Positions 1-64,000 of a stretch of 64,000 bases of DNA are shown here, piece after piece; the first letter of the stretch is position 1, and each line of letters starts with the position of its first letter. The position numbers and the translations under genes were made by a program. The notes beneath the pieces were generated by a model that saw only the letters and a program-made list of their open reading frames with translations, was not told the origin of the DNA and did no database searches. Source of the DNA: Comamonas testosteroni TK102 (GTDB taxonomy: Bacteria; Pseudomonadota; Gammaproteobacteria; Burkholderiales; Burkholderiaceae_C); the NCBI RefSeq assembly GCF_000739375.1, contig NZ_CP006704.1, forward strand, positions 1,798,001 to 1,862,000, in the 5' to 3' direction.

Positions 1-195
<195 letters not shown>

Positions 196-245
196 CTACA
201 GTATCCAATCTGCCCACATTAAAAAGGTCCGGTATGCGCGTGCCA

Positions 246-656
246 TCACCGGGCCGCCTTCAACACTGCACGTTTGGCGCACAGGGCCCAAATGATCCAC
301 GCGGGATGGATCACCAGAGTCGTCAACCCGAATGCCGTCGCCAGGTGGCTCCAGGTGATGCTGTAAAAATCCCACAAGCCATCGACCACCTCGGTGGCGA
401 TGACGATGTCGAACACGGCCAGGTAGCGCTGCGGGTCGCGCGCCCCCCACAAGGCCACGATGCCGATCGCGCCGAGCTGCAGGCCCACGACGGCCCAGGC
501 GTCACTGAGCAGCCGAAAGGCGGGTGTGGCTGCGTCAGGAACGAAGCCGGGGTACATCTGGCTGAACAGCGAGGCCGAGGCAAACGGCAGCGTGCCCAGC
601 AGGTTCGCCAGGTAAAAAAGACCCAGCACCCACAGAAAAATGCGTCCTTGTTTCAC
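246..656 (-). CDS. bphX: BphX-like small membrane protein
   Basis: This 136-residue protein has about four hydrophobic segments and no enzyme motif. I recognise it as resembling the BphX family, small integral membrane proteins of unknown function often found in biphenyl and related aromatic catabolic operons. The start is GTG with AAGGAG just upstream. It sits 18 bp after bphF and 62 bp before bphA1, so it is surely cotranscribed with them. Its role is not established; help with substrate or solvent tolerance at the membrane is only a guess. The family call rests on location, size and hydrophobic pattern rather than on a motif. Confidence 0.6.
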   Translation of the reverse strand: MKQGRIFLWVLGLFYLANLLGTLPFASASLFSQMYPGFVPDAATPAFRLLSDAWAVVGLQLGAIGIVALWGARDPQRYLAVFDIVIATEVVDGLWDFYSITWSHLATAFGLTTLVIHPAWIIWALCAKRAVLKAAR

Positions 657-674
657 GCGTGCTCCTTGAGGATG

Positions 675-1730
675 TCATCCCGCTTCGCTGGAAACCGGCT
701 GGGCGTGGATGCGCTCATGCTCTTTGGCCTTGAGCAAATCGAGCGCCACGTCCACGATCATGTCTTCCTGGCCGCCCACCATGCGGCGCTTGCCCAGCTC
801 GACCAGAATGTCCACGGCCTTGAGGCCGTACTTCTTGGCGGCCACTTCGCTGTGGCGCAGGAAGCTGCTGTACACGCCGGCGTAGCCCAGCGCCAGGGTT
901 TCGCGGTCCACGCGCACGGGACGGTCTTGCAGGGGGCGCACGATGTCGTCGGCAGCGTCCATCAGCTTGTACAGGTCGGTGCCGTGGTTCCAGCCCATGC
1001 GGTCGGCGGCGGCAATGAACACTTCCAGCGGCGCATTGCCAGCGCCCGCGCCCATGCCGGCCAGGCTGGCGTCCACGCGGTCGCAGCCTTCTTCCACGGC
1101 CACGATGCTGTTGGCCACGCCCAGGCTCAAGTTGTGGTGGGCGTGCATGCCGGTCTGGGTTTCGGGCTTGAGCGTGTCCTTGAAGGCGCGGAAGCGGTCG
1201 CGCACATCGTTCATGCTGAGTGCACCTCCCGAGTCCACCACATAGCACACGGTGGCGCCGTAGCTTTCCATGAGCTTGGCTTGTTCGGCCAGGCCCTTGG
1301 GGGTTTGCATGTGGCTCATCATCAAGAAGCCCACGGCTTCCATGCCCAGGTGGCGGGCGTATTCGATGTGCTGGCGGCTGATGTCGGCCTCGGTGCAATG
1401 CGTGGCCACGCGCACGATGCGCGCGCCGGCGTCGTAGGCGGCTTTCAGGTCGTGCACGGTGCCGATGCCGGGCAGCAGCAGCGTGGCGATCTTGGCGTGC
1501 TTGACGACGCTGGCCACGGCCTCAATCCACTCGATGTCGGTGTGCGCGCCAAAGCCGTAGTTAAAGCTGCCGCCTTGCAGGCCGTCGCCGTGGGCGACTT
1601 CAATGGAATCGACTTTGGCATCGTCCAGCGCCTTGGCGATTTGCTTGGCTTGTTCAACGCTGTACTGGTGGCGGATGGCGTGGCTGCCGTCGCGCAGGGT
1701 CACGTCGGAGATGTAGATTTTTTTGTCCAT
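675..1730 (-). CDS. bphF: 4-hydroxy-2-oxovalerate aldolase
   Basis: The enzyme splits 4-hydroxy-2-oxovalerate into pyruvate and acetaldehyde, the last carbon-carbon cleavage of the meta pathway. The 351-residue length is usual. The metal-binding and catalytic signatures of the DRE-TIM aldolase family are present: RDGSHA near residue 14 and HAHHN near residue 200, followed by the C-terminal communication domain. The family forms a complex with the acylating acetaldehyde dehydrogenase, which channels acetaldehyde; that partner (bphG) lies just upstream, 11 bp away on the same strand. The gene would also fit the names mhpE or dmpG; bphF is chosen because of the E-G-F-X-A1 order and the adjacent bphS-like regulator. 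Confidence 0.92.
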
Positions 1731-1741
1731 GGTGCTTCTCC

Positions 1742-2689
1742 TTAGGCAGCCAGCATGCGGGTGGCCATGTGCTCTGCGGTGCGCAGGCCGGCGCTGGTCA
1801 TGATGTCCAGGTTGCCGGCGTAGGCGGGCAGGTAGTGGGCTGCGCCTTCGACTTCCAGGAAGATGGAAGTCTTGAGGCCGCTCATGCGCGGGCCCACGCC
1901 GGGGATGTTGATGGGGTGGCTGGCTTCGATGCGATCGAACTGCACCTTTTGCTTGAGGCGGTAGCCGGGCACGTAGGCCTGCACGTCGGCGGCCATGCGC
2001 TCGACCGATTCGGCAATGGCGTCTTCCGAAGCGAAGTCGCTCAGGGTGTACACCGTGTCGCGCATGATGAGCGGGGGCTCGGCGGGGTTGAGCACGATGA
2101 TGGCTTTGCCTTTGGCGGCGCCGCCCACCACTTCAATGGCTTTGGAGGTGGTTTCGGTGAACTCGTCAATGTTGGCGCGGGTGCCGGGGCCGGCGCTTTT
2201 GCTGGAGATGGAGGCGACGATTTCGCCGTAATGCACCTTGGCAACGCGCGACACCGCAGCCACCATGGGGATGGTGGCCTGGCCGCCGCAGGTGACCATG
2301 TTCACGTTGAGCGCATCGAGGTGGTCTTCGCCGTTCACCACAGGGATGCAGTAGGGGCCGATGGCAGCGGGCGTGAGGTCAATCATGCGGATGCCGGGCT
2401 TGAGCGTGCGCAGGAAGGCATCGTTCTTGACGTGGGCGCCGGCGCTGGTGGCGTCGAACACGAAGTCGATGTCTTTGAACACATCCAGGCGCGTGAGGCC
2501 TTCCACGCCCTCGTGCGTGGTGGCCACACCCATACGGGCGGCGCGGGCCAGGCCATCAGACGCTGGGTCGATGCCGACCATGGCGCCCATTTCGATGTTC
2601 TGGCCGTGGCGCAGGATCTTGATCATCAAGTCGGTGCCGATGTTGCCGCTGCCGATGATGGCGGCCTTGAGTTTGCGGGCCATGGTCAT
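1742..2689 (-). CDS. bphG: Acetaldehyde dehydrogenase (acylating)
   Basis: It converts acetaldehyde, NAD+ and CoA to acetyl-CoA, working in a complex with the aldolase encoded next door. The 315-residue protein opens with a Rossmann nucleotide-binding signature ([10 protein letters not shown], residues 10-19) and contains the catalytic cysteine in [10 protein letters not shown] near residue 132. The start codon overlaps the stop of bphE by four bases (ATGA), which indicates translational coupling. A second ATG two codons later is an alternative start. The gene is equivalent to mhpF or dmpF in other meta pathways. Confidence 0.92.
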
Positions 2690-3492
2690 TCCTTCGCGAA
2701 GACAGCGGTTACCGAACCCAGTCCGGCGATGCGCACATCGAAGACGTCGCCTCCCGCCACGGGCACCATCGGCCCCAGCGCACCGGAAAGCACGGTGTCA
2801 CCAGCACGCAGAGGACGACCGGCCCGAGCCATGACCTTGGCCAGCCAGAGCATCGCGTTGAGCGGCGAACCTAGGCAGGCCGAACCCACGCCGGAAGACA
2901 CCGGCACGCCTTGCCGCTCCATCACCATGCCTGCCTGACGCGCATCGAAATCGCACAGCCGCTTTGGCGTGGAACCCAGTACGTACAGGCCCGACGAGGC
3001 GTTATCGGCAATGGTGTCGGTGATGCGGATGTCCCAGCTGGCTATCCGCGAACCCACGATCTCGATCGCCGGAACCGCGAACTCGACGGTGCGAAAGAGA
3101 TCTGCCACCGTCAGTTGATCGCCTTCAAGGTCACGGCCGAATACAAAGGCGATCTCGGCCTCGACCTTGGGCTGAAGCACGTCCTTGAGGGAGATCTCCT
3201 CACCCTCGGTGCGTGCCATGTCGGCGAACAGCATGCCGTAGTCCGGTTGTCCAACCCCGAGCTGCTTCTGGACGGCTAAGGAGGTCAGTCCGATCTTGCG
3301 CCCCAACAGGCGTCGCCCCGCTGCCAGCGCCCGTTGGGTATTGATCTCCTGCACCGCGTAGGCCGCCTCGAGATCCTTCTCTCCGATCAGGTTGCGTACT
3401 GGCGCCACGGCCACCCCGGTCCGGGCGGCCTCGTACAAAAGGTCGGCGGCTTCACTTGCTGCGCTGGTCGACACCGGATCTAGTTTTCTCAT
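2686..3492 (-). CDS. bphE: 2-hydroxypenta-2,4-dienoate hydratase
   Basis: This 268-residue enzyme of the fumarylacetoacetase-like hydratase/decarboxylase superfamily adds water to 2-hydroxypenta-2,4-dienoate to give 4-hydroxy-2-oxovalerate. Recognisable signatures are RKIGLTS (about 65-71), the metal-binding [15 protein letters not shown] stretch (about 108-122) and the downstream [20 protein letters not shown] segment. It is the first gene of the minus-strand operon; the ATG is preceded by AGGAG at nine bases. A closely related alternative is 4-oxalocrotonate decarboxylase, but the neighbouring dehydrogenase and aldolase favour the hydratase. Transcription probably starts in the AT-rich region shared with the divergent GntR gene. 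Confidence 0.88.
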
Positions 3493-3985
3493 TCGACATT
3501 TCTCCTGGGTTCATGTTTTCTGCGATTTCCGTGTGTGCTGCTCCGTCGCAGATCACTGTCATGTGGTTGCATGAATGAGCACCTAAGGTGCAAAATTGCC
3601 CCGCGCAAAAACATCTTTGTTTTCATAAAAAATCGTCTATTAGAAAAAAAACGACATTTTTCTAAGGCTAATTTTAGAAACGTGCCGCACTTTCAAGTAT
3701 TAGTGTTTTCCCGCGCTACAGCCTTTCACTCCGCGCCGCGCACTGATCGGGACCAGACGCTGAGCCTGCGTTGGCCCTGCAGTAGGGGCTGCAGCACTTC
3801 ACGCCGCCTTTGCGTCTAAGGCGGCGCAATGTGCCCGTTGTCGTGGTGGTCGATCATCTCGGACTGGCCTATGGTGGGTGCACGTGGAGCGGGCCTGCGG
3901 TCTGCGGCGTCACGCAGACCGGGCTTGCCGCGTCAGTCCTTGATCGCACAATGGCGGCAACAACCAAACAAGGAAACCGAAGACA
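3493..3985. promoter_or_regulatory. Divergent bphE / bphS intergenic control region with a palindrome
   Basis: This 493-bp gap separates the bphE operon from the divergent GntR regulator gene. It is clearly AT-rich around 3610-3680. A perfect 9-bp inverted repeat, TTAGAAAAA at 3640-3648 and TTTTTCTAA at 3657-3665, separated by eight bases, is the best operator candidate. A weaker TCTAA/TTAGA pair follows (3661-3665 and 3674-3678), so half-sites may be iterated. GntR/FCD proteins bind such palindromes, and BphS of Tn4371-type elements is known to repress the bphE promoter. That this palindrome is the actual BphS site is inferred. The right part, toward 3985, holds no gene that I can support. 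Confidence 0.55.
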
Positions 3986-4750
3986 ATGACACAGCAAGAT
4001 CAAGCATTTCTGACGCGATTGGTTGCGTCAGCAAGGTTGGCCGAAGGGCCACTGGCAGAACCCGATGTCGGGCCGAAAGAGAAGAAGGCCGCAACTGCCA
4101 TCGAGTCCACCTACGCAACGCTCCGTGACTGCATCTTGAGGGGAAGCCACCCCCAAGGCTCAAGGCTCCACCTCGAAACACTCAAGTCATCACTGGGTGT
4201 CAGCGGCAGCACTCTGCGGGAAGCATTGACGCGCCTGGTTGGAGACCGTCTGGTCGTCGCCGAAGGGCAGAAAGGGTTCAAGGTGGCCCCGATGTCGCTT
4301 TGCGATCTCGATGATCTGACGAGCGCGCGCATCACCTTGGAAACCACCGCCATCGTCGAGAGCATCAACCTCGGTGGGGGCGACTGGGAAGACCAACTCG
4401 TCATCAGCTTCCGTCGACTGGCGAGAGCGCAGGAGCGAGTTGAAGCCAATCCTGCAGAGGCCTTCGATGCATGGGAAGCGAGGAATCAGGAATTCCACAA
4501 CGCACTCATGGCCGCCTCTCCGTCCAAATGGCTCGCGAACTTCAGAGAAATCCTGTTTCACAACTCCGAGCGCTACCGCAGGTTGTCCGGCACGCAAGGC
4601 CCAATTTCCGTTGAGGTGCACGAGGAGCACAAGACAATCTTCGAGGCGGCGATAGCCCGCGATGCAAATCAGGCGGTTTCGGTCCTTTCGCAGCACATTC
4701 GGCGCTCCGCCAATGTGATTCGAGCCAATGGGTTGCTGAGAGAGGCCTGA
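3986..4750 (+). CDS. bphS: GntR-family regulator, BphS-like
   Basis: The 254-residue protein has a GntR-type winged helix (about residues 35-105, including STYATLRDCILRGSHPQGSRL and GSTLREALTRLVGDRLV) and a helical FCD effector domain behind it (about 110-240), so it is a FadR/VanR-subgroup regulator. FCD domains bind small organic acids and release the DNA. It is divergent from bphE, the position occupied by bphS, the repressor of the biphenyl operon in Tn4371-type elements, where a ring-cleavage product is the inducer. The name is given on this synteny. The start ATG is preceded by an AAGGAAACCGAAG stretch. An IS630 element begins only about 30 bp beyond the stop codon. Confidence 0.7.
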   Translation: MTQQDQAFLTRLVASARLAEGPLAEPDVGPKEKKAATAIESTYATLRDCILRGSHPQGSRLHLETLKSSLGVSGSTLREALTRLVGDRLVVAEGQKGFKVAPMSLCDLDDLTSARITLETTAIVESINLGGGDWEDQLVISFRRLARAQERVEANPAEAFDAWEARNQEFHNALMAASPSKWLANFREILFHNSERYRRLSGTQGPISVEVHEEHKTIFEAAIARDANQAVSVLSQHIRRSANVIRANGLLREA

Positions 4751-4782
4751 CCTCGACCCGTTTCCCCAAGGACTGGAACCTA

Positions 4783-5897
4783 TTGATCCGGCATCAATGA
4801 AGTTGAATCAAGCGGCATAGCGAACCGGCTCATGCTGGAAGTACTTGCGGATCCTCTCGGGCTGACGCTGCACACTGCGTAGATGGCGTGCAGTCGCCTT
4901 GACCAACTGCAGCTTGGTGCGTGCAGGTGCCAGTTTCGTGACCGCCTGCTTGATGTCAGCGTTGGCCATTTCATCGGGGTTCAGTTCCGGGCTATAGCTT
5001 GGCAAATAGAACACCTCAATCGCATCGACATGCTCGGCCAGCCAGGCCTTCACAGGCTTGGCGTGGTGCACCCGCAGGTTGTCCAGGATCAGAAACACCT
5101 TCTTGGTGGCGCCCTTGATCAGCCTGCGCAGGAAGTCGATCAGGATCTTGGTGTTGATCGCGCCTTCAAAGATGCGCCAGCGCATCTGGCTCTTGTTGGT
5201 GACGGTGGAGATCACCGACAGGCCGTGGCGCTTGTTGTTGACCCGGATCACCGGCGTCTGGCCCTTGGGGGCAAAGCCGCGACCGCGTACATCGTCACTG
5301 CGCAAGCCGCTTTCGTCTCCCCAATGGATCTCGGCCCCCTCGGCCTTGGCCCGTGCCGCAATGATGGGGTAATCCTCTTCGTGCCACTTCTTGACTGCAG
5401 CGGGCGATTGTTCGTAGGCCTTCTTCATGGGCTTTTGCGGGGTGAAGCCCCAGCGGGCCAGATACTTTCCCATGGTGCGCACTTGCAGCTTGACGCCAAA
5501 GTGCTGCTCGATCAACTGCGCCACAGCCTGCCGTGTCCACAGTGCATAAGGCATCTTGAGCTGATCGGGCGTCTTGTCCATGATCAACTTCTGAACCCGT
5601 GCCTCTTGCTCGGCGCTGAGCAGCCGCTTGTCGCCCAATTGGCGTCCGCCCGGGGCATCTTGCAGCGCATCCGCACCGTGCTGTTCATGGCGCTTGCAAA
5701 TGTTGAATACACCGGTCTTGCTCAACCCTGTCAGCTGAGCGATCTCCTCAAGCGTATGGCCCGCTTTGCGTAGTCGGATGACCTGTACACGACGCTCGTG
5801 GCGCGCTGGTCTTGGCAAACTTCTCATGTCTGTTGCGTTCATCACTGAACTGATGATGACAGACTCTAAAAGTTCAAATTAATTAAGGCCGGATCAA
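4783..5897. mobile_element. IS630-family insertion sequence, complete
   Basis: A 1,115-bp element containing one transposase gene. Its ends carry imperfect terminal inverted repeats that start TTGATCCGGC; reading inward, both ends continue with similar AT-rich stretches and again agree at TTGAA. The element is flanked by TA on both sides (4781-4782 and 5898-5899), as expected of IS630/Tc1-type transposition, which targets and duplicates TA. It sits between bphS and traI. Because ends, target duplication and transposase frame are all intact, the insertion appears recent and possibly still active. Confidence 0.9.
4808..5845 (-). CDS. IS630-family transposase
   Basis: The 345-residue transposase has an N-terminal helix-turn-helix (AGHTLEEIAQLTGLSKTGVF, about 29-48), a winged-helix linker domain (about 80-150) and a C-terminal DDE catalytic domain. 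The acidic residues are visible in IHWGDESGL, FLILDNLRVHHA and YLPSYSPELNPDE. The frame is uninterrupted and of normal length, so the enzyme should be functional. A second ATG two codons after the first is an alternative start. It lies inside paired terminal repeats. Confidence 0.95.
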   Translation of the reverse strand: MMNATDMRSLPRPARHERRVQVIRLRKAGHTLEEIAQLTGLSKTGVFNICKRHEQHGADALQDAPGGRQLGDKRLLSAEQEARVQKLIMDKTPDQLKMPYALWTRQAVAQLIEQHFGVKLQVRTMGKYLARWGFTPQKPMKKAYEQSPAAVKKWHEEDYPIIAARAKAEGAEIHWGDESGLRSDDVRGRGFAPKGQTPVIRVNNKRHGLSVISTVTNKSQMRWRIFEGAINTKILIDFLRRLIKGATKKVFLILDNLRVHHAKPVKAWLAEHVDAIEVFYLPSYSPELNPDEMANADIKQAVTKLAPARTKLQLVKATARHLRSVQRQPERIRKYFQHEPVRYAA

Positions 5898-5920
5898 TAA
5901 TGGGCTTCGACTTCACCGCC

Positions 5921-7915
5921 TCAACTGATTGCTGGTCCGCGTGTACGCCCAATCTCCCAAGACACCCCGCCACCGTGCACAGTGGCCGCGAGTTGCTGCC
6001 CCAGCCACTGTTCGATGACGGGTTTCCAAGGAACGAGCGTGAAACCTAAGCCGTCGTCCAGCATGGCGAAGCGCCCGCTGGTGAGCATGATGGAGCGCCG
6101 ATAGATGCCGATCACACGCTGCCCGTTAGCCACCGGGTGATGTTCCAGGCCAGTGTCAGCTGCAATGTCCATCGCGGCTTGGGTCAGTTCCCGGTTGCGC
6201 AGCGTACCCAGCAGATTGCGCGCAAGGATCACGCGCTGCCCGTGTCGCTCGGCCAGCCCCTGTTCGGCCAGGAAGTCGGCGCGCTGCTGCATCGCCTGCT
6301 TGGCCTCTGCGCCAAAGCCCAGGTTGCCTAGGCTTGAGCCGCCACCGATCAACTGCTGGTCGAGCCAGGTGGCACCGATCACGCGGGCCTGCCGCTCGAT
6401 GGGCAGGTGCGATTTCAGCTCCACGGCCACGCCGCCCAGGCGCTGCGCGTCGTAGCGCCGGCCCTGCTCGGGCAGATCGCCCGGCACCTTCCATAGTCCT
6501 TCGGCCACTCGCTCCACGATGCCCGCCCGGCGCAGGGCTTCCAGGCGGCGGACGTGGGCCGCCACGACCTCCCGCGGGTCGCCGCTCGGTACGGCCTGGC
6601 CCTGCGCCACGGCCAAATGATGATCGGTGCGGTACAGGCCATCGCTCGCCAGCGCGGCGATGTTCCTGTCGGCCGCGCGCACGTCGGCCGATCCCTTCAC
6701 CTCTACCACGGCCCCGGTCGGATAGTTCGCCAGCTCGTCGCGGGCGTTGAGCGCGACGTAGTGCGCCTTGCCGTCCACGCCGTCGATGACCAGAAAGCCC
6801 CGGTCGCGCAACTCGTCGGCCAGCCCCTTCGCGGCCACGCGCCCGAGGATGGTTCGGCCATCGTCTCCCGGCTCGAACACCGCCAGCTCGCGCGGCTCGC
6901 CGCGCATGGCCCGCTGCATGGTGCGGATGATGTCGCCGCGCTCGCCCAGGGCGCGCAGGGTCTTTTCCGCATCGGCATGGACAGCCCAGGTGCCCGGCTG
7001 CGTCTCGTCGGCCAGGCCCAGGCGCTGCAAGCGTTGAAGGCGGCCGATCAGCAACAGGCGCTGGCGCCGCAAGCGGGGTTCGTTGAGCCGTTCGACATGC
7101 ACCAGGCCATCGCCGCCGGCCTCGCCCATTTCACGTTTGAGGGTGCGATCCAGGCTCGTCCACCGCTCTTGTTCCACCTCGCGTCCCAAGGTCTGCTGAA
7201 TCTCCAGCTCGGTGCGCGGCCCCAACCATTCGGTCGCCAGCTCGGCGGCCCGGTGGCGGAAGCCATCAGCGATGTAGTCGCCCGCGATGATGAGGTCTTT
7301 GCCGGTGTCGTCGCGCCCGCGCACGACGATGTGCGTGTGCGGGTTGTCGGTGTTCCAGTGGTTGACCGCCACCCAATCAAGGCCGGTGCCCAGGTCGGCC
7401 TCCATGCGGCCCATGAGGTGCCGCGTGTAGGTGCGCAGCTCTTCCAGCTCTGCGCCGTCCTCGGGCGAGAGGATGAAGCGGAAATGGTGCCGGTCGTCGG
7501 CGCAGCGTTCCTTGAAGGTGTCGAGGTCGGCGGCGTCGGTCTGCGGCCCGTAGGCTTGGCCCGGCTCGCCGTCACGGCCTACGCCGTCGCGCTCGATGTA
7601 GCGCAGGTGCTTGGCGAGCGATTGCGGGCTGGCCCGTTGGTGATTGACCAGCAAGGTCTTGATGGTCACGCGCCGCGACATGGGCGTCAGCTTTGCCCCG
7701 GCGAAGCGCGCCGCCGTGTGGCCGCGCCCGAGGCGCGAGCCGGGCCGCTGGCCGGTGCCGCGCGCCGATGCCGGACGGCGCACCGTGGACTTGCCGCTGC
7801 TGGCCTTGCCCGCCTGCTTGAGCACCTTGGAAACGAAGCTCTGCCCCTGGCCCTTGCCCCGGTTCTTCGGGGCGCTGGGGCGCACGCGGAAATCGTCGTC
7901 GCGGCGGTCGCTCAT
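5921..7915 (-). CDS. traI: Conjugative relaxase (VirD2/TraI-like, DUF3363)
   Basis: The relaxase nicks oriT and pilots single-stranded DNA during transfer of the ICE. The frame is open further upstream, but I start at MSDRRDDDF, preceded by GGGAG, giving 664 residues. The catalytic region shows a candidate tyrosine (Y106 in RYIERDG), HFRFILSPED at 144-153 and the metal-binding three-histidine motif NHWNTDNPHTHIVVRG at 185-200. The long remainder is the DUF3363 region typical of relaxases from Tn4371-type elements. It lies downstream of traF, with 436 bp between them that may hold oriT. The downstream neighbour is the IS630 element; the protein appears complete despite that. Confidence 0.88.
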   Translation of the reverse strand: MSDRRDDDFRVRPSAPKNRGKGQGQSFVSKVLKQAGKASSGKSTVRRPASARGTGQRPGSRLGRGHTAARFAGAKLTPMSRRVTIKTLLVNHQRASPQSLAKHLRYIERDGVGRDGEPGQAYGPQTDAADLDTFKERCADDRHHFRFILSPEDGAELEELRTYTRHLMGRMEADLGTGLDWVAVNHWNTDNPHTHIVVRGRDDTGKDLIIAGDYIADGFRHRAAELATEWLGPRTELEIQQTLGREVEQERWTSLDRTLKREMGEAGGDGLVHVERLNEPRLRRQRLLLIGRLQRLQRLGLADETQPGTWAVHADAEKTLRALGERGDIIRTMQRAMRGEPRELAVFEPGDDGRTILGRVAAKGLADELRDRGFLVIDGVDGKAHYVALNARDELANYPTGAVVEVKGSADVRAADRNIAALASDGLYRTDHHLAVAQGQAVPSGDPREVVAAHVRRLEALRRAGIVERVAEGLWKVPGDLPEQGRRYDAQRLGGVAVELKSHLPIERQARVIGATWLDQQLIGGGSSLGNLGFGAEAKQAMQQRADFLAEQGLAERHGQRVILARNLLGTLRNRELTQAAMDIAADTGLEHHPVANGQRVIGIYRRSIMLTSGRFAMLDDGLGFTLVPWKPVIEQWLGQQLAATVHGGGVSWEIGRTRGPAIS

Positions 7916-8351
7916 GGCTGCGCTCCCTGCAAGCTCTGGCGTGTCCTGTCGTGCGAAGCACGCGGACATGCTCGTATCGGCGCGGGCCTCGCCCCATACG
8001 CGGCACGGCGGCGAAGCCGCTGCGTGCCGCGCCACCCCCACGTGCAGACTGGCTTTCGACGCGGCCCGGTGCTGCGTCCTTTTGTCTTGCCTTCCGCCTT
8101 TGCCCCTCGCTGGCGCTCCGGGCAGCGGCGGCCCGGCGGCGCTGCTGCGCGAGCAGCCAGCGCGCCGGCGAACGCAGCGACGGCCATAGGCCGGGCGCGT
8201 TCGAGGCAAGACGCCTGCACGTTGGATGGCTGCGCCGAAGGCAGCGCGAAGTGCGGCGCGGATGCGCTCGCACTGCACGCGCGACGACACGCGGAACGCC
8301 ACCGGATCGACACGCCTGATAGCACGATGATGCGCAGCGAATCGGCGGCGA
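7916..8351. other. traF-traI intergenic region with inverted repeat; possible oriT
   Basis: No supportable gene lies in these 436 bases, although frames stay open because of the GC bias. An interrupted inverted repeat at 7942-7968, with TGTCC and CGTGC on one side and GCACG and GGACA on the other around a GAA loop, lies 26 bp upstream of the traI start. Relaxases often nick near such hairpins just upstream of their own gene, so this is a candidate oriT or an autoregulatory site. I see no clear match to a known nic sequence. A copy of the repA-linked iteron core also occurs at 8315-8328. Confidence 0.35.
8315..8328 (+). repeat. Isolated iteron-core copy upstream of traI
   Basis: The 14-mer CCTGATAGCACGAT matches without mismatch the core and following base of the first iteron next to repA (10580-10598), more than 2 kb away. 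It lies just after the traF stop in the traF-traI spacer. A RepA-type protein could bind here and link replication to transfer-gene expression; that function is inferred. Confidence 0.6.
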
Positions 8352-8957
8352 TCATGGGTGCTTCTCCAGCCAGACCGGGTGCGCGACGCCGATCACGGCG
8401 GACGCCCGCACCGGCCCGAAGTACCGGCCATCGAACGATGCCGCGTTGGTCACGCTCAACAGGAACAGCTCGCCCGGTTCGAGGCGGCGGCACTGCTGCC
8501 AAGATGGCAGCGGCCGGCCCCAGCGGTCGGCGCGCAGCACGGCGGCCGAAGGCACGCCGTCGATGCGGACGATGCCGCCAGCGATGCACACCTCCTGCGG
8601 CGCGACGGCCCCCACGCGCTTGAGCAGCGGCACGTCTGCCGGCAGGTAGCCGCGTCGCGCGGCCAGCGCGGCGGCATCTGGCGGCAGCGAGGCCAGGACG
8701 ATGCTGCCCACGGACAACGGGAGTGGCGGCGAGCCGGGCCGATGGCGCAGCGGATCGACGCGATACCAGCCCACGGGAACACTGTCGGACGGGTTGTAGA
8801 TCAGGCGCGGGAATGGATGCACGAAGGACGCCCAGGCCAGCGCAGCGAGGCCGCAGGCGGCGAGGCCCGCGAGTACGATGCGAGCGCGCAAGCGCGAGCG
8901 CGAGCGAGTGTGCGAGCGAGGACGCGGCGCAGGGCCGCCGGTGGAAACGGCGGTCAT
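8352..8957 (-). CDS. traF: TraF-type S26 signal peptidase
   Basis: A 201-residue S26-family peptidase with one N-terminal membrane segment (about residues 25-45). The serine region is seen as YNPSDSVPVGWYRVDP and the lysine region as ADVPLLKRVGA, the usual Ser/Lys dyad signatures. In conjugation systems TraF matures and cyclises the pilin TrbC. The ATG at 8957 overlaps the stop of the DUF2840 gene by four bases, so the start is fixed by coupling. It belongs to the parA-RHH-DUF2840-traF-traI set that recurs in Tn4371-type ICEs. The trb/tra mating genes that would supply its substrate are not in the window and presumably lie beyond the bph genes. Confidence 0.87.
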   Translation of the reverse strand: MTAVSTGGPAPRPRSHTRSRSRLRARIVLAGLAACGLAALAWASFVHPFPRLIYNPSDSVPVGWYRVDPLRHRPGSPPLPLSVGSIVLASLPPDAAALAARRGYLPADVPLLKRVGAVAPQEVCIAGGIVRIDGVPSAAVLRADRWGRPLPSWQQCRRLEPGELFLLSVTNAASFDGRYFGPVRASAVIGVAHPVWLEKHP

Positions 8958-9499
8958 GGCAGCGCCCTTTCGGTCAGCCAGGCGGCGTGCCGCTCGGCGG
9001 TGTATTCGGGCAGCGGCAGGCGCGCGGCGAGCCGGTTGGCGAGCGTGCGCCAGTACGCGGGCGAGGCATCGGCCGGTGCGATGCCGCGCGCCTCGATGGC
9101 GTCGATGCGTTCCAGCACGGCGCGCACTTGCCCGTCGCCCTCGGCGTGCAGCAGCAGGCACGCGCCCGGCTGCACGCCTGGGATGCGCTGCGCCGCGTCC
9201 AGCGAGGTGCAGGCTTGCATCACCATGAGCTGCCAGCGGATCGTGCCGTAGTCGTTGGCCTGCCAGCGGATGCGGCACAAGACCGCGTTCGGCAGGAACA
9301 CGGCGCAGCGCCGCCAGCGGTCGAGCTGGTGCGTGCGCGCGGGTTCGCCGAAGCGCAGGTAGAGCTTGAAACGGGCCTCGATGTAGGCCAGCGCCACGCG
9401 CGTCAGCGGCGCGCTGGCGGGCTGGCCGGAAGGCGCGACAGGTGCAGCCGTGGCCGCGACAGCGGCAGGCGCGGCGGCTGGTGCAGTGGATGCGGTCAA
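8954..9499 (-). CDS. DUF2840 family ICE protein
   Basis: A 181-residue protein I recognise as the DUF2840 family, found almost only between parA and traF in ICEs of this type. Typical segments are RVALAYIEARFKLYLRFGEP and NDYGTIRWQLMVMQACT, with LPEYTAERHAAWL at the end. No catalytic motif or membrane segment is evident and the function is unknown. The best start is a TTG that overlaps the stop of the preceding ribbon-helix-helix gene (TTGA), with GGGAG upstream; an Ala/Pro-rich leader of about 30 residues then precedes the conserved part. Coupling at both ends points to a single transcript with parA, traF and probably traI. Confidence 0.75.
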   Translation of the reverse strand: MTASTAPAAAPAAVAATAAPVAPSGQPASAPLTRVALAYIEARFKLYLRFGEPARTHQLDRWRRCAVFLPNAVLCRIRWQANDYGTIRWQLMVMQACTSLDAAQRIPGVQPGACLLLHAEGDGQVRAVLERIDAIEARGIAPADASPAYWRTLANRLAARLPLPEYTAERHAAWLTERALP

Positions 9500-9780
9500 G
9501 GTGTGTTCTCCCTGCGTTGTTCGGGAAACTCCCGCTCCAGCAGGCCGCGCAGCAGGTCGGCCACGGTCACGCCTTGCGTGAAGGCCGATACCTTGATGCG
9601 CGAGCGCATGGCGGGCGTGATGTCGAGGGTGAGGCGGGCCGTGTAGAGGTCGCCTTTCTGGAGGTCGTCGGCGCTGCCCTGGCGAATCCACGCCTCGGCG
9701 TGAGGATTCGCGGGCGGGCGCGCGCCGATGCCGACGCGCTTGCCTGCGCGTTTGCTGCTGGACGTGTTGCCGTTGCTCAT
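9496..9780 (-). CDS. Small ribbon-helix-helix-type DNA-binding protein
   Basis: A 94-residue basic protein. Residues 45-85, including DLYTARLTLDITPAMRSRIKVSA and TVADLLRGLLEREFPE, show the strand-helix-helix pattern of ribbon-helix-helix proteins. The N-terminal third is Ser/Lys-rich and likely disordered. It overlaps parA by ATGA. Small DNA-binding partners next to a ParA ATPase often act as the centromere-binding ParB or as autorepressors, so it may be the parA-specific partner rather than the distant large ParB-like protein. That assignment is inferred. Confidence 0.7.
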   Translation of the reverse strand: MSNGNTSSSKRAGKRVGIGARPPANPHAEAWIRQGSADDLQKGDLYTARLTLDITPAMRSRIKVSAFTQGVTVADLLRGLLEREFPEQRRENTP

Positions 9781-10415
9781 GCCGGCCACCGCAGAAGTTC
9801 GTCCACCAGGGCGGTGATTTCGCGCGCGGCAGCGCTGTCTGGTGCCGTCTCGCGTGCAAGCCGGCCAGCGGCCACGCTGTCGGCGAACACGATGCGCTGA
9901 TGCACTTCCGCGCGCAGCGCAGGAAGCGGCTGGTCGGCGAGCGCCTGGCGCGCTTCGCGCCCGATCACCGTGGTGCTGACGCGCCGATTGATGACGAAGG
10001 CCGCGCGCAGCGCAGGCCGAAAGACTTGTGCCTCACGGATCAGCGCCACCATCTCGGCGCTGGCCCACAAGTCGTAGGGGCTGGGCTGCACCGGGATCAG
10101 CACGCGCTCGGCCGCCAGCAGCGCGGAGCGCGCCAAGGCGGCGATACGCGGCGGGCCGTCGATGACGATGTGATCTGCCCGCCTGGCAAGCTCTGGCGCT
10201 TCCTGGTGCAGCGTTTCGCGGGCAAGGCCCACGGCGCTGAACAGCCGTGGCAAGCCTTGCTGGCTGCGTCGTTGCGTCCAGTCCAGCGATGAACCCTGCG
10301 GGTCGGCGTCCAGCAGCACGACGTGCTGACCGCGCATCGCCAGCTCGCCGGCGATGTGGGTGGCGAGCGTGGTCTTGCCCACGCCGCCTTTCTGGTTGAG
10401 CAGCGCGACGATCAT
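9777..10415 (-). CDS. parA: ParA-family partition ATPase
   Basis: A 212-residue Walker-type ATPase of the small ParA/MinD group. The deviant Walker A motif NQKGGVGKTT begins seven residues from the start, followed by DADPQGSSLDW and the IDGPPR Walker B-type segment. It lacks an N-terminal helix-turn-helix, as in type Ib ParA proteins. Expected role: segregation or stabilisation of the excised ICE circle. I start at MIVALLNQKGG (10415); the open frame extends upstream, but the family starts here. The iterons lie directly upstream, and the RHH gene follows with a 4-bp overlap. Confidence 0.9.
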   Translation of the reverse strand: MIVALLNQKGGVGKTTLATHIAGELAMRGQHVVLLDADPQGSSLDWTQRRSQQGLPRLFSAVGLARETLHQEAPELARRADHIVIDGPPRIAALARSALLAAERVLIPVQPSPYDLWASAEMVALIREAQVFRPALRAAFVINRRVSTTVIGREARQALADQPLPALRAEVHQRIVFADSVAAGRLARETAPDSAAAREITALVDELLRWPA

Positions 10416-10502
10416 GGCCTGGCCCTCCGTGTTGGAAAGCCCGGCTGTTGCCGCTGCGCTGGTGGCTGCACGGCGGTTGTCCACCGTGGCGCGGCGCTTC
10501 TA

Positions 10503-10644
10503 CTAACCGTTAGAGAATTTAAGTTAGGGAAGTTAAGGGAGGCCGAAACCCGCGCCGCTATTGGGTTTGCGGGCGATCCGTACTCCTGATAGCACGATAG
10601 TCGTACTCCCGATAGCACGATACCCTGTACTCCTGATAGCACGA
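10503..10644. other. Candidate replication origin: three 18-bp iterons plus AT-rich stretch
   Basis: Three direct repeats of GTACTCCTGATAGCACGA lie at 10580-10597, 10603-10620 (one change, CCC for CCT) and 10627-10644, spaced 23 and 24 bp apart, so roughly two helical turns and on the same DNA face. A short AT-rich tract with repeated AAGTTA/GTTAAGGGA words lies beside them (10500-10545), and a CTAAC-C-GTTAG palindrome sits at 10503-10513. The region is between repA and parA; a loose DnaA-box-like TTATCCCCG overlaps the repA stop. This is the layout of an iteron-controlled oriV for a RepA-type initiator. Function is inferred. Confidence 0.7.
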
Positions 10645-10668
10645 GCCCATTCACCGCTTTTCCCGCAG

Positions 10669-11526
10669 TTATCCCCGTGCCGTGAACGGCACGGGCCGGA
10701 AGGTCAGCAGCTCGACCCCATCGCCCGGCATCCGCTCGATGCCCAGGACGTAGCCGGGCAGCGACTGCCGCGCAACCAATGCGCGCAGGTCGTAGGCGAA
10801 GTCCGAAAAGCGCGTGGTGCTGCCAGATTTCCGATACAGGTGCCGGAAATCGAACTGCCAGCCGTGTTGCTGCCGCCCGCCGTGCTTGCGCACCAGCCGG
10901 TACAGCCACCGCTCGATGCCGCCCGTGAGCCGGAAATACGCCGGGTCGATGGTCAGCACCAGGGCGGCATCCATCACGCCCGCATAGAACCAGTCCGGCA
11001 AGATCAGCTCCAACCCCAAGGGCGTGCCCTTGGCATCGGCCAGCTCCTTCCATTCGTTGATCCACGAAAACCGATGCAGGCGCCTTCCCGTGGTTTCGCG
11101 GATGGACGTGGCCACCGTGGTCGATTGCAGGCGATCCAGGGCCGCTTTGAGGCGCTGGTAGTCGCGTAGCGACGTACCGCGCCCGATGAACCGCAGGATC
11201 TCGTAGGGCGTGGCCTGCATCAGCCGCGACGGCCGCAGGCCCGCGTCGCGGGCTTCCACAATCTGCGAGGCCGCCCAGATCAGAATGTCGGCATCCCAAA
11301 TCGTGGCGATGCCATGCTCGGCCGTGCCCTCCACGCGGATCGTGACGTTGCCGCTGTGAAAGTCGATCGGCGCGATGCGCCGCGACTTCGCCAGCGAGAA
11401 GAACGGAAAGGCCATCAAGTCCTGGCTGTCGCGCGGCGCCATGTCGCCCGGCAAAGCGCGGAACAGGTCGAGCTGTTCGCGTTCTTGCGAAGGCCGCTGC
11501 CGGGACGGCAGCGAGGAACTGGACAT
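10669..11526 (-). CDS. repA: RepA-type replication initiator
   Basis: A 285-residue protein of the plasmid RepA (RPA, PF10134-type) group. Characteristic stretches are DLFRALPGDMAPRDSQDLMA, KSRRIAPIDF and WDADILIWAASQI in the N-terminal winged-helix half, and SWINEW and RKSGSTTRFSDFAYDLRALV toward the C-terminus. Such proteins bind iterons and start replication; in ICEs they may let the excised circle replicate and thus persist. The iterons lie immediately downstream. It starts at ATG 11526, 26 bp after the alpA-like gene, and is probably cotranscribed with it. Confidence 0.87.
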   Translation of the reverse strand: MSSSSLPSRQRPSQEREQLDLFRALPGDMAPRDSQDLMAFPFFSLAKSRRIAPIDFHSGNVTIRVEGTAEHGIATIWDADILIWAASQIVEARDAGLRPSRLMQATPYEILRFIGRGTSLRDYQRLKAALDRLQSTTVATSIRETTGRRLHRFSWINEWKELADAKGTPLGLELILPDWFYAGVMDAALVLTIDPAYFRLTGGIERWLYRLVRKHGGRQQHGWQFDFRHLYRKSGSTTRFSDFAYDLRALVARQSLPGYVLGIERMPGDGVELLTFRPVPFTARG

Positions 11527-11552
11527 GGCGATGGCCTGGCGCGTGCCAGCGA

Positions 11553-11834
11553 TCAGCGCGCACGGCTGTCCGCCGAGTGCTGTTCGGCGTACTCAGGATC
11601 GGAAGTCGTCTCGAAGCTGCGGTCGGCGGCCCAGGCGTCGAGGTCGGCGACGGCGTACATGACGCGCCGGCCGAACTTGCGAAAGCGCGGGCCACCGCCG
11701 ATCACGCGCTGCTTCTCCAGCGTGCGCGGCGACAGCCGCAGGTAGTCGGCGGCTTCGTCGTTGGTGAGATAGCGCTGCGGCTGCGCGGCAGCGGGAACAG
11801 GAGCGGCGGCAGGCCGCAAGGGAGCGGGACGCAT
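11553..11834 (-). CDS. AlpA/excisionase-type helix-turn-helix regulator
   Basis: A 93-residue protein with a MerR-like winged helix of the AlpA/Xis class: RYLTNDEAADYLRLSPRTLEK, then GGGPRFRKFGRRVMYAVADLDAWA. Such proteins act as excisionases or as activators of integrase genes. I start at MRPAPLRP because GGAGGTG precedes it; a longer frame exists. Its place directly upstream of repA suggests control of replication and partition rather than excision alone. An Ala/Pro-rich N-terminal tail of about 20 residues precedes the fold. Confidence 0.8.
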   Translation of the reverse strand: MRPAPLRPAAAPVPAAAQPQRYLTNDEAADYLRLSPRTLEKQRVIGGGPRFRKFGRRVMYAVADLDAWAADRSFETTSDPEYAEQHSADSRAR

Positions 11835-11917
11835 GGTGAACACCTCCATAGCTTTCAAAGCTCCGGCCGCACAGCGCAACCGGATGGAGGCAGTCTCAGA
11901 AAACGAAGCTCCGCTGC

Positions 11918-12691
11918 TCAGGGACGTTTTGCATCCCCATCAAAACGTCCCTTCTCAAGCGGCGGCAGTTGTGCTAGGCGGCGATAGCCGCCGCGCATCA
12001 ACGCATCGCCGCGCCGCACGAGGCGGCGCACGCGGGCGCGCAAGTCGCCGTCGGCGTGCCAATCGGCCGCCACGGCGTCGGCACCGAACAGTCCTTCAGC
12101 GACATCGCGCAAGGACGCGCCCGCCAGGGTCGCGTCGAGCGCCTGCAGGGTGTTCAGTTCGAGCATTGCAGCGTGAGTCGGCCTGGGCCTGGTGTCGGCG
12201 AAGCTGTCGCCGGAATCGTGGTCGCGCGCAGGCGTGGCAGCGCCGCCGCGGTGGGCATAGGCGACGGCCATGCCGTCTTCCAGTCCAGGCGCGAGCGCGA
12301 AGCGCAGGCAATGGCCGGGGCTGCGTGCGGTGAGCGCCAGCCCCTTGCCATCGTGGAGCAGTTGCTTATGGCCGGGGATACGCCAGAACGCGAAGGATTC
12401 GGCATCCACGGGCGGATCGGCATCGGGGTAGAGTTGCACCACGGCAGCGTGGCCGGGCTGCCAGGCCGGATGCGCGTCGCGCGCATCCAGGGCCGGGTCT
12501 TCCAGCAGGCGCAGGCTCCAGCGATGCGCCGCGTCCTGTGCTGCCTGTGACCGGCGACGATGGCGCAGCCAATCGAGCCGGTAGTCGGGGTGCCTGCGCA
12601 GGTACTCCCAGGCGAGCGCAAGGCTGTCCAGATGCAGCACGTACAGATACGCGGCAGTCGGATACCAAGACTCGGCGGCGCGATCGGCCAT
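11918..12691 (-). CDS. DUF2285-family ICE regulatory protein
   Basis: A 257-residue protein resembling the DUF2285 / transcriptional-regulator-like family of ICEs. The N-terminal part (WEYLRRHPDYRLDWLRHRRR) looks like the conserved helical DUF6499-type module, and the C-terminal 90 residues (TLAGASLRDVAEGLFGADAV, then RVRRLVRRGDALMRGGYRRL) hold a probable helix-turn-helix. In related ICEs, DUF2285 proteins such as QseM/QseC-linked factors regulate transfer. The ATG is preceded by GGAGGTTGCGTC, a strong ribosome site. The function here is unproven. Confidence 0.7.
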   Translation of the reverse strand: MADRAAESWYPTAAYLYVLHLDSLALAWEYLRRHPDYRLDWLRHRRRSQAAQDAAHRWSLRLLEDPALDARDAHPAWQPGHAAVVQLYPDADPPVDAESFAFWRIPGHKQLLHDGKGLALTARSPGHCLRFALAPGLEDGMAVAYAHRGGAATPARDHDSGDSFADTRPRPTHAAMLELNTLQALDATLAGASLRDVAEGLFGADAVAADWHADGDLRARVRRLVRRGDALMRGGYRRLAQLPPLEKGRFDGDAKRP

Positions 12692-13000
12692 GACGCAACC
12701 TCCTGGGAACAGGAATCGCCGCCACGGCCGGGCTACGCGCTACATCGCCATCGTCAGAACGTCATGGGTAAAAATTGTGGCTCGGGTTGTCAAGACCAAT
12801 TGGCTCCGATGCGTTGCGGTTTCCGTCTCAATGTGGCAGTGGCAGCGCCCCGACCGTGGGACGCCGTACAGGCCAGCCTGCCGCAGCCCAGGCCGGACAT
12901 CATGACTGTTTCGATCAGATTTGCCGGGGTATGCCGCAAGAGTGCCGATTAAGACCTATCCGGCATGACACCAGACTGAGAAAGCCACAGTAGGCCGTAC
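12692..13000. other. Non-coding spacer between DUF2285 and DUF2958 genes
   Basis: About 310 bases without a supportable gene, repeat or hairpin. It contains the ribosome site of the DUF2285 gene at its left end and presumably the promoter of that minus-strand operon. I could not identify convincing -35/-10 elements. Confidence 0.4.
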
Positions 13001-13351
13001 TCAGTCCGGGATGGCCCCGTCGCGCTCGGCCAGCCGGGTGTATTCCGACAGCGTGCGCGTGGGGCGGAAATAGAGGTCGCGCATCACGGGCTGCTGATGC
13101 GGCCCGACGATGCCAGCCAGCTCGGACAGCTTGACGGTTCCTTGCGCCGGCATTCCGATTCCCAGGTCGATGAGGCCCCAGGCGGTGTCGCCATCGGCGG
13201 GATCGAGCGCAGCCAGCAGCCAGGTCACATGCGCGTCCGGCGTGAACAGCCGCACCACGGGCACCGGGTCGATGGCCCGGCCAGCGGCGCGGGCCTCGCC
13301 GTTGGCGAGCAGTTGCGCGCGCTCCGGGACGGTGGCGAGTGGCTGGGGCAT
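13001..13351 (-). CDS. DUF2958 protein, copy 1
   Basis: A 116-residue protein of the DUF2958 family, recognised by VVRLFTPDAHVTWLL, WGLIDLGIGMPAQGTVKLSEL and VMRDLYFRPTRTLSEYTRLA. The family is common in ICEs and plasmids and its function is unknown. I start at MPQPLATVPE, internal to a longer open frame, because the family starts here and a second copy in the window (24481-24831) has exactly the same length. The ribosome site is weak. The upstream AT-rich stretch around 13495-13560 may hold divergent promoters for this gene and for the HTH gene at 13592. Confidence 0.75.
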   Translation of the reverse strand: MPQPLATVPERAQLLANGEARAAGRAIDPVPVVRLFTPDAHVTWLLAALDPADGDTAWGLIDLGIGMPAQGTVKLSELAGIVGPHQQPVMRDLYFRPTRTLSEYTRLAERDGAIPD

Positions 13352-13591
13352 GGTCGGCAATCCCACAAATCCAATGATGCACGGATGCGGTTTCACGCCC
13401 AAGCGCAGAACCGCCAAACCGGATTTACGCCTTCGTGCGCAAGCGCGGATGCGCTTGCGTGGCTTTGCTGGAACCCGCCGATGCGGATTTCCGTAAAGGC
13501 ACAAAAACGTAGAACACCAAATGAACACTATAGATTGTAGCTCTATAGGACGCAATGGGCTGTCATCTTGGTTTTTCGAGGGAAACCATAG

Positions 13592-13897
13592 GTGGCGGCT
13601 GGGAACTCATTGGCGAAGGCGTTGAAGACAGTTAGAAAGGCCCGTGGCTTGAGCCAGGAAGCCTTCTCTGACGTGTCCAGCCGTACCTATATGAGTACCC
13701 TCGAACGCGACCTGAAAAGCCCGACCTTGAACAAGCTGGCCGAGCTGTGCGAGGTGATGGAGATCCATCCGCTCACACTGCTGACGCTGGCCTATGCGGG
13801 CAATAGCCCGCACAAGGCCGACGAACTGCTGGCGCAGGTGCGCCAGGAGCTGGAGGCGGTGTTGAAGGAACGCGACGCGGCGAAGCCGCGCGCGTGA
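13592..13897 (+). CDS. XRE-family helix-turn-helix regulator
   Basis: A 101-residue protein with a single Cro/CI-type helix-turn-helix (ALKTVRKARGLSQEAFSDVSSRTYMSTLE, about 10-38, then SPTLNKLAELCEVMEI) and a charged C-terminal helix (about 74-101) that may dimerise. The start is a GTG at 13592. It is one of the few plus-strand genes in this part of the ICE and is divergent from the DUF2958 gene, an arrangement usual for a regulator of ICE core genes. It ends toward a strong hairpin shared with the convergent DUF736 gene. Confidence 0.85.
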   Translation: MAAGNSLAKALKTVRKARGLSQEAFSDVSSRTYMSTLERDLKSPTLNKLAELCEVMEIHPLTLLTLAYAGNSPHKADELLAQVRQELEAVLKERDAAKPRA

Positions 13898-13924
13898 CGT
13901 TGTGATGTGCTGCGACCAGCAGCA

Positions 13925-13954
13925 CAGCGCCCCGCCGCGATGGGCGGGGCGCTG
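13925..13954. terminator. Convergent hairpin, 12-bp perfect arms
   Basis: Arms CAGCGCCCCGCC (13925-13936) and GGCGGGGCGCTG (13943-13954) around a 6-base loop lie between the convergent HTH and DUF736 genes. There is no clear T-run on either side, so it is a hairpin-only or bidirectional terminator candidate. Confidence 0.6.
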
Positions 13955-13960
13955 CGGCGG

Positions 13961-14275
13961 TCACGCCGCCTGGGGCTTGCTGCGCGACCAGATCAGGTCG
14001 TGCGTGCCGTCCTCGCCTTCGATCAGGCGGGCATAGACCGGAGCCGGGAACGAAGGATCGTCGAGGGTCACGGACAGGTAATCGCGCCCGGCCTCGCTTG
14101 TCTTCTTCCACGCCGCGCCGATGTCGTGGCCGGCGGCCTGGAGGCGGAAGTCGGGGGCGTTCTCGCTGCTGCCCTTGTCGTTGGGAACCAGCTTGGCCTT
14201 GACGTTGAGTGTCAGGGTGCGAAGCGTGCCGGTGAAGCCGTCTTTGTCTGCGGTGAAGGTGCCGATGTTGGCCAT
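13961..14275 (-). CDS. DUF736 family protein
   Basis: A 104-residue protein of the DUF736 family, recognised by its start [18 protein letters not shown], the middle [18 protein letters not shown] and the end [22 protein letters not shown]736 is widespread in conjugative elements of alpha- and beta-proteobacteria; a small beta-rich protein of unknown function. The ATG is preceded by AAGGAG, and the upstream open frame is rejected. It lies at the edge of a 785-bp gene-free stretch that precedes the arsenic cargo. Confidence 0.88.
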
Positions 14276-15020
14276 GATGTTTTCTCCTTTCGGTTGAACA
14301 AGGTTCGCGCCCATCGCGTCCTTGTTGTGATCCGGCCGGCAGGGGACGGGCTGGCCGCACCGCTTGCGGTCGAAACGCAGTGGAGAGCCGGGAGGCGAAA
14401 AGAATTTGCTGCGCGAGGAAGCCGTGCAGCGGCGGGGAAATTGTTTTCGCCGGACGGTTGCAGCCATGAAGCCCGAGGCGCAGCCGCGCCACCGCCAGGA
14501 TTCACAACGAGACAAGGACGCCTTGGGTCGAACCGCTCCGAAAGGAGATAGGGCCTGCTCGGCATCCCCGCTCGAAGGCTTCTCCGGCTCGCCCGCTGAC
14601 GCGGGCGAGGTCAACCCCGCAACGACAGGCGAGAACGCCTCCACCACACCTTGCGGCGCCGGTCTTGAGGCGTGGCGTGGAAGCTCCATAGCGATGCCGG
14701 GCGGGTTGTCCGTGAACCGTCCTTCGTGACGTGATGGGCAGGAACCGCCAGCGTTGAGGACGGCACGCACCTGCACAACCTGCCGCAGCAAGCGCCAGCG
14801 TGTTCGCCAGCGCCCCGTTCATCGCGGCGGGGCGCTGGACGGGCCGATCCGGCGCAGCCGGTTCGGCCACATCGAGGGGCGCCAAGCTGCGCGCGGCGGG
14901 GATAGCCCGCAGGGCTTTCCCCTGGAGGCAAGCGAAGCGCGCAGCGCCGCAGGCGCGAAGGCGTGAGCAACTGTCTTGAAAGTCAAGCCTCGCAAGCGCG
15001 CAGGCTCCATTCAATTGAAG
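14276..15020. other. Gene-free stretch at the core/cargo boundary
   Basis: These 745 bases hold no gene that I can support; open frames are GC-bias artefacts. A perfect 9-bp hairpin, CTCGCCCGC / GCGGGCGAG with a TGAC loop, lies at 14588-14609. The stretch probably includes the DUF736 promoter at its left end and then leads to the arsenic operon, so it likely marks an insertion point for cargo. Confidence 0.4.
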
Positions 15021-15024
15021 CGTT

Positions 15025-15060
15025 TTGCCAATGATTCAATAAATGTTGTATTATCGAATC
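15025..15060 (+). promoter_or_regulatory. arsR promoter and operator; possibly leaderless
   Basis: A TTGCCA -35-like box (15025-15030) and a TATTAT -10-like box (15049-15054) are 18 bp apart. An inverted pair GATTC (15033-15037) and GAATC (15056-15060) brackets the -10 and is a plausible ArsR operator. The arsR ATG follows seven bases after the -10 and no Shine-Dalgarno is visible, so the transcript may be leaderless. Confidence 0.5.
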
Positions 15061-15390
15061 ATGAACGAGACCCAAGCCATTTCCGCCCTCGGCGCCCTGG
15101 CCCATACCCAGCGGCTGCGCGTGTTCCGCGCCCTGGTGGTCGCCGGCCCCGAAGGGCTGACACCCAGCGTCCTCGCCGACCAGCTCGACGTGGCCCGCAA
15201 CTCCCTGTCCTTCCACCTGAAAGAACTGGCCCATGCCGGCCTGGTCACCATCGAGCAGCAGGGCCGCAACCTGATCTACCGCGCCGACTTCACCCAGATG
15301 AATGGGCTGCTCGGCTATCTGACCGAGCACTGCTGCCAGGGCGGCGCGTGCGAGGTCACCGAATCCTCCTCTGCCTGTACTTCCTGCTGA
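15061..15390 (+). CDS. arsR: ArsR-family arsenic-responsive repressor
   Basis: A 109-residue winged-helix repressor: ALGALAHTQRLRVFRALV, the recognition-helix region SVLADQLDVARNSLSFHLKELA, then the wing GLVTIEQQGRNLIYRADF. The candidate As(III)-binding cysteines are C-terminal (HCCQGGAC near 90-97, plus CTSC at the very end) rather than in the helix-5 ELCVCDL position of the E. coli type, which fits the C-terminal-site ArsR group. It heads an operon with arsI, arsC, acr3 and a second arsC. Arsenite binding would release it from the promoter region just upstream. Confidence 0.9.
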   Translation: MNETQAISALGALAHTQRLRVFRALVVAGPEGLTPSVLADQLDVARNSLSFHLKELAHAGLVTIEQQGRNLIYRADFTQMNGLLGYLTEHCCQGGACEVTESSSACTSC

Positions 15391-15403
15391 AAGGATCACC
15401 CCC

Positions 15404-15874
15404 ATGAAGCGCTTTCACGTCCACCTGCACGTCGATGACCTGAACCGCAGCATCGGCTTCTATTCCCAACTGTTCGCCGCGCAGCCCGCGCGCGTCGAAG
15501 GCGACTACGCCAAATGGATGCTCGAAGACCCGCCGGTCAACTTCGCCATCTCCACACGTGGCAACAAGCCGGGCATCGACCACCTGGGTATCCAGACCGA
15601 CGATGCCGAGGAATTGGCGGTGCTGAAGGCCCGCGCCGAGGCGGCCGACATGACGCTGCTGGACGTGGGCACCACGACCTGCTGCTACGCGCGCAGCGAG
15701 AAGCACTGGATCACCGATCCGCAGGGCGTGGCCTGGGAGCACTTCCACACGCTGGGCAACATTCCGGTCTTTAACGAAGCGGCGCCTGCAGCGACTTCCG
15801 CCGCAGCGTGCTGTACCCCGGTGCGCGGCAAGCCGGTGGGCGTTGCGGTGAAGCCGGCTTCCTCCTGCTGCTGA
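15404..15874 (+). CDS. arsI: ArsI-type glyoxalase-fold C-As lyase (CadI-like)
   Basis: A 156-residue vicinal-oxygen-chelate protein with the metal-site pattern of ArsI/CadI: HVHLHVDDLNRSIGFYSQLF at the start, HLGIQTDD in the middle and the cysteine pair in TTTCCYARSEKHWITDPQG near residue 90. ArsI uses Fe(II) and oxygen to cleave the carbon-arsenic bond of trivalent methylarsenic and aromatic arsenicals. The C-terminal tail has further cysteines (ACC, SSCC) that may bind As(III). It lies 13 bp after arsR. Many databases call it cadmium-induced protein CadI; the arsenic context supports ArsI. Confidence 0.82.
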   Translation: MKRFHVHLHVDDLNRSIGFYSQLFAAQPARVEGDYAKWMLEDPPVNFAISTRGNKPGIDHLGIQTDDAEELAVLKARAEAADMTLLDVGTTTCCYARSEKHWITDPQGVAWEHFHTLGNIPVFNEAAPAATSAAACCTPVRGKPVGVAVKPASSCC

Positions 15875-15886
15875 TGTGAGATACCC

Positions 15887-16384
15887 ATGACCACCGACAA
15901 GACCTACAACGCCCTGTTCATCTGCACGGGTAACTCGGCCCGCTCCATCCTGGCCGAAGGCATCCTCAATGAATTGGGCCAGGGGCGCTTTCGCGCCTAC
16001 TCGGCGGGCAGCCACCCCAAGGGCGAAGTCCACCCACTGGCGCTCGCCACGCTGGAGCGGCTGCACATGCCGACCGCCGGCTACCGCAGCAAGAACTGGG
16101 ACGAGTTCGCGGCGCCCGGTGCGCCGGAGCTGGATTTCATCTTCACGGTCTGCGACAACGCCGCCGGCGAGGTCTGCCCCGTGTGGCCGGGACGCCCGAT
16201 GTCGGCGCATTGGGGTGTGCCTGATCCCGCAGCCGTCGAGGGCACCGACGAACAGAAGCGCAAGGCATTCACGGATGCGGCGCTGACCTTGCGCCGGCGC
16301 ATCGAGCTATTCCTGTCGCTGCCGATGCAACGCCTGGATGCCATGTCGCTGCAGCACGAGCTGCGCAGCATCGGCACGAAGTGA
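15887..16384 (+). CDS. arsC: Arsenate reductase, low-molecular-weight phosphatase type
   Basis: A 165-residue protein with the P-loop FICTGNSARS (residues 11-20), whose cysteine attacks arsenate, and the general-acid loop VPDPAAVEG. The CDNAAGEVCPVWPG segment supplies further cysteines. It reduces As(V) to As(III) for export. It is thioredoxin- or glutathione-linked depending on subgroup; the subgroup is not decided here. It is close to arsI (12 bp) and acr3 (10 bp) in the same operon. A glutaredoxin-type arsenate reductase three genes on is an unrelated fold with the same activity. Confidence 0.9.
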   Translation: MTTDKTYNALFICTGNSARSILAEGILNELGQGRFRAYSAGSHPKGEVHPLALATLERLHMPTAGYRSKNWDEFAAPGAPELDFIFTVCDNAAGEVCPVWPGRPMSAHWGVPDPAAVEGTDEQKRKAFTDAALTLRRRIELFLSLPMQRLDAMSLQHELRSIGTK

Positions 16385-16394
16385 GGTCTGCGCG

Positions 16395-17480
16395 ATGAGT
16401 GTTGGAACCCAAACGGCCAGCCGCGTGCCGGCCGCCCCCACCATGAGCGTCTTCGAGCGCTACCTGAGCGTGTGGGTACTGCTGTGCATCGTCGCCGGTA
16501 TCGCGCTCGGCCAGTTCGCGCCCAGCGTGTTCCATGCCATCGGCCGCATGGAGATCGCGCAGGTCAACCTGCCGGTGGGCCTGCTGATCTGGGTGATGAT
16601 CATTCCCATGCTGCTCAAGGTGGACTTCGGCGCTCTCGGCCAAGTCAAGCAGCATTGGCGCGGCATCGGCGTGACGCTGTTCGTCAACTGGGCCGTCAAA
16701 CCCTTCTCGATGGCGCTACTCGCCTGGATCTTCATCCGCCAGGTCTTCGCGCAGTGGCTGCCCTCCGACCAGCTCGACAGCTATGTCGCGGGCCTGATCC
16801 TGCTGGCCGCCGCACCCTGCACGGCAATGGTGTTCGTCTGGAGCCGGCTGACCGGGGGCGATCCTGTGTTCACGCTGTCGCAGGTGGCGCTGAACGACAC
16901 CATCATGGTCTTCGCCTTCGCCCCAATCGTGGGCCTGCTACTGGGCTTATCGTCCATTACGGTGCCGTGGGACACCTTACTGGTATCGGTCGGTCTGTAC
17001 ATCGTGATTCCGGTCATCCTGGCCCAGCTCTGGCGCCGCGCGTTGCTGAGCAAGGGCCAAGCCGCCTTCGACCGGGCGCTGGAGCGCATCGGCCCTCTGT
17101 CGATCGCGGCGCTGCTGCTCACGCTGGTGCTGCTGTTCGCCTTCCAGGGCGAGGCCATCATCCGCCAGCCGCTGGTGATCGCCATGTTGGCGGTGCCGAT
17201 CCTGATCCAGGTGTTCTTCAACTCCGGGTTGGCCTACTGGCTCAACCGTCGGCTGGGCGAGCAGCACAACATTGCCTGTCCCTCGGCGCTGATTGGTGCC
17301 TCCAACTTCTTCGAGCTGGCCGTGGCCGCCGCCATCAGCCTGTTCGGCTTCCAGTCCGGCGCGGCGTTGGCCACCGTGGTCGGCGTGCTGATCGAGGTAC
17401 CCGTGATGCTGCTGGTCGTGCGCGTGGTCAACCGCTCGCGCGGCTGGTACGAATGCGGCCCGAACTCCGCCACCCGATAA
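16395..17480 (+). CDS. acr3: ACR3-family arsenite efflux transporter
   Basis: A 361-residue inner-membrane carrier with ten predicted membrane segments. The conserved cysteine is in AAPCTAMVFVWSRLTGGDP, and the second signature around NDTIMVFAFAPIVGLLLG is also clear. It exports As(OH)3/arsenite using the proton gradient. The start at 16395 (MSVGTQTASR) follows the arsC stop by ten bases; an overlapping upstream frame is rejected. It is often annotated arsB, but the sequence is of the ACR3 rather than the ArsB family. Confidence 0.93.
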   Translation: MSVGTQTASRVPAAPTMSVFERYLSVWVLLCIVAGIALGQFAPSVFHAIGRMEIAQVNLPVGLLIWVMIIPMLLKVDFGALGQVKQHWRGIGVTLFVNWAVKPFSMALLAWIFIRQVFAQWLPSDQLDSYVAGLILLAAAPCTAMVFVWSRLTGGDPVFTLSQVALNDTIMVFAFAPIVGLLLGLSSITVPWDTLLVSVGLYIVIPVILAQLWRRALLSKGQAAFDRALERIGPLSIAALLLTLVLLFAFQGEAIIRQPLVIAMLAVPILIQVFFNSGLAYWLNRRLGEQHNIACPSALIGASNFFELAVAAAISLFGFQSGAALATVVGVLIEVPVMLLVVRVVNRSRGWYECGPNSATR

Positions 17481-17497
17481 CCAACCAGGTCACTCCC

Positions 17498-17920
17498 ATG
17501 AGCACCGTCACGATCTACCACAATCCCGACTGCGGCACCTCGCGCAACGTGCTGGCCCTGATCCGCAACAGCGGCGAGGAGCCCACGGTCATCGAGTACC
17601 TGAAGACCCCGCCCGATCGGGCGACGCTGATGGTGCTGATCGCCGCAATGGGCGTATCGGCGCGCGCCGTGCTGCGCGAGAAAGGCACGCCCTATGCCGA
17701 ACTGGGCCTGGGCGACCCGCAGTGGGGCGATGACCGGTTGATCGACTTCATGCTCCAGCATCCCATCCTCATCAACCGGCCCATTGTGGTCACGCCGCTG
17801 GGCACGCGCCTGTGCCGGCCTTCGGAGGCCGTGCTGGACATCCTGCCGCAGCCGCAGCGCGGCGCGTTCCGCAAGGAAGACGGCGAAGCCGTGGTGGATG
17901 CGGAGGGTCGCAGGGTCTGA
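17498..17920 (+). CDS. arsC2: Arsenate reductase, glutaredoxin-coupled (ArsC/Spx-fold)
   Basis: A 140-residue protein with the catalytic cysteine in HNPDCGTSRNVLALI (residues 8-22), the residues expected to bind arsenate in NRPIVVTPLGTRLCRP, and LLQHP-like ILINRP spacing typical of the E. coli R773 ArsC. It needs glutathione and glutaredoxin. It is the second, structurally unrelated arsenate reductase of the operon, 17 bp after acr3, and probably ends the arsenic transcript. Confidence 0.9.
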   Translation: MSTVTIYHNPDCGTSRNVLALIRNSGEEPTVIEYLKTPPDRATLMVLIAAMGVSARAVLREKGTPYAELGLGDPQWGDDRLIDFMLQHPILINRPIVVTPLGTRLCRPSEAVLDILPQPQRGAFRKEDGEAVVDAEGRRV

Positions 17921-17960
17921 GACCTCCCGCACAAGCGGCAGGCAATCTGAAGTGAGGCTG

Positions 17961-17992
17961 GTATTATCGAATTTCGTTATCGATATTCGATA
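17961..17992 (+). promoter_or_regulatory. padR-chrA promoter with palindromic operator at the start codon
   Basis: A TATTAT -10-like box lies within GTATTATCGAAT (17961-17972), the same 12-mer found upstream of arsR. A perfect 8-bp inverted repeat, TATCGAAT (17965-17972) and ATTCGATA (17985-17992), with a nested palindrome TATCGATA (17978-17985), reaches the A of the padR start codon. Binding by the PadR protein would block transcription and initiation. No Shine-Dalgarno is visible. Confidence 0.6.
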
Positions 17993-18321
17993 TGAAAGAG
18001 AAACCTACTCCACGTGCCATGGAGCACCACGACCTGCTGTCGGGGCTGATCCGCCTGCATGTGCTGCACCACGCAGCCGAGCAGGAGATCTACGGGCAAT
18101 GGATGATCGACGAGCTGGCCCACCACGGCTACCGCCTCTCCCCCGGAACGCTGTACCCGATGCTGCACAAGATGGAGCGCGACGGCTACCTCGTCTCCCG
18201 CCAGGAGCGTGAAGGGCGCACCGTGCGCAAGCTCTACACGATCACGCCCAAGGGCAAGGAAGGCTTGGCGCTGGCCAAGGACCGCATCCGGGAGTTCACC
18301 GGGGAGGCGATGCACAAATGA
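17992..18321 (+). CDS. PadR-family regulator of chrA
   Basis: A 109-residue PadR-type winged helix: IYGQWMIDELAHHGYRLSPGTLYPMLHKM holds the recognition region and DGYLVSRQEREGRTVRKLYTITPKG the wing, followed by a short dimerisation helix. It overlaps chrA by ATGA, so it is very likely the chromate-linked repressor of the pair and its own operator sits on the start codon. The ligand is unknown. PadR-chrA pairs recur in metal-resistance cargo of ICEs. Confidence 0.85.
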   Translation: MKEKPTPRAMEHHDLLSGLIRLHVLHHAAEQEIYGQWMIDELAHHGYRLSPGTLYPMLHKMERDGYLVSRQEREGRTVRKLYTITPKGKEGLALAKDRIREFTGEAMHK

Positions 18322-19547
18322 CAGATTCCACCAACACCTTGCAGCATGAGGCCGCTGCCGCGCGCGGCTCACCCGTCGAAGTCTTCGGCGCCTTCCTCAA
18401 GCTGGGGCTGACCTCCTTCGGCGGGCCGATCGCGCATCTGGGCTATTTCCGCTCGGAGTTCGTCGAGCGTCGCCGCTGGCTGGATGACCGCAGCTACTCC
18501 GATCTGGTCGCCCTGTGCCAGTTCCTGCCGGGGCCGGCCAGCAGCCAGGTCGGTATGGCGCTGGGGTTGGGCCGCGCGGGCTGGCTGGGGCTGCTGGCGG
18601 CCTGGGCCGGATTCACCTTGCCATCGGCGATTGCGCTGATCCTGTTCGCCTTTGGCATCGCCGAGTACCAGGGGCTGGCCCAGTCCGGCTGGGTGCACGG
18701 GCTCAAGGTCGTCGCCGTGGCCATCGTGGCGCAAGCGGTCTGGGGGATGGTCAAGTCGTTGTGCCCGGACCGGCCGCGCGCCGCGCTGGCCATTCTGGCG
18801 GCGCTGCTGACCATGGTCCTGCCCTCGGCCGCGGGACAGCTTGCCGCCATCGCGGTGGCAGGGCTGCTGGGCTGGTGGACATTGAAGATCGCGCAACCCG
18901 GCGGCGGCCACGCCCACAGCTACCCCGTCTCGCGCAAGCTGGGCATCGTGGCGCTGCTGCTGTTTGCCGCACCGCTCGTCGGGCTGCCCCTGTGGGCGGC
19001 AGCCACGGACTCGTCCACGATAGCCCTGCTGGAAGGGGTGTACCGCTCCGGTGCACTGGTCTTCGGCGGTGGACACGTTGTGCTGCCGCTGCTGCAGGCC
19101 TCGGTGGTGCCCAGCGGCGTCGTGAGCAATGCCGACTTCCTGGCCGGCTACGGTGCGGCGCAGGCCGTGCCGGGGCCGCTGTTCACTTTCTCGGCCTACC
19201 TCGGCGCGGTCGCCCACGGACCGCTGCATGGCTGGATCGGCGGGCTGGCACTCCTGGGCACGATCTTCCTCCCCGCTTTTTTCATGCTGGTCGGTGCACT
19301 GCCGTTCTGGGAAGGGCTGCGCCACCGCGCGGGCATCCAGACGGCCATGGCCGGCATCAACGCCGGCGTGGTCGGTATTCTGGTGTCCGCCCTCTATGAC
19401 CCGGTATGGACGAGTGCCATCCACAGCAAGGCGGATTTTGGGCTGGCGCTGCTCTCGTTCGGACTGCTGACGGTGGGGCGCGTGCCGCCGGCGCTCGTGG
19501 TGCTGTTAGCCGGGCTGGTGGGCTGGGTCATGGCGATGGGCGTCTGA
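18318..19547 (+). CDS. chrA: ChrA chromate efflux transporter
   Basis: A 409-residue protein of the long-chain CHR family, made of two homologous CHR halves. The first opens with KLGLTSFGGPIAHLGYF and has FLPGPASSQVGMALG; the second repeats the pattern with VFGGGHVVLPLL and AAQAVPGPLFTFSAYLGA. It is predicted to export chromate across the inner membrane in exchange for another ion. Its start overlaps padR. No chrB is nearby; regulation is by the PadR protein instead. Confidence 0.92.
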   Translation: MTDSTNTLQHEAAAARGSPVEVFGAFLKLGLTSFGGPIAHLGYFRSEFVERRRWLDDRSYSDLVALCQFLPGPASSQVGMALGLGRAGWLGLLAAWAGFTLPSAIALILFAFGIAEYQGLAQSGWVHGLKVVAVAIVAQAVWGMVKSLCPDRPRAALAILAALLTMVLPSAAGQLAAIAVAGLLGWWTLKIAQPGGGHAHSYPVSRKLGIVALLLFAAPLVGLPLWAAATDSSTIALLEGVYRSGALVFGGGHVVLPLLQASVVPSGVVSNADFLAGYGAAQAVPGPLFTFSAYLGAVAHGPLHGWIGGLALLGTIFLPAFFMLVGALPFWEGLRHRAGIQTAMAGINAGVVGILVSALYDPVWTSAIHSKADFGLALLSFGLLTVGRVPPALVVLLAGLVGWVMAMGV

Positions 19548-19552
19548 ATCTC

Positions 19553-20083
19553 ATGTGGCACACCCTGACCATCCAGCTCCGACACGAAACCGCCGACGAC
19601 ATTGCCGCCATCGAAGCGGTCACGACCGCCGCCTTCGCTGATGCACCACACACCAGCCACACCGAGCAATTCATCGTGCGCGCCTTGCGTGCCGCCAACG
19701 AACTGACGCTTTCCATCGTGGCCGAAGAACATGGGCGCGTCGTCGGTCACGTCGCGCTGTCGCCAGTAACGATCACCCATGAGCACAGGCGAAAGACCGA
19801 GGGCTGGTATGGGTTGGGGCCGATCTCCGTCCTGCCGCCAAGGCAGGGGCGAGGCATCGGTTCGCGCCTGATGGAACAGGCGCTGTCTGAACTGCGGGCT
19901 ATGCAGGCCGCAGGCTGCGTGCTGCTGGGAGATCCAACGTACTACACGCGCTTTGGCTTCCAGGCCCATGCGGGCTTGCAACTGCCGGGCGTGCCGCCCG
20001 GCTATTTCATGGCGCTGGCCCTGCATGGGACAGTGCCGGAAGGCATCGCGCACTACAGCGATGCCTTCAACGCCGCCGCCTGA
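19553..20083 (+). CDS. GNAT-family N-acetyltransferase (ICE copy)
   Basis: A 176-residue GNAT protein with the acetyl-CoA site GLGPISVLPPRQGRGIGSRLM (about residues 83-103). It begins five bases after chrA and is probably cotranscribed with it. The substrate is unknown; the family includes YhbS-like enzymes. A clear paralogue sits in the chromosomal part of the window (48948-49448), sharing HTEQFIVRALR and CVLLGDP. Whether it contributes to metal resistance is unknown. Its last codons form the left arm of a terminator. Confidence 0.85.
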   Translation: MWHTLTIQLRHETADDIAAIEAVTTAAFADAPHTSHTEQFIVRALRAANELTLSIVAEEHGRVVGHVALSPVTITHEHRRKTEGWYGLGPISVLPPRQGRGIGSRLMEQALSELRAMQAAGCVLLGDPTYYTRFGFQAHAGLQLPGVPPGYFMALALHGTVPEGIAHYSDAFNAAA

Positions 20084-20108
20084 GCCAGCGCGAAGGCGGC
20101 GGCGTTTT
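20071..20108 (+). terminator. Rho-independent terminator of the chrA-GNAT transcript
   Basis: A perfect 11-bp stem, CGCCGCCGCCT (20071-20081) and AGGCGGCGGCG (20094-20104), is followed by TTTTAATT. The left arm lies within the end of the GNAT gene. Confidence 0.75.
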
Positions 20109-20249
20109 AATTCGGCTATTGGCCTTGAACACCGGGCGCGGCCACTGTCGCACCCGGATTTCGCGTCCACCGCGCCCAGGGCGGAACGGCCTGGGCGCGG
20201 TGCTGATCGCGGTTATTCCTTCGTCTCGATGCGCCACCACACAAAGCGA

Positions 20250-20275
20250 AGCGCCCCGGTCGAGGCCGGGGCGCT
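20250..20275 (-). terminator. Hairpin terminator of the parB operon
   Basis: A 10-bp stem, AGCGCCCCGG (20250-20259) and CCGGGGCGCT (20266-20275), lies 15 bases after the parB stop. On the minus strand it is followed only by a weak CGCTTTG, so termination efficiency is uncertain. Confidence 0.55.
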
Positions 20276-20290
20276 CGCCTTCGGCGCGGG

Positions 20291-22351
20291 TCAAGCGGCC
20301 AGCGCCTCGGCGGGTTCATCCGCCATTGCTTCGGCATCCTCCGGGGCGTCCTGCTCCGGGCCGGCCTCCTGCGCGGTGTCCTGCGGGCCTTCGGCCTTGA
20401 AGATGGCAGGCATCCAGCCCGTGCCATCGGCCAGCCGCTCGGCCTCGCTGGCAATGTCGGCCTTCTTGAGTTTCGCCAGCCGGGTGACGGATTCCGGTGC
20501 AAACGCGCCCACGGCATCCAGAATCACGGCCTTGGAAACGTGCTTGAAGTAGCCTTCTGCGGTCGGCTTCCACCATGCGGCCATGTCGAGGCCCACGGCC
20601 TGCGCCAGTTCCGCGCCGGGCTGGTACGTCGTGGCGCGAGGCGTCACCACGTCCACCGTAGAGGCCACGCATACGGCCAGCAGCCGCACCAGTTCGTCTT
20701 GCGACTTCGCCAGCAGCACGGCGAACAGTTCGGCGCTGTCCTCCGGCAAGGCTTCACCGGCCACCTGTTGCAGTTCGCGCAGCGCCACGGCGGCGGGCGA
20801 TTCCGGCCAGTCCGGGGCCATGCCTTCCAGCCGGTCTTGCGCCGTGAGGCGCACGCCGAGCGGCAGGCCATCGCCATAGGCGTCGGGATGCAAGACGGTC
20901 TGCACCATGCCATGCACCAGCGCGGCCAGCGCGACGTGCGGATGCCGGGCGACTTCGATTTGCAGCGCCGCCGTGCGGTGGGCGCTCAACCGCTGCGCCA
21001 GCCGGTCGGACAGGCTCGCGGCTTTGGGCGCGTCGTCGGCGTCCTCGTGCTCGTCGTTGGCGGCTTCGCCTTCGGCACTGCCGAAACCGCGCCGCAGCTT
21101 TTCAAGCGTGCGCAGCGCCTTCGCCTCGGCTTCGCGCAGCAGGCCGCGATGAATGACGGCCTCGCCGCTGCGGTCGATGGTGACGATGGCACCGGCCACC
21201 TCGCGCACTTCGGGGGCATAGCCTTGTAAGGCGTCCTCCGCGTCTTGCAGTTCCCCGACCACCTGATCGCGCCGCTGTTCCAGTTTCTCGGCCTTGGCCT
21301 CGTCCTCGCTGCTTTCAACTTGGCAGGCTTCTTCCAGTTCGGCTTCGATCTTTTCGAGGCGGGTTTCCAGCGAGGCGATGCGGCGAGCCTCGCGGCTGGT
21401 CGGCTCGCGGCGGTGGCGCGGGGCGTTCTGGAACGCCTGCCGTTCCTCGTAGGCCAGATGCGGCACGGCCTCCACCCATGCCCATCCCTCGGCGCGCACG
21501 TCCTCGGCCAGCATTGCCAGCTTGTCGCGCACCAGCGTTTCCAGCACTGCGGTATCGGTGAGGTAGGTTCCGGCATCGCCTTCTGCGAACAGGTCGCGGC
21601 GGATGCCGCCGCCTGCCTGCCGGTAGGCGTCCAGCCCGACGAAGCGCACCAGCGCGTGCGCGGCGTCGATTTCGCGCTCGGTCAGGCGCTCGCGCAGCTT
21701 GGACGGGCTGCGCTGCCATTCCGGCGCACCATAGAACGCGGCTTCCTGCGCGGTGTGGTCGTCGGTGATGGTCAAGGCCATCAACTGTTCCAGCGTCGCG
21801 GCTCCGGCGCGGTAATCGGCCAGCAGGCGCGGCGAGACGTTCGCCAGCTTCAAGCGGCGCTGCACCACCAGCGGGGACACGCCGAAGTCTGCGGCAATGT
21901 CCTCCACCGAGCGGCCTTCCTTGACCAGCGCGGCGAAGGCCGCGAACTGGTCGGCGGGGTGCATGTTCTCGCGCTGCACGTTCTCCGCGAGGCTGACGGT
22001 GCGGGCGGACGCATCGGCCACCAGCAGGCACGGCACTTCGTAGTCGGCGGGGATGCGCTTCTTCTTCGCCAGCAGCTTCAAGGCGGTCAGGCGACGGTCG
22101 CCTGCGACGACTTCGTATTGCTCGCCATCGGCGGCGAGGATGACGATCAGGTTTTGCAGCAGGCCGATGCGGGCAATGCTCGCGGCCAGTTCGGGGATGG
22201 ATTGGCGCGGGGTCGTGCGGACGTTGCGCTTGGAGCGGCGCGGCAACAACTGCGAGAGGGGGACCAAGATCAGGTTCTTGGTCGGGTCGGCCACTTCCAG
22301 CGGTGCGGCGGCTTCGATGGCGACGGCTTCGGTTTTGAGTACGGCGTTCAT
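20291..22351 (-). CDS. parB: Large ParB/KorB-like nuclease-domain protein
   Basis: A 686-residue ParB-family protein. The N-terminal ParB/sulfiredoxin-like domain (about 25-125) includes LPRRSKRNVRTTPRQSIPELAASI, then GLLQNLIV, VVAGDRRLTALK and LAENVQRENMHPADQF; the helix-turn-helix follows (SVEDIAADFGVSPLVVQRRLKLANVSP, about 150-176). The rest is long, with a charged coiled-coil stretch (about 310-400). Such large ParB-like proteins are standard in plasmids and ICEs and could act in partition or gene control. It is far from parA, next to DUF932, as in related ICEs. The C-terminal tail is acidic and Ala-rich. Confidence 0.88.
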   Translation of the reverse strand: MNAVLKTEAVAIEAAAPLEVADPTKNLILVPLSQLLPRRSKRNVRTTPRQSIPELAASIARIGLLQNLIVILAADGEQYEVVAGDRRLTALKLLAKKKRIPADYEVPCLLVADASARTVSLAENVQRENMHPADQFAAFAALVKEGRSVEDIAADFGVSPLVVQRRLKLANVSPRLLADYRAGAATLEQLMALTITDDHTAQEAAFYGAPEWQRSPSKLRERLTEREIDAAHALVRFVGLDAYRQAGGGIRRDLFAEGDAGTYLTDTAVLETLVRDKLAMLAEDVRAEGWAWVEAVPHLAYEERQAFQNAPRHRREPTSREARRIASLETRLEKIEAELEEACQVESSEDEAKAEKLEQRRDQVVGELQDAEDALQGYAPEVREVAGAIVTIDRSGEAVIHRGLLREAEAKALRTLEKLRRGFGSAEGEAANDEHEDADDAPKAASLSDRLAQRLSAHRTAALQIEVARHPHVALAALVHGMVQTVLHPDAYGDGLPLGVRLTAQDRLEGMAPDWPESPAAVALRELQQVAGEALPEDSAELFAVLLAKSQDELVRLLAVCVASTVDVVTPRATTYQPGAELAQAVGLDMAAWWKPTAEGYFKHVSKAVILDAVGAFAPESVTRLAKLKKADIASEAERLADGTGWMPAIFKAEGPQDTAQEAGPEQDAPEDAEAMADEPAEALAA

Positions 22352-22429
22352 GGTGATAACTCCTTGCGGTTGGGGTGCAGCAGCGAGAGAAGCGGCAAGG
22401 GCTGCTGCCTGCCCCTGCCGCGTGGGGAT

Positions 22430-23254
22430 TCAGGCTTTCAACTGGCGCAGGCCATCGGCCAGCAGCCACAGGGCGCGGTTCAGGCGCACGCTTTGGTCGA
22501 TGCCCTGCACGGGCCGGGTGGTCTGGCGGCGGCCATTCGCGGCGCGGGCGGACAGGCCGCCTTTGGTCAAGTTCTCCTGCGTGCGGTTGAACACGCTCCA
22601 CAGGTCGCGGCGGTCGTCGTCATGGCGGCGCGGCCTCAGGATTTGCGATTCCGTGATGGGCGCGGGCTTGTCCTCGTCGTACTTCAACGCCAGCGCAGCG
22701 CGGGCGAACACTTCCGATTCCCCGGCGTCCAGCGTGATCGCGCGCATGGCATCGCGCGATTCCTGCGCCCGGTCGAAGCCGTGCAGGACTTCGTAAGCGC
22801 CTTCGATCACCTGCGCCGCCACGTCGCCCTTGTGCGGTACGCGCACGTCGGCCACGGTGTCACCGCAGACAAGGCCATTGCTGCAAACAAAGCGGAACAT
22901 CCCGGCCAGCATCTGATAGCTGCTGGTGCCGTCATGGGAGTTCAGCAGGATGATTTCGTTGGCCTCGCGGCCGTTGATCTGGCTGGCGTGGCGCAGCCGG
23001 ATCATGTGCTTGGTGTAGTCACGGCGGTCGTCATGGCGCACGCGGGTTTGCGTCACCATGAAAGGCTCGAAGCCTTCCCCGCGCAGTTCTTGCAGCACGG
23101 TGGCGGTGGGGATGTAGCTGTACCGCTCGGAGCGGCTTTCGTGCGGGGCTTCCGCGTAGATGGACGGGGCCACGGCCCGGATTTGGTCATCGGACAAGGG
23201 ACGTTCCGAACGCAGCACCGGGGAACGGGAAGCGAAGCGGGATGCGAGTTGCAT
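22430..23254 (-). CDS. DUF932 family protein
   Basis: A 274-residue DUF932 protein, recognised by YSYIPTATVLQEL and VTQTRVRHDDRRDYTKHMIRL near the start, EIILLNSHDGTSSYQMLAG in the middle and NRTQENLTKGGLSARAANGR near the end. Phage and plasmid relatives exist; the function is not established, though some annotations call it phage/plasmid-like. It lies 78 bp upstream of parB on the same strand and is probably cotranscribed. The ATG is preceded by AGGAGAAATGCC. Confidence 0.85.
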   Translation of the reverse strand: MQLASRFASRSPVLRSERPLSDDQIRAVAPSIYAEAPHESRSERYSYIPTATVLQELRGEGFEPFMVTQTRVRHDDRRDYTKHMIRLRHASQINGREANEIILLNSHDGTSSYQMLAGMFRFVCSNGLVCGDTVADVRVPHKGDVAAQVIEGAYEVLHGFDRAQESRDAMRAITLDAGESEVFARAALALKYDEDKPAPITESQILRPRRHDDDRRDLWSVFNRTQENLTKGGLSARAANGRRQTTRPVQGIDQSVRLNRALWLLADGLRQLKA

Positions 23255-23600
23255 GGCATTTCTCCTGACAAAGAAAAAAGGGTTTGCTGTTCACCGCATA
23301 CCGGATTCCTAGATTCGGAAGCCCAGCCTTTCGGCTGTTCGGTGCGGTCGGCACGAGGAACCCGGTTGGCCCTGTTGCCACCGTCTTTCCTGAGTTCATC
23401 GCCCGCGACGGTCAGGAGCGCGCGGACGGGGGCCGTCAAGGAGGCAAGCGCAGGGTGGGTGCGGCCCGCAGGCGCAGCCGAGGACACGGCCCTGCGCGCC
23501 TTGACGGCACACGGCCGCGGGCTACAGTCGCGGTGAAGGTGATGAAGTCAGGGGAGACGGCTGGACATGGCCACGGCCCCTCAATACGCCGACCGCACGG

Positions 23601-23759
23601 CAAGCGAAGCGCGCAGGCCCGGATCTAGGAATCCGGGCCGGAGGCGTCAGCCGAGCGGAGCGAGGGAACGATGGAAGCCCGAAGGGGGCGAGACTCGCGT
23701 AGCGAGGCTCGATGCGCAGCACGACAGCGCGACCGGCCATGTTTCTTGGCCGGGGACGC
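23601..23759. repeat. Long imperfect direct repeat, copy 1 (in a 527-bp gene-free stretch)
   Basis: This stretch starts with CAAGCGAAGCGCGCAGGCCC and runs through GGAGGCGTCAGCCGAGCG and GGGAACGATGGAAGCCCG to CCGGGGACGC. It recurs with small changes and indels at 25810-25945. It ends just before the accessory gene at 23782, as the second copy ends before the TIR island. No gene is supportable between 23255 and 23781; the left part of the gap should hold the DUF932 promoter. Confidence 0.75.
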
Positions 23760-23781
23760 ACGACTGTCCTACGATCCCTCT

Positions 23782-24450
23782 ATGGAGGAAACCATCATCA
23801 ACAACGACGATCGTTTGGAGCACATGCTCCACCGCTCCAATGCCTTGCACGAACGTCTGGATGAACTACTGGGCGACGCCGATTTCGATGGATCGCCCCG
23901 TGGCGAGTCAGCTCTTGGCATGTGCCTGGTCGCTATGGAGCATGCAACAGCGATGCGAGCATTGATGGCGCTGCGACTACCCTCGTCCGCCGTCGGCCTC
24001 ATGCGCCTGCAGTTCGAGGCCCTGACGCGGGCAATGTGGCTGCTCTACGCAGCCAGCGACGCAGCGATCGACAAGCTGCTGGCGCCACTGACGCTGCAGA
24101 GCGAACAGGCGGCCAAGAACTTGCCTGGCGCCAGCGAAATGATTGAGCAGATCGGCAAGCGAGTCGGACAAGGCGCGCCGGCGGCTGCGCACCAAATGCT
24201 TTCGCATTTCAAGGATGTGACCTGGCACGGCATGAACTCGTTCGTGCATGGCGGCATTCATCCACTGCGGCGCAGTGCCGACGGCTTCCCGGTCGATCTT
24301 GCGCTACAGGTACTGCGCAGCTCGAACGGTCTGACGACCATGACCGGCATGACGATGGCAGTCCTCACCGGCGACGAGGCCGTGGCCAAGCCCGTGAGTA
24401 AGATCCAGCCGGCATTCGCCGACTGCCTGCCGGATCTCCTGAAACCTTGA
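23782..24450 (+). CDS. Unrecognised ICE accessory protein
   Basis: A 222-residue, largely helical soluble protein. The start ATG (MEETIINNDDRLEHML) follows repeat copy 1 closely. I do not see a catalytic motif; a short hydrophobic run around AMRALMALRLPSSAVGLMRLQFEALTR-type helices suggests a helical bundle, similar to DUF5677/DUF6988-like proteins of unknown function. It is the only plus-strand gene between DUF932 and the second DUF2958 gene, so it looks like an individually acquired gene. The location in a repeat-marked hot spot and next to a defence-like island makes a host-protection role possible, but nothing in the sequence proves it. Confidence 0.65.
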   Translation: MEETIINNDDRLEHMLHRSNALHERLDELLGDADFDGSPRGESALGMCLVAMEHATAMRALMALRLPSSAVGLMRLQFEALTRAMWLLYAASDAAIDKLLAPLTLQSEQAAKNLPGASEMIEQIGKRVGQGAPAAAHQMLSHFKDVTWHGMNSFVHGGIHPLRRSADGFPVDLALQVLRSSNGLTTMTGMTMAVLTGDEAVAKPVSKIQPAFADCLPDLLKP

Positions 24451-24480
24451 ACGAGGCATCTTGCGACGCCCCGCGCGAAA

Positions 24481-24831
24481 TCATTCGATGATCCGCCCGG
24501 CCAGCCGCGCATCGCGCGCATAGGCACTCAGGCGCTTCTCGGCACGGAAGTGCAGATCGCGTTCGACCGGCAACCCGAGCCGCCCGCGCACGGCCGCCAG
24601 CTCCTGCAGGCTGACCCAGCCGATTTCCGGCATCCCCAGGCCCAAATCGCACAGCCCAAAGGCGTGGTCGTGGTCATCGGGATCAATCTCGGTCAGCAGC
24701 CAGGTCGCGCCGGCGTCCGGCGTGAACAGCTTGACCACGGGGGCCGGATCGAAGTCCGGGTTCTCCAAGGATTCGCGGCCGTTGGCCAGCAACACGATGC
24801 GCTGCTCGTCGGTGATGAGTGCGTTGTTCAT
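24481..24831 (-). CDS. DUF2958 protein, copy 2
   Basis: A 116-residue paralogue of the DUF2958 gene at 13001-13351, with exactly the same length. Shared signatures are VVKLFTPDAGATWLL, FGLCDLGLGMPEIGWVSLQEL and VERDLHFRAEKRLSAYAR. The function is unknown. The ATG is preceded by a GGAG/TTCAC-type ribosome site within CAGGAGTTCACC. The sequence upstream (24853-24998) is duplicated upstream of radC, so the two genes may share regulation. Confidence 0.8.
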   Translation of the reverse strand: MNNALITDEQRIVLLANGRESLENPDFDPAPVVKLFTPDAGATWLLTEIDPDDHDHAFGLCDLGLGMPEIGWVSLQELAAVRGRLGLPVERDLHFRAEKRLSAYARDARLAGRIIE

Positions 24832-24852
24832 GGTGAACTCCTGAAAGGAAGC

Positions 24853-24998
24853 CGGGCGGAATTGCCCGACCCTTCCGGGGCACGGCGCAGCGCAAGCAGT
24901 CAGGGGTCAACGACGGCCGCCAGGACGCAAGCGCCATCGGCGCGCAGCCCTTGACGGCGAGAACGCCGTGGCACGATGAAGGGAACAGCAAGACCGCC
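24853..24998 (-). repeat. Duplicated upstream region, copy A
   Basis: About 146 bp directly upstream of the second DUF2958 gene, repeated with few changes as copy B upstream of radC (25638-25787). Shared landmarks are the hairpin CGGGC-GGAATT-GCCCG, the word GCGCAGCGCAAGCAGTCAGG, GGCCGCCAGGACGCAAGCGC, the hairpin CGGCG-AGAA-CGCCG and ACAGCAAGACCGCC. A shared promoter or attenuator for the two minus-strand genes is the simplest reading. Confidence 0.85.
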
Positions 24999-25112
24999 TC
25001 CCTCGCACCTCCACGCACCCGGGTTTTCGGCAAGTGCGCAGCACGCGCAGGCCCGCGAGGGCCGGAGTTGCGCCGCCGGGCGCAGCAAAAAGGGGGCCGA
25101 AGCCCCCAATGG

Positions 25113-25619
25113 TCAAAGCAGGCCGCGTTCGGCGAATGACGTGGTGCGAGTCCCCGCAACGATGACGTGATCCAGCGTGCGAATGTCCACCAGCGCCAGC
25201 GCCTGCCGAAGCTGCGAGGTCATCGCCTTGTCGGCCGCGCTCGGCTCGGAGTTTCCGCTCGGATGGTTGTGCGAAACGATGACCGCCGCCGCATTGAGCC
25301 GCAGCGCCTGCTTCACCACCTCGCGCGGATGCACCTCGGCGGCGTCGATCGTGCCGCGGAACATCTCCACGTAGTCGATCAGCCGATGGCGCGTGTCGAG
25401 GAACAACACCGCGAAGACTTCGTGCTCGAAGCCGGCCAGCTTGGCGCGCAGGTAGTCCTTCACCGCCTCCGGCGAAGTGAACGCCTCGCCGCGCTGCATC
25501 TTCTGTTCGATGACCTGGCGCGCGGCTTCCAGAATCTGGTCGGCGTCCGCCAGCCGATAGCGCCCACGGCCATCGCGCACCATCAGCGGGGTGTCGAGAG
25601 TGAGGGTCAGTTGCGACAT
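25113..25619 (-). CDS. radC: RadC-like JAB/MPN-domain protein
   Basis: A 168-residue RadC-family protein containing only the C-terminal JAB1/MPN-type domain. The metal site is complete: VSHNHPSGNSEPSAAD (His-x-His ... Asp) with an upstream EVFAVLFLDTRH. The usual N-terminal helix-hairpin-helix of chromosomal RadC is missing, as is normal for ICE and plasmid copies. The biological role is not settled; such proteins are standard in Tn4371-type elements close to the integrase end. The ATG at 25619 follows the duplicated upstream region. Confidence 0.9.
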   Translation of the reverse strand: MSQLTLTLDTPLMVRDGRGRYRLADADQILEAARQVIEQKMQRGEAFTSPEAVKDYLRAKLAGFEHEVFAVLFLDTRHRLIDYVEMFRGTIDAAEVHPREVVKQALRLNAAAVIVSHNHPSGNSEPSAADKAMTSQLRQALALVDIRTLDHVIVAGTRTTSFAERGLL

Positions 25620-25637
25620 GATCGTGCTCCGGTTGCT

Positions 25638-25787
25638 CGGGCGGAATTGCCCGGAACCGGTGCCAGCACGGCGCAGCGCAAGCAGTCAGGGGTCGCAGAC
25701 GGCCGCCAGGACGCAAGCGCGCATGGCGCGCGCCGCCCTTGACGGCGAGAACGCCGTGGTACGGTGAAGGGAAACAGCAAGACCGCC
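25638..25787 (-). repeat. Duplicated upstream region, copy B
   Basis: The second copy of the duplicated stretch, about 150 bp, directly upstream of radC. It has the same order of landmarks as copy A: CGGGC/GCCCG hairpin, GCAAGCAGTCAGG, GGCCGCCAGGACGCAAGCGC, CGGCG/CGCCG hairpin and ACAGCAAGACCGCC. The two copies differ by small indels. Confidence 0.85.
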
Positions 25788-25809
25788 CCATGCCATACAC
25801 GAACCCTGG

Positions 25810-25945
25810 CAAGCGGAGCGCGCAGGCCCAGCAGGGCCGGAGGCGTCAGCCGAGCGTCGCGAGGGAACGATGGAAGCCCGCAGGGGCGAGACTCGCGCAG
25901 CGGGGCTTGATGCGTAGCACGACAGCGCGGCCCGACCGGGGACGC
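25810..25945. repeat. Long imperfect direct repeat, copy 2 (border of the TIR island)
   Basis: This matches 23601-23759 with small indels, starting CAAGCGGAGCGCGCAGGCCC and ending at CCGGGGACGC. It lies just before the first gene of the TIR island; no gene is supportable between 25620 and 26031. Together the two copies bracket radC, DUF2958 and the accessory gene at 23782. Confidence 0.75.
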
Positions 25946-26031
25946 CCGAAATCGGCTATCTTTGAAGGAGATTCCCGCATTGGGTTTCGTAAGGTCAGAT
26001 AGGCGAGAACACTGAAATCACAAGGAAGAGC

Positions 26032-27174
26032 ATGGCCGCCCTCTATCAACTTGCAGTGCTTGGTTCGCCAACCGACGCCCAGATTTCTGAGCTTGAAGAA
26101 ATCGTCGGAACTGCCGTAGGCATGTTCAACTTGCGACTAGGACATGAAGTTGGATGGGAGGTGCGCCCGGAAGCGTTTAACCCCGACCAACAGCGCTCAT
26201 CCGCTGCAGTATTTTTCGGGGGCGACAATCCACCTCTCGCCAACGTGGCGAAGTTGCTGGAGCGAGGCATCCCGCTACTGCCGATAGCATCCGACGTCAA
26301 TCGAGTTAACGCAGAGATTCCTGAATTACTGCGACCTCTCAACTGCTTAGCCTATGCCGCCAACGGGTCACAGCGTGTCGCGACCGCTTTACTTGAGTGT
26401 GCGGGGTTGCTACCTCGCCAGCGTCGAGTGTTCGTAAGTTACCGCCGGGGCGAAGCCCGTGAGGCAGCCTTGCAGCTCTTTGACGCCTTATCTGCTCGGC
26501 TATTCGATGTGTTTCTCGATACGCATGGGATTCCACCTGCGGAAGATTTTCAGACGATGCTATGGCATCGCCTTTGCGATTCCGACGTTCTTGTGATGCT
26601 TGACACGCCAGGCTACTTTGAAAGCCGCTGGACAAGCGCAGAGTTCGGACGCGCTCTGGCGAAAGGCATCAGCGTCTTACGGGTTGGCTGGCCAGACTGC
26701 ACGCCATCTGCGCGAACAGCCACCGCCAGTCGCGCAGAATTGTTGCCCGACGAAGTGGATGCGGCCACAGGACGCCTCGCGGACAGCGCTGTGGAGCGAA
26801 TCTGTCTACAGCTCGAAGAAGTTCGCAGCCAAAGCCATGCGGTCCGTTCCGTCAATCTAGTGAGCAATTTGCGCAACGCTATTCAAACGATTGGCGGTCA
26901 ACTTGTCGGCGTTGGACCGAACAAGGCGGTCTATATCCGACTGCCGGATGGCCGGAATGTCGTCGTCTACCCAACAGTTGGTGTCCCCACGTCGACCACG
27001 TTGCATGACGCATCCACCAATTCGCCAGATCAATCGGTTGCCGTCGTTTACGATCATGTTGGCTTGCATCCCCGGTGGCTGGGGCATTTGGACTGGCTGG
27101 GCCAGCATATCCACTCTGCGCGGTGGGTCAAAGCCAGCGAGGCTGGATGGCAATTTGCGGACTGGGAGGCCTGA
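26032..27174 (+). CDS. TIR-domain protein with extra N- and C-terminal domains
   Basis: A 380-residue protein. Residues 1-125 form an alpha/beta-looking domain that I do not recognise (LAVLGSPTDAQISELEEIVG, then FFGGDNPPLANVAKLLERGIPLLPI). Residues 131-220 are a TIR domain: RRVFVSYRRGEAREAALQLF, FDVFLDTHGIPPAEDFQTML, and SRWTSAEF with the putative NADase glutamate E204 four residues after W200. The last 110 residues (about 270-380) are a further unassigned domain. TIR proteins of this type are immune effectors or signal producers that consume NAD+. The next gene starts four bases later, so coexpression with the SLOG and ThsB-type genes is very likely. There is no membrane segment. Confidence 0.8.
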   Translation: MAALYQLAVLGSPTDAQISELEEIVGTAVGMFNLRLGHEVGWEVRPEAFNPDQQRSSAAVFFGGDNPPLANVAKLLERGIPLLPIASDVNRVNAEIPELLRPLNCLAYAANGSQRVATALLECAGLLPRQRRVFVSYRRGEAREAALQLFDALSARLFDVFLDTHGIPPAEDFQTMLWHRLCDSDVLVMLDTPGYFESRWTSAEFGRALAKGISVLRVGWPDCTPSARTATASRAELLPDEVDAATGRLADSAVERICLQLEEVRSQSHAVRSVNLVSNLRNAIQTIGGQLVGVGPNKAVYIRLPDGRNVVVYPTVGVPTSTTLHDASTNSPDQSVAVVYDHVGLHPRWLGHLDWLGQHIHSARWVKASEAGWQFADWEA

Positions 27175-27177
27175 ATC

Positions 27178-27765
27178 GTGAGCGCAATCTTCCTTTCAGC
27201 CAGTATCCCACTTGTCGGCCGCGGCTCGTATCACGAGACCGCCAATCCATTCCTCATCCAATGCGCTGTGAGGGAACTGGTCATGGCCGTCATTCGTCAG
27301 CACAAGATCGTGTGGGGAGGCCATCCCGCTATCACGCCTATGATCTGGAGCATTTGTGAGGATTTGGGTGTCGATTATTCTGGGGCCGTGGTTCTGTATC
27401 AGAGCACGTTCTTCAAGGATCGTTACCCGGAAGAAAACGACCGTTTTCACAATGTAGTATTCACCAATGCAGTTGCCGGTGACAGAGAGGCGAGCCTGCT
27501 GCTAATGCGGGAAGAAATGCTGTCGCGCGATGATCTCGTTGCCGCTGTTTTCATCGGCGGCATGGAAGGAGTGGAAGCCGAGCATGAACTCTTCAGGAAA
27601 TTCCACCCCGCCGCCAAAGTTCTGCCCGTACCGTCGCCAGGCGGGGCGGCCTTGAACTTGGCCAAAGATCAAGGTTATTTCGCCGATGCGGATCTTGGTG
27701 ATGTGGACTTCGCGCAACTCTTTCACACGCACCTCGCATTGAACATTCAAGGTGCAGCGAGTTGA
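27178..27765 (+). CDS. Stand-alone SLOG-fold protein
   Basis: A 195-residue protein with the Rossmann-like SLOG signature: IFLSASIP at the start, VWGGHPAITPMIWSI (45-59), AAVFIGGMEGVEAEHELF (122-139) and VPSPGGAALNLAK (151-163). SLOG domains bind nucleotide-derived ligands; in Thoeris ThsA the SLOG part senses the cyclic ADP-ribose-type signal made by the TIR protein. Here the SLOG domain stands alone, without the Sir2 or macro effector part. The start is GTG at 27178, with GGGAGG in the end of the TIR gene. Its partners are presumably the TIR proteins on either side. Confidence 0.75.
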   Translation: MSAIFLSASIPLVGRGSYHETANPFLIQCAVRELVMAVIRQHKIVWGGHPAITPMIWSICEDLGVDYSGAVVLYQSTFFKDRYPEENDRFHNVVFTNAVAGDREASLLLMREEMLSRDDLVAAVFIGGMEGVEAEHELFRKFHPAAKVLPVPSPGGAALNLAKDQGYFADADLGDVDFAQLFHTHLALNIQGAAS

Positions 27766-27806
27766 GTCTCCTCTGCAGATTTACATGATCCAACAAAGGA
27801 CTCGCC

Positions 27807-28292
27807 ATGCCACGGAAAATCTTCTATAGCTTCCACTATCAACGCGACAGTTGGCGCGCCTCCAAGATACGGAATATTGGTGTTGTTGAGGGCAACCAAC
27901 CAGCAAGCGATAACAAATGGGAAGAAGTGAAGCGAGGCGGCGAGGCCGCAATCAAGCGCTGGATCGACGATCAGCTGCAAGGACGGACATGCACAATTGT
28001 TCTGGTCGGAGCCGAAACGGCGAATCGCCCCTGGATTCGATATGAGATTGAGCAGTCATGGAATAGTGGCAAGGGACTCTTGGGGATACGAGTCCATAAG
28101 CTGCTGGACCACAACCAGCAACCATCAGTTGCCGGGGCCAATCCATTTGACTCATTTACCTTGAACGACGGTAGAAAGCTATCCACCGTCGTCCGCATGT
28201 ACGATCCACCAGGGGCCACGAGCAGTGCGGCCTATAACCACATCAGTGACAACCTGTCGGGCTGGATTGAAGCGGCGATCGCTGCGCGCTAA
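27807..28292 (+). CDS. ThsB-type TIR-like protein (MTH538/DUF1863)
   Basis: A 161-residue protein with the hallmark start of the ThsB/DUF1863 family: KIFYSFHYQRDSWRASKIRN, then IGVVEGNQPASDNKWEEVKR, AIKRWIDDQLQGRTCTIVLV and NRPWIRYEIEQSWNSGKG. In Thoeris, ThsB detects phage and makes an NAD+-derived signal; the glutamate in WIRYEIE would be the catalytic one. It follows the SLOG gene by 41 bp and ends convergently, 16 bp from the UDG-family gene. The symbol thsB is not given because a canonical ThsA is absent. Confidence 0.85.
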   Translation: MPRKIFYSFHYQRDSWRASKIRNIGVVEGNQPASDNKWEEVKRGGEAAIKRWIDDQLQGRTCTIVLVGAETANRPWIRYEIEQSWNSGKGLLGIRVHKLLDHNQQPSVAGANPFDSFTLNDGRKLSTVVRMYDPPGATSSAAYNHISDNLSGWIEAAIAAR

Positions 28293-28308
28293 GAAGCCAA
28301 GCCTCTCG

Positions 28309-28971
28309 TCAAAACAACGACCCAGTGCTCATGGGGCGCCCATAGAGCTCCGAGATTTGCCTCTGGAACTGGGTCTGTCCTCCATAGCTAGGATGCCTCA
28401 CGCAAATCACGGGTACGGAATCCGTGATGCGATGGGCCGCAGCGGCGGCATCGTTGCCGATGGCGACGATGCGAGAGGGACGTAGCAAGACAATGAGCTG
28501 TTGGAGCAGTTCTTCGCCGGCTCGCCTCTCACGCGCGTTGTGCTGCCGGTTGGTGAACGGATCTCCTGATTCGTGCGGATGCAGAGGGAAAACGTTCCAG
28601 AGGAAGATGCGGGCATCAATATGTTCCAGCATGCCCCATATGACCGCGGCGGTTCGTTCGGCCACAGCACTGCCTATCGTCGGCCGTTCGGCGACCTGGT
28701 CGAGATTCCAACGCCTAGCGTGCTGGCTTATGTGAAGGTCGTCGGTCAGGGCTAACCCAGTGCGGCGTCCTCCGCGATATCCGAGGTCTCGTCCAATCCA
28801 TATCGCGTCTACGGGTTCCTCGGTTGCACGACGCAACATGGCGGACAGTGCAGCAGCACGGCGACGTGGTGCATCGCGTCGATCATGAACTTCACAACGA
28901 TCCGAATACGGATTGAAGCAGTCTTCGAACTGCAGAGAAGCAACTGCATCAACGAACGGGTGGATCTTCAT
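28309..28971 (-). CDS. Uracil-DNA-glycosylase-superfamily protein
   Basis: A 220-residue protein with the UDG-superfamily layout: motif 1 as WIGRDLGYRGGRRTGLALT (58-76), NVFPLHPHESGDPFTNRQHN (126-145) and motif 2 as VRHPSYGGQTQFQRQI (201-216). Motif 1 has GRDLGY where many family members have GExPG, so the usual activating acidic residue is replaced or moved (Asp62). It is the last gene of the TIR-Nmad2-MazG-UDG operon, overlapping the MazG gene by ATGA. It may excise or bind a modified base; target unknown. Confidence 0.75.
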   Translation of the reverse strand: MKIHPFVDAVASLQFEDCFNPYSDRCEVHDRRDAPRRRAAALSAMLRRATEEPVDAIWIGRDLGYRGGRRTGLALTDDLHISQHARRWNLDQVAERPTIGSAVAERTAAVIWGMLEHIDARIFLWNVFPLHPHESGDPFTNRQHNARERRAGEELLQQLIVLLRPSRIVAIGNDAAAAAHRITDSVPVICVRHPSYGGQTQFQRQISELYGRPMSTGSLF

Positions 28972-30104
28972 TTTTCAGACTCAAGTGGCATGTATTTGAT
29001 GGTGCGTTGTTCTCGGTTTCCAATGATCCAGCCGCCTTGATTTTCCTTGAGCTGGCGAAAGACAGCATAGCCATCCAGGATTGCCTTTTCCCAGAGCTTT
29101 AGCGGACATTTCTCCACTTCGTAACCACTCACGAACTCACCAATGGTCTTGAGAACCCCAAGTGAGACCTTTTCCTGATTCTCGAAGAAATTCAGCTCCT
29201 TGGCTCTGGAGAAAATCCACGCTGAAAGCCCTTCTTCCACGACGATGGCCCGACCACTGTCCTGCTCTTCATCGTATTTCGGATTGCTCTTTCGCTTGTG
29301 CTTGATCAATGACCGCATCACAGGTGACCAGTGCAGGATTGCTGCATAAGAAAAGTGGAAGACATCATGGAACCGGTAGCCATCGCGATCGGCAATGTTG
29401 TCCGTCAGAGGGTCTCCAATGAATACGCCCTTCCATTGGAGGTAACTCTTGCCACTGCCTCGCTGATTGACCCGGATTTTGAAATCCCTGGGTAGCTGTT
29501 CCTCAATTCCAAACTCACTGTCGAAATCAAGGCCAGCCAGGTCTTCTGCCTGCGGCTCCAAGAACGCGCCGCGAGCTTTCCGGAGATTTCCGCGAGCCAC
29601 CTCAGAGAACGCAAGTTCGGCCGCATGAATTGCATCCAGGTAAGCCCGTGCGAAAGCAATCAAGTCTGCGCGTGCAGGCGTACTTCCAAGTAGCGCTGCC
29701 GCTGACTGCCCCAAACGCACCAAGGTGGCATCCAACGAAGCAGTCGCGGCGACAGGCACAGCGATATAGGCTAACGCACCTTCGGTGATGTCACTTGCAG
29801 CGCCCACATTCTTGAAGTTTCCGTGGTTCGCAGCTTCCGAGAATATCTCTTCGAGAGGAATCTGCAGGCGCCTGCAGATTGCAGCCAAATACCAGAGGGT
29901 GTCGCCAAACTCCTCTTCTGCCGCCTTCTTGAAACCCGGGTAAGCCGTTCTCTCTCGAACACTTTTCTTGGCCGTAGCCATTATGCCGCCGACTTCTCCG
30001 TATAGACCTTGGAGGACAGGATTGAAGTCATTCGGGTTGAGTACGTCTGTGGCTGCAATTTCCGCAGCGTAATCCGAGAGCAAGAGGGAGCCTTCCTTTT
30101 TCAT
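28968..30104 (-). CDS. MazG-type pyrophosphohydrolase fused to a large unknown domain
   Basis: A 378-residue protein. Residues 27-95 form a MazG-like all-helical NTP pyrophosphohydrolase core with the metal ligands in LQGLYGEVGGIMATAKK and AAEEEFGDTLWYLAAICRRL. Such enzymes cleave (d)NTPs, including non-canonical ones, to the monophosphate. The remaining 280 residues are not recognised; they contain RFHDVFHFSYAAILHWSP and a later AIVVEEGLSAWIFSRAK with conserved-looking His and Glu, perhaps a second, HD- or MazG-like helical domain. The start is three bases after the Nmad2 stop and the end overlaps the UDG gene, so coexpression is certain in practice. Confidence 0.75.
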   Translation of the reverse strand: MKKEGSLLLSDYAAEIAATDVLNPNDFNPVLQGLYGEVGGIMATAKKSVRERTAYPGFKKAAEEEFGDTLWYLAAICRRLQIPLEEIFSEAANHGNFKNVGAASDITEGALAYIAVPVAATASLDATLVRLGQSAAALLGSTPARADLIAFARAYLDAIHAAELAFSEVARGNLRKARGAFLEPQAEDLAGLDFDSEFGIEEQLPRDFKIRVNQRGSGKSYLQWKGVFIGDPLTDNIADRDGYRFHDVFHFSYAAILHWSPVMRSLIKHKRKSNPKYDEEQDSGRAIVVEEGLSAWIFSRAKELNFFENQEKVSLGVLKTIGEFVSGYEVEKCPLKLWEKAILDGYAVFRQLKENQGGWIIGNREQRTIKYMPLESEK

Positions 30105-30107
30105 CGG

Positions 30108-30734
30108 TCACCTGCGAAGAGTCAGCCATTCGAATGGAGCGCCCTGATAACCGCTCACGTCAAAGCTGCGAATCCATTTCTCAAGGTTCGCAATCAGTTG
30201 CGCATCGTCAAAGGTGGTTAGACCTATTCCCGTTTTGCATAAGGGCCGATCTTGCTGGTCTTTCAGTTCCTCGGGAAATTCCGGACCCTCGCCCCCGAAG
30301 TACACAAAATCATTACTGATCAGGACCCTGTTGACGCCCGTATCACGGGCAACATGGTCCGGGTTGAGCGTGCCATTGGGGCGGGAATGAAATGAGTCTC
30401 GCTGCTGCCAAGCGGCTCCAGGCGCGGCCCTGAAGTAGATGTTGTCCCCGCAACTTTGCTTCCGACTCCCATTGCGGTACGGCATCTTGTATTCAAACCG
30501 TGGATCTGCGCCATATTCGTCGAATGTCATCGCCTCGGTAACGCGCATCGCGTACACGAGACGCCCGCCACGTCGGACAGTTCTATCATTGCTGCCACTG
30601 CCGACCACCCAATCACCGATGTCAGCGGATCGGCGGATATTGGGTTTGCAGGTCGCAAGCGTGCAGTAGCCATAGAAAGGGTTGGGCGCGAAACCACTGT
30701 CGTATCGCACCACATAGGAGTGAATGCGAGCCAT
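30108..30734 (-). CDS. Nmad2 (nucleotide-modification-associated domain 2) protein
   Basis: A 208-residue protein that I recognise as Nmad2-like from its start YVVRYDSGFAPNPFYGYCTL, CKPNIRRSADIGDWVVGSGS and RGGRLVYAMRVTEAMTFDEY. Nmad families were described near enzymes that make hypermodified bases in phages and bacteria; biochemical activity is not established. The true start is MARIHSYVV, whose ATG shares a base with the TIR stop (TGATG), not the longer upstream frame. The coupling to a TIR gene on one side and MazG and UDG on the other suggests that the four proteins act on the same nucleotide or base. Confidence 0.75.
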   Translation of the reverse strand: MARIHSYVVRYDSGFAPNPFYGYCTLATCKPNIRRSADIGDWVVGSGSNDRTVRRGGRLVYAMRVTEAMTFDEYGADPRFEYKMPYRNGSRKQSCGDNIYFRAAPGAAWQQRDSFHSRPNGTLNPDHVARDTGVNRVLISNDFVYFGGEGPEFPEELKDQQDRPLCKTGIGLTTFDDAQLIANLEKWIRSFDVSGYQGAPFEWLTLRR

Positions 30735-31201
30735 CAGCAGGGATGCCGCTTGAGTGGAACCGGGTCGCAGGCACCACCGTCTGGCTTTTCCCACGAGTCC
30801 TTCCCGTTGATCGCGTCAATGATCGCATCGCCGTTCCACCCAACCAAGGCGTCGGCATATTCTTTCAGGGCCTCTGGAAGGTCGCATTCCTTCTCGCCAT
30901 GCTCCCAAACACCGACAATGCGCTTGCCCTGTTTGGCCGCATATTCGATTTCCCAGTTCACCCAATCGCTATTCTTGGTCTGGGGCGAAACGTAGCAAAT
31001 GAACACTCCAGCCCAGTTGATGGCAGGGGCAAGGATCTGCGTCTTTATGTAGTGCTCATCGGTGGCATTGTTGAACTTCCCTGTATGGATGGAGGAATCC
31101 CTGACCTCGATCCCTTTTGGAGCTAACAGATCCTTCAGCTTCTGGAGTCCGTGATCGTCCTTATGGACATGGCTGATGAACACGTTCCTTTTCTCTGCCA
31201 C
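30734..31201 (-). CDS. ThsB-type TIR-domain protein, second kind
   Basis: A 155-residue single-domain TIR protein: RNVFISHVHKDDHGLQKLKDLL, then KGIEVRDSSIHTGKFNNATDEHYIKTQI, AGVFICYVSPQTKNSDWVNWEIEYA and GKRIVGVWEHG. The putative NADase glutamate is E84 in DWVNWEIE. It differs clearly from the two plus-strand TIR proteins. The start is GTG at 31201 with GGAGGTGACAG upstream. It heads the minus-strand operon with Nmad2, MazG and UDG, so it is likely either its sensor/signal generator or its toxic effector. Confidence 0.82.
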   Translation of the reverse strand: MAEKRNVFISHVHKDDHGLQKLKDLLAPKGIEVRDSSIHTGKFNNATDEHYIKTQILAPAINWAGVFICYVSPQTKNSDWVNWEIEYAAKQGKRIVGVWEHGEKECDLPEALKEYADALVGWNGDAIIDAINGKDSWEKPDGGACDPVPLKRHPC

Positions 31202-31289
31202 CTGTCACCTCCATTGTTCTTACATGGTTTGAAGATCGTAACTGTGTTTTCGGCCGCTGTGGCAGGAAATGCTGACCCGTTTGCCTTGA

Positions 31290-31592
31290 TCAAATAATTG
31301 CCTGCAAACCCTTGTCGGCGATGACGTTGAGCAGCTTGAGGGCCGGCCCGGTGGGATGGGTTTCGCCTTGCTCCCACTTTCGCACGGTCGACGCGGTGGT
31401 GTGCAGGTGAAGTGCGAACACCGGCTGGCTGAACTTCAACCGTTCGCGCAGGTGTTTGATGTCGGCAGCACTGAACTCCCGCACCGGCGGCGGGCAGATC
31501 GCGTCGAACTCGCGCATCGTCACCTTGCCGATCGCTCCCGCTTCGTGGAGCGCAGCCAGGTCGCCACGCAGGGATTCAATGATCTTGCTCAC
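31290..31592 (-). CDS. HigA-like XRE antitoxin
   Basis: A 100-residue protein with a C-terminal Cro/CI-type helix-turn-helix (LRERLKFSQPVFALHLHTTASTVRKWEQG, about 51-79) and the HigA-2-like ending PTGPALKLLNVIADKGL. The start is GTG at 31592, preceded by GGAGG at the right distance; it overlaps the end of the toxin gene. In this toxin-first order the antitoxin represses the operon through the palindrome upstream of the toxin. The pair would stabilise the ICE. Confidence 0.85.
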   Translation of the reverse strand: MSKIIESLRGDLAALHEAGAIGKVTMREFDAICPPPVREFSAADIKHLRERLKFSQPVFALHLHTTASTVRKWEQGETHPTGPALKLLNVIADKGLQAII

Positions 31593-31959
31593 AATGCACC
31601 TCCAATAACACGCCCGAGTGCAACGCCTTCGACAAAGCCTCGGCGGACAGTTCCAGGAACACCTTGCCGGCGAATTGCAGCGCCTTCTTCTCGTCCTGCG
31701 TGATATTCGCCTTGTCGCTCTTGGGGAACCCATGCAGGAATACGTAGCGGCTGCCGATCCGGGCCGACAGCAGCGTGCGGTAGCCGCCGCTCTTGCCGCC
31801 GCCGGATCGGGCAACCCGCTTCTTGTAGAGGAAGCCGCCCAAGTCCGCGTCAATCAGACCGCTTTCCATCTCTTGAACCGCCTTGCACAAGGCAGCATCA
31901 GGCAGCTTTTCGCCCGCCTGCCACCGTGCAAAGTCCTTCCGCTTGAGGACGTGGGTCAT
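31576..31959 (-). CDS. RelE/HigB-2-like toxin (COG4737 type)
   Basis: A 127-residue toxin recognised by FARWQAGEKLPDAALCKAVQEM, GLIDADLGGFLYKKRVAR, GGKSGGYRTLLSARIGSRYVFLHGF and SDKANITQDEKKALQ. The family members are ribosome-dependent mRNA nucleases. I start at MTHVLKRKDF (31959), with GGAGGT five bases upstream, and reject the 43-residue upstream extension. It is followed by its antitoxin with a 17-bp overlap. Only the integrase separates the pair from the ICE end. Confidence 0.87.
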   Translation of the reverse strand: MTHVLKRKDFARWQAGEKLPDAALCKAVQEMESGLIDADLGGFLYKKRVARSGGGKSGGYRTLLSARIGSRYVFLHGFPKSDKANITQDEKKALQFAGKVFLELSAEALSKALHSGVLLEVHCEQDH

Positions 31960-31977
31960 CTTGACCTCCAAACTATA

Positions 31978-31988
31978 CCCGTAACGGG
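31978..31988. promoter_or_regulatory. Toxin-antitoxin operator palindrome
   Basis: CCCGTAACGGG is an inverted repeat (CCCGT/ACGGG around a central A), within ATACCC...GGGCATA, 18 bases upstream of the toxin start. This fits the autoregulatory site of a HigBA/RelBE-type operon. Confidence 0.65.
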
Positions 31989-32098
31989 CATACTTTTCCA
32001 GTCCCCAGTGCGATGCACGGGCGGGGAGGGCTGCCGAACCGATTGGCGTAACGGCGACACGGCAATCAGGGCCGACATGCCGAGGCACTGGTCACCGA

Positions 32099-33301
32099 TC
32101 ATGCGGTCACCTCTTTGGGTTCTTGCCGCGTGCCGACGACCGACTTGCGCCGGCTGGCTACCAACTCGGCTGCCTTACGCACCGGGTCGTCCTCGGTGTG
32201 GACGTAGCGCATGAACATCGCCACGGTCTTGTGCGCGGTTAGCGCCATGCCGACCTTGACGGGGATGCCGGAATTGGCAATGTCGGTCGCTGAGCGGTGG
32301 CGTATGCCGTGGGTGCCAACCTTCGGCACGCCGGCGCGATCAAGGATTCGGCGCCACGCCTGATAGTAGGAATGGGGGCCGAGCGGCTTGTCATGGTCGA
32401 GGATGGCCGGGCATACGTAGGGCGAATTGCCGTAGCGAGGTGCATTCGTCAGCAACCGGCGGGCTTCCTCGCTCAACGGCTTGGACATATCGCCCGTCTT
32501 GCTGTCCGGCCAGACAACCCGGCCATTGGGCAAGTCGAGCCAATCCCACTGCAACAGCAGGATCTCCGACATGCGGGCCGCGAACTCGAATTGCAGCCGG
32601 ACGGCCAGCAGATAGATGGGATGTTCCAGGCCCTCGGCCTCGGCTTTGTCCAAGTAGGCGAACAAGCTGACCATCTGCTCGTCGGTGATAAGGCGGGTCG
32701 AGCCTTTCTCCGAGTACTTGGGTACGTGACAGCAAGGATTGGAGCCATCGGGCCGGTAGCCCCACAGTTCGGCCAGGTTGAACATCTTGCGGACGAGCGA
32801 CAGTACGCGGTTGGCCTGCGTGGGGGACCTCTCCATGCGCTTCATCAGCGCGGTGATGTCGTGGCGCGTGACCTCGTGAACCTTCTTGCTGCCGAAGGCT
32901 GGGATGACGAAGTTGTCGATCTGGTACTGGTAGCTGGCCTGGGTGCTGGGCTTGTTGTGCGGCTTGGAGTGGTCATCCATGAACCGGCCGCACAGTTCCT
33001 TGACCGTCGGCGCCTTGCGGGCTTCGGCCTTGTCGAGTCCGGGATCGCCCCCGCGCCGGACTTCGGCCAGCCAGTCTTGGGCCAGCGACCGGGCCTGTTC
33101 GACCGTCAGCTCGCCGAACTGGCCGAGTGCCGGCTTGCGCCGCACGCCGGAGTTCGTGCGGTACTGAACCATGAAGACCTTGCGGCCCGTTGGTGTTATC
33201 TTGCACAAGAAGCCCGGAACGAGCGTATCCCGGAGTTCCACATCGCAGGTTTGCGCCTGCGCCGTGTCAACGACGGACTTGGTGAGTTTGATCTTCGCCA
33301 T
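32099..33301 (-). CDS. int: Tyrosine integrase of the ICE
   Basis: A 400-residue P4-type integrase. The N-terminal Arm-DNA-binding domain (DUF4102-like) spans about 1-90 (VELRDTLVPGFLCKITPTGRK), the core-binding domain about 95-190 (RFMDDHSKPHNKPSTQASYQ), and the catalytic domain about 205-385. The catalytic residues are visible: Arg in FAARMSEILLLQWDW, His-x-x-Arg in THGIRHRSATD, His in TAHKT and Tyr in MRYVHTED. The ATG is preceded by AGGAG. The gene lies just inside the right end of the element and points into it, next to a tRNA 3' end, the usual position. It starts 189 bp from that tRNA fragment; a GGCCCC/GGGGCC hairpin lies at 33317-33335. Confidence 0.93.
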   Translation of the reverse strand: MAKIKLTKSVVDTAQAQTCDVELRDTLVPGFLCKITPTGRKVFMVQYRTNSGVRRKPALGQFGELTVEQARSLAQDWLAEVRRGGDPGLDKAEARKAPTVKELCGRFMDDHSKPHNKPSTQASYQYQIDNFVIPAFGSKKVHEVTRHDITALMKRMERSPTQANRVLSLVRKMFNLAELWGYRPDGSNPCCHVPKYSEKGSTRLITDEQMVSLFAYLDKAEAEGLEHPIYLLAVRLQFEFAARMSEILLLQWDWLDLPNGRVVWPDSKTGDMSKPLSEEARRLLTNAPRYGNSPYVCPAILDHDKPLGPHSYYQAWRRILDRAGVPKVGTHGIRHRSATDIANSGIPVKVGMALTAHKTVAMFMRYVHTEDDPVRKAAELVASRRKSVVGTRQEPKEVTA

Positions 33302-33489
33302 GAGGTGCTCCTGAAAGGCCCCGATTCCAGGGGCCGGCTAGGAGCCAGGCGGAGGGGAACCGGGGCGGTTTGCATCGCGCACCGGGATATGATCGAAGGC
33401 ACTGGCCTCGGGGAAAACCTGCTACAGCAAGCCTCATCCAAGTCCATCGTTAGCCCGGTGCGGATGCCATGCTCTGGCTTAAAATCTGC

Positions 33490-33534
33490 CGCTTTTAACG
33501 AAGCGTGCCGGTTCGATTCCGGCTCGAGGCACCA
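33490..33534 (+). tRNA. 3' part of a class II tRNA gene (probably tRNA-Leu); likely right attachment site
   Basis: Visible parts are a long variable arm (CGCTT 33490-33494 / AAGCG 33501-33505), a perfect T-arm (GCCGG-TTCGATT-CCGGC, 33507-33523), the acceptor 3' strand TCGAGGC (33524-33530), a discriminator A and encoded CCA (33532-33534). The long variable arm indicates Leu, Ser or Tyr; the GTGCCGG T-arm style favours Leu. No matching 5' half (D-arm, GCCTCGA acceptor strand) precedes it, so the gene appears split by the ICE, and the full tRNA should be at the other end. CTTAAAAAT at 33477 resembles a TAA-anticodon loop but does not pair. Confidence 0.6.
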
Positions 33535-33540
33535 GAATTG

Positions 33541-33580
33541 AAAAGCCTGCTATACATTTTGTAGCGGGCTTTTTTTATTT
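33541..33580 (+). terminator. Rho-independent terminator behind the tRNA 3' end
   Basis: The stem AAAGCCTGCTA / TAGCGGGCTTT with one mismatch is followed by a run of seven T. It starts seven bases after the CCA and belongs to the chromosomal tRNA unit. Confidence 0.8.
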
Positions 33581-33759
33581 ATGGCTTGATGGCCGCTGCC
33601 GCCCGCAGTCTTGCCGAAGGTGGGAAAATCAAGGGCTGTGATGCCGTAGGGCAGTGCGATGTCGGGCTTTGTCAAGGCGCTTGGAAAAGCTCCGGCTTCG
33701 ATGCAATATGGCTTGCAGTTCTGTCATGCTGACGGGGTCTGCACTCCTAGAGAGAAAAG

Positions 33760-34389
33760 ATGTCTAGTTACAACGCTGCTTTTGAAATTCATGTCCACGG
33801 CCAGGTTCTGCTCCGTGCTGACGTTACGTATGAGCAGCTGCAAGATGCATTGCGTCCCTTGTGGGCCTATGCCGGCGCGCGCTCATTGACGGATGGCGAG
33901 GGAAGTCTTTACGAAGAAGAGCCCGGCATCCAGTTCGAGGCCAAGGAGCATCTGTTGCAGATGTGCTGGACCGTGCGCGGCGATGATGACTTCCGTCAGG
34001 CTCTGGACGATATGTGCATGGGCCTGAACGAGCTGGCCGAGCAGGGCTCGCCGATCGAAGTGACCTTCTACGACACCGAGTTCGACGAGGAAGAGGCTCC
34101 TGCCGAGGCCCAGAGCCGCGATGACTTCCTGATGCTGTTTGTGGGCCCCAATCCTGCCGCCATCATGCAGGTGCAGCGCGATCTGCTGGTGCAGGACGTC
34201 ATCAACATGATGGAGCGCCACTTCGACGGCGCCGAACTCGGCGGCGTGGTGCAGGAAATCGACAAGCTGTTCTCGCAGCGTTTCGAAGCCCTGGTCAGCT
34301 CGCTGGAGCTGGGTAAGCCGCCGCGTGGCGGATCGGGCGGCTCGGCCTCCGGTCATGGCGGCAATCGCCGCCCGCGCCATCTGCATTGA
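33760..34389 (+). CDS. Conserved protein of unknown function
   Basis: A 209-residue acidic protein without a recognised catalytic motif. The N-terminal 100 residues look like a compact alpha/beta domain (AAFEIHVHGQVLLRADVTYEQLQ, QMCWTVRGDDDFRQALDDMC) followed by an acidic linker (DTEFDEEEAPAEAQ) and a second helical part with VQDVINMMERHF. The tail is Gly/Ser- and Arg-rich and disordered. It is the first gene of the chromosome proper and has its own spacer of 180 bp. The start has GAGAGAAAAG upstream. Confidence 0.75.
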   Translation: MSSYNAAFEIHVHGQVLLRADVTYEQLQDALRPLWAYAGARSLTDGEGSLYEEEPGIQFEAKEHLLQMCWTVRGDDDFRQALDDMCMGLNELAEQGSPIEVTFYDTEFDEEEAPAEAQSRDDFLMLFVGPNPAAIMQVQRDLLVQDVINMMERHFDGAELGGVVQEIDKLFSQRFEALVSSLELGKPPRGGSGGSASGHGGNRRPRHLH

Positions 34390-34462
34390 TTCTTCGCTCA
34401 TTCGCCGTCAAAGCCCTCTGTGCTGCAGTCCCGAGACTGTGACAGGGGGTTTGTTTTTTGCC

Positions 34463-35074
34463 ATGAAGCCCATTTCCACCCCCAAATATTCGGGAGCCGT
34501 CACGCAGCAGCTACGCAAGGACAGGGCTGCGCGCGCCAGCATGGGCGAAGCAGGGGCGCCGCTGGCGCTGGCATTGCCCTATCTTTCGGGTTATGCGCCA
34601 TCGCTGCAGAACCAGGTGCGCGATTGGCTGCTGGCAGGCAAGGCCGGTGACTGGCTGCTGCGCAAATATCCGCAGGCCCACGCGGTACGCACTGACAGGG
34701 CGCTTTATGACTATGTCGATGCGCTCAAGACCCGGTATCTGCGCAATGCCGGTCAGCTGCACAAGGTCGCTTACGACAGCAGGATCCATGTGGTGCGCAA
34801 TGCCCTGGGTCTGCATACGCGGCGTGCGATTGCGCATGGCGGCAGGCTCAATGCGCGGCACGAGATTCAGGTGGCGGCCATGTTCAAGCAGGCACCCGAT
34901 GCCTTTTTGCGCATGATCTGCGTGCATGAGCTGGCCCATATCCGCATCATGGATCACGACAAGGCTTTTTATCAGTTATGCATGCATATGGAGCCTGACT
35001 ACCACCAGTTGGAGTTCGATGTGCGCTTTTACCTCAGCTATCTGGATCAGGATGGCCCGCCACTCTGGGTCTGA
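34463..35074 (+). CDS. YgjP-like zinc metallopeptidase
   Basis: A 203-residue protein with the zinc-site motif HELAHIRIMDHDKAF near residues 154-168, typical of the YgjP/WLM (DUF45) group, in which HExxH is followed by a nearby third histidine. RNALGLHTRRAIAHGG and LNARHEIQVAAMF precede it. It is probably a soluble peptidase; the substrate is not known. I start at MKPISTPKYS (34463); the longer frame upstream overlaps the previous gene and is rejected. It ends nine bases before the convergent murI gene. Confidence 0.75.
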   Translation: MKPISTPKYSGAVTQQLRKDRAARASMGEAGAPLALALPYLSGYAPSLQNQVRDWLLAGKAGDWLLRKYPQAHAVRTDRALYDYVDALKTRYLRNAGQLHKVAYDSRIHVVRNALGLHTRRAIAHGGRLNARHEIQVAAMFKQAPDAFLRMICVHELAHIRIMDHDKAFYQLCMHMEPDYHQLEFDVRFYLSYLDQDGPPLWV

Positions 35075-35083
35075 TGGCGCAGC

Positions 35084-35980
35084 TCAGGCGGGTGTGGCCA
35101 CGGCGCTTGGCGAGCACACGCTGACAGCCTGGCTGCAAGCGGCAGGCAGATCCAGCCAGCGCTGGGCCGCGGCTTGCATGGCCGTCAGGCGGCCGGTTGT
35201 CATGAGCCGGATCTGCTCGGCCTGGGCCAGCTGCCGCGATCCATCGGTCTCGGGCCCGAGCAGATGGCGCTGCTCCAGCATGCGCCGGGTCTGGCGCGCG
35301 ACAGGGGCGCCTGTGTCCAGAAACTGGATATCCGGCCCCAGCAGCGCGCGCAAATCGTCCTTGACGAAGACATAGTGGGTGCAGCCCAGCACCAGCGTAT
35401 CCATCTGCCCGGTCTTATGGCCGAAACTGCCTAGAGCGCTCGTGTATTTCGTGCAAAGCGCTCTGATCTCGGTGGCGCTTGCATCCTCGGGCAATGCCTG
35501 CTCGGTGCTTTGCTCGATGGCTCTGGCCAGGCCATCGCAGGCCTGCAGATGAAACTCGGCGCGCTGACCATGCTCGGCCACCAGGCGTGCTACGCGCTGG
35601 CTGGAGACAGTGCCCCGGGTGGCCATCACTCCCACATGATGGGTCTGGCTCGAAAAAGAGGCCGGCTTGATAGCGGGTTCCACGCCGATGACGGGCAATT
35701 GCGGCATGCGTTCGCGCATCAGCTCCACGGCCGCAGCCGTCGCGGTATTGCAGGCAATCACCAGAATCTTGATGTCGTGCTGCTGCAGCAGATACTGCGC
35801 AATGGCCAGGCTGCGCTCCTGCACAAATGCATCGCCCCGTGCGTCGCCATAGGGGGCATTGCCGCTGTCGGCCAGATAGACGAACTGCTCGTGCGGCAGC
35901 TCATGGCGCAGTGCCTGCAGCACGCTGAGGCCACCCACACCGCTATCAAAAATGCCGATGGGGGAGTGAGGAGTGGGCAT
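35084..35980 (-). CDS. murI: Glutamate racemase
   Basis: A 298-residue cofactor-independent racemase that makes D-glutamate for peptidoglycan. It shows GIFDSGVGGLSVLQALRHELP at the start, the first catalytic cysteine in VIACNTATAAAVELMRERMP and the second in VLGCTHYVFVKDDL. Usual length is 260-290, so it is slightly long because of the C-terminal tail. It is convergent with the metallopeptidase gene and has no close same-strand partner. Confidence 0.95.
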   Translation of the reverse strand: MPTPHSPIGIFDSGVGGLSVLQALRHELPHEQFVYLADSGNAPYGDARGDAFVQERSLAIAQYLLQQHDIKILVIACNTATAAAVELMRERMPQLPVIGVEPAIKPASFSSQTHHVGVMATRGTVSSQRVARLVAEHGQRAEFHLQACDGLARAIEQSTEQALPEDASATEIRALCTKYTSALGSFGHKTGQMDTLVLGCTHYVFVKDDLRALLGPDIQFLDTGAPVARQTRRMLEQRHLLGPETDGSRQLAQAEQIRLMTTGRLTAMQAAAQRWLDLPAACSQAVSVCSPSAVATPA

Positions 35981-36067
35981 GGTGCAAAAAGATGAGTGCA
36001 GGCAATGATGCGGCCGCCAGTATGCGCCGCTTTGCGCCCGGGTGGCGCGTTCAGGGGTATGGATGCG

Positions 36068-36595
36068 TCACGCGTCCTGGCTGCTGTGGTCTGCGGGCAG
36101 GCCGCAGACCGGGCAGAAATTATTGCCATGAGCGACTTCATGCCCGGCCGGGCAGTGGCGGGGCGCCAGGAGGGAGGGCAGGTTCCAGCTCGAGAAGAAG
36201 ATGCAGAACGCCATGCCGTAGAAGATCATCCAGTGGCCCGAAAACACGCGCAGGCCTGTCATGCCGACCGCAATGCTGAGAAAGAAGTTGACAAAAGCGT
36301 AGATGAAGATCGCGTAGGCGCTGTTGCGCATCCAGGCGGGGCAGCCGGCGAGCACCTTCTTCCAGGAAAACTGCAGACGATTGCCGTTGTTGATGCGCTG
36401 GGCGATCAGCGCCGCAGGAACCCAGACCGCAAAAATTCCCATGCTCATCACGCTGGTGAACATTCTCAATGTGTCTTTAGCTAAATGAACGTCAAGTGCG
36501 TCTATCTGTCCAGCAAGTGCTGCCAAGTGCGTGATTGCGCTGAGTACAAAGCCCATGCCGGAAATCAGCAGCAGTGGCGGTAGAAGAATGGGCAT
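36068..36595 (-). CDS. Four-helix membrane protein with C-terminal zinc-knuckle-like motif
   Basis: A 175-residue protein with about four membrane segments (residues 3-25, 48-66, 90-112 and 118-138). The C-terminal soluble part has CPAGHEVAHGNNFCPVCGLPAD, a CxxxH...CxxC pattern that could bind zinc. It is not a family I recognise. The spacing to murI (87 bp) and to the next upstream gene gives no hint about its function. Confidence 0.65.
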   Translation of the reverse strand: MPILLPPLLLISGMGFVLSAITHLAALAGQIDALDVHLAKDTLRMFTSVMSMGIFAVWVPAALIAQRINNGNRLQFSWKKVLAGCPAWMRNSAYAIFIYAFVNFFLSIAVGMTGLRVFSGHWMIFYGMAFCIFFSSWNLPSLLAPRHCPAGHEVAHGNNFCPVCGLPADHSSQDA

Positions 36596-36688
36596 GGCGG
36601 TGATGAAAGATAAAAAAGGAAGCTGCTAGCGCTTGTTTGACGGGGGATTTAGGCATAAGTAATGTAATTTTTCAAGCTGAAGCTACGA

Positions 36689-37279
36689 TCAATGCTCATC
36701 TTTTTGTTGAGGATGGGACAGGCGAATGCTGTCCACCAGCTTGCCGAAGTAGCTTTGGCGCATGGACAGCAGGGCTGGCAACGGGCCTGAGGGCAGGCGT
36801 TCGTAGCTTTTTTCATCGATGCAGAACTCGAAGAAGAGATAGTCCACTTCAGCCAGCTTGAGCTGATGGCGGCAGGCATGGCGACCCGAACCCCGCTTTT
36901 TCTCGGCAACGGTCTGCAGGCTGGCATCGCTTCCCAGCGCTGCCGTATAGGCCATGGGCAGGGTGGCTGCCAGATCGAACCAGAGCACAAAAACCATGAA
37001 GGCGCTGCAGAGCACACCCATTAGCCAGCGCTTGACAGGACCGTAGCTGGGCCAGGGGCCTGCCGGCTGCCACAGTCCCAGTCTGTGCAGCCGCCGCAGC
37101 CAGATGCCCGCTGCCGCAGTCAGCGCCAGCGAAAGATACAGCGCGAGCAATTGCCAGCGGGCCTCGGGTATGAAGCTGCGCCAGACAATGGGGGCGAGGG
37201 CGCCCAGCATCACCGCCATGAAAACCGCAATCAGCCATTTCTGCGGGGTGGAGGTTTCAGGTTTCCAGAGCCAGTTCAT
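36689..37279 (-). CDS. Membrane protein of unknown function
   Basis: A 196-residue protein with about three hydrophobic segments (QKWLIAVFMAVMLGALAPIVW, LLALYLSLALTAAAGIWL, WLMGVLCSAFMVFVLWFDL) and a soluble C-terminal domain containing LAEVDYLFFEFCIDEKSYERL. I start at MNWLWKPETS because its ATG overlaps the stop of the GNAT gene upstream (ATGA); the open frame extends further. It is therefore translationally coupled to that acetyltransferase. The family is not recognised. Confidence 0.65.
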   Translation of the reverse strand: MNWLWKPETSTPQKWLIAVFMAVMLGALAPIVWRSFIPEARWQLLALYLSLALTAAAGIWLRRLHRLGLWQPAGPWPSYGPVKRWLMGVLCSAFMVFVLWFDLAATLPMAYTAALGSDASLQTVAEKKRGSGRHACRHQLKLAEVDYLFFEFCIDEKSYERLPSGPLPALLSMRQSYFGKLVDSIRLSHPQQKDEH

Positions 37280-37767
37280 GCAGCAGGGCCCGCAGTCCGG
37301 GGCCGGAGCGCTTTTCGCATGCGCGTGTTGCTCAGGGCAATGCCTCTCACGACGGGCATTTGCCGGCACTGCTGCTCAAAGCCGAAATGGGCGAAGAAGC
37401 CCTGGGCGTTGAGACTGACATCGGCGCTCAGCTCCTGCAGACCGTTTTGCCGCGCGGCATGCTCGATATGCGCGAGCAGGAGTCGGCCCACGCCCTGGCC
37501 GGCATGTTGCGGGGCCACAAAAAAGTGATCGATATAGCCGTTGGCTTGCAGATCTGCATAAGCCACGGGTCGATCATTGGCGCAGACGGCGACAAAAGGG
37601 CTCAGTGCCTGGATGCGCCGGCTCCACTCCGCCCGGTCGGGCTGTGGCGGCGCCCAGGCATCGAGCTGCTCGGGGCTGTAGTGATTCGCGGCCAGTTGAT
37701 GCACCGCGTCGTGGAACACCTGCCACAGCGCGATTTCATCTCCGGGGCGATAGCTGCGTATATGCAT
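37276..37767 (-). CDS. GNAT-family N-acetyltransferase
   Basis: A 163-residue GNAT enzyme. The acetyl-CoA-binding segment is FFVAPQHAGQGVGRLLLAHIE (about residues 80-100), preceded by ADLQANGYIDHF and followed by the QELSADVSLNAQGFFAHFGF region. It resembles YafP-like acetyltransferases, substrate unknown. I start at MHIRSYRPGDE rather than at the longer frame. It is coupled by ATGA to the membrane protein downstream. Divergent from the Mrp operon, with 226 bp between them. Confidence 0.85.
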   Translation of the reverse strand: MHIRSYRPGDEIALWQVFHDAVHQLAANHYSPEQLDAWAPPQPDRAEWSRRIQALSPFVAVCANDRPVAYADLQANGYIDHFFVAPQHAGQGVGRLLLAHIEHAARQNGLQELSADVSLNAQGFFAHFGFEQQCRQMPVVRGIALSNTRMRKALRPRTAGPAA

Positions 37768-37993
37768 GGGTTGGCAGATGGATTGAGTTTGGCAAAAATG
37801 CTTTTCAGCAGCAGAGGCATGACATCGGTTCCGCGCGCATGGGTAGATCGGATGCACTTCTTTATCTGCACGCAACCCGCTGTTTTGATGGATTTTCTGT
37901 CATCAATTAAAGCTGAACAGTGGTCTAAAGTCTGTGAAATGCTCAGGTTTTTATAGCGGAAAAAATAACGTCAACCTCTAGAATGATCCGCCC

Positions 37994-40969
37994 ATGCCCT
38001 TGATCTACCTTATCCTCCTACCTTTCGCAGGCAGCCTTCTGGCTGCCTTATTGCCTGCAAATGCGCGCAATACGGAATCCACACTTGCAGGTGTCATCGC
38101 GCTGATATGCGCGATTCAGGTAGGGATGCTGTTCCCGGAAATGGCCGATGGAGCGGTGCTCAGGCAGGAGGTGTCCTGGCTGCCCGCGCTGGGCCTGAAT
38201 CTGGTGATTCGCATGGACGGGTTTGCCTGGTTGTTCTCCATGCTGGTCTTCGGCATCGGTGCACTGGTGGTGCTTTATGCGCGCTACTACATGTCGCCCG
38301 CTGATCCGGTTCCGCGCTTTTTCTCGTTTTTTCTGGCTTTCATGGGGGCCATGGCGGGGGTGGTGCTCTCGGGAAACATCATTCAGCTGGTGTTTTTCTG
38401 GGAGCTGACCAGTCTTTTCTCCTTCCTGCTGATCGGCTACTGGTATCACCGCAAGGATGCGCGCCGGGGCGCGCGCATGGCATTGACGGTCACGGGCACG
38501 GGCGGGCTGGCCATGCTAGTGGGCATGCTGGTGCTGGGTCATATCGTGGGCAGCTATGACCTCGACAATGTGCTGGCTGCAGGCCAGCAGATTCGCGACA
38601 GCCACCTCTATCTGCTGGCATTGGTGCTGATCTTGCTTGGCGCACTCACCAAAAGTGCTCAATTTCCGTTCCAGTTCTGGCTGCCCAATGCCATGGCGGC
38701 ACCTACGCCCGTGTCGGCCTATCTGCACTCGGCCACCATGGTCAAGGCTGGCGTGTTTCTGCTGGCGCGGCTGTGGCCGGTGCTTGCGGACACCGATGCC
38801 TGGTTCTGGCTGGTCGGTGGAGCCGGTGCCTTGACGCTGCTGATTGGCGGCTATTGCGCGATGTTCCAGCACGATCTCAAGGGTTTGCTGGCTTATTCAA
38901 CGATCTCGCACCTGGGGCTGATCACCCTGCTGCTGGGCCTGAACAGCAAGCTGGCTGCCGTGGCCGCAGTTTTTCACATCATGAATCATGCGACCTTCAA
39001 GGCGTCGCTGTTCATGGCGGCGGGCATTGTGGACCATGAAAGCGGCACGCGTGACATCCGGCGGCTGTCGGGTTTGCGCTTCATGATGCCGATCACGGCC
39101 ACGCTGGCCTGTGTGGCCAGTGCCGCCATGGCCGGCGTGCCGCTGCTCAACGGATTCATCTCCAAGGAAATGTTCTTTGCCGAGACCGTCTATCTGGATG
39201 CAGCTCCCTGGGTCAAGACCGTGCTGCCCGTGTTGGCGACGGTGGCCGGCATGTTCAGCGTGGCCTATTCGCTGCGCTTCACGTTCGATGTCTTCTTTGG
39301 TCCCCAGGCCGACGATTTGCCGCACGAGCCCCACGAGCCGCCGCACTGGATGCGTGTGCCCGTGGAGCTCCTGGTGCTGGCCTGCCTGATCGTGGGCATT
39401 TTCCCGGCCTGGGCGGTGGGCGGCTTTCTCGCGGTGGCCGCAACGCCTGTCGTGGGCGGAGACTTGCCGGAGTACAGCCTGGCCATCTGGCATGGCTGGA
39501 ATATGCCGCTCATCATGAGCCTGGTGGCACTGGCCGGCGGTATCGTGCTCTACACCATGCTGCGCTGGCAGCGCACGGTCGGGCACTTCGACACCACGCC
39601 CGTGCTGGGCCGTGTCAGCGGTCGCAGGATCTTCGAGAATCTGCTGGCCCGCATCACCTGGCTGGGCCGGGCGGGGCGCCGCAATCTGTCCACGCGCCGC
39701 CTGCAGTGGCAGATGCTGTGGCTGGTCTGCGTCGCCCTGGTCGCAGCGGCCCTGCCGCTATGGCTATGGGGCATGAAACTGGGTGACCGTGGCACTTTGC
39801 CGGTGTCTTCGGCCTTTGTGCTGCTCTGGGCCATTGGCTGTCTGTGCGCGCTGGGAACGGCCTGGAAAGCCAAGTACCACCGGATGACCGCGCTGATCAT
39901 GCTGGGCGGCACGGGGTTGTGCACGGTGCTGACCTTCCTCTGGTTCTCTGCGCCCGATCTGGCGCTGACCCAGCTGGTGGTGGAAGTTGCCACCACGGTG
40001 CTGATCCTGCTGGGGCTGCGCTGGCTGCCCAAGCGGGACAAGAACATGCGTACCGCCGACAACGCCGATGCGCGGGCCAAGGCACGCCGCCTGCGCGATC
40101 TGGTGCTGTCGCTGATTGCCGGTGGCGGCATGGCCTGGCTGGCCTTTGCCATGATGAGCCGGCCCTTCTACGAAAGCACCTCCACCTTCTTCCTCGAAAA
40201 CGCGCTGGGCGGCGGCGGCGGCACCAATGTGGTCAATGTGACGCTGGTGGACTTCCGTGGCTTCGACACCTTCGGCGAGATCGTGGTGCTGGGCATCGTG
40301 GCCGTCGTCATCTATGCGCTGCTGCGCCGCTTCCGTCCGGCGCGCGAGGCCATGGACATTCCGGAGCAGCAGCGCTATGTGCCCGGCGATTTGCAGACCG
40401 ATTTGCTCAATCCGCGCAATGCCAGCGATACGGCGGTGGGCTACCTCATGGTGCCCGCCGTGCTGGTGCGGCTGCTGCTGCCGTTTGCGACGCTGGTGGC
40501 TGCCTATATCTTCGTGCGCGGCCACAACCAGCCGGGTGGCGGTTTCGTGGCCGGGCTGGTGTTCTCGGTCGCCTTGCTGATGCAGTACATCATCTCGGGC
40601 ACGCATTGGGTGGAGGCGCATCTGCCGCTTTATCCGCGCCGCTGGATTGCCGCGGGCCTGCTGTTTGCGCTGGGCACGGGTCTGGGCTCCGTGGCCGTGG
40701 GCTACCCCTTCCTGACCAGCCACAGCTTTGACTTTTCGCTGCCCTTGGTGGGACATGTGCATTTCGCCAGCGCCACCTTCTTCGATATCGGCGTGTTTGC
40801 GCTGGTGGTGGGCTCCACCATGCTGATCCTGACGGCGATTGCCCACCAATCGGTACGCGGACACCGCTTCCATGCGCGCTTGCTGGAAGAGCAGGAACAA
40901 GAGGCCAAGAAGGCCGAGGCCGAGGTGCAGGCGGCCACGGCCGCGGCGTTGGCAAGGGGAGGTATGTAA
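37994..40969 (+). CDS. mrpA: Mrp antiporter subunit A with fused subunit B
   Basis: A 991-residue membrane protein. The N-terminal half is a NuoL-like proton-pumping module (FWELTSLFSFLLIGYW, TKSAQFPFQFWLPNAMAAPTPVSAYLHSATMVKAGVFLLARL) and the region around 610-690 is the MrpA-specific C-terminal part. From about residue 815 on, LMVPAVLVRLLLPFATLVAAY and GHNQPGGGFVAGLVFSVALL match the separate MrpB of other bacteria, so A and B are fused as in the PhaAB type. The six-gene complex exchanges Na+ or K+ for protons. Its stop overlaps the mrpC start by one base. Confidence 0.93.
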   Translation: MPLIYLILLPFAGSLLAALLPANARNTESTLAGVIALICAIQVGMLFPEMADGAVLRQEVSWLPALGLNLVIRMDGFAWLFSMLVFGIGALVVLYARYYMSPADPVPRFFSFFLAFMGAMAGVVLSGNIIQLVFFWELTSLFSFLLIGYWYHRKDARRGARMALTVTGTGGLAMLVGMLVLGHIVGSYDLDNVLAAGQQIRDSHLYLLALVLILLGALTKSAQFPFQFWLPNAMAAPTPVSAYLHSATMVKAGVFLLARLWPVLADTDAWFWLVGGAGALTLLIGGYCAMFQHDLKGLLAYSTISHLGLITLLLGLNSKLAAVAAVFHIMNHATFKASLFMAAGIVDHESGTRDIRRLSGLRFMMPITATLACVASAAMAGVPLLNGFISKEMFFAETVYLDAAPWVKTVLPVLATVAGMFSVAYSLRFTFDVFFGPQADDLPHEPHEPPHWMRVPVELLVLACLIVGIFPAWAVGGFLAVAATPVVGGDLPEYSLAIWHGWNMPLIMSLVALAGGIVLYTMLRWQRTVGHFDTTPVLGRVSGRRIFENLLARITWLGRAGRRNLSTRRLQWQMLWLVCVALVAAALPLWLWGMKLGDRGTLPVSSAFVLLWAIGCLCALGTAWKAKYHRMTALIMLGGTGLCTVLTFLWFSAPDLALTQLVVEVATTVLILLGLRWLPKRDKNMRTADNADARAKARRLRDLVLSLIAGGGMAWLAFAMMSRPFYESTSTFFLENALGGGGGTNVVNVTLVDFRGFDTFGEIVVLGIVAVVIYALLRRFRPAREAMDIPEQQRYVPGDLQTDLLNPRNASDTAVGYLMVPAVLVRLLLPFATLVAAYIFVRGHNQPGGGFVAGLVFSVALLMQYIISGTHWVEAHLPLYPRRWIAAGLLFALGTGLGSVAVGYPFLTSHSFDFSLPLVGHVHFASATFFDIGVFALVVGSTMLILTAIAHQSVRGHRFHARLLEEQEQEAKKAEAEVQAATAAALARGGM

Positions 40970-41334
40970 TGGAAATCGTTCTGGCCATTGCCATCGGTGT
41001 GCTCACCGGCTCGGGCGTCTGGCTGCTGCTGCGTCCGCGCAGCTACCAGGTCATCATGGGGCTGGCGCTGCTGTCGTATGCCGTCAACCTGTTCATCTTC
41101 TCGATGGGGCGCCAAGGCCTCTCGATCAACAAGGTGCCGGTGCTGCAAAACGGTGTGCCCACCGATTTGTCGCACTATGCCGACCCCATGCCGCAGGCGC
41201 TGGTGCTGACCGCCATCGTCATCGGCTTTGCCATGACGGCGCTGTTCCTGGTCGTGCTGCTGGCGTCGCGAGGCGCTTCCGGCAATGACCATGTGGATGG
41301 CGCGCACTCGCGGACCGAACAGGAAATGCTATGA
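40969..41334 (+). CDS. mrpC: Mrp antiporter subunit C
   Basis: A 121-residue, NuoK-like subunit with three membrane segments: LAIAIGVLTGSGVWLLL, QVIMGLALLSYAVNLFIFSMG and the third around LVLTAIVIGFAMTALFLVVLL. The signature DPMPQALVLTAIVIGFA, shared with NuoK, is present. The start ATG shares a base with the mrpA stop (TAATG), and the stop overlaps mrpD by ATGA. Confidence 0.93.
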   Translation: MEIVLAIAIGVLTGSGVWLLLRPRSYQVIMGLALLSYAVNLFIFSMGRQGLSINKVPVLQNGVPTDLSHYADPMPQALVLTAIVIGFAMTALFLVVLLASRGASGNDHVDGAHSRTEQEML

Positions 41335-43163
41335 GCGAGTGGATTGAGCGTCTGATGCCGCACCTGATGCTGGCCCCCATCATGCTGCCCATGCTGACGG
41401 CAGCGCTGATGCTGTTCTTGCGCGAGGAGCGCCAGCGCCTGAAGCTGGGCATGAACATCCTCTCCACCACGATCAGCCTGGTGATCGTGGTCATGCTGCT
41501 GAGCTGGACCAATCAGGCGGGTTCGGCCGTCACCATGTCGGTCTACATGCCGGGCAACTGGCCTGCGCCCTTCGGCATCGCGCTGGCGCTGGACCGGCTC
41601 ACGGCCCTGATGCTGCTGGTCACCTATGTGGTGGCACTGGCCGCGCTGGTGTTCTCTGCGGCGCGCTGGCACAAGGCCGGGGTGCACTTTCACCCCCTGT
41701 TCCAGCTGCAGCTGATGGGGCTCAGCGGCGCCTTCATCACGGCGGACCTGTTCAATCTGTTTGTGTTCTTCGAGATCATGCTCGCAGCCTCTTACGGTCT
41801 GCTGCTGCATGGCTCCGGCAGCACGCGCATCCAGGCTGGTCTTCACTATATCGCCATCAATCTGGCAGCGTCTTCGCTGTTCCTGATCGGCGTGTCCATG
41901 CTCTATGGCATTACCGGTACGCTCAATATGGCCGATCTGGCCCGGGCCATTCCGCTGGTGCAGGATGCCGACCGCGGCCTGCTGCATGCGGCGGCAGGCG
42001 TGCTGGGCACGGCCTTTCTGATCAAGGCGGCGCTGTGGCCGCTGAACTTCTGGCTGGTGCCCGGCTACAGCGCGGCGACTGCACCCGTGGGAGCCCTGTT
42101 TGCGCTCATGACTAAGGTGGGGGTCTATGTCATCTTGCGCCTGTGGACCTTGCTGTTCAGTTCGGAAGCCGGGGCATCGGCCCTGTTTGGCAGCACCTGG
42201 CTGATCGTGGGCGGCATGCTGACCATGGCTTTTGGCGCCATCGGCATGCTGGGCTCGCAGCGGCTGACCCATCTGGCGGGCTTTGCGGCGATTCTTTCGT
42301 CCGGCACCTTGCTGGCAGCGACGGGCTTCGGGCAGAACCTGCTGACGGCCGGACTGCTGTATTACCTGCCGGGCTCCACGCTGGCCGTGGCCTCCCTGTT
42401 CCTGATCGCCGATGTCGTGGATCGCTGGCGCGTGGATGACGATGCGGGCGAGCCCTACGAGGATGATGAGGCACCGTTCCTCAATGCCGAGCTGCTGCCG
42501 ACCGAGGGCTTCAACCTCGACGATGAGGAAGAGCTCATGATCGGCCGGGCCTTCCCGGCGGCGGCAGCTTTTCTGGGTCTGAGCTTCATGGCCTGTACCT
42601 TGCTGATCTCGGGCTTGCCGCCGCTCTCTGGCTTTCTCGGCAAGTTCGCCATGCTGACCAGCCTGCTCAATCCGCTGGGCATGGGCACCTCCAGTGGCGT
42701 GAAGGCCGGCCCGCTTGGCTGGAGCATGGTGGCGCTGCTCATCATCACCGGTCTGATGGCGCTGATTGCGCTCACGCGCGCCGGCATCCGGCATTTCTGG
42801 GCCAACCCGGAGCAGAGCGCTCCCTCGCTCAAGGTGGTCGAAGGCCTGCCCATCGCTGCGCTGCTGCTGTGCTGCATGGTGCTGACGGTCAAGGCCGATG
42901 ACGTGATGCGCTACACCCAGCGGGCGGCCAATGCACTGCATTCGCCCGATGTCTATGTGCGCACCGTCATGGGCCTGGCTCCCGTGCCAGGGCCCAAGCA
43001 GAAGAAGGCTCAGGAAGCCGCAGGCCCCGAGGCGGCAGCGCGTGCGGCCGCGCTGGAGATGCAGGCCGAGCTCCTGCCTGGTATCGGCGATGAACGGGAA
43101 GCCGGGCAGAACGCCGTGACCCAGACCACGGCTTCGGTTCAGAAGGAGGAGAGCCGCCCATGA
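41331..43163 (+). CDS. mrpD: Mrp antiporter subunit D
   Basis: A 610-residue NuoN/M-like subunit and the second proton-translocating module. It has about 14 membrane segments; signatures are FFEIMLAASYGLLLHG, HYIAINLAASSLFLIG, IKAALWPLNFWLVPGYSAATAPVGALFALMTKVGVY and SGLPPLSGFLGKFAM. The C-terminal 60 residues after the last helix are soluble and Ala/Glu-rich, longer than in many relatives (about 500), and a hydrophilic insert with EPYEDDEAPF lies near residues 370-395. Coupled by ATGA overlaps on both sides. Confidence 0.93.
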   Translation: MSEWIERLMPHLMLAPIMLPMLTAALMLFLREERQRLKLGMNILSTTISLVIVVMLLSWTNQAGSAVTMSVYMPGNWPAPFGIALALDRLTALMLLVTYVVALAALVFSAARWHKAGVHFHPLFQLQLMGLSGAFITADLFNLFVFFEIMLAASYGLLLHGSGSTRIQAGLHYIAINLAASSLFLIGVSMLYGITGTLNMADLARAIPLVQDADRGLLHAAAGVLGTAFLIKAALWPLNFWLVPGYSAATAPVGALFALMTKVGVYVILRLWTLLFSSEAGASALFGSTWLIVGGMLTMAFGAIGMLGSQRLTHLAGFAAILSSGTLLAATGFGQNLLTAGLLYYLPGSTLAVASLFLIADVVDRWRVDDDAGEPYEDDEAPFLNAELLPTEGFNLDDEEELMIGRAFPAAAAFLGLSFMACTLLISGLPPLSGFLGKFAMLTSLLNPLGMGTSSGVKAGPLGWSMVALLIITGLMALIALTRAGIRHFWANPEQSAPSLKVVEGLPIAALLLCCMVLTVKADDVMRYTQRAANALHSPDVYVRTVMGLAPVPGPKQKKAQEAAGPEAAARAAALEMQAELLPGIGDEREAGQNAVTQTTASVQKEESRP

Positions 43164-43660
43164 GGAACGTCATGAAATCCATCTTCCCGGCACCGCTGCT
43201 GTCGATCGCGCTGCTGGTGCTGTGGCTGCTGCTCAACCGCTCGGTCAGTGCCGGCCAGATCCTGCTGGGCCTGATCCTGGGCCTGCTGATTCCCGTGCTG
43301 CTGCGCGGCCTGCGCCCCTTGCCGGTGCGGGTCAGCCATCCGCTGAGCATTCTCAAGCTGGCCTTTCGGGTGGTCTGCGACACCTCGATCTCCAACTTCA
43401 ACGTGGTGCGCTTTCTGTTGTTGCCGCGCATGCGCAAGCACCCGGCGGCCTTTGTCCCGATTCCGCTGGACCTGCGCGACCCCAACGGGCTGGCGGTGCT
43501 GGCCATGATCGTCTGTCTGACGCCGGGTACGTCCTGGGCCGAGATTTCGCGTGACCGCTCCATGCTGCTGCTGCATGCGCTGGAAGTGGAGGATGCCAAG
43601 AAGCTGGCCGACTTTGTGAAGTCCCGCTACGAAAGCCTGCTGATGGAGATTTTTGAATGA
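43160..43660 (+). CDS. mrpE: Mrp antiporter subunit E
   Basis: A 166-residue subunit with membrane segments near the N-terminus (LLSIALLVLWLLLNRSVS, ILLGLILGLLIPVLL) and the conserved soluble part FVPIPLDLRDPNGLAVLAMIVCLTPGTSWAEI. The C-terminal LHALEVEDAKKLADFVKSRYE is typical of the family. Overlaps mrpD and mrpF by four bases each. Confidence 0.92.
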   Translation: MRNVMKSIFPAPLLSIALLVLWLLLNRSVSAGQILLGLILGLLIPVLLRGLRPLPVRVSHPLSILKLAFRVVCDTSISNFNVVRFLLLPRMRKHPAAFVPIPLDLRDPNGLAVLAMIVCLTPGTSWAEISRDRSMLLLHALEVEDAKKLADFVKSRYESLLMEIFE

Positions 43661-43935
43661 ACCCCTGGTTTTATTGGGTGCTGATGGCATCTCTGGTCAT
43701 GCTGCTGGCGGCCATGGGCTGCTCGGTGCTGCGCCTTCTCAAGGGACCGCATGCGCAGGACCGTGTGCTGGCGCTGGACTGCATGTATCTCAACGGCATG
43801 CTGGCCATGCTGGTCATGGGGATTCTCTATGACAGCACCAACTACTTCGAGGCGGCCTTGCTGGTGGCCTTGTTCGGCTGCGTGGGCTCCACGGCCATGG
43901 CCAAGTTCCTGCTGCGCGGCGAGGTGATCGAATGA
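43657..43935 (+). CDS. mrpF: Mrp antiporter subunit F
   Basis: A 92-residue subunit with three membrane helices and the family signatures LKGPHAQDRVLALDCMYLNG and ALLVALFGCVGSTAMAKFLLRGEVIE. It overlaps mrpE and mrpG by ATGA. Confidence 0.93.
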   Translation: MNPWFYWVLMASLVMLLAAMGCSVLRLLKGPHAQDRVLALDCMYLNGMLAMLVMGILYDSTNYFEAALLVALFGCVGSTAMAKFLLRGEVIE

Positions 43936-44360
43936 GTACCGAGGTCATTGGCGTGGATCTGCCGCTGTGGGCCCAGATCCTGGTGGCCGCCCTGGTGTTC
44001 GGCGGCTCCTTGATTGCGCTCATGGGCTCCGTTGGGTTGCTGCGGCTCAAGAGCTATTTCGAGCGCGTGCATGCGCCTTCCATCATCGCCACCATGGGCT
44101 GCTGGCTCATCATGCATGCCACCTGGATCTATTTCTCCGTCAGCGGCCAGGGCTTTGTCATGCACTCGGTGCTGATTGCCATCTTCATTGCCGTGACCGT
44201 GCCCATCACCACCATCTTCCTCATGCGCGCGGCGCTGTTCCGCTCGCGCCGTGCAGGGGAGAGCGTGCCGCCCACGCTCAGCAATCTGGTGCGCAACGAA
44301 CCCCTGGACGAGGAAGTGGCCGTCGAGGCCGATGAGAAGCCTGTGGCGAATAAGGCCTGA
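43932..44360 (+). CDS. mrpG: Mrp antiporter subunit G
   Basis: A 142-residue subunit with three membrane segments; signatures are GSLIALMGSVGLLRLKSYFERVHAPS and TVPITTIFLMRAALFRSRRAGE. It is the last gene of the mrp operon, coupled to mrpF by ATGA, with an acidic C-terminal tail. Confidence 0.92.
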   Translation: MSTEVIGVDLPLWAQILVAALVFGGSLIALMGSVGLLRLKSYFERVHAPSIIATMGCWLIMHATWIYFSVSGQGFVMHSVLIAIFIAVTVPITTIFLMRAALFRSRRAGESVPPTLSNLVRNEPLDEEVAVEADEKPVANKA

Positions 44361-44413
44361 AATCCTGTCGTTCAAACATTTCAGGGCCGCCGTCTTGCGC
44401 TAGATTGGCAGCC

Positions 44414-44791
44414 ATGCTCAATATTTTCGCCATCTGCATCGGTGCCTGTCTTGGCGCCCTGTCGCGCTGGGGGCTGGGACTGTGGCTGAGCGCAGGCGCC
44501 AGTCTGCCCTGGGGCACCCTGGCAGCCAATCTGATCGGCGGCTATCTGATCGGTGTTTTCATCGCGCTGTTTCAGGCCATGCCCCAGCTGGATCCGGCCT
44601 GGAAGTTGGCCATCATCACCGGCTTCCTCGGCGCCCTGACCACGTTTTCCAGCTATTCGGCCGAGGTCATCGGCCTGCTGCAGCAGCAACGTCTGGCTGC
44701 CGCTCTGGGCTGGGCCAGCGTGCACCTGGTCGGCTCACTGTTCATGACCTACATGGGCATGATCAGCTGGAGCATCTGGTTCAGCCGTTAA
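44414..44791 (+). CDS. crcB: Fluoride channel CrcB/Fluc
   Basis: A 125-residue small membrane protein with four helices. The conserved elements are GACLGALSRWGLGLWL, WGTLAANLIGGYLIGVF (with the pore asparagine) and GFLGALTTFSSYSAEV. It forms dual-topology dimers that let fluoride leave the cell. The start at 44414 (MLNIFAICIG) is preferred over the ATG-free extension. The spacer to mrpG is only 53 bp and I do not see the fluoride riboswitch fold in it. Confidence 0.92.
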   Translation: MLNIFAICIGACLGALSRWGLGLWLSAGASLPWGTLAANLIGGYLIGVFIALFQAMPQLDPAWKLAIITGFLGALTTFSSYSAEVIGLLQQQRLAAALGWASVHLVGSLFMTYMGMISWSIWFSR

Positions 44792-45008
44792 GCTGGCAGA
44801 CCATTTGCCACTATTGAGGCAAACTGCTTCAGCGTTTAGAGGCGAAATACTCTCCTGGGCTATAGCTTTGTGAGCGTATAGTGCAAGCATCATCTGCACT
44901 ACAGGTGCATTTGAGCTTGAAGTACTTGACGGATGGGCGGTCAGCGCTACGAAATCTTTAGGGATGGCTGTAGCCCGTGCCACTCAGCATTCTAAGAACC
45001 GAGGGTCC

Positions 45009-45887
45009 ATGCAAATCTCATCTCCCCTGTCCGATACCGATCTGGCCAATGCCTGGGCCGAGCTGCACAACCAGGCCCATAACGGCAAAGAGCTGGAACC
45101 TCAATCCAACCGCCTTGCATTCGCCGATCCGGAGTTCATGTTCCGCCGTGAAACGCGTGGCATCCGCATGCAGCTGGAAATGCTCAAGCCCGATCTGACC
45201 CAGATCGAGCGCGGCATCGAGCACACGGTGGTGGTCTACGGCAGCGCGCGCTTTGTCGATATGGATCAGGCGCGCGAGCAGCTTGCGCAAGCCAAGGCCA
45301 GCGGCGATGCCCAGCGCATGGCGCTGGCCGAGCGCGGCATGCGCAACGCCGAGCGTTATGAGGCGGCACGCGCCTTTGCACGCATCGTGGCGACCGAAGG
45401 CATGAAGCAGGCGCCCAGCGAGCGCTTCTACATCTGCACCGGTGGCGGCCCCGGCATCATGGAGGCCGCCAACCGCGGTGCCCATGATGCAGGTGCGCCC
45501 AATGTGGGGCTGAACATCTATCTGCCTCACGAGCAGCATGGCAACCCCTACATCACGCCGGGGCTGAGCTTCAAGTTCCACTACTTTGCGCTGCGCAAAA
45601 TGCATTTCATGATGCGGGCCAAGGCGCTGGTGGCCTTCCCTGGCGGCTTCGGCACCATGGACGAGCTGTTTGAAGTGCTGACGCTGGTGCAGACCCACAA
45701 GAGCAAGCCCGTGCCCGTGATCCTGTTCGGCACGGAGTTCTGGAAGCGGGTGCTGAACTTCGACGTGCTGGTGGAGGAGGGCACCATTTCCGCCAAGGAC
45801 CTGAACCTGTTCCGCTACACCGATGATCCGGCCGAGGCCTGGTCCTTCATCCAGCAGTTCTATCAGACCGGCTGGAACAACGGATAA
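45009..45887 (+). CDS. LOG-family protein (Rossmann-fold nucleotide-binding)
   Basis: A 292-residue protein of the LOG/TIGR00730-related group. It shows VVVYGSARFVD, the phosphate-binding CTGGGPGIMEAANRGAHDAG and the LOG motif PGGFGTMDELFEVLTLVQT. Members include cytokinin-activating phosphoribohydrolases and PpnN-type nucleotide 5'-monophosphate nucleosidases; the longer N-terminal part here resembles the nucleosidase-like or predicted lysine-decarboxylase-annotated forms. The start at MQISSPLSD follows GAGGG. It stands alone. Confidence 0.88.
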   Translation: MQISSPLSDTDLANAWAELHNQAHNGKELEPQSNRLAFADPEFMFRRETRGIRMQLEMLKPDLTQIERGIEHTVVVYGSARFVDMDQAREQLAQAKASGDAQRMALAERGMRNAERYEAARAFARIVATEGMKQAPSERFYICTGGGPGIMEAANRGAHDAGAPNVGLNIYLPHEQHGNPYITPGLSFKFHYFALRKMHFMMRAKALVAFPGGFGTMDELFEVLTLVQTHKSKPVPVILFGTEFWKRVLNFDVLVEEGTISAKDLNLFRYTDDPAEAWSFIQQFYQTGWNNG

Positions 45888-46002
45888 GCGTTCACACCAC
45901 TGCCCCCGAGCCGCGAGAAGGTTTTCCTCTGGCGGTTTTTTTATTGCGCATCAACGCATGGACGATAGCTTCTGCGGAGTCAGCGCTCGGGCCTGCTTCG
46001 GC

Positions 46003-46524
46003 CTATATGCCATGCAGCGATTGCTCGGCCAGTTGCTGGGCGCGCGCGATCGAAATGCCTTCGTGCTGGTCGATGACCAGCGCATCGATCTCGTTGTCGC
46101 CGCGGTGCAGCACCACGCGCGGGCGTGTGCCGTCGGCCTGGATATGCACATCGGCCGGGCGTGACTTCTGCGTGGGGTAGACGGCAATCAGATTGGACAG
46201 CCAGCCAAAGAAAATCGGGTCTTCGGGCGGTTTGTCGAAGGAGTCCAGATAGCGGTGAAAGCTGGCTTCGCTGGCCGACACCCAGATGCCCCAGAGAAAG
46301 GGCTCGTCCAGGCCATGGATCGGCACTTCCAGAATGGCGCGCACATAGTATTGCGTGCCTTCGGGATGGCTGATCACGCAGAGCTCGTCGCTCAGCTCGG
46401 CCCATGCCTCGCGTTCTTGCTCGCTCAGGCGTCGGTAGGGTGCAGGGGCATCGAAAGCAAAGCTCGGCGATCCTTCGTGAATCTCATCGCATTTGCTGCA
46501 TTGGTAGGCAAAGATGGCGGCCAT
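46003..46524 (-). CDS. DUF2199 family protein
   Basis: A 173-residue soluble protein. The N-terminal YQCSKCDEIHEGSPSFAFDAP (CxxC plus conserved P-F-D) and DELCVISHPEGTQYYVRAILEVPI and FLWGIWVSAS match what I know of DUF2199. The function is unknown; a zinc-bound N-terminal knuckle is likely. I start at MAAIFAYQC. It lies 11 bp downstream of the DUF938 gene and is probably cotranscribed with it. Confidence 0.82.
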   Translation of the reverse strand: MAAIFAYQCSKCDEIHEGSPSFAFDAPAPYRRLSEQEREAWAELSDELCVISHPEGTQYYVRAILEVPIHGLDEPFLWGIWVSASEASFHRYLDSFDKPPEDPIFFGWLSNLIAVYPTQKSRPADVHIQADGTRPRVVLHRGDNEIDALVIDQHEGISIARAQQLAEQSLHGI

Positions 46525-46535
46525 GGGGTGAGCTT

Positions 46536-47168
46536 TCAACGTTTGTGAAATACCAGCGTGCGGTTATTGGCCGGCATGGCCTGGTCGAGCTGCAGCTCCA
46601 TGCCGTGTTCTGCGGCCAGCGTCACGATGGCTTCAAAATCGCGCAGGCCGCTGCGCGCATCGCGCTGGCGCAGCCAGGCGTCGAAGGCGCGGTTGCTGTC
46701 GCTGGTGAAGTGGCCGCCATAGTTGAACGGGCCATAGACGGCAAACACGCCGCCCACGGGAAGATGTGACCCCACCAGCTCGAACATGCGCTGCACCAGC
46801 GGCCAGGCCACGATATGACAGGTATTGCTGGTGAAGACGGCATCGAAGCCGGATGAATCCGCAGTTGCCGGCCAGGCATCGGTCGCCAGGTCGAACTCCA
46901 GCGGCGCACGCAGATTGGGAGCGCCTTGGGCGGCGTGCCAGGCCCGGATGCCTGCATGACTGTCGGCCAGGTCACTGGTCTGCCAGAGCAGCTGCGGCAG
47001 GCGCGGTGCGAAGTACACGCTATGCTGGCCTGTGCCGGAGCCTATCTCCAGCACATGCCGGCAGTGCTGGAGGGCGGATTGCAGCACCTCGAAGATTGCG
47101 GCCTGATTGTTTTCGCAGGCCTGGGAAAAAGGCAGCTGCGGTGCTGTCGATGAAGAGTTGGAGGTCAT
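46536..47168 (-). CDS. DUF938 SAM-dependent methyltransferase-like protein
   Basis: A 210-residue protein with the SAM-binding loop VLEIGSGTGQHSVYFAPRLPQL (residues 40-61), TSDLADSHAGIRAW, FTSNTCHIVAWPLVQRMF and the segment GGVFAVYGPFNYGGHFTSDSN. This is the DUF938 family of predicted class I methyltransferases; the substrate is unknown. It starts the two-gene unit with DUF2199. Confidence 0.87.
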   Translation of the reverse strand: MTSNSSSTAPQLPFSQACENNQAAIFEVLQSALQHCRHVLEIGSGTGQHSVYFAPRLPQLLWQTSDLADSHAGIRAWHAAQGAPNLRAPLEFDLATDAWPATADSSGFDAVFTSNTCHIVAWPLVQRMFELVGSHLPVGGVFAVYGPFNYGGHFTSDSNRAFDAWLRQRDARSGLRDFEAIVTLAAEHGMELQLDQAMPANNRTLVFHKR

Positions 47169-47247
47169 AGGGGACTCGGCGGGCAGACACAGTAAATGGT
47201 GCTGGCATCTTCGCCCGAAATGCCAAGTCCGCGCAGTGCGACGGCCT

Positions 47248-47832
47248 TCAGGGCTTGAAGCGCAGCCTGATCTCGGGCCGAACGTTCAAGCTGCCGATTT
47301 TCCAGCTGTACGAGCCAAGGCCCAGCGTGGGTGTGGAGCTGGCGTTTTGCGAGAGTACCTCGGCATTGCCGGGCAGGCTGACTTTCAGGTTGCCATTCAT
47401 GGTGATGCCCAGTTGCGCAAAGTCTCTCTTTTCCTTGTCCTTGAGTGGCTTGGCGGCAATCGTCATCACGCCGTTCCTGTCGGTCTGCACGGTGAACAAG
47501 TCCAGCAATCGCAGGCCTTCGCCGGGCTTGCGCTGGCCGGCAATCTCCAGTGCATAGCGGGCATTGCCGTTGTAGACGGCTTTCCTGACCTCGGGTTCGC
47601 GGCTCAGTTGCTGTGCTTGCTCTGCCAGCTCGCGGTGGTCTTTCTCGCTCAGCACGCCCTGTTTTCTGAGCTTCATCACGGCCAGGGCATTCACCACCGT
47701 ACCGTCAAAGCGGTAGCTGTAGCTGCCGTCTGGCTGTACGTCCACAGCGGCGGAGAATCGCTCGGGCACCAGGCAGGCGCTCAGCAAGGCGGTGAGGACG
47801 GCGGCCGTCGACAGCGCCAAAAGCTTGTGCAT
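47248..47832 (-). CDS. Predicted lipoprotein of unknown function
   Basis: A 194-residue protein with a lipoprotein signal: MHKLLALSTAAVLTALLSAC, with the lipobox LSAC and cysteine 20. The mature part is rich in beta strands (VDVQPDGSYSYRFDGTVV, TVQTDRNGVMTIAAKPL) with a helical middle. The family is not recognised. The open frame extends ten codons upstream, but the signal peptide and GGAGTCC ahead of ATG 47832 fix the start. Confidence 0.75.
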   Translation of the reverse strand: MHKLLALSTAAVLTALLSACLVPERFSAAVDVQPDGSYSYRFDGTVVNALAVMKLRKQGVLSEKDHRELAEQAQQLSREPEVRKAVYNGNARYALEIAGQRKPGEGLRLLDLFTVQTDRNGVMTIAAKPLKDKEKRDFAQLGITMNGNLKVSLPGNAEVLSQNASSTPTLGLGSYSWKIGSLNVRPEIRLRFKP

Positions 47833-48037
47833 GAGGACTCCTTTCGAGCGGCATCGCAGCATCCCGGAATGCAGATGCCTGAGTCATCGTAGAACAAACA
47901 GGGATCATGCCAATAGGGGCAGCCATCAAGGCGGTAGGAGCCCTGTCGCAAGACTATTCAAAAAGAGTAGCTGCAATCGTTTACTGTATAAGGGATTCAA
48001 GCCATTTTTTTCAATTGGCTTGACCGAGGGCAGGCTC

Positions 48038-48757
48038 TTACTTGGATTTGGATTCGGCTTTGAGCTGGCTGATGGCTTCCTGAAAGCCCTGCAGATACTT
48101 GGAGCGCGTCTGCTCGGCCAGGGCAGGCCACTGCGCGGCTGGCAGGCTCAGCGATTCCAGCGTCAGCCTGGCGGCCAGTTGCGGGTCCCGCGAGGCCTGT
48201 ACCGCCTGCATGCCGTGCAGATTGATCCAGTGCGGATCGTAGGCGTGGGGCGTGCGGCGATCCCAGTCCACGACTTTGGCAATCAACTCCTGAGCCTTGT
48301 CCAGATCCTGAAACAGATAGCGGTTGATGGGGGCTCCATAGCTCTGGTTCATCACATCGACTGCTTGCCTGGCGGTGACGTCTGCACAGCGATTGGCATC
48401 GAAGCGGGCACGCAGCTGGCCGGCGTAGTACCAGAAGGCTGCCTCGTCGCGCTGGCCTGCCTTGAACAGCGCCTGCGACAGGACGTAGAAGACCGGAGGC
48501 TGAAAGCGCTCGGGTGCGGCGCGTACGCGCTCCAGCACGGCTTGTTGCTGCTGAGGCGTACCCTGGGACAGCAGGCGAAGCGCTTCCTGCCCCAGTCTGG
48601 TGTCGATCTGCGCATACACCCCCTGGGGGGACAGTACCTGAGTCGAAGGGGAGGGCTGCGGCTTGGGCGCAGCCGATGGCTGCTGAGTCTGCGCGGAAGC
48701 AAAGCCCGAGAGCGCCACCAGCGCACCGGTCACCATCTTTGCTGCGACATGGCTCAT
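48038..48757 (-). CDS. Secreted protein of unknown function
   Basis: A 239-residue protein with a cleavable signal peptide (MSHVAAKMVTGALVALSGFASAQ) followed by a Pro/Gln-rich linker. The mature domain is helical, with repeat-like spacing (QALFKAGQRDEAAFWYYAGQLRARFDANRC) that hints at Sel1/TPR-like repeats, and later YLFQDLDKAQELIAKVVDWDRRTPHAYDP. It is probably periplasmic. AAGGAG precedes the ATG at 48757. Confidence 0.72.
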   Translation of the reverse strand: MSHVAAKMVTGALVALSGFASAQTQQPSAAPKPQPSPSTQVLSPQGVYAQIDTRLGQEALRLLSQGTPQQQQAVLERVRAAPERFQPPVFYVLSQALFKAGQRDEAAFWYYAGQLRARFDANRCADVTARQAVDVMNQSYGAPINRYLFQDLDKAQELIAKVVDWDRRTPHAYDPHWINLHGMQAVQASRDPQLAARLTLESLSLPAAQWPALAEQTRSKYLQGFQEAISQLKAESKSK

Positions 48758-48947
48758 GCTGAACTCCTTGTGCTTGCGTTGCAAATCATTCCGGACGGTG
48801 TCAGACAAATACCCACTCTGTCGCCTATCTTAAATAGCAAGCGTGTTATCGGTGTCTCGTATTTACCAAGAAGTGTTTATTTCACGGAAAACCAGGCACG
48901 GCCTATCTCCCAGGGGCCAGCATGCAGCGCTGGCTGAAACAGGCGTA

Positions 48948-49448
48948 TCAGTCCCTGGCATTGAAGGCGCTGTGATAACTCACTTCACCTTGCGGCAGCG
49001 GACCTGCGAAAGACAGGGCCTGAAAATACTCGGCAGGCACTCCGGGCAGCACCAGGCCCGGCACCGCCCGAAAGCCGAAACGCCGGTAGTAGCCCGGGTC
49101 ACCGAGCAGCACGCATCCCTGCGCGGACTGCGCCTGCAGAGCGCTGATGGCAGTCCGCATCAAGGCGCTGCCTATGCCCTGTTGCTGCTTTTCAGGGAGT
49201 ACGGAGATCGGGCCCAGGCCAAACCAGTGCTGGCTGCCATCGCTGATGGTGACGGGAGAGACGGCGACATGCCCGACGACCAGTCCGTCGATCTCCGCGA
49301 CCAGAGACAAGGCAAGAGCCCCGGCCTCACGCAGCGCACGCACGATGAACTGCTCGGTGTGCTCGGAATGCGGTGCGTGCCTGAAGGCGAGGATCGTCAC
49401 CTGCTCTACGGCCTCGGCATCGGCGGGGAGTTCTGCCCGGATATGCAT
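48948..49448 (-). CDS. GNAT-family N-acetyltransferase (chromosomal paralogue)
   Basis: A 166-residue GNAT enzyme with the acetyl-CoA site GLGPISVLPEKQQQGIGSALM. HTEQFIVRALREAG, VVGHVAVSPVTISDG, CVLLGDPGYYRRFGF and VLPGVPAEYF align closely with the ICE copy at 19553-20083. The substrate is unknown. The start is MHIRAELPADAEAV; the 15-codon upstream extension is rejected. Confidence 0.87.
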   Translation of the reverse strand: MHIRAELPADAEAVEQVTILAFRHAPHSEHTEQFIVRALREAGALALSLVAEIDGLVVGHVAVSPVTISDGSQHWFGLGPISVLPEKQQQGIGSALMRTAISALQAQSAQGCVLLGDPGYYRRFGFRAVPGLVLPGVPAEYFQALSFAGPLPQGEVSYHSAFNARD

Positions 49449-49559
49449 GGCTTGGTATGGGTTCACGAAAAATCTGGCTCGACTATGCCGCAAATGGGAA
49501 AAGAACCGAAGAAATGGCCCATGGCCCTGTTGCGGTCGATGTCCGCGCGGTTGGGCATG

Positions 49560-49581
49560 AAAAAACCGCCCGAAGGCGGTT
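49560..49581 (-). terminator. Rho-independent terminator of the class I fumarase gene
   Basis: Stem AACCGCC (49564-49570) / GGCGGTT (49575-49581) with a CGAA loop; on the minus strand a run of six T follows. It lies 28 bp after the fumarase stop. Confidence 0.85.
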
Positions 49582-49609
49582 CCTTGTTCAGGCAGGCTGC
49601 AACAGCGAA

Positions 49610-51163
49610 TCAGGCGCCCGCAACGGCAATGCCCTTGAAATCGCCGGTTGCAATCTTTTCCTTCCAGATGGCAGGGCCGGTGATGTGGGCGCTGGTGCCG
49701 CCGGCATCCACGGCCACGGTCACAGGCATGTCGACCACATCGAATTCATAGATGGCTTCCATGCCCAGGTCTTCAAAGCCCACCACCTTGGCCTGCTTGA
49801 TGGCCTTGGAAACCAGGTAGGCGGCGCCGCCCACGGCCATCAGGTAAGCGCTCTTGTGCTTCTTGATGGCTTCGATGGCGACGGGGCCGCGCTCGGACTT
49901 GCCGATCATCGAGATCAGGCCGGTCTGCGACAGCATCATGTCGGTGAACTTGTCCATGCGGGTGGCCGTGGTGGGACCTGCAGGGCCAACCACTTCGTCG
50001 CGCACGGGGTCCACGGGGCCGACGTAGTAGATCACTCGGTTGGTGAAGTCCACGGGCAGCTTTTCGCCCTTGGCCAGCATGTCCTGGATGCGCTTGTGGG
50101 CCGCATCACGGCCGGTCAACATCTTGCCGTTGAGCAGCAGGGTGTCGCCGGGCTTCCAGCTGGCCACTTCTGCGGGGGTCAGCGTGTTCAGGTCGACCTT
50201 CTTGGACTTGTTGTAGTCGGGGTGCCAGTCGATCTTGGGCCAGGTGTCCAGCGAAGGGGCATCCAGGTATACGGGGCCGGAGCCGTCCATCACAAAATGG
50301 GCGTGGCGGGTGGCGGCGCAGTTGGGGATCATGGCCACGGGCTTGGAGGCCGCGTGCGTGGGGTACATATTGATCTTGACGTCCAGCACCGTGGTGAGGC
50401 CGCCCAGGCCTTGGGCGCCAATGCCCAGGGCGTTGATCTTCTCGAACAGCTCCAGACGCAGCTTTTCCACGTCGTCGAGCTCTGCACCGCTGGCAGCTTT
50501 CTGCTGCAGCTCGTACATGTTCAGGTCTTCCATCAGGCTTTCCTTGGCCAGCAGCACAGCCTTCTCGGCCGTGCCGCCGATGCCGATGCCCAGCATGCCG
50601 GGAGGGCACCAGCCGGCGCCCATGGTGGGGACGGTCTTCAGAACCCAGTCCACCAGGTCATCGCTGGGGTTCATCATGATCATCTTGGACTTGTTCTCGG
50701 AGCCGCCGCCCTTGGCAGCCACGGTCACGTCCACCTTGTCGCCGGGCACGATCTGCACATTGATCACGGCGGGAGTGTTGTCCTTGGTGTTCTTGCGCTT
50801 GAAGTGCGGGTCGGCCACGACCGAGGCACGCAGCGTGTTGTCAGGGTGGTTGTAGCCGCGGCGCACGCCTTCGTTGATGGCGTCTTCCAGGCCCATGGTG
50901 AAGCCTTCCCACTTGACGTCCATGCCCACTTTCAGGAACACGTTGACGATGCCGGTGTCCTGACAGATGGGGCGCTGGCCGGTGGCAGCCATCTTGGAGT
51001 TGGTCAGGATCTGAGCCATCGCATCCTTGGCCGCAGGGCTTTGCTCGCGCTCATAGGCACGGGCCAGATGCTGGATGAAATCCGGCGTGTGGTAGTAACT
51101 GATGTACTGCAGGGCACCTGCGATCGAATCGATCAGGTCCTGCTGGCGGATGGAGGTCGTCAT
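49610..51163 (-). CDS. fumA: Class I (iron-sulfur) fumarate hydratase
   Basis: A 517-residue enzyme of the oxygen-sensitive [4Fe-4S] type. The N-terminal alpha-type part has ICQDTGIVNVFLKVG and GAGWCPPGMLGIGIGGTAEKA with cluster cysteines; the C-terminal beta-type part has YVGPVDPVRDEVVGPAGPTTATRMD and AVGGAAYLVSKAI. It interconverts fumarate and malate in the citric-acid cycle. The start at MTTSIRQQDL is chosen over the extension of the frame by 19 codons. A class II enzyme, fumC, lies only 2.6 kb away. Confidence 0.95.
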   Translation of the reverse strand: MTTSIRQQDLIDSIAGALQYISYYHTPDFIQHLARAYEREQSPAAKDAMAQILTNSKMAATGQRPICQDTGIVNVFLKVGMDVKWEGFTMGLEDAINEGVRRGYNHPDNTLRASVVADPHFKRKNTKDNTPAVINVQIVPGDKVDVTVAAKGGGSENKSKMIMMNPSDDLVDWVLKTVPTMGAGWCPPGMLGIGIGGTAEKAVLLAKESLMEDLNMYELQQKAASGAELDDVEKLRLELFEKINALGIGAQGLGGLTTVLDVKINMYPTHAASKPVAMIPNCAATRHAHFVMDGSGPVYLDAPSLDTWPKIDWHPDYNKSKKVDLNTLTPAEVASWKPGDTLLLNGKMLTGRDAAHKRIQDMLAKGEKLPVDFTNRVIYYVGPVDPVRDEVVGPAGPTTATRMDKFTDMMLSQTGLISMIGKSERGPVAIEAIKKHKSAYLMAVGGAAYLVSKAIKQAKVVGFEDLGMEAIYEFDVVDMPVTVAVDAGGTSAHITGPAIWKEKIATGDFKGIAVAGA

Positions 51164-51298
51164 CGTGAAGCTTCTCGGGGGTTGCAATCTGTACGCGTGG
51201 GGCGCGCACGGTAAACCCATCGATTATCGGCCCAGACGACAAATCTTGCAGCCATAACCCACCAGTCTTATATATGACTTGCGGGCGTTTTGCGGAGC

Positions 51299-53485
51299 TC
51301 AGCCGGTCAGCGATCCGAGGATGGACGCCGAGAAGTCGGCCTGGCCTGCGCGCTGATCGCCTCTTGCCCAGGCCAGCAGGCTGTCCGCCGGCATGGGACG
51401 CGCATAGAAGTAGCCCTGCAGCTCATCGCATTGCATGTCGATCAGAATGTCCCGTTGCCCTGCGGTCTCCACACCTTCGGCCACCACGCGCAGGCCCAGG
51501 GCATGGGCCAGGCGCACGACGGCATGGACCACCGCGCGGGCATCTTCCTCGGTTTCCAGGTCGCGGATGAAGCTGCGGTCGATCTTCAGCTGCTGGGCAG
51601 GCAGCTGACGCAGATAGTTGAGGCTGGAGTAGCCGGTGCCGAAGTCGTCGATCGAGAGAAAGATGCCGATATCGCGCAACTCCTCGATTGCACGCTGTGT
51701 GGCCTGGGTGTCCTCCATGGCCACGGACTCGGTGATCTCGCACAGCAGCTGGCTGGCCTGCACATCGTGGCGCAGCAGCGTCTGGGTGATGCGATCTGCC
51801 AGGCCGCTTTCGCGCAGCTGGTGCACGGAAAGATTGATCGCCACCCGCATCTGCAGTCCCATGTTGCGCCACAGGGCGAGCTGGCGGCAGGCTTCTTCAA
51901 TGACCCAGTTGCCCAGGCTGTTGATGATGCCGAAGCGCTCGGCCAGGGGGATGAAGATGTCCGGGGCGATCATGCCGCGTTCGGGGTGCGCCCAGCGCAG
52001 CAGCGCCTCGACCCCGATGATGTTGCCGCGCTCGCCGTCGATCTTGGGCTGGTAATGCAGCTCCATCTGGCCGCGCTGGATGGCGTTGCGCAGGTCGTTT
52101 TGCAGCTCCAGCTGCTCTGAGGCGTCGCTGCCCATATGCGGCTCGAACACGGCAAAGCCGTTGCCGCCATTGCGTTTGGCGGCGTACATGGCCGCATCGG
52201 CGTTGGCGATCAGGTGATCGCGGTCGCCATGGTCGGGAAAGGCCACGATGCCGATGGAGCAGGTGATCTGCAGCTCCTTGTTGCCAAGCTGGAAGGGCTG
52301 GCTCAGGGCCTTGAGAATGCGGTTGGCCACCGCCATGCAGGCGGCCACATCCTGGGTGTCTTCCAGCAGCACCAGGAATTCATCCCCGCCGACCCGGGCC
52401 ACGGTATCGCTGCTGCGAGCTTCCGCCATCAGCCGCTCGGCCGCGCTGACGAGGATCTGGTCGCCCGCGGCATGGCCGAAGGAGTCGTTGATGGGCTTGA
52501 AGCCGTCCAGATCCACGAACAGAATGCCCAGCCTCTCCTTGGTGCGAGAGCGGTTGGCGCGCTCCAGGCGCAGCAGGGCGTGGATGAGACGATCCTCGAA
52601 CAGCAGCCGGTTGGGCAGGTTGGTCAGCGGATCGGCAAAGGCGCGCTGGCGCAGCTCGGTATTGGCCAGCTGCAGCTTGGCATTGGTTTCCTGCAGTGAC
52701 TGGTTGAGCTTGAAGGCCGTGCTCTGCAGGCGCGCATCGAGCAGGGTGCTGAACAGCGCTGCGATCAGCAGCATCACCGTGGTGATGATGATGATGGTGG
52801 TGAGCTCGGGGCCGCTCAGCGCCTCCGCACTCAGGCAGACCGAGCCGCTGGCAAAGCTGGCGGCCGACATGCCGGTGTAGTGCATGCCGCAGATGGCAAA
52901 GCCCATGACCAGTGCCGCCAAAGACTGGAACAGCCACATTCGCTTGCCGGAGAGCGAGAACAGTGCGCGAAACAGATTCAGCGCCGTGGCCGAGGCCATT
53001 ACCGCGATCAGAGCGGAGGCCGCCACCAGAGACCAGTCCCAGGCAATCGGGATGGACATCTCGATGGCCAGCATGCCCAGGTAGTGCATGGCGCAGATGC
53101 CGCCGCCCATGAGCAGCGAGGCCGCGAGAAAATGGGGCCAGCGGTATTCGGCCCTGGTCGCCACGCCGAAGGCCAATGCGGAGGCCGCGACCGCCGCAAC
53201 CCAGGAGGCCAGCGTCAGGGCACCGCTGTAGCCGAGCGTGATGGGCAGCTCGAAGGCCTGCATGCCGATGAAGTGCATGGCCCAGACCCCCGTGCCCATG
53301 ACCATGGCGCCGATGGCCCACCAGATGCGTCCTATCCTGCCCGAGGCCATGCGCATGCGACGGGCCAGGCCCAGCGTCACAAAGGAGGCAGACACCGCGA
53401 TGACGATGGAGACACACACCATCATCGCGCTGTAGCTTGATGTCATGAAGGTGTTGGCGACAGGGGCGGAGAGATCAGTGAACAT
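51299..53485 (-). CDS. MHYT-GGDEF-EAL cyclic-di-GMP signalling protein
   Basis: A 728-residue membrane protein. Residues 10-245 hold seven membrane segments with three MHYT-type motifs: VWAMHFIGMQAF, ICAMHYLGMLAI and ICGMHYTGMSAA, a sensor thought to bind copper and respond to O2, CO or NO. The GGDEF domain follows (about 285-450, catalytic motif VARVGGDEFLVLLED), then EAL (about 460-715, IGVEALLRWAHPERG, with QPKIDGERG, SIDDFGTGYSSLNYLRQLP and KIDRSFI). Both active sites look intact, so it may make and degrade c-di-GMP. It is monocistronic and lies between the two fumarase genes. Confidence 0.93.
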   Translation of the reverse strand: MFTDLSAPVANTFMTSSYSAMMVCVSIVIAVSASFVTLGLARRMRMASGRIGRIWWAIGAMVMGTGVWAMHFIGMQAFELPITLGYSGALTLASWVAAVAASALAFGVATRAEYRWPHFLAASLLMGGGICAMHYLGMLAIEMSIPIAWDWSLVAASALIAVMASATALNLFRALFSLSGKRMWLFQSLAALVMGFAICGMHYTGMSAASFASGSVCLSAEALSGPELTTIIIITTVMLLIAALFSTLLDARLQSTAFKLNQSLQETNAKLQLANTELRQRAFADPLTNLPNRLLFEDRLIHALLRLERANRSRTKERLGILFVDLDGFKPINDSFGHAAGDQILVSAAERLMAEARSSDTVARVGGDEFLVLLEDTQDVAACMAVANRILKALSQPFQLGNKELQITCSIGIVAFPDHGDRDHLIANADAAMYAAKRNGGNGFAVFEPHMGSDASEQLELQNDLRNAIQRGQMELHYQPKIDGERGNIIGVEALLRWAHPERGMIAPDIFIPLAERFGIINSLGNWVIEEACRQLALWRNMGLQMRVAINLSVHQLRESGLADRITQTLLRHDVQASQLLCEITESVAMEDTQATQRAIEELRDIGIFLSIDDFGTGYSSLNYLRQLPAQQLKIDRSFIRDLETEEDARAVVHAVVRLAHALGLRVVAEGVETAGQRDILIDMQCDELQGYFYARPMPADSLLAWARGDQRAGQADFSASILGSLTG

Positions 53486-53727
53486 TGATGTGGCGGTCCA
53501 GCAAGGCCGGTCGGATTCTTTGTCCGATATTGATTTAATGTAACTATGTATTTCTGGCCTTGCCGGCGCAGGGGTGTTGCCTCGATTGTGCTTGCCGCCC
53601 CTCGGGCTGAGCTAGCATGGACCGGTTGTGGAAGTCGCCCGCCTGGCGGTGGGTCGACTTCCGTTTCCGGCCAACGGCAGCCAAATTTTCAGCCAGCTGC
53701 GCCGAGTTGTATGCAAGGAGCGATTCC

Positions 53728-55119
53728 ATGACAGTCACCCGCCAGGAAAAAGACACTTTTGGCCTGATCGATGTACCCGCCGACAAACTCTGGGGTGCTC
53801 AGACGCAGCGCTCGCTGCAGAATTTTGACATCAGCGGCGAGCAGCAACCGCGTGAAATCATTGCTGCGCTGGCGCAGGTCAAGAAAGCCTCTGCCAGCGT
53901 CAACCAGGCGCTGGGTCTGCTGGACGAGAAAAAGTCCAGGGCCATCAATGCGGCCGCCGACGAGGTGCTCGCGGGCAGGCATCCCGACGAGTTCCCTCTG
54001 GTGGTCTGGCAGACCGGTTCCGGCACCCAGACCAATATGAACGTCAACGAAGTACTGGCCAACCGGGCCAGCGAGCTGATGGGCGGCGAACGTGGTGAAG
54101 CCCGTCTGGTGCACCCGAACGACGATGTGAACAAGAGCCAGTCCAGCAACGATGTCTATCCCACGGCCATGCATGTGGCGGCGGTGACGGCCATCGAGCA
54201 CAAGCTGCTGCCCGCCATCGCCAAGCTGCGTGTCACGCTGCTAGCCAAGAGCGAAGCCTTTGCCGACATCGTCAAGATCGGCCGCACGCACTTGCAGGAT
54301 GCCACGCCGCTGACGCTGGGCCAGGAAATATCCGGCTGGGTGGCCCAGCTGGCCCATGGCGAAGCCCATGTGCGTGCCGCGCTGCCGCATCTGCATGAGC
54401 TGGCCCTGGGGGGGACGGCTGTGGGCACGGGGCTGAACGCTCCCAAGGGCTATGCCGAGGGCGTGGCGGCCGAGCTGGCCAGACTCACGGGCTCTGCCTT
54501 CGTTACCTCGCCCAACAAGTTCGAGTCCCTCGCGAGCTGCGACGGTCTGGTCTATGCACATGGTGCTCTCAAGACGCTGGCCGCCAGCCTGATGAAAATC
54601 GCCAACGATGTGCGCTGGCTGGCATCCGGGCCGCGCAGCGGCCTGGGCGAGATTTCGATTCCCGAGAACGAGCCGGGTTCGTCCATCATGCCGGGCAAGG
54701 TCAACCCCACGCAGTCCGAAGCCGTGACCATGCTGTGTGCCCAGGTGTTCGGTAACGATGTGGCCATCAATTTCGGCGGAGCCTCGGGCAATTTCGAACT
54801 CAATGTGTTCCGCCCCATGGTGGCGCACAACTTCCTGCAAAGCGTGCGCCTGCTGGCCGACGGCATGGTCAGCTTCAACGATCACTGCGCCGTGGGCATA
54901 GAGCCCAATCGCGCGCGCATCGAGGAGCTGGTGGGCCGTTCGCTGATGCTGGTGACAGCGCTCAACACGCATATCGGCTACGACAAGGCGGCCTATATTG
55001 CCAAGAAGGCGCACAAGGAAGGCAGCAGCCTGCGTGAGGCGGCCATTGCCAGCGGCCATGTGACGGCCGAGCAGTTTGACCAGTGGGTCGTGCCCGAGCA
55101 GATGGTCGGAAATCTGTAA
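53728..55119 (+). CDS. fumC: Class II fumarate hydratase
   Basis: A 463-residue stable, cluster-free fumarase. Signatures are [19 protein letters not shown], the substrate loop [21 protein letters not shown] and the superfamily signature [15 protein letters not shown]. The start [12 protein letters not shown] follows AAGGAG within GCAAGGAGCGATTCC. The long reading frame upstream is not coding. A perfect terminator follows. Possession of both class I and II enzymes would keep the cycle working under iron limitation or oxidative stress. Confidence 0.95.
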
Positions 55120-55134
55120 TCCGCTTCAGTCTTG

Positions 55135-55162
55135 AAAAGAGCCCGCAATGCGGGCTCTTTTT
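55135..55162 (+). terminator. Rho-independent terminator of fumC
   Basis: A perfect 12-bp stem, AAAAGAGCCCGC (55135-55146) and GCGGGCTCTTTT (55150-55161), with an AAT loop and a T-rich 3' side, 15 bases after the fumC stop. Confidence 0.92.
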
Positions 55163-55244
55163 CTGTGTGCACCGGGCTTGCCGCCCAGGCGGGAGCATCG
55201 ATGGACAGGCTGCACGGCCTTGGCCGGGGAGCCAGCGGCTGGGC

Positions 55245-56441
55245 TCAATGTGCAGCGGCCCGATTCAGGCGCAGCGCATACCTGAAGCCCAACTGCCCCA
55301 CAGCGCAGGCAATCAGCAGCACGGCAAAGGCCGATAGCGCAGGGCTGCTGCCCAGGCTGGCTCCCAGCGTGCACAGACCGCCCACGGCCATCTGGGAAAA
55401 GCCGTAGACCCCGGCGGCCGAGCCTGTCAGATCGCTATGCACGCCCAGAGCCTTGGTCAGCGCAGCGGGGCTGGTCAGGCCCGAGCCCAAGGTGAACAGC
55501 AGCATCAGGCCAACGACCACAGGCACGTTGATCTGCTGCAGCAGGGTCAGGGCTACCAGCGCTGCGGCGCAGCCCAGGCTCAGCAAATTGCCGCCCAGTA
55601 TCAGCCGCTCCAGCGGCCAGCGCCGGATGAGCTGGCGCGCCAGGGCATTGCCCGCAGCCATGCCGGCCATCAACACCCCCAGGTAGATGCCGAGTTGGGC
55701 CTTGCTGGTGTGTAGCTGTTCGATGAAGATGAAAGGCGCTGCCGCAATAAAGGCATACATGGATGTGGTGGCGCTGCCCCCGCCTATGGCAAAGCCCAGG
55801 AACTGGGGCGAGCCCAGCAAGGTGCGATAGTCATTGCGCACGGTGCGCCAGTTCAGCTGGCCGCTGGGGCGACCGGTTTCGGGCAGCAGGCGCCAGACCC
55901 CGAGGGTCGTCAGCGCCCCCATCAGCGCCAGCACCGCAAAAATCACGCGCCAGCCGAAGAGGGCGTCCAGCCCCGAACCTATGGAAGGGGCGATGCCCGG
56001 GCCGATCATCATCATGAGATTGAGCAGGGCCAGGCTGCCTACGGCGGTCTCGGGTGTTGCGGTGTCGCGCGCAATGGCGCGGCCCAGTGCCAGGCCGGCA
56101 CAGCCGCCCAGTGCCTGCATCAGGCGTGCGCCGATCAGCATATTCGCGCTGGGCGCCAGAAAGGCTGCAAGACTGGCGACGGTGTAAAGACACAGGCCGA
56201 TCAGCAGCATGGGGCGGCGGCCCAGAGCATCGGACAGGGGGCCGTAGATCAGCTGGCCCAGCGCCAGCCCGAGGATGTAGACCGTGATGGTCTGTTGCAT
56301 CTGCGCGCTGCTGGCGCCAAAGTGGCGCGCAGCATCAGGCAGAGCCGGGATGAACATATGCATGGCCATGGTGCCGGCAATGGTGACCATGGCCAGCAGC
56401 CAGAGCGGCGCTTTGCGTGAGGAGGAGGCAGGACTTTGCAT
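55245..56441 (-). CDS. Bcr/CflA-type MFS drug efflux transporter
   Basis: A 398-residue, 12-helix major-facilitator transporter. Family traits are MAMHMFIPALPDAARHFG in helix 1, GQLIYGPLSDALGRRPMLLIGL in the loop 2-3 motif A and RLMQALGGCAGLALGRAIARD in motif B/C. Bcr/CflA proteins export antibiotics such as bicyclomycin, chloramphenicol or peptides by proton antiport; the real substrate is unknown. The gene lies 52 bp downstream of a marR gene on the same strand, so it is likely under its control. Confidence 0.88.
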   Translation of the reverse strand: MQSPASSSRKAPLWLLAMVTIAGTMAMHMFIPALPDAARHFGASSAQMQQTITVYILGLALGQLIYGPLSDALGRRPMLLIGLCLYTVASLAAFLAPSANMLIGARLMQALGGCAGLALGRAIARDTATPETAVGSLALLNLMMMIGPGIAPSIGSGLDALFGWRVIFAVLALMGALTTLGVWRLLPETGRPSGQLNWRTVRNDYRTLLGSPQFLGFAIGGGSATTSMYAFIAAAPFIFIEQLHTSKAQLGIYLGVLMAGMAAGNALARQLIRRWPLERLILGGNLLSLGCAAALVALTLLQQINVPVVVGLMLLFTLGSGLTSPAALTKALGVHSDLTGSAAGVYGFSQMAVGGLCTLGASLGSSPALSAFAVLLIACAVGQLGFRYALRLNRAAAH

Positions 56442-56493
56442 ACAGTTGAGATCAGGAGCTGACGGGGAGAGGACGGTGGCGTGCGGCGCGCCT

Positions 56494-56976
56494 TCAGCTG
56501 CCCGGTCGCGAAGCCGCGTCGGCGCTCATCTCCAGGGCCGCCATCTTCTCCAGCATGATTTCCAGTGCATCCAGGGTGGCATCCAGCAGATCGGGGGCCA
56601 GCTCCTGCATGACTTCGCTGCGGACATCCGCCACGATGGTCTTCACGGTCTCGACCTGTGCCAGGCCGGCGGCCGTGAGCTGTATGCGCTTGACGCGCCG
56701 GTCGGCATCGTCGAGGCGCTCCACCCAGCCCTGGGCCTCCAGACCGTCGATCAGGCGCACGACAGAAGAGCTGTCCAGCGCCAGCGCCTGGGCCAGGTCC
56801 TTTTGTCGCATGGCTCCCGCGCTGTGCTCCAGATGGACCAGAGGCAGCCACAGCGCCTGGGTCAGGCCCAGCGGAGCCAGGACCTTGTCCAGCGTGCGGC
56901 GCCATTGCTTGTTGACCTGTGCCATGACGAAGATGAGCTGACGCTGGCGGCTGGACAGGGAGGCGGTGCTGGACAT
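56494..56976 (-). CDS. MarR-family repressor
   Basis: A 160-residue winged-helix regulator: MAQVNKQWRRTLDKVLAPLGLTQALWLPLVHLE, RQKDLAQALALDSSSVVRLIDGLEAQGWVERLDDADRRVKRIQLT with the recognition helix and the wing, and a C-terminal dimerisation helix. I choose the ATG at 56976 over a TTG fourteen codons upstream. It is probably the ligand-responsive repressor of itself and of the MFS gene that follows. Upstream direct and inverted repeats are candidate operators. Confidence 0.88.
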   Translation of the reverse strand: MSSTASLSSRQRQLIFVMAQVNKQWRRTLDKVLAPLGLTQALWLPLVHLEHSAGAMRQKDLAQALALDSSSVVRLIDGLEAQGWVERLDDADRRVKRIQLTAAGLAQVETVKTIVADVRSEVMQELAPDLLDATLDALEIMLEKMAALEMSADAASRPGS

Positions 56977-56984
56977 TGCGGATG

Positions 56985-57034
56985 TATTCAAATAGTTGGT
57001 ATTCAAATTATTGTGCAAACAGTATTTATACTGT
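56985..57034 (-). promoter_or_regulatory. Candidate MarR operator region
   Basis: A perfect palindrome, ACAGTA-TTTA-TACTGT, at 57019-57034, and two direct copies of TATTCAAAT at 56985-56993 and 57000-57008 lie directly upstream of the marR start in an AT-rich island. The positions fit promoter and operator; binding by this MarR is inferred. Confidence 0.55.
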
Positions 57035-57388
57035 GAACAGGGTCTTGTTACTTCACACTGCCGCCTGTGGTCGGCGAAGAGGCGTACTTGCCTGTTGTGC
57101 AGGGCATTGCCCTATAGGTTGCAGCCCGGCCTGGGAGGGGGGCAGGGTCCGGCAGGCGCCTAAAGCCGGCGGCGGAGACTGCGCAGGCCCGCCGCTTCGG
57201 CCCGGTCTTGCAGGCATTCGATCGCGGCAAGTGGTGCTGGTGTGCCTAGCGGCCCCGGTCGTGCCGGCTTTTGAGAGTGCAGCCAAGGCCGGCGAGGGCT
57301 GATCTAGCCAGACTGTGGTCAGGCGGCGACGGCCTGCGCGTTGGCCGATGCGGGGCGGCTGCAGGCTTGCAGCAAGCAGATGGTAAGC
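57035..57388. other. Gene-free stretch between marR and the gene remnant
   Basis: About 350 bases in which I see no supportable gene or RNA. Only short GC-bias open frames are present. A divergent promoter could lie near the marR end, but no plus-strand gene follows it. Confidence 0.35.
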
Positions 57389-57694
57389 CTAGGGGTACGG
57401 CCCGACTCCGGGGCCCGAGCGGGCGGCGGCCGCGGCGGTTTCCATCTGTTCGAGGCGCTGCTGCATGCTTTCATGCGTGCTGCCGCTGCGTGAAGGCCGC
57501 GCTAACATATGGCGCCCTTCTTCGCCGGGGGGAGCGGAATCGAGCTTGAGCTTGAGCTCCTGGCCGGAGTGCATGCTCTGGCCATGCAGGATGGCTTCAT
57601 TGCCTTTGCAGGGCTAGCCTGTGCCGTCGGCATCGACGCAGCGGGCTTTTTGAGCGAGCGTTGCCTGCGCAGTCAGCACCAGACTGCAGAACAT
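57389..57694 (-). pseudogene. Possible remnant of a small secreted protein gene, interrupted by TAG
   Basis: Read from ATG 57694, this frame gives a signal-peptide-like start (MFCSLVLTAQATLAQ) followed by KARCVDADGTG, which resembles the YKCVD-x-DG-x start of DUF4124-type periplasmic proteins. A TAG at 57614-57616 then interrupts it, and the same frame continues for 75 more codons with protein-like composition (CKGNEAILHGQSMHSGQELK, then STHESMQQRLEQMETAAAAA) to a TAG at 57389. Either the gene is broken by one nonsense change or two short frames coincide. Coding status is uncertain. Confidence 0.35.
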
Positions 57695-57784
57695 GAATGG
57701 CAGGGGACCAGAGTGCGCATGGTGTTTTTTCTGGTGGAGGCAGCATGCAGGGGTCATGGCGCCTCGCGGGTCTACCAGGCTGTC

Positions 57785-58471
57785 TCAGAGTCCCAGGGAC
57801 TTGAGCAGATCGTCGGTGTCGCTGGAGGCTGCAGCAGCCGGCGCCTGAACCGATTGGGCTTCACGGGCCTGAGCCATGACCAGATCGGGGTCCGGCTTCT
57901 CCTGGGCTTCGAAGTCCTTGATCTTGATGAACTCCATGTGATCCACCGCCATCTCCAGATAGAAGATGTTGTTGTTGCCCGTGTAGAAGGTCACGCGGCG
58001 GGCTTCGGGGGCATCGAGGTTGGCATCTACGCTCAGATTGACCTGCTTGTTCAGGCGGATCATCTTGGGCTGGCTTTGCGCGATATGGGTTTGCAGCTCG
58101 CGCTGCACCTTGCTGGTGAAGTCGCCCACGACCTGGTTCATCAGCTCGCCCATGACGTTGCTCACGTCATCCGAGGTATAGGAATTGGCCAGATCACTCT
58201 CGGCCATGCCCATGGACAGCAGATAGCTGCGGTAGAGCTCCATGGCCGCATCGGCCGAGAAATTGATGATGATGAGCGCCGAAAAGCCGCCATCGATCAG
58301 CACAAAGCAGCCGATGTCGGGTTTGAGGCTGGTCTTGGTGATGCGTTGCACCATGCCCGAATACTGGATCGGGCACTGGGTGGCCACCTGCAGCACGCGT
58401 GAGACGGAGTTGCACAGGGCAATCAGCACATCTTCGGTGCCGTGGACGATGGGGGCGTTGGGTTGGCTCAT
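57785..58471 (-). CDS. DUF3334 family protein
   Basis: A 228-residue soluble protein. TEDVLIALCNSVSRVLQVAT, YTSDDVSNVMGELMNQVVGDF and FYTGNNNIFYLEMAVDHMEFIKIKDFE match the DUF3334 family as I know it; the alpha/beta layout recalls CheX/CheC-like phosphatase folds, but the catalytic E-x-x-N is not clear beyond MGELMNQ. It ends in an Ala/Ser-rich linker and DDLLKSLGL, a tail that could be a docking peptide. The role is unknown. Confidence 0.75.
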   Translation of the reverse strand: MSQPNAPIVHGTEDVLIALCNSVSRVLQVATQCPIQYSGMVQRITKTSLKPDIGCFVLIDGGFSALIIINFSADAAMELYRSYLLSMGMAESDLANSYTSDDVSNVMGELMNQVVGDFTSKVQRELQTHIAQSQPKMIRLNKQVNLSVDANLDAPEARRVTFYTGNNNIFYLEMAVDHMEFIKIKDFEAQEKPDPDLVMAQAREAQSVQAPAAAASSDTDDLLKSLGL

Positions 58472-58595
58472 GGCTGCATTGGTTCAAGGGATGGCTGATT
58501 ATGTATGCAACACTTTGTTGCATCGAGATATCTGCAGCAATTGCAGGCTGCTGCTGTCTGTTAACGTGCCTGCTTTTGCAAAATCAGAGGTATTC

Positions 58596-59108
58596 ATGCA
58601 GAGCAAGCTGTGGCGCCTGGCGGCCAGTGTCATTGTGGTGACGGGTTTGACCGCCTGTTCGAGCTTGTCCGGCATGACGGACAAGGTCTCCCAGACCTGG
58701 GACAAGACCTGGACCGGTCTGACAGGCAAGAAGCAGGCCCAGACCCAGGCAGTGGTCAAGCAGGCCGGACCGGTATCCGAGGGCCTCAAGCCCAGCCAGG
58801 AAAGTGGGCGCTGGCTGGGACTGTACAGCCTGGATGGTGAGACGGCGCGCTTTCAGGAGTGCGAAACCGGCCAGGTCATCAGCATCCTGCCCGAGGGCGA
58901 CAGCGTGCTGCTGGAGCAGGCCTATCTGAACACGCGCAGCAGCGCCACCATCGCCATGCTGGCCGAGGTGCAGGGCCAGGTGGTGGAGCGAGCCGTGGCC
59001 GATCCGGTGCTGGCCCGGCAGGGGCGCAAGATGCTGGCGCTGCGGGTGGAGCGCTTTGTCGCCCTTTCCAGCCAGGCGGCCTGCCGCAATGCCAAGGCCA
59101 ACTGGTAG
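58596..59108 (+). CDS. Predicted lipoprotein of unknown function
   Basis: A 170-residue protein with a lipoprotein signal, MQSKLWRLAASVIVVTGLTAC (lipobox LTAC, cysteine 21), then a Lys/Gln-rich linker and a globular domain with GRWLGLYSLDGETARFQECET and VLLEQAYLNTRSSATIAMLAEVQG. I do not recognise the family. The copper-resistance or NlpE-like fold is a possibility only. The gene is divergent from DUF3334 and convergent with the proX cluster. Confidence 0.75.
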   Translation: MQSKLWRLAASVIVVTGLTACSSLSGMTDKVSQTWDKTWTGLTGKKQAQTQAVVKQAGPVSEGLKPSQESGRWLGLYSLDGETARFQECETGQVISILPEGDSVLLEQAYLNTRSSATIAMLAEVQGQVVERAVADPVLARQGRKMLALRVERFVALSSQAACRNAKANW

Positions 59109-59144
59109 GCAGGGGCGCGCTGTTCAAAGCACTTTTGATAGCTT

Positions 59145-59169
59145 CCAGCGCTTTCCCTTCAAGCGCTGG
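59145..59169. repeat. Interspersed hairpin repeat of the Comamonadaceae type
   Basis: A perfect 9-bp stem, CCAGCGCTT (59145-59153) / AAGCGCTGG (59161-59169), within CTTTTGATAGCTTCCAGCGC. I recognise the GATAGCTTCCAGCGCT word as common between genes of this bacterial family. It lies between convergent genes and may act as a terminator. Confidence 0.6.
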
Positions 59170-59184
59170 AGCTGTTCTTGATAC

Positions 59185-60231
59185 TTATTTGGCAGCGGCG
59201 CGCGCCTGCTCCAGCCAACCGTCAAAAGTCTGCTGATGGGCCTTGATCCAACCATCCACATGGCGGCCGACATCGGCCTCGCTGCTCTCGCCCTGGCGCA
59301 TGCGCATGTTCTGGGCGTTGATGTCCTCGATAGGCAGCTGCATCACTGCAAACAGCTTGGCTGCCGCCGGATTTTTCTCGGCCCATGCCTTGTTGGCCAG
59401 GATGTATTGCTGATTGAGCTTGAAGCCGTAGTTCTTGCCATTGGGTAGCTGGGTCTGGTCTTCACCCTGGGCACCAGGGACATTGGGTACCTCCAGCCAG
59501 CTTACCTCCTTGCCAGGGCGCAGCACGGTGTTCACCCAGAACGGGGTCCAGACGTAATACAGAATGGGCTTGCCGTTTTTGTAGCGGGTGATGGTGTCTG
59601 CAATCAAGGCCTGGTAGTTGCCTTGCCTGTGGGTGATGCTGGACTCCAGATCCAGTCCCTTGAGATGTTTGTTGATGGCCAGCTCGCAGCCCCAGCCCGG
59701 GTTGCAGCCCGTCAGATCGGCCTTGCCGTCGCCATCTGTGTCGAACAGCGCTGCCAGCTTCGGGTCCTTGAGTTGCGTGATGCTGGTGATGTGGTACTTC
59801 TCGGCCGTGGCCTTGTCGATCAGATAGCCTTGCACCGCATTGCGCGAATAGGTGCCGGCGCGATAGAAGGCCTTGTCTGCGCCATTGCTTTCATAGAAGG
59901 CACGGTGCAACGGCATCCAGTGAGTGGCGGTAAAGGTGGCGTCGCCCTGTGCCACAGCCACATGCTGGGTGCCGTTTTCCAGACTCTTGACGGGCTGTAC
60001 CCGGTAGCCCAGCTTCTGCAAAGCGCGCGAAACCAGCAGGGTCTGGAACATTTCCTCATCCACCGTGCCCTTGAGCGGCTGCACCGAGACGCCTTTGCCG
60101 GGCAGGTCGCCAGCGTTCGTCTGCGCTTGTGCGGCAGCGGCGCCAAAGCTCAGCAAGGCGATGGCAGCCAGACAGCGGTATTGGTACTGCAGGTTTGGAA
60201 AAGGCGAATGTGCGGGCTTGTTGCTGTGCAT
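59185..60231 (-). CDS. proX: Glycine betaine/proline-type binding protein, paralogue 1
   Basis: A 348-residue periplasmic substrate-binding protein with a signal peptide (residues 1-36, ending AAAAQAQT). The ProX-type segments are [82 protein letters not shown] and [20 protein letters not shown]. It is the most distal of three tandem paralogues that would feed the ProVW transporter. Mature parts of the three differ at many positions, so ligand range may differ. Confidence 0.88.
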
Positions 60232-60300
60232 GAATACTCCTTGGATGCTGGGTGCCTACCCCGAAATCGGCATGAAAAAAGCGAGAGGGTTGATGAAGGA

Positions 60301-60332
60301 AACGGCGCCCGGATCAAGTCCGGTGCGCCGTT
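60301..60332 (-). terminator. Hairpin between proX paralogues 1 and 2
   Basis: Arms AACGGCGC (60301-60308) and GCGCCGTT (60325-60332) with inner CCGGA/TCCGG, six bases after the stop of paralogue 2. No T-run follows on the minus strand, so it may attenuate or protect the mRNA rather than terminate. Confidence 0.5.
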
Positions 60333-60338
60333 GGCGAA

Positions 60339-61409
60339 TCAGGATTTCAGGGCTGCGGCCTTGGCCTGGGCAATCCAGGTGTCAAAAGTCTTCTGGTGGG
60401 CCTTGATCCACGCATCCACATGGCGCTGGATATCGGTGGGCTTGCTTTCCCCATCGCGCAGCAGCTGGTTCTGGCGGCTGATATCGTTGATGGGAATCTG
60501 CATGATCTCGAACAGCTTGCCGGCGGCCGGGTTCTGTTCGACCCAGAGCTTGTTGGCCACGATGTACTCGTTGTTGAGCGGAAAGCCGTAGTTGCGGCCA
60601 TTGGGCAGCTTGGTGTCGGTGCCGGCCTGCACACCGGGCATGGAAGAGCGCGACACCTGCAGCCACACCACTTCCTGGCCCGGGCGCAGCACATTGCTGA
60701 GCCAGTAGGGCGTCCATGCGTAGTACAGCACGGGCTTGCCGGCCTTGAAGCGCGCCAGCGTGTCGGCAATCAGGGCCGGATAGTTTCCCTGGGTGTAGCT
60801 GACGGTGTTTTCAAGACCGAAGGCCTTGATCTGATGGGCCACCACGGCCTCGCCGCCCCAGCCGGCGTTGGGACCGATCAGATTGGCCTTGCCGTCGCCG
60901 TCGATATCGAACAGGGCCGCCAGTCCGGGATCTTTGAGCTGGTCGAGATGGGTGATTTGGTGTTTGTCAGCCGTCTTCTTGTCGATCATGTAGCCCTGCG
61001 CGGCACCGGCTGCATACACGCCCTTGCGCGAGAGCTTGGCGTCGCCCCCTGCCTGCTGGTAGAACTCGGCATGGTGCGGGTTCCAGTGGTTGGCCATGAA
61101 GCTGGCGTCGCCATTGGCCACTGCCACATGGATCAACGGGTAGTCCAGCTCTTCCCAGGGCTTGACGGTGTAGCCCAGCTGCTGCAGCGCCTTCATCACC
61201 AGCAGCGTCTGGAAGTTCTCCTCAGCCAGAGCGCTCTTGACGGGCAGCACCGTGATGCCTTGGCCAGGAAGCGCATTGCCAGGCGCATTCTGGCCGGTCG
61301 CCCAGCTAGATGACTGACCCAGACCCAGCGCTGCAGCGCCGGCAGTACCCAGCAGCAGCTGGCGCCTGGTGTGTTGGATTGGGGTCGGGGTCTGCACAGA
61401 CTTGCTCAT
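60339..61409 (-). CDS. proX: Glycine betaine/proline-type binding protein, paralogue 2 (Tat-like signal)
   Basis: A 356-residue ProX-type protein. Its leader, HTRRQLLLGTAGAAALGLG, has a twin arginine before a hydrophobic run, as in Tat signals, unlike the Sec-type leaders of its neighbours. The mature part has [63 protein letters not shown] and [20 protein letters not shown]. The NPGWGCE cysteine segment of the other two is NAGWGGE here, so the likely disulfide is absent. It is followed by a hairpin before paralogue 1. Confidence 0.87.
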   Translation of the reverse strand: MSKSVQTPTPIQHTRRQLLLGTAGAAALGLGQSSSWATGQNAPGNALPGQGITVLPVKSALAEENFQTLLVMKALQQLGYTVKPWEELDYPLIHVAVANGDASFMANHWNPHHAEFYQQAGGDAKLSRKGVYAAGAAQGYMIDKKTADKHQITHLDQLKDPGLAALFDIDGDGKANLIGPNAGWGGEAVVAHQIKAFGLENTVSYTQGNYPALIADTLARFKAGKPVLYYAWTPYWLSNVLRPGQEVVWLQVSRSSMPGVQAGTDTKLPNGRNYGFPLNNEYIVANKLWVEQNPAAGKLFEIMQIPINDISRQNQLLRDGESKPTDIQRHVDAWIKAHQKTFDTWIAQAKAAALKS

Positions 61410-61535
61410 CGTTCTTGTCTCTCCTTGGTATGGGGGGGGGCTTGCGGCCCGATTGAAAATGGCACCCCACGCTCCCTACTGCGTGTGGTTCGCTGCCCCT
61501 ATAGCAGGGGCGTTTTTATCTTGGGGCGGCCCGAT

Positions 61536-61566
61536 AAAAAACGGCGGCCGCGCAAGCGGTCGCCGT
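61536..61566 (-). terminator. Rho-independent terminator behind proX paralogue 3
   Basis: An 11-bp stem, ACGGCGGCCGC (61541-61551) and GCGGTCGCCGT (61556-61566), with a GCAA loop; on the minus strand six T follow. It ends 16 bp after the paralogue 3 stop and should separate proVWX from the two further paralogues. Confidence 0.85.
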
Positions 61567-61582
61567 GATTCGGGGATTGTGA

Positions 61583-62638
61583 TCAGGACTTCTTGGCAGC
61601 GGCCAGTGCCTGGCTGATCCAGCCGTCGAAAGTCTTTTGATGGGCCTTGATCCAGCCGTCGGTGTGACGCTCGATGTCGGAGGCCTTGTTCTGGCCCTGG
61701 CTCATCATGTAGTTCTGGGCGTTGATGTCGCCCACGGGCAGCTTGATGATTTCAAACAGCTTGGCGGCGGCCGGGTTCTGTTCGGCCCAGGCCTTGTTGG
61801 CCACGATTTGCTGGTTGTTGGCAATAAAGCCGTAGTTCTTGCCGTTGGCCAGCTTGGTGTCGGTGCCGGACTGCTCGCCGGGCAGCGCGGAGAACGGCAC
61901 CTCCAGCCACACCACGTCCTTGCCGGGCTTGAGCACATTGCTCACCCAGTAGGGCGTCCAGGTGTAGTAGAGGATGGGCTTGCCGGCCTTGTAGCGTGTG
62001 ATGGTGTCGGCCATCAGCGCCGAATAGGTGCCCTGCTTGTGAGTGACCGTGTCGCGTAGCTTGTAGGCGCCGAGCTGGTGCTCGATCATGGCCTCGCAGC
62101 CCCAACCGGGCGTGCAACCTGTCAGGTCGGCCTTGCCGTCACCGTCGGTGTCGAACAGCTTGGCAATTTCGGGGTCCTTGAGCTGGTCCAGATTCGTGAT
62201 CTGGTGCGCATCGGCCGTCTTCTTGTCGATCAGATAGCCCTGAGCGGCATTGGCCGAGAACACACCCTTGCGGTAGAGCTTGGCGTCGCCGCCTGCATTC
62301 TTGTAGTAGTCGGCGTGCAGCGGGTTCCAGTGATTGGCCATGAAGGTGGCGTCGCCGTTGGCCAGTGCAATATGGGCCGTGGGGTATTCCACTTCCTTCA
62401 TCGGCTGGACCTCGTAGCCCAGCTTTTCCAGGGCCTTCATGACGAGCTGGGTCTGGAAGGTTTCTTCTGCAATCGAGCTCTTGAGCGGCTGGACCTTGAT
62501 GCCCTTGCCTGGAAGCTCGTCGGCAGCGAAGGCGCCGGTGCTGACCATGGACAAGGCCATGGAGGCTGCGGCTGTGCTGGCAAGCAGCCAGTGACCCAGG
62601 CCGTTGCGGATGCTGGCAGTGTTGTTGGCTGTATTCAT
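61583..62638 (-). CDS. proX: Glycine betaine/proline-type binding protein, paralogue 3 (next to proW)
   Basis: A 351-residue ProX-type binding protein with a Sec signal peptide (about 1-38, ending TGAFA-A). Segments are [83 protein letters not shown] and [21 protein letters not shown] start at ATG 62638 with AAGGAG upstream, 20 bp after proW, and reject the much longer open frame. As the paralogue next to the permease gene it is the primary ProX of the operon. Confidence 0.92.
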
Positions 62639-62658
62639 GTGTTCTCCTTGTTCTTGAT

Positions 62659-63903
62659 TCAGATCGTCGCGGGCTTGGCGGTCTCGCTGCCTGGCTTGGG
62701 GGCCGGTGCAGAGCGCTTGTTGTCGAGCAGGCGCATGACCAGACCGGCTGGGCCCGTGGCCCACCAGCGGGCACTGCCGCGCTTGGGCTCGCCCATGGCC
62801 TGCGTGATGCGGTCCAGCACGATGGCCAGCAGCACGATGCCCAGGCCGCCGACGGTGGCCAGACCCATGTCCAGACGGCCGATACCGCGCAGCACCATCT
62901 GGCCCAGACCTCCCACGGCGATCATGGAAGCGATCACCACCATGGACAGGGACAGCATCAGCGCCTGGTTGATACCGGCCATGATGGAGGGCATGGCCAG
63001 CGGCAGCTGCACCTTCCACAGCAGCTGGGCGGGCGATGCACCGTAGGCGCGGCTGGCCTCGATCAGGTCAGGGCGTACCTGGCGAATGCCCAGATTGGTC
63101 AGGCGGATCAGCGGCGGCAGCGCAAACACGATGGTCACGATCACGCCGGGCACGTTGCCGATACCGAACAGCATCACCACCGGCACCAGATAGACGAAGG
63201 CCGGTGTGGTCTGCATGGCGTCCAGGAAGGGGCGTGTCCAGCGCTGGGCGAGGTCGCTGCTGGCCAGCAGGATGCCCACGGGCAGGCCGATGGCAATGCA
63301 GAAGAACAGCGAGGTCAGCACCAGTGCCAGGGTGACCATGGCTTCGGACCAGATGCCCAGCAGGGCCACACACAGCAGGGCCACGGCCGAGCCTATGGCC
63401 AGCTTGCGACCCGCAAACTGCCAGGCCAGCAGGGCAATCAGCAGCACCAGCGCGGGCATGGGAATGGTCTGCAACACATCGGTCACGCCGTTGAGCGTGG
63501 CGTCGATAGGCGTGCGAACGGCCTGGAAGAAGGGGCGGAAATGGTCGACGACCCAGGTAAGACCGTTGTTGATCGAGTCCTGCACGGGCAGGCCCTCGGT
63601 GGTGATCTGGTGCCAGAGCTGGCCGATGCCGCCGTCATGTTCGGGCACATCGGTGGGCGAGGGGGCGCTGAGCCAGTCGGTACTGCTGACCTGGCTGGCG
63701 GCATCGCCGCCGCTCCAGGCATCGCTGCCCGAGCCTGTATTCGCATCGGCATAGGAGGCGGCCCAGGGGTCGGCATCTGCGGCCGAGGCCGTGGCATCGG
63801 CGCTGGTGGGCTCGCTGGCGGGTGCAGAGGCTGCTGCCCACGGGTCTTCAAAGGCCGCGTTGTTGGTTTCTGTGTTGGGGGTATTCAGTGCGTTGTCGTT
63901 CAA
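62659..63903 (-). CDS. proW: Glycine betaine/proline-type ABC permease
   Basis: A 414-residue permease. The first 90 residues are a soluble, acidic Ala/Ser/Asp-rich extension with two DPWAAS repeats, then about 300 residues of membrane domain with the permease loop [32 protein letters not shown]. The only start in range is TTG at 63903, with GGAGG eight bases ahead, because no ATG occurs before the membrane part. It follows proV and precedes proX, forming proVWX for compatible-solute uptake under osmotic stress. Confidence 0.93.
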
Positions 63904-63921
63904 ATCGGCTCCCTCCTTTTA

Positions 63922-64000
63922 TTACGCTGCGTGTCGGGCAGCTTGTGTGTTGGACGTGGGCTGGAAGTGCTGGTCCAGCTTGATGGGTGGAATTTCCTTC
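63922..64000 (-). CDS. proV: ProV ATPase, C-terminal end only (cut by window edge)
   Basis: The last 25 codons of a minus-strand gene that enters from the right edge, ending KEIPPIKLDQHF...ARHAA at a TAA. The identity is inferred from position: an ABC ATPase gene directly upstream of proW is the rule. The visible part lies behind the usual CBS domains and has no motif. A GGAGGG ribosome site for proW follows the stop. Confidence 0.6.
   Translation of the reverse strand, partial: KEIPPIKLDQHFQPTSNTQAARHAA

Follow-up and report, generated by a model that had tools for sequence, protein, structure and literature searches.

A conserved TIR-Nmad2-MazG_C-UDG operon beside SLOG effector genes: a candidate Thoeris-like system in Comamonas testosteroni TK102

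In type I Thoeris a TIR protein, ThsB, is paired with a SIR2-SLOG protein, ThsA, and Thoeris research has asked how the TIR is triggered. Type III Thoeris (ThcA and ThcB4) is represented by the models NF058525 and NF058526, and the phrase 'type III Thoeris' was not found in our literature search. Base-excision defence is represented by Brig1 and Brig3, the latter with a partner enzyme that first strips the sugar from the base (excerpts of PMC11078745 and PMC13160076). DefensePredictor (2026; PMC13092281) includes MazG, MazG-C, NMAD and UDG among eight highlighted, unvalidated predicted systems (section 8 and the legend of its Fig. 6F), terms MazG-C 'a predicted nucleotide kinase', and reports validated systems with thymidylate synthase and 5-hydroxymethyluracil kinase (section 5); its main text does not mention TIR or Thoeris. 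The original prediction that the gene set described here is new is thus correct in part: MazG, MazG-C, NMAD and UDG already figure among those predicted systems, and our literature search found no paper joining Nmad2, MazG and TIR (Burroughs 2015 may describe part) and no laboratory test of the four-gene operon.

The operon lies within a 64,000-nucleotide window, the whole stretch of C. testosteroni TK102 DNA that was analysed. All four predicted minus-strand reading frames were found in place, and the overlaps and 3-bp gap that couple them can be read directly from the sequence. The operon and its neighbours are as follows.

26032..27174, plus strand: ThcB4, type III Thoeris TIR protein, 380 aa (NF058526 484 bits, cut-off 220)
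27178..27765, plus strand: ThcA, SLOG cluster 3, 195 aa (NF058525 256 bits, cut-off 110; PF18180 E 8e-81)
27807..28292, plus strand: third TIR protein, 161 aa (PF08937 E 2e-29; PADLOC ThsB PDLC00433 237 bits, PDC-M50B 211 bits)
28309..28971, minus strand: UDG-superfamily protein, 220 aa (PF03167)
28968..30104, minus strand: MazG-like N-terminal half and MazG_C domain, 378 aa (PF18722)
30108..30734, minus strand: Nmad2 protein (PF18753), 208 aa if translated from the ATG at 30734
30734..31201, minus strand: ThsB-like TIR protein, 155 aa, GTG start, catalytic Glu84, last residue Cys155
32099..33301, minus strand: tyrosine integrase at the cassette edge (PF00589 E 9e-18)

The TIR and Nmad2 genes have one base in common (TGATG) if Nmad2 is taken to start at the ATG at 30734, where the Pfam match begins; the listed reading frame reaches a GTG at 30794, and with that start the overlap would be 61 bp. 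Nmad2 and MazG are separated by 3 bp, MazG and UDG overlap by 4 bp (ATGA), and the Shine-Dalgarno-like GGAGGTGA lies 5' of the TIR GTG start. The plus-strand type III Thoeris set is convergent with the operon, with 16 bp between the third TIR stop and the UDG stop. The block from 25.66 to 33.5 kb is common to the window and three other loci (L015, L016 and L017), and the role of the integrase is probably mobility rather than function. A RelE-like/HTH pair adjoins the operon, as does the integrase.

The predicted TIR/ThsB, Nmad2 and UDG-superfamily assignments are borne out by matches to PF08937, PF18753 and PF03167. The TIR protein matches ThsB_TIR (PF08937, E 4.6e-22) and, along the full model length, the PADLOC ThsB model PDLC00418 (312 bits), and a structure-library comparison relates it to the ThsB structures 6lhy and 9b7d. 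In an alignment that takes the best-scoring TIR within 5.5 kb at each locus, a few of which may be the wrong TIR (e.g. that of L073), the catalytic E84 is kept in 47 of 50 rows, the remaining three being TIR-like proteins with Ala, and the C-terminal Cys155 in 48. The Cys tail is also kept in all seven degenerate TIR-like proteins, five of which have lost Glu84 (it is present in L183 and L188); no SLOG gene was seen at these seven loci, three of which (L074, L130 and L197) are flanked by under 2.5 kb on one or both sides. The Nmad2 match is strong (E 9e-74). The idea that Nmad2 is an EVE/PUA-like base reader gained no support, as hhalign gave 0.2% for EVE (six proteins, from 24 loci used of 25) and 0.1% for ASCH (three proteins, from four loci used of five), compared to 0.1–0.8% for five unrelated control profiles; the other loci used were lost to a crude choice of frame or to trimming.

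The 280-residue C-terminal part of the MazG protein, originally regarded as unknown, is mostly a Pfam MazG_C domain (PF18722, residues 193–374, E 1e-82). The MazG-type assignment itself stands for this domain and only distantly for the N-terminal half, which has no match to Pfam MazG at E 1 and a distant one to solved dCTP pyrophosphatase/MazG-type structures (best E 1.9e-6, hmmsearch). MazG and dCTP pyrophosphatase enzymes have four acidic metal ligands, in the motif ExxE...ExxD. E37, E64, E65 and D68 are kept in 71 of 72 homologues, and 68 of the 72 have Ser or Gly in place of the second Glu, which weakens the proposal that MazG clears the dNTP pool. The UDG protein matches PF03167 in its C-terminal part only (residues 107–200, E 2.8e-7), and its best structure-library matches are UDG entries at a non-significant E of 0.14–0.16. 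D62 is kept in 56 of 57 rows and H193 in all 57, with near-invariant surrounding motif residues; these two regions may correspond to the two active-site motifs of the UDG superfamily.

The four genes are a real, coupled and conserved unit. A set of 95 MazG loci (80 of at least 438 confirmed genome loci, together with plasmid, own-genome, sampled-genome and viral loci) gave 72 clusters when grouped at 90% MazG identity, and TIR, Nmad2, MazG_C and UDG are all present on the same strand and in the same order at 45 of these 72 non-redundant loci, in six phyla among the matches listed. Because strand and order recur in this way the arrangement is not due to chance, and the co-occurrence that the original prediction proposed to look for is therefore present. 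Gene calls confirm the order at 40 of the 45 loci, the caller having missed one gene in each of the other five; gaps of 30 bp or less are present in the 40 confirmed cores at 39 (TIR/Nmad2), 37 (Nmad2/MazG) and 37 (MazG/UDG) junctions. The core proteins also co-diverge (distance r 0.60–0.89 across 41 loci, with none of 500 permutations as high). Eleven of the 72 clusters have MazG_C-UDG without TIR, Nmad2 or SLOG. Viral contigs contain 14 MazG and seven Nmad2 loci, phage records gave one partial MazG match, and E. coli genomes gave no DNA match.

We consider it an evenly balanced proposition that the operon is one half of a Thoeris-like anti-phage system, the half that senses and makes the signal. 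In this scheme MazG_C and the UDG-like protein would process modified pyrimidine nucleotides or bases, and Nmad2 would recognise the product or the modified base while holding the TIR subunit via its conserved C-terminal Cys tail; with ligand present, the TIR would turn NAD+ into a nucleotide messenger, which the adjacent SLOG protein (here ThcA with ThcB4) would bind, such that infection is stopped. The ligand, the direction of the signal, the role of the tail, the enzyme activities and the anti-phage effect are all what we infer from the sequences.

Alternatively, there may be two separate systems, which we think unlikely. The four genes would then restrict modified-DNA phages directly: the UDG-like glycosylase would excise the modified base in the manner of Brig1 and Brig3, with help from MazG_C and Nmad2, and the TIR would be an accessory NADase. 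Type III Thoeris would be a mere defence-island neighbour. Such an arrangement would be consistent with the conserved catalytic-type residues of the UDG protein, with the MazG_C-UDG pairs that occur alone and with ThcA being mostly found apart from the core, and excerpts of PMC11078745 and PMC13160076 describe Brig1 and Brig3 as UDG-superfamily or related DNA glycosylases that can defend alone, with brig1 near a ThsA-like gene. Defence islands also gather TIR and SLOG genes anyway, which counts against a link between core and SLOG, and ThcB4 and the third TIR could activate ThcA without the core. In all seven other sampled ThcA genomes (six over the cut-off, some with short contigs) the four-gene core is absent beside ThcA.

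The genes beside the core in other genomes bear on this link. Among cores with adequate flanks, a SLOG gene lies within 2.5 kb of 35 of 40 that bear a TIR but of none of 19 that do not. The flanks required, a minimum of 1.9 kb to the low side of the core and 1.3 kb to the high side, are shorter than the 2.5 kb search range, and 13 of 72 loci fall outside this count. The contrast is phylogenetically confounded, as a phylogeny-aware test gave one independent pair and the 35/5/0/19 table therefore does not represent 59 independent cases; Fisher values serve as description only. No SLOG gene was detected at the five other TIR-bearing cores with such flanks (L034, L062, L064, L071 and L076). Without flank control the counts are 39 of 48 TIR-bearing and two of 24 TIR-less loci, the two being L070, whose fusion-type operon is truncated by the contig end, and L085, where TIR-Nmad2 lies beside ThcA on the other strand. 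Pfam, NCBIfam and PADLOC distinguish five effector architectures (ThcA, SLOG2, a TIR-SLOG2 fusion, patatin-SLOG2 and a ThsA-like SIR2-SLOG), and on the best MazG tree, a quick tree with 23 of 69 inner branches starred, the 35 SLOG-bearing loci require at least nine effector changes by architecture and at least six by the SLOG family of the nearest protein. That these changes occur beside the same core suggests that the SLOG effectors are interchangeable, with several replacements, and argues against two separate systems. Part of the nine changes corresponds to patatin-SLOG gained beside ThcA, not replacement. Two further arrangements also argue against separate systems: the TIR-SLOG2 fusion is inside the operon at L063, L069 and L072, and SIR2-SLOG (SIR2-STALD) proteins directly adjoin the core at L003, L041, L042 (by in-house profile only) and L045, the last being a PADLOC ThsA (499 bits) immediately upstream of the core TIR. 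The core travels with SLOG effectors and therefore resembles the part of Thoeris-type systems that produces the signal, and ThcA is the likely receptor and putative effector here. The original prediction of a defence system of four genes with a TIR alarm thus holds as to the unit but not as to its being free-standing, since SLOG effectors travel along and the ThcA set is 16 bp away.

The base-enzyme arm varies too. An Nmad2-only query gave 22 loci (17 plasmid records and five genomes), and MazG_C and/or a 5-hmdU kinase is within 5 kb at all 15 Nmad2 loci that have a TIR or TIR-like protein as partner but at none of seven without, two of which (L191 and L192) match Nmad2 weakly or in part (57–71 bits); this indicates that the base arm is swapped as well. 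Nmad2 without TIR is present at L114–L117, L189, L191, L192, L198 and L199, and of the 12 loci from this query whose TIR is intact, four (L179, L180, L182 and L185) showed no SLOG gene. Thymidylate-synthase-like, methyltransferase, 5-hmdU kinase and MazG_C types adjoin TIR-Nmad2 at L113, L179, L180, L182, L184 and L185, and at L197, on a viral contig, TIR-like, Nmad2 and UDG genes are accompanied by a dCTP-deaminase-like gene; no MazG_C or kinase was seen there, with the contig end 0.6 kb away. More generally, MazG_C, Nmad2 and their relatives co-locate with 5-hmdU DNA kinase, thymidylate-synthase-like, dCTP-deaminase-like and Nmad3 genes, and these hypermodification-type neighbours uphold the predicted tie of the operon families to modified nucleotides.

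Biosynthetic-type enzymes beside TIR-Nmad2 would suit signal making at least as well as detection, as in a host guard, in which a low level of modified nucleotide or host base made by the enzyme arm would keep Nmad2-TIR off until a phage, by attacking nucleotide pools or host DNA, takes it away and frees the TIR; we regard this as improbable, and the presence of a UDG-like glycosylase in the window's version is more in keeping with removal than with production. The least probable reading is a toxin-antidote or nucleotide-housekeeping operon with no anti-phage role, for although the RelE-like/HTH pair and integrase adjoin the operon and Nmad2 also occurs in non-defensive-looking contexts (L114 and L189), the genes are rare and patchy (within the class, four of the 369 genomes sampled have MazG_C, one of them being that of the window), are found on plasmids and cassettes and lie mostly by defence-type effectors, whereas housekeeping enzymes would be less patchy.

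The proposal of a sensing and signal-making half can be extended, more tentatively, to a multi-phylum, three-tier immunity in which swappable base enzymes (MazG_C-UDG, TS-methyltransferase-5-hmdU kinase, kinase-MazG_C or kinase-radical SAM) would feed a fixed Nmad2-TIR reader with the Cys tail as its switch, and a messenger would then act on swappable SLOG effectors. If so, phages' own modification chemistry would serve bacteria as the alarm trigger. In either form this widespread Thoeris-like version offers candidate sensor genes tied to a TIR by operon structure, and to modified-base chemistry by the company they keep. If the proposal is true, the two separate fields of base-excision defence (Brig) and TIR-SLOG signalling would be joined, and whether modified-pyrimidine phages trigger the TIR becomes directly testable; the two-way swap series, in base arm and effector arm, could match messengers to SLOG domains.

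Among described systems, type I Thoeris shares with the operon a ThsB-family TIR with the catalytic Glu, and the core is found beside SIR2-STALD proteins at the four loci noted above. The operon differs by three extra coupled genes (Nmad2, MazG_C and UDG-like), whose products have no match at E 1 in PADLOC 2023, and by its interchangeable effector. Both a TIR with a conserved catalytic Glu and an adjacent SLOG effector (ThcA here), by which Thoeris is recognised, are present. Of type III Thoeris, ThcA and ThcB4 are both over their curated cut-offs on the window's plus strand, but the four-gene core has no match in either model and is not a regular part of that system. Brig1, as described in the excerpts cited, is a UDG-superfamily protein, as in the operon, and Brig3 keeps the DNA glycosylase logic, whereas the structure-library comparison of the UDG protein gave no significant sequence link and the operon adds TIR and Nmad2 to what is present in Brig1 and Brig3-BapA. 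Finally, DNA hypermodification-type clusters (5-hmdU kinase, TS-like, MazG-like) are approached by MazG_C relatives located with HMUDK_hel genes (L126 and L131 by Pfam, L127 by in-house profile), L126 also with TS-like and DCD-like genes; the operon differs from these in that its enzymes adjoin TIR and SLOG genes.

The original prediction of four coupled minus-strand genes, in a window covering 1,798,001–1,862,000 of the single 6.06 Mb contig of the source genome, is borne out by gene calls, family matches and the junctions, which read from the window sequence as TGATG with one shared base (TIR/Nmad2), a 3-bp gap (Nmad2/MazG) and ATGA with 4 shared bp (MazG/UDG). Missed at that stage were the plus-strand neighbours; the stops of the third TIR gene and the UDG gene are 16 bp apart, so the operon converges tail to tail with a type III Thoeris set:

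26032–27174, plus strand: ThcB4 (NCBIfam NF058526, 484 bits, cut-off 220)
27178–27765, plus strand: ThcA (NF058525, 256 bits, cut-off 110; Pfam SLOG cluster 3)
27807–28292, plus strand: third TIR protein
28309–31201, minus strand: operon of TIR (155 aa), Nmad2 (208 aa counted from the ATG at 30734), MazG-like/MazG_C (378 aa) and UDG-superfamily (220 aa) genes

Between the integrase and the operon (31290–32088) are a RelE-like toxin (PF06296) and an HTH gene, probably a cassette maintenance pair.

A genome scan with the MazG alignment, from which the best 80 of at least 438 confirmed relatives were taken, was supplemented with plasmid loci, two copies from the window's own genome, sampled genomes and viral contigs, giving 95 MazG loci that cluster at 90% identity into 72. 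TIR, Nmad2, MazG_C and UDG lie on a single strand in that order in 45 of the 72; no UDG is seen in three, five have no recognised TIR (two truncated at the end of a contig and three carrying a TIR-like gene), and MazG_C-UDG is found in 12 and MazG_C alone in seven. For 40 of the 45 complete loci the order is borne out by gene calls, the other five having one gene uncalled, and junctions in these 40 overlap or have gaps of ≤30 bp in 39 (TIR/Nmad2), 37 (Nmad2/MazG) and 37 (MazG/UDG) cases. Complete cores with a named source come from Pseudomonadota, Acidobacteriota, Nitrospirota, Binatota, Chloroflexota and Omnitrophota. Across 41 loci the four proteins diverge in step (correlation of pairwise distances, r from 0.60 for TIR-UDG to 0.89 for MazG-UDG), matched by none of 500 permutations for any protein pair.

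The genes are rare: with the window's own genome counted, 4 of 369 genomes sampled from the class have MazG_C, and 6 of 398 sampled from the phylum have Nmad2. The unit moves between genomes, as shown by recurring DNA blocks: a block at about 26.0–31.2 kb recurs at 80–95% DNA identity in Halomonas, Vreelandella, Tistrella, Coralloluteibacterium, Accumulibacter and Methyloversatilis, a block including the integrase (25.66–33.5 kb) is found again in L015, L016 and L017, and Cupriavidus basilensis (L011) matches the window over 13.5 kb at 99.6%. The window's genome also contains a second, diverged copy of the whole arrangement (L009, G000:C1:3785000-3804000; MazG 87% identical) that includes ThcA and ThcB4 along with two more TIR genes; its 90% MazG_C cluster also has Achromobacter, Stutzerimonas and Variovorax loci (L022, L023, L024).

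De novo clustering of neighbours, together with Pfam, reveals five effector architectures adjoining the core: ThcB4 with ThcA (SLOG cluster 3); a TIR protein of 417 aa paired with a SLOG cluster 2 protein of 289 aa; a fusion of TIR and SLOG2, ~675 aa long, inserted between Nmad2 and MazG; a patatin phospholipase with SLOG2, that of L021 also scoring above the NCBIfam CBASS lipase cut-off; and SIR2-STALD, that of L045 being a full-length match to PADLOC ThsA (499 bits). We consider it likely that the core is functionally tied to these SLOG effectors. It is established that ThsA of Thoeris receives its messenger through the SLOG domain (cf. PMC11204291). When the count is limited to the 59 clusters with adequate flanks, 35 of 40 TIR-bearing cores have a SLOG protein within 2.5 kb, versus none of 19 TIR-less cores (within 6 kb and with flanks uncontrolled, 39 of 48 versus 2 of 24), a non-independent contrast for which the tree gives only one independent pair. 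No SLOG was found at five TIR-bearing loci (L034, L062, L064, L071, L076). Partner change is stronger evidence than this contrast: on the best MazG tree, which was quickly built and has 23 of its 69 internal branches starred, the 35 SLOG-bearing loci require at least nine effector changes by architecture, part of them patatin-SLOG gained next to ThcA, and six by SLOG family of the nearest protein. A SLOG partner that is retained but exchanged for another kind is expected if the partner reads a TIR messenger.

A family of 162–228 aa occurs near cores without SLOG (L048, L062, L068, L071, L077, L125); at 166–224 aa it stands directly upstream in L062 and L071, two of the five SLOG-less TIR loci. 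The L048 and L071 members have hydrophobic segments at the N terminus. The family is a candidate for a further effector part, since its profile also matches parts of ~860–870-aa proteins in two other loci, L178 (where the protein is annotated as a patatin-like phospholipase) and L179.

Of 50 aligned TIR rows, 47 have the catalytic Glu84 and 48 have Cys155, with which the protein in the window ends; in each of 12 additional TIR or TIR-like rows a Cys is the last residue or lies a few residues from the end. Seven loci encode degenerate TIR-like proteins that have lost the SH..D motif, with Ala (L074, L075, L130), Val (L186), Gly (L197) or retained Glu (L183, L188) in the Glu84 column. Because all seven keep the Cys tail, mostly K/R-x-x-C or similar, and no SLOG gene is seen at any of the seven loci, we read the TIR fold as having a putative structural job, via the tail, with Nmad2 or the base arm (MazG_C, UDG-like and kinase-type enzymes), and an enzymatic job tied to SLOG effectors. 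The UDG-like protein has D62 in 56 and H193 in 57 of 57 rows, which we take to be the catalytic Asp and His of the UDG motifs. E37, E64, E65 and D68 of the MazG half are kept in 71 of 72 rows; aligned to dCTP pyrophosphatase, 68 of 72 have Ser or Gly in place of the second Glu of the ExxE motif of MazG enzymes, and the MazG half may bind nucleotides instead of cutting them, or use another ligand. Near-invariant residues of the MazG_C half are H246, D247, H250, D282, R285, E291 and E329.

Restarting the search from Nmad2 rather than MazG removed the bias of the first query and gave 22 loci, all 17 plasmid records found plus five other genomes. A TIR or TIR-like gene adjoins Nmad2 in 15, each with MazG_C and/or a gene of the 5-hmdU DNA kinase family no more than 5 kb away, and none of the seven TIR-less loci carries either. 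The base modules are MazG_C-UDG; TS-like, TylF-type methyltransferase and 5-hmdU kinase (L113 by Pfam, L179 and L185 by our own profiles; annotated in L179 as thymidylate synthase, O-methyltransferase and nucleotide kinase); kinase with MazG_C (the cyanobacterium L180 and the actinomycete L184, the latter with the kinase on the opposite strand); and kinase with radical SAM, which share an operon with TIR-Nmad2 (Parabacteroides L182). SLOG genes are seen in eight of the 12 intact-TIR loci, not seen in four (L179, L180, L182, L185), and seen in none of the three with degenerate TIR. A third sample, of viral contigs, gave seven Nmad2 loci, with known types again in L194, L195, L196 and L200 and Nmad2 without TIR, MazG_C or kinase in L198 and L199. 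The exception is L197:1-2360, a row of dCTP-deaminase-like, TIR-like (tail KRNKC), Nmad2 and UDG genes at a contig start, in which MazG_C and kinase were not found; a base arm and degenerate TIR-like protein are here on a possible provirus. L126, a core-less MazG_C relative, neighbours Pfam HMUDK_hel, thymidylate-synthase-like and dCTP-deaminase-like genes, and Nmad2 adjoins Nmad3 in L116. Because of these neighbouring enzyme genes, the nucleotide arm putatively belongs, by guilt by association, to 5-hydroxymethylpyrimidine-type chemistry.

In L113:596-3168 a short Piwi-domain protein and a SMEK-domain gene lie beside the TS-methyltransferase-kinase and TIR-Nmad2 genes. Elsewhere (L005–L007, L082–L084, L086–L090) MazG_C, mostly with UDG, occurs without TIR or Nmad2, next to an uncharacterised 262-aa protein, a C1 peptidase, an M78 peptidase with I42 inhibitor domain, an HTH protein and sometimes a dCTP-deaminase-like gene; this looks like a separate system. 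TIR-less Nmad2 follows a ~464-aa gene in L114:7974-9967, where it encodes a YncE-like beta-propeller, and in L189:6595-8576, near cytochrome and molybdopterin oxidoreductase genes; Nmad2 may also have a function outside defence.

In the scheme we propose, a modified pyrimidine product would act on Nmad2, which would then act on TIR, and TIR would give a messenger that reaches the SLOG effector (ThcA in the window); we hold the chances of the whole scheme to be even. That UDG and MazG act directly, with Thoeris merely a neighbour, is a rather doubtful explanation that stays serious because ThcA is mostly found without the core, which is beside it in none of seven other ThcA genomes, and because MazG_C-UDG occurs without TIR.

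The proposed scheme would resemble Thoeris in its way of working, and the TIR and effector show the Thoeris features at the sequence level. The four core genes have no match in the two NCBIfam type III Thoeris models, and three of the four proteins have none in PADLOC 2023 at E 1. Within a partial coverage of key papers, our literature search found nothing closer than Thoeris, Brig and DefensePredictor. For the UDG arm, Brig1 and Brig3 (PMC11078745, PMC13160076) come closest in concept. DefensePredictor (PMC13092281) predicted systems with MazG, MazG-C, NMAD and UDG and reports validated systems with thymidylate synthase and 5-hydroxymethyluracil kinase; its main text makes no mention of TIR or Thoeris. 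From these comparisons we call the core system a variant of the Thoeris kind, with a gene set partly predicted already by others.
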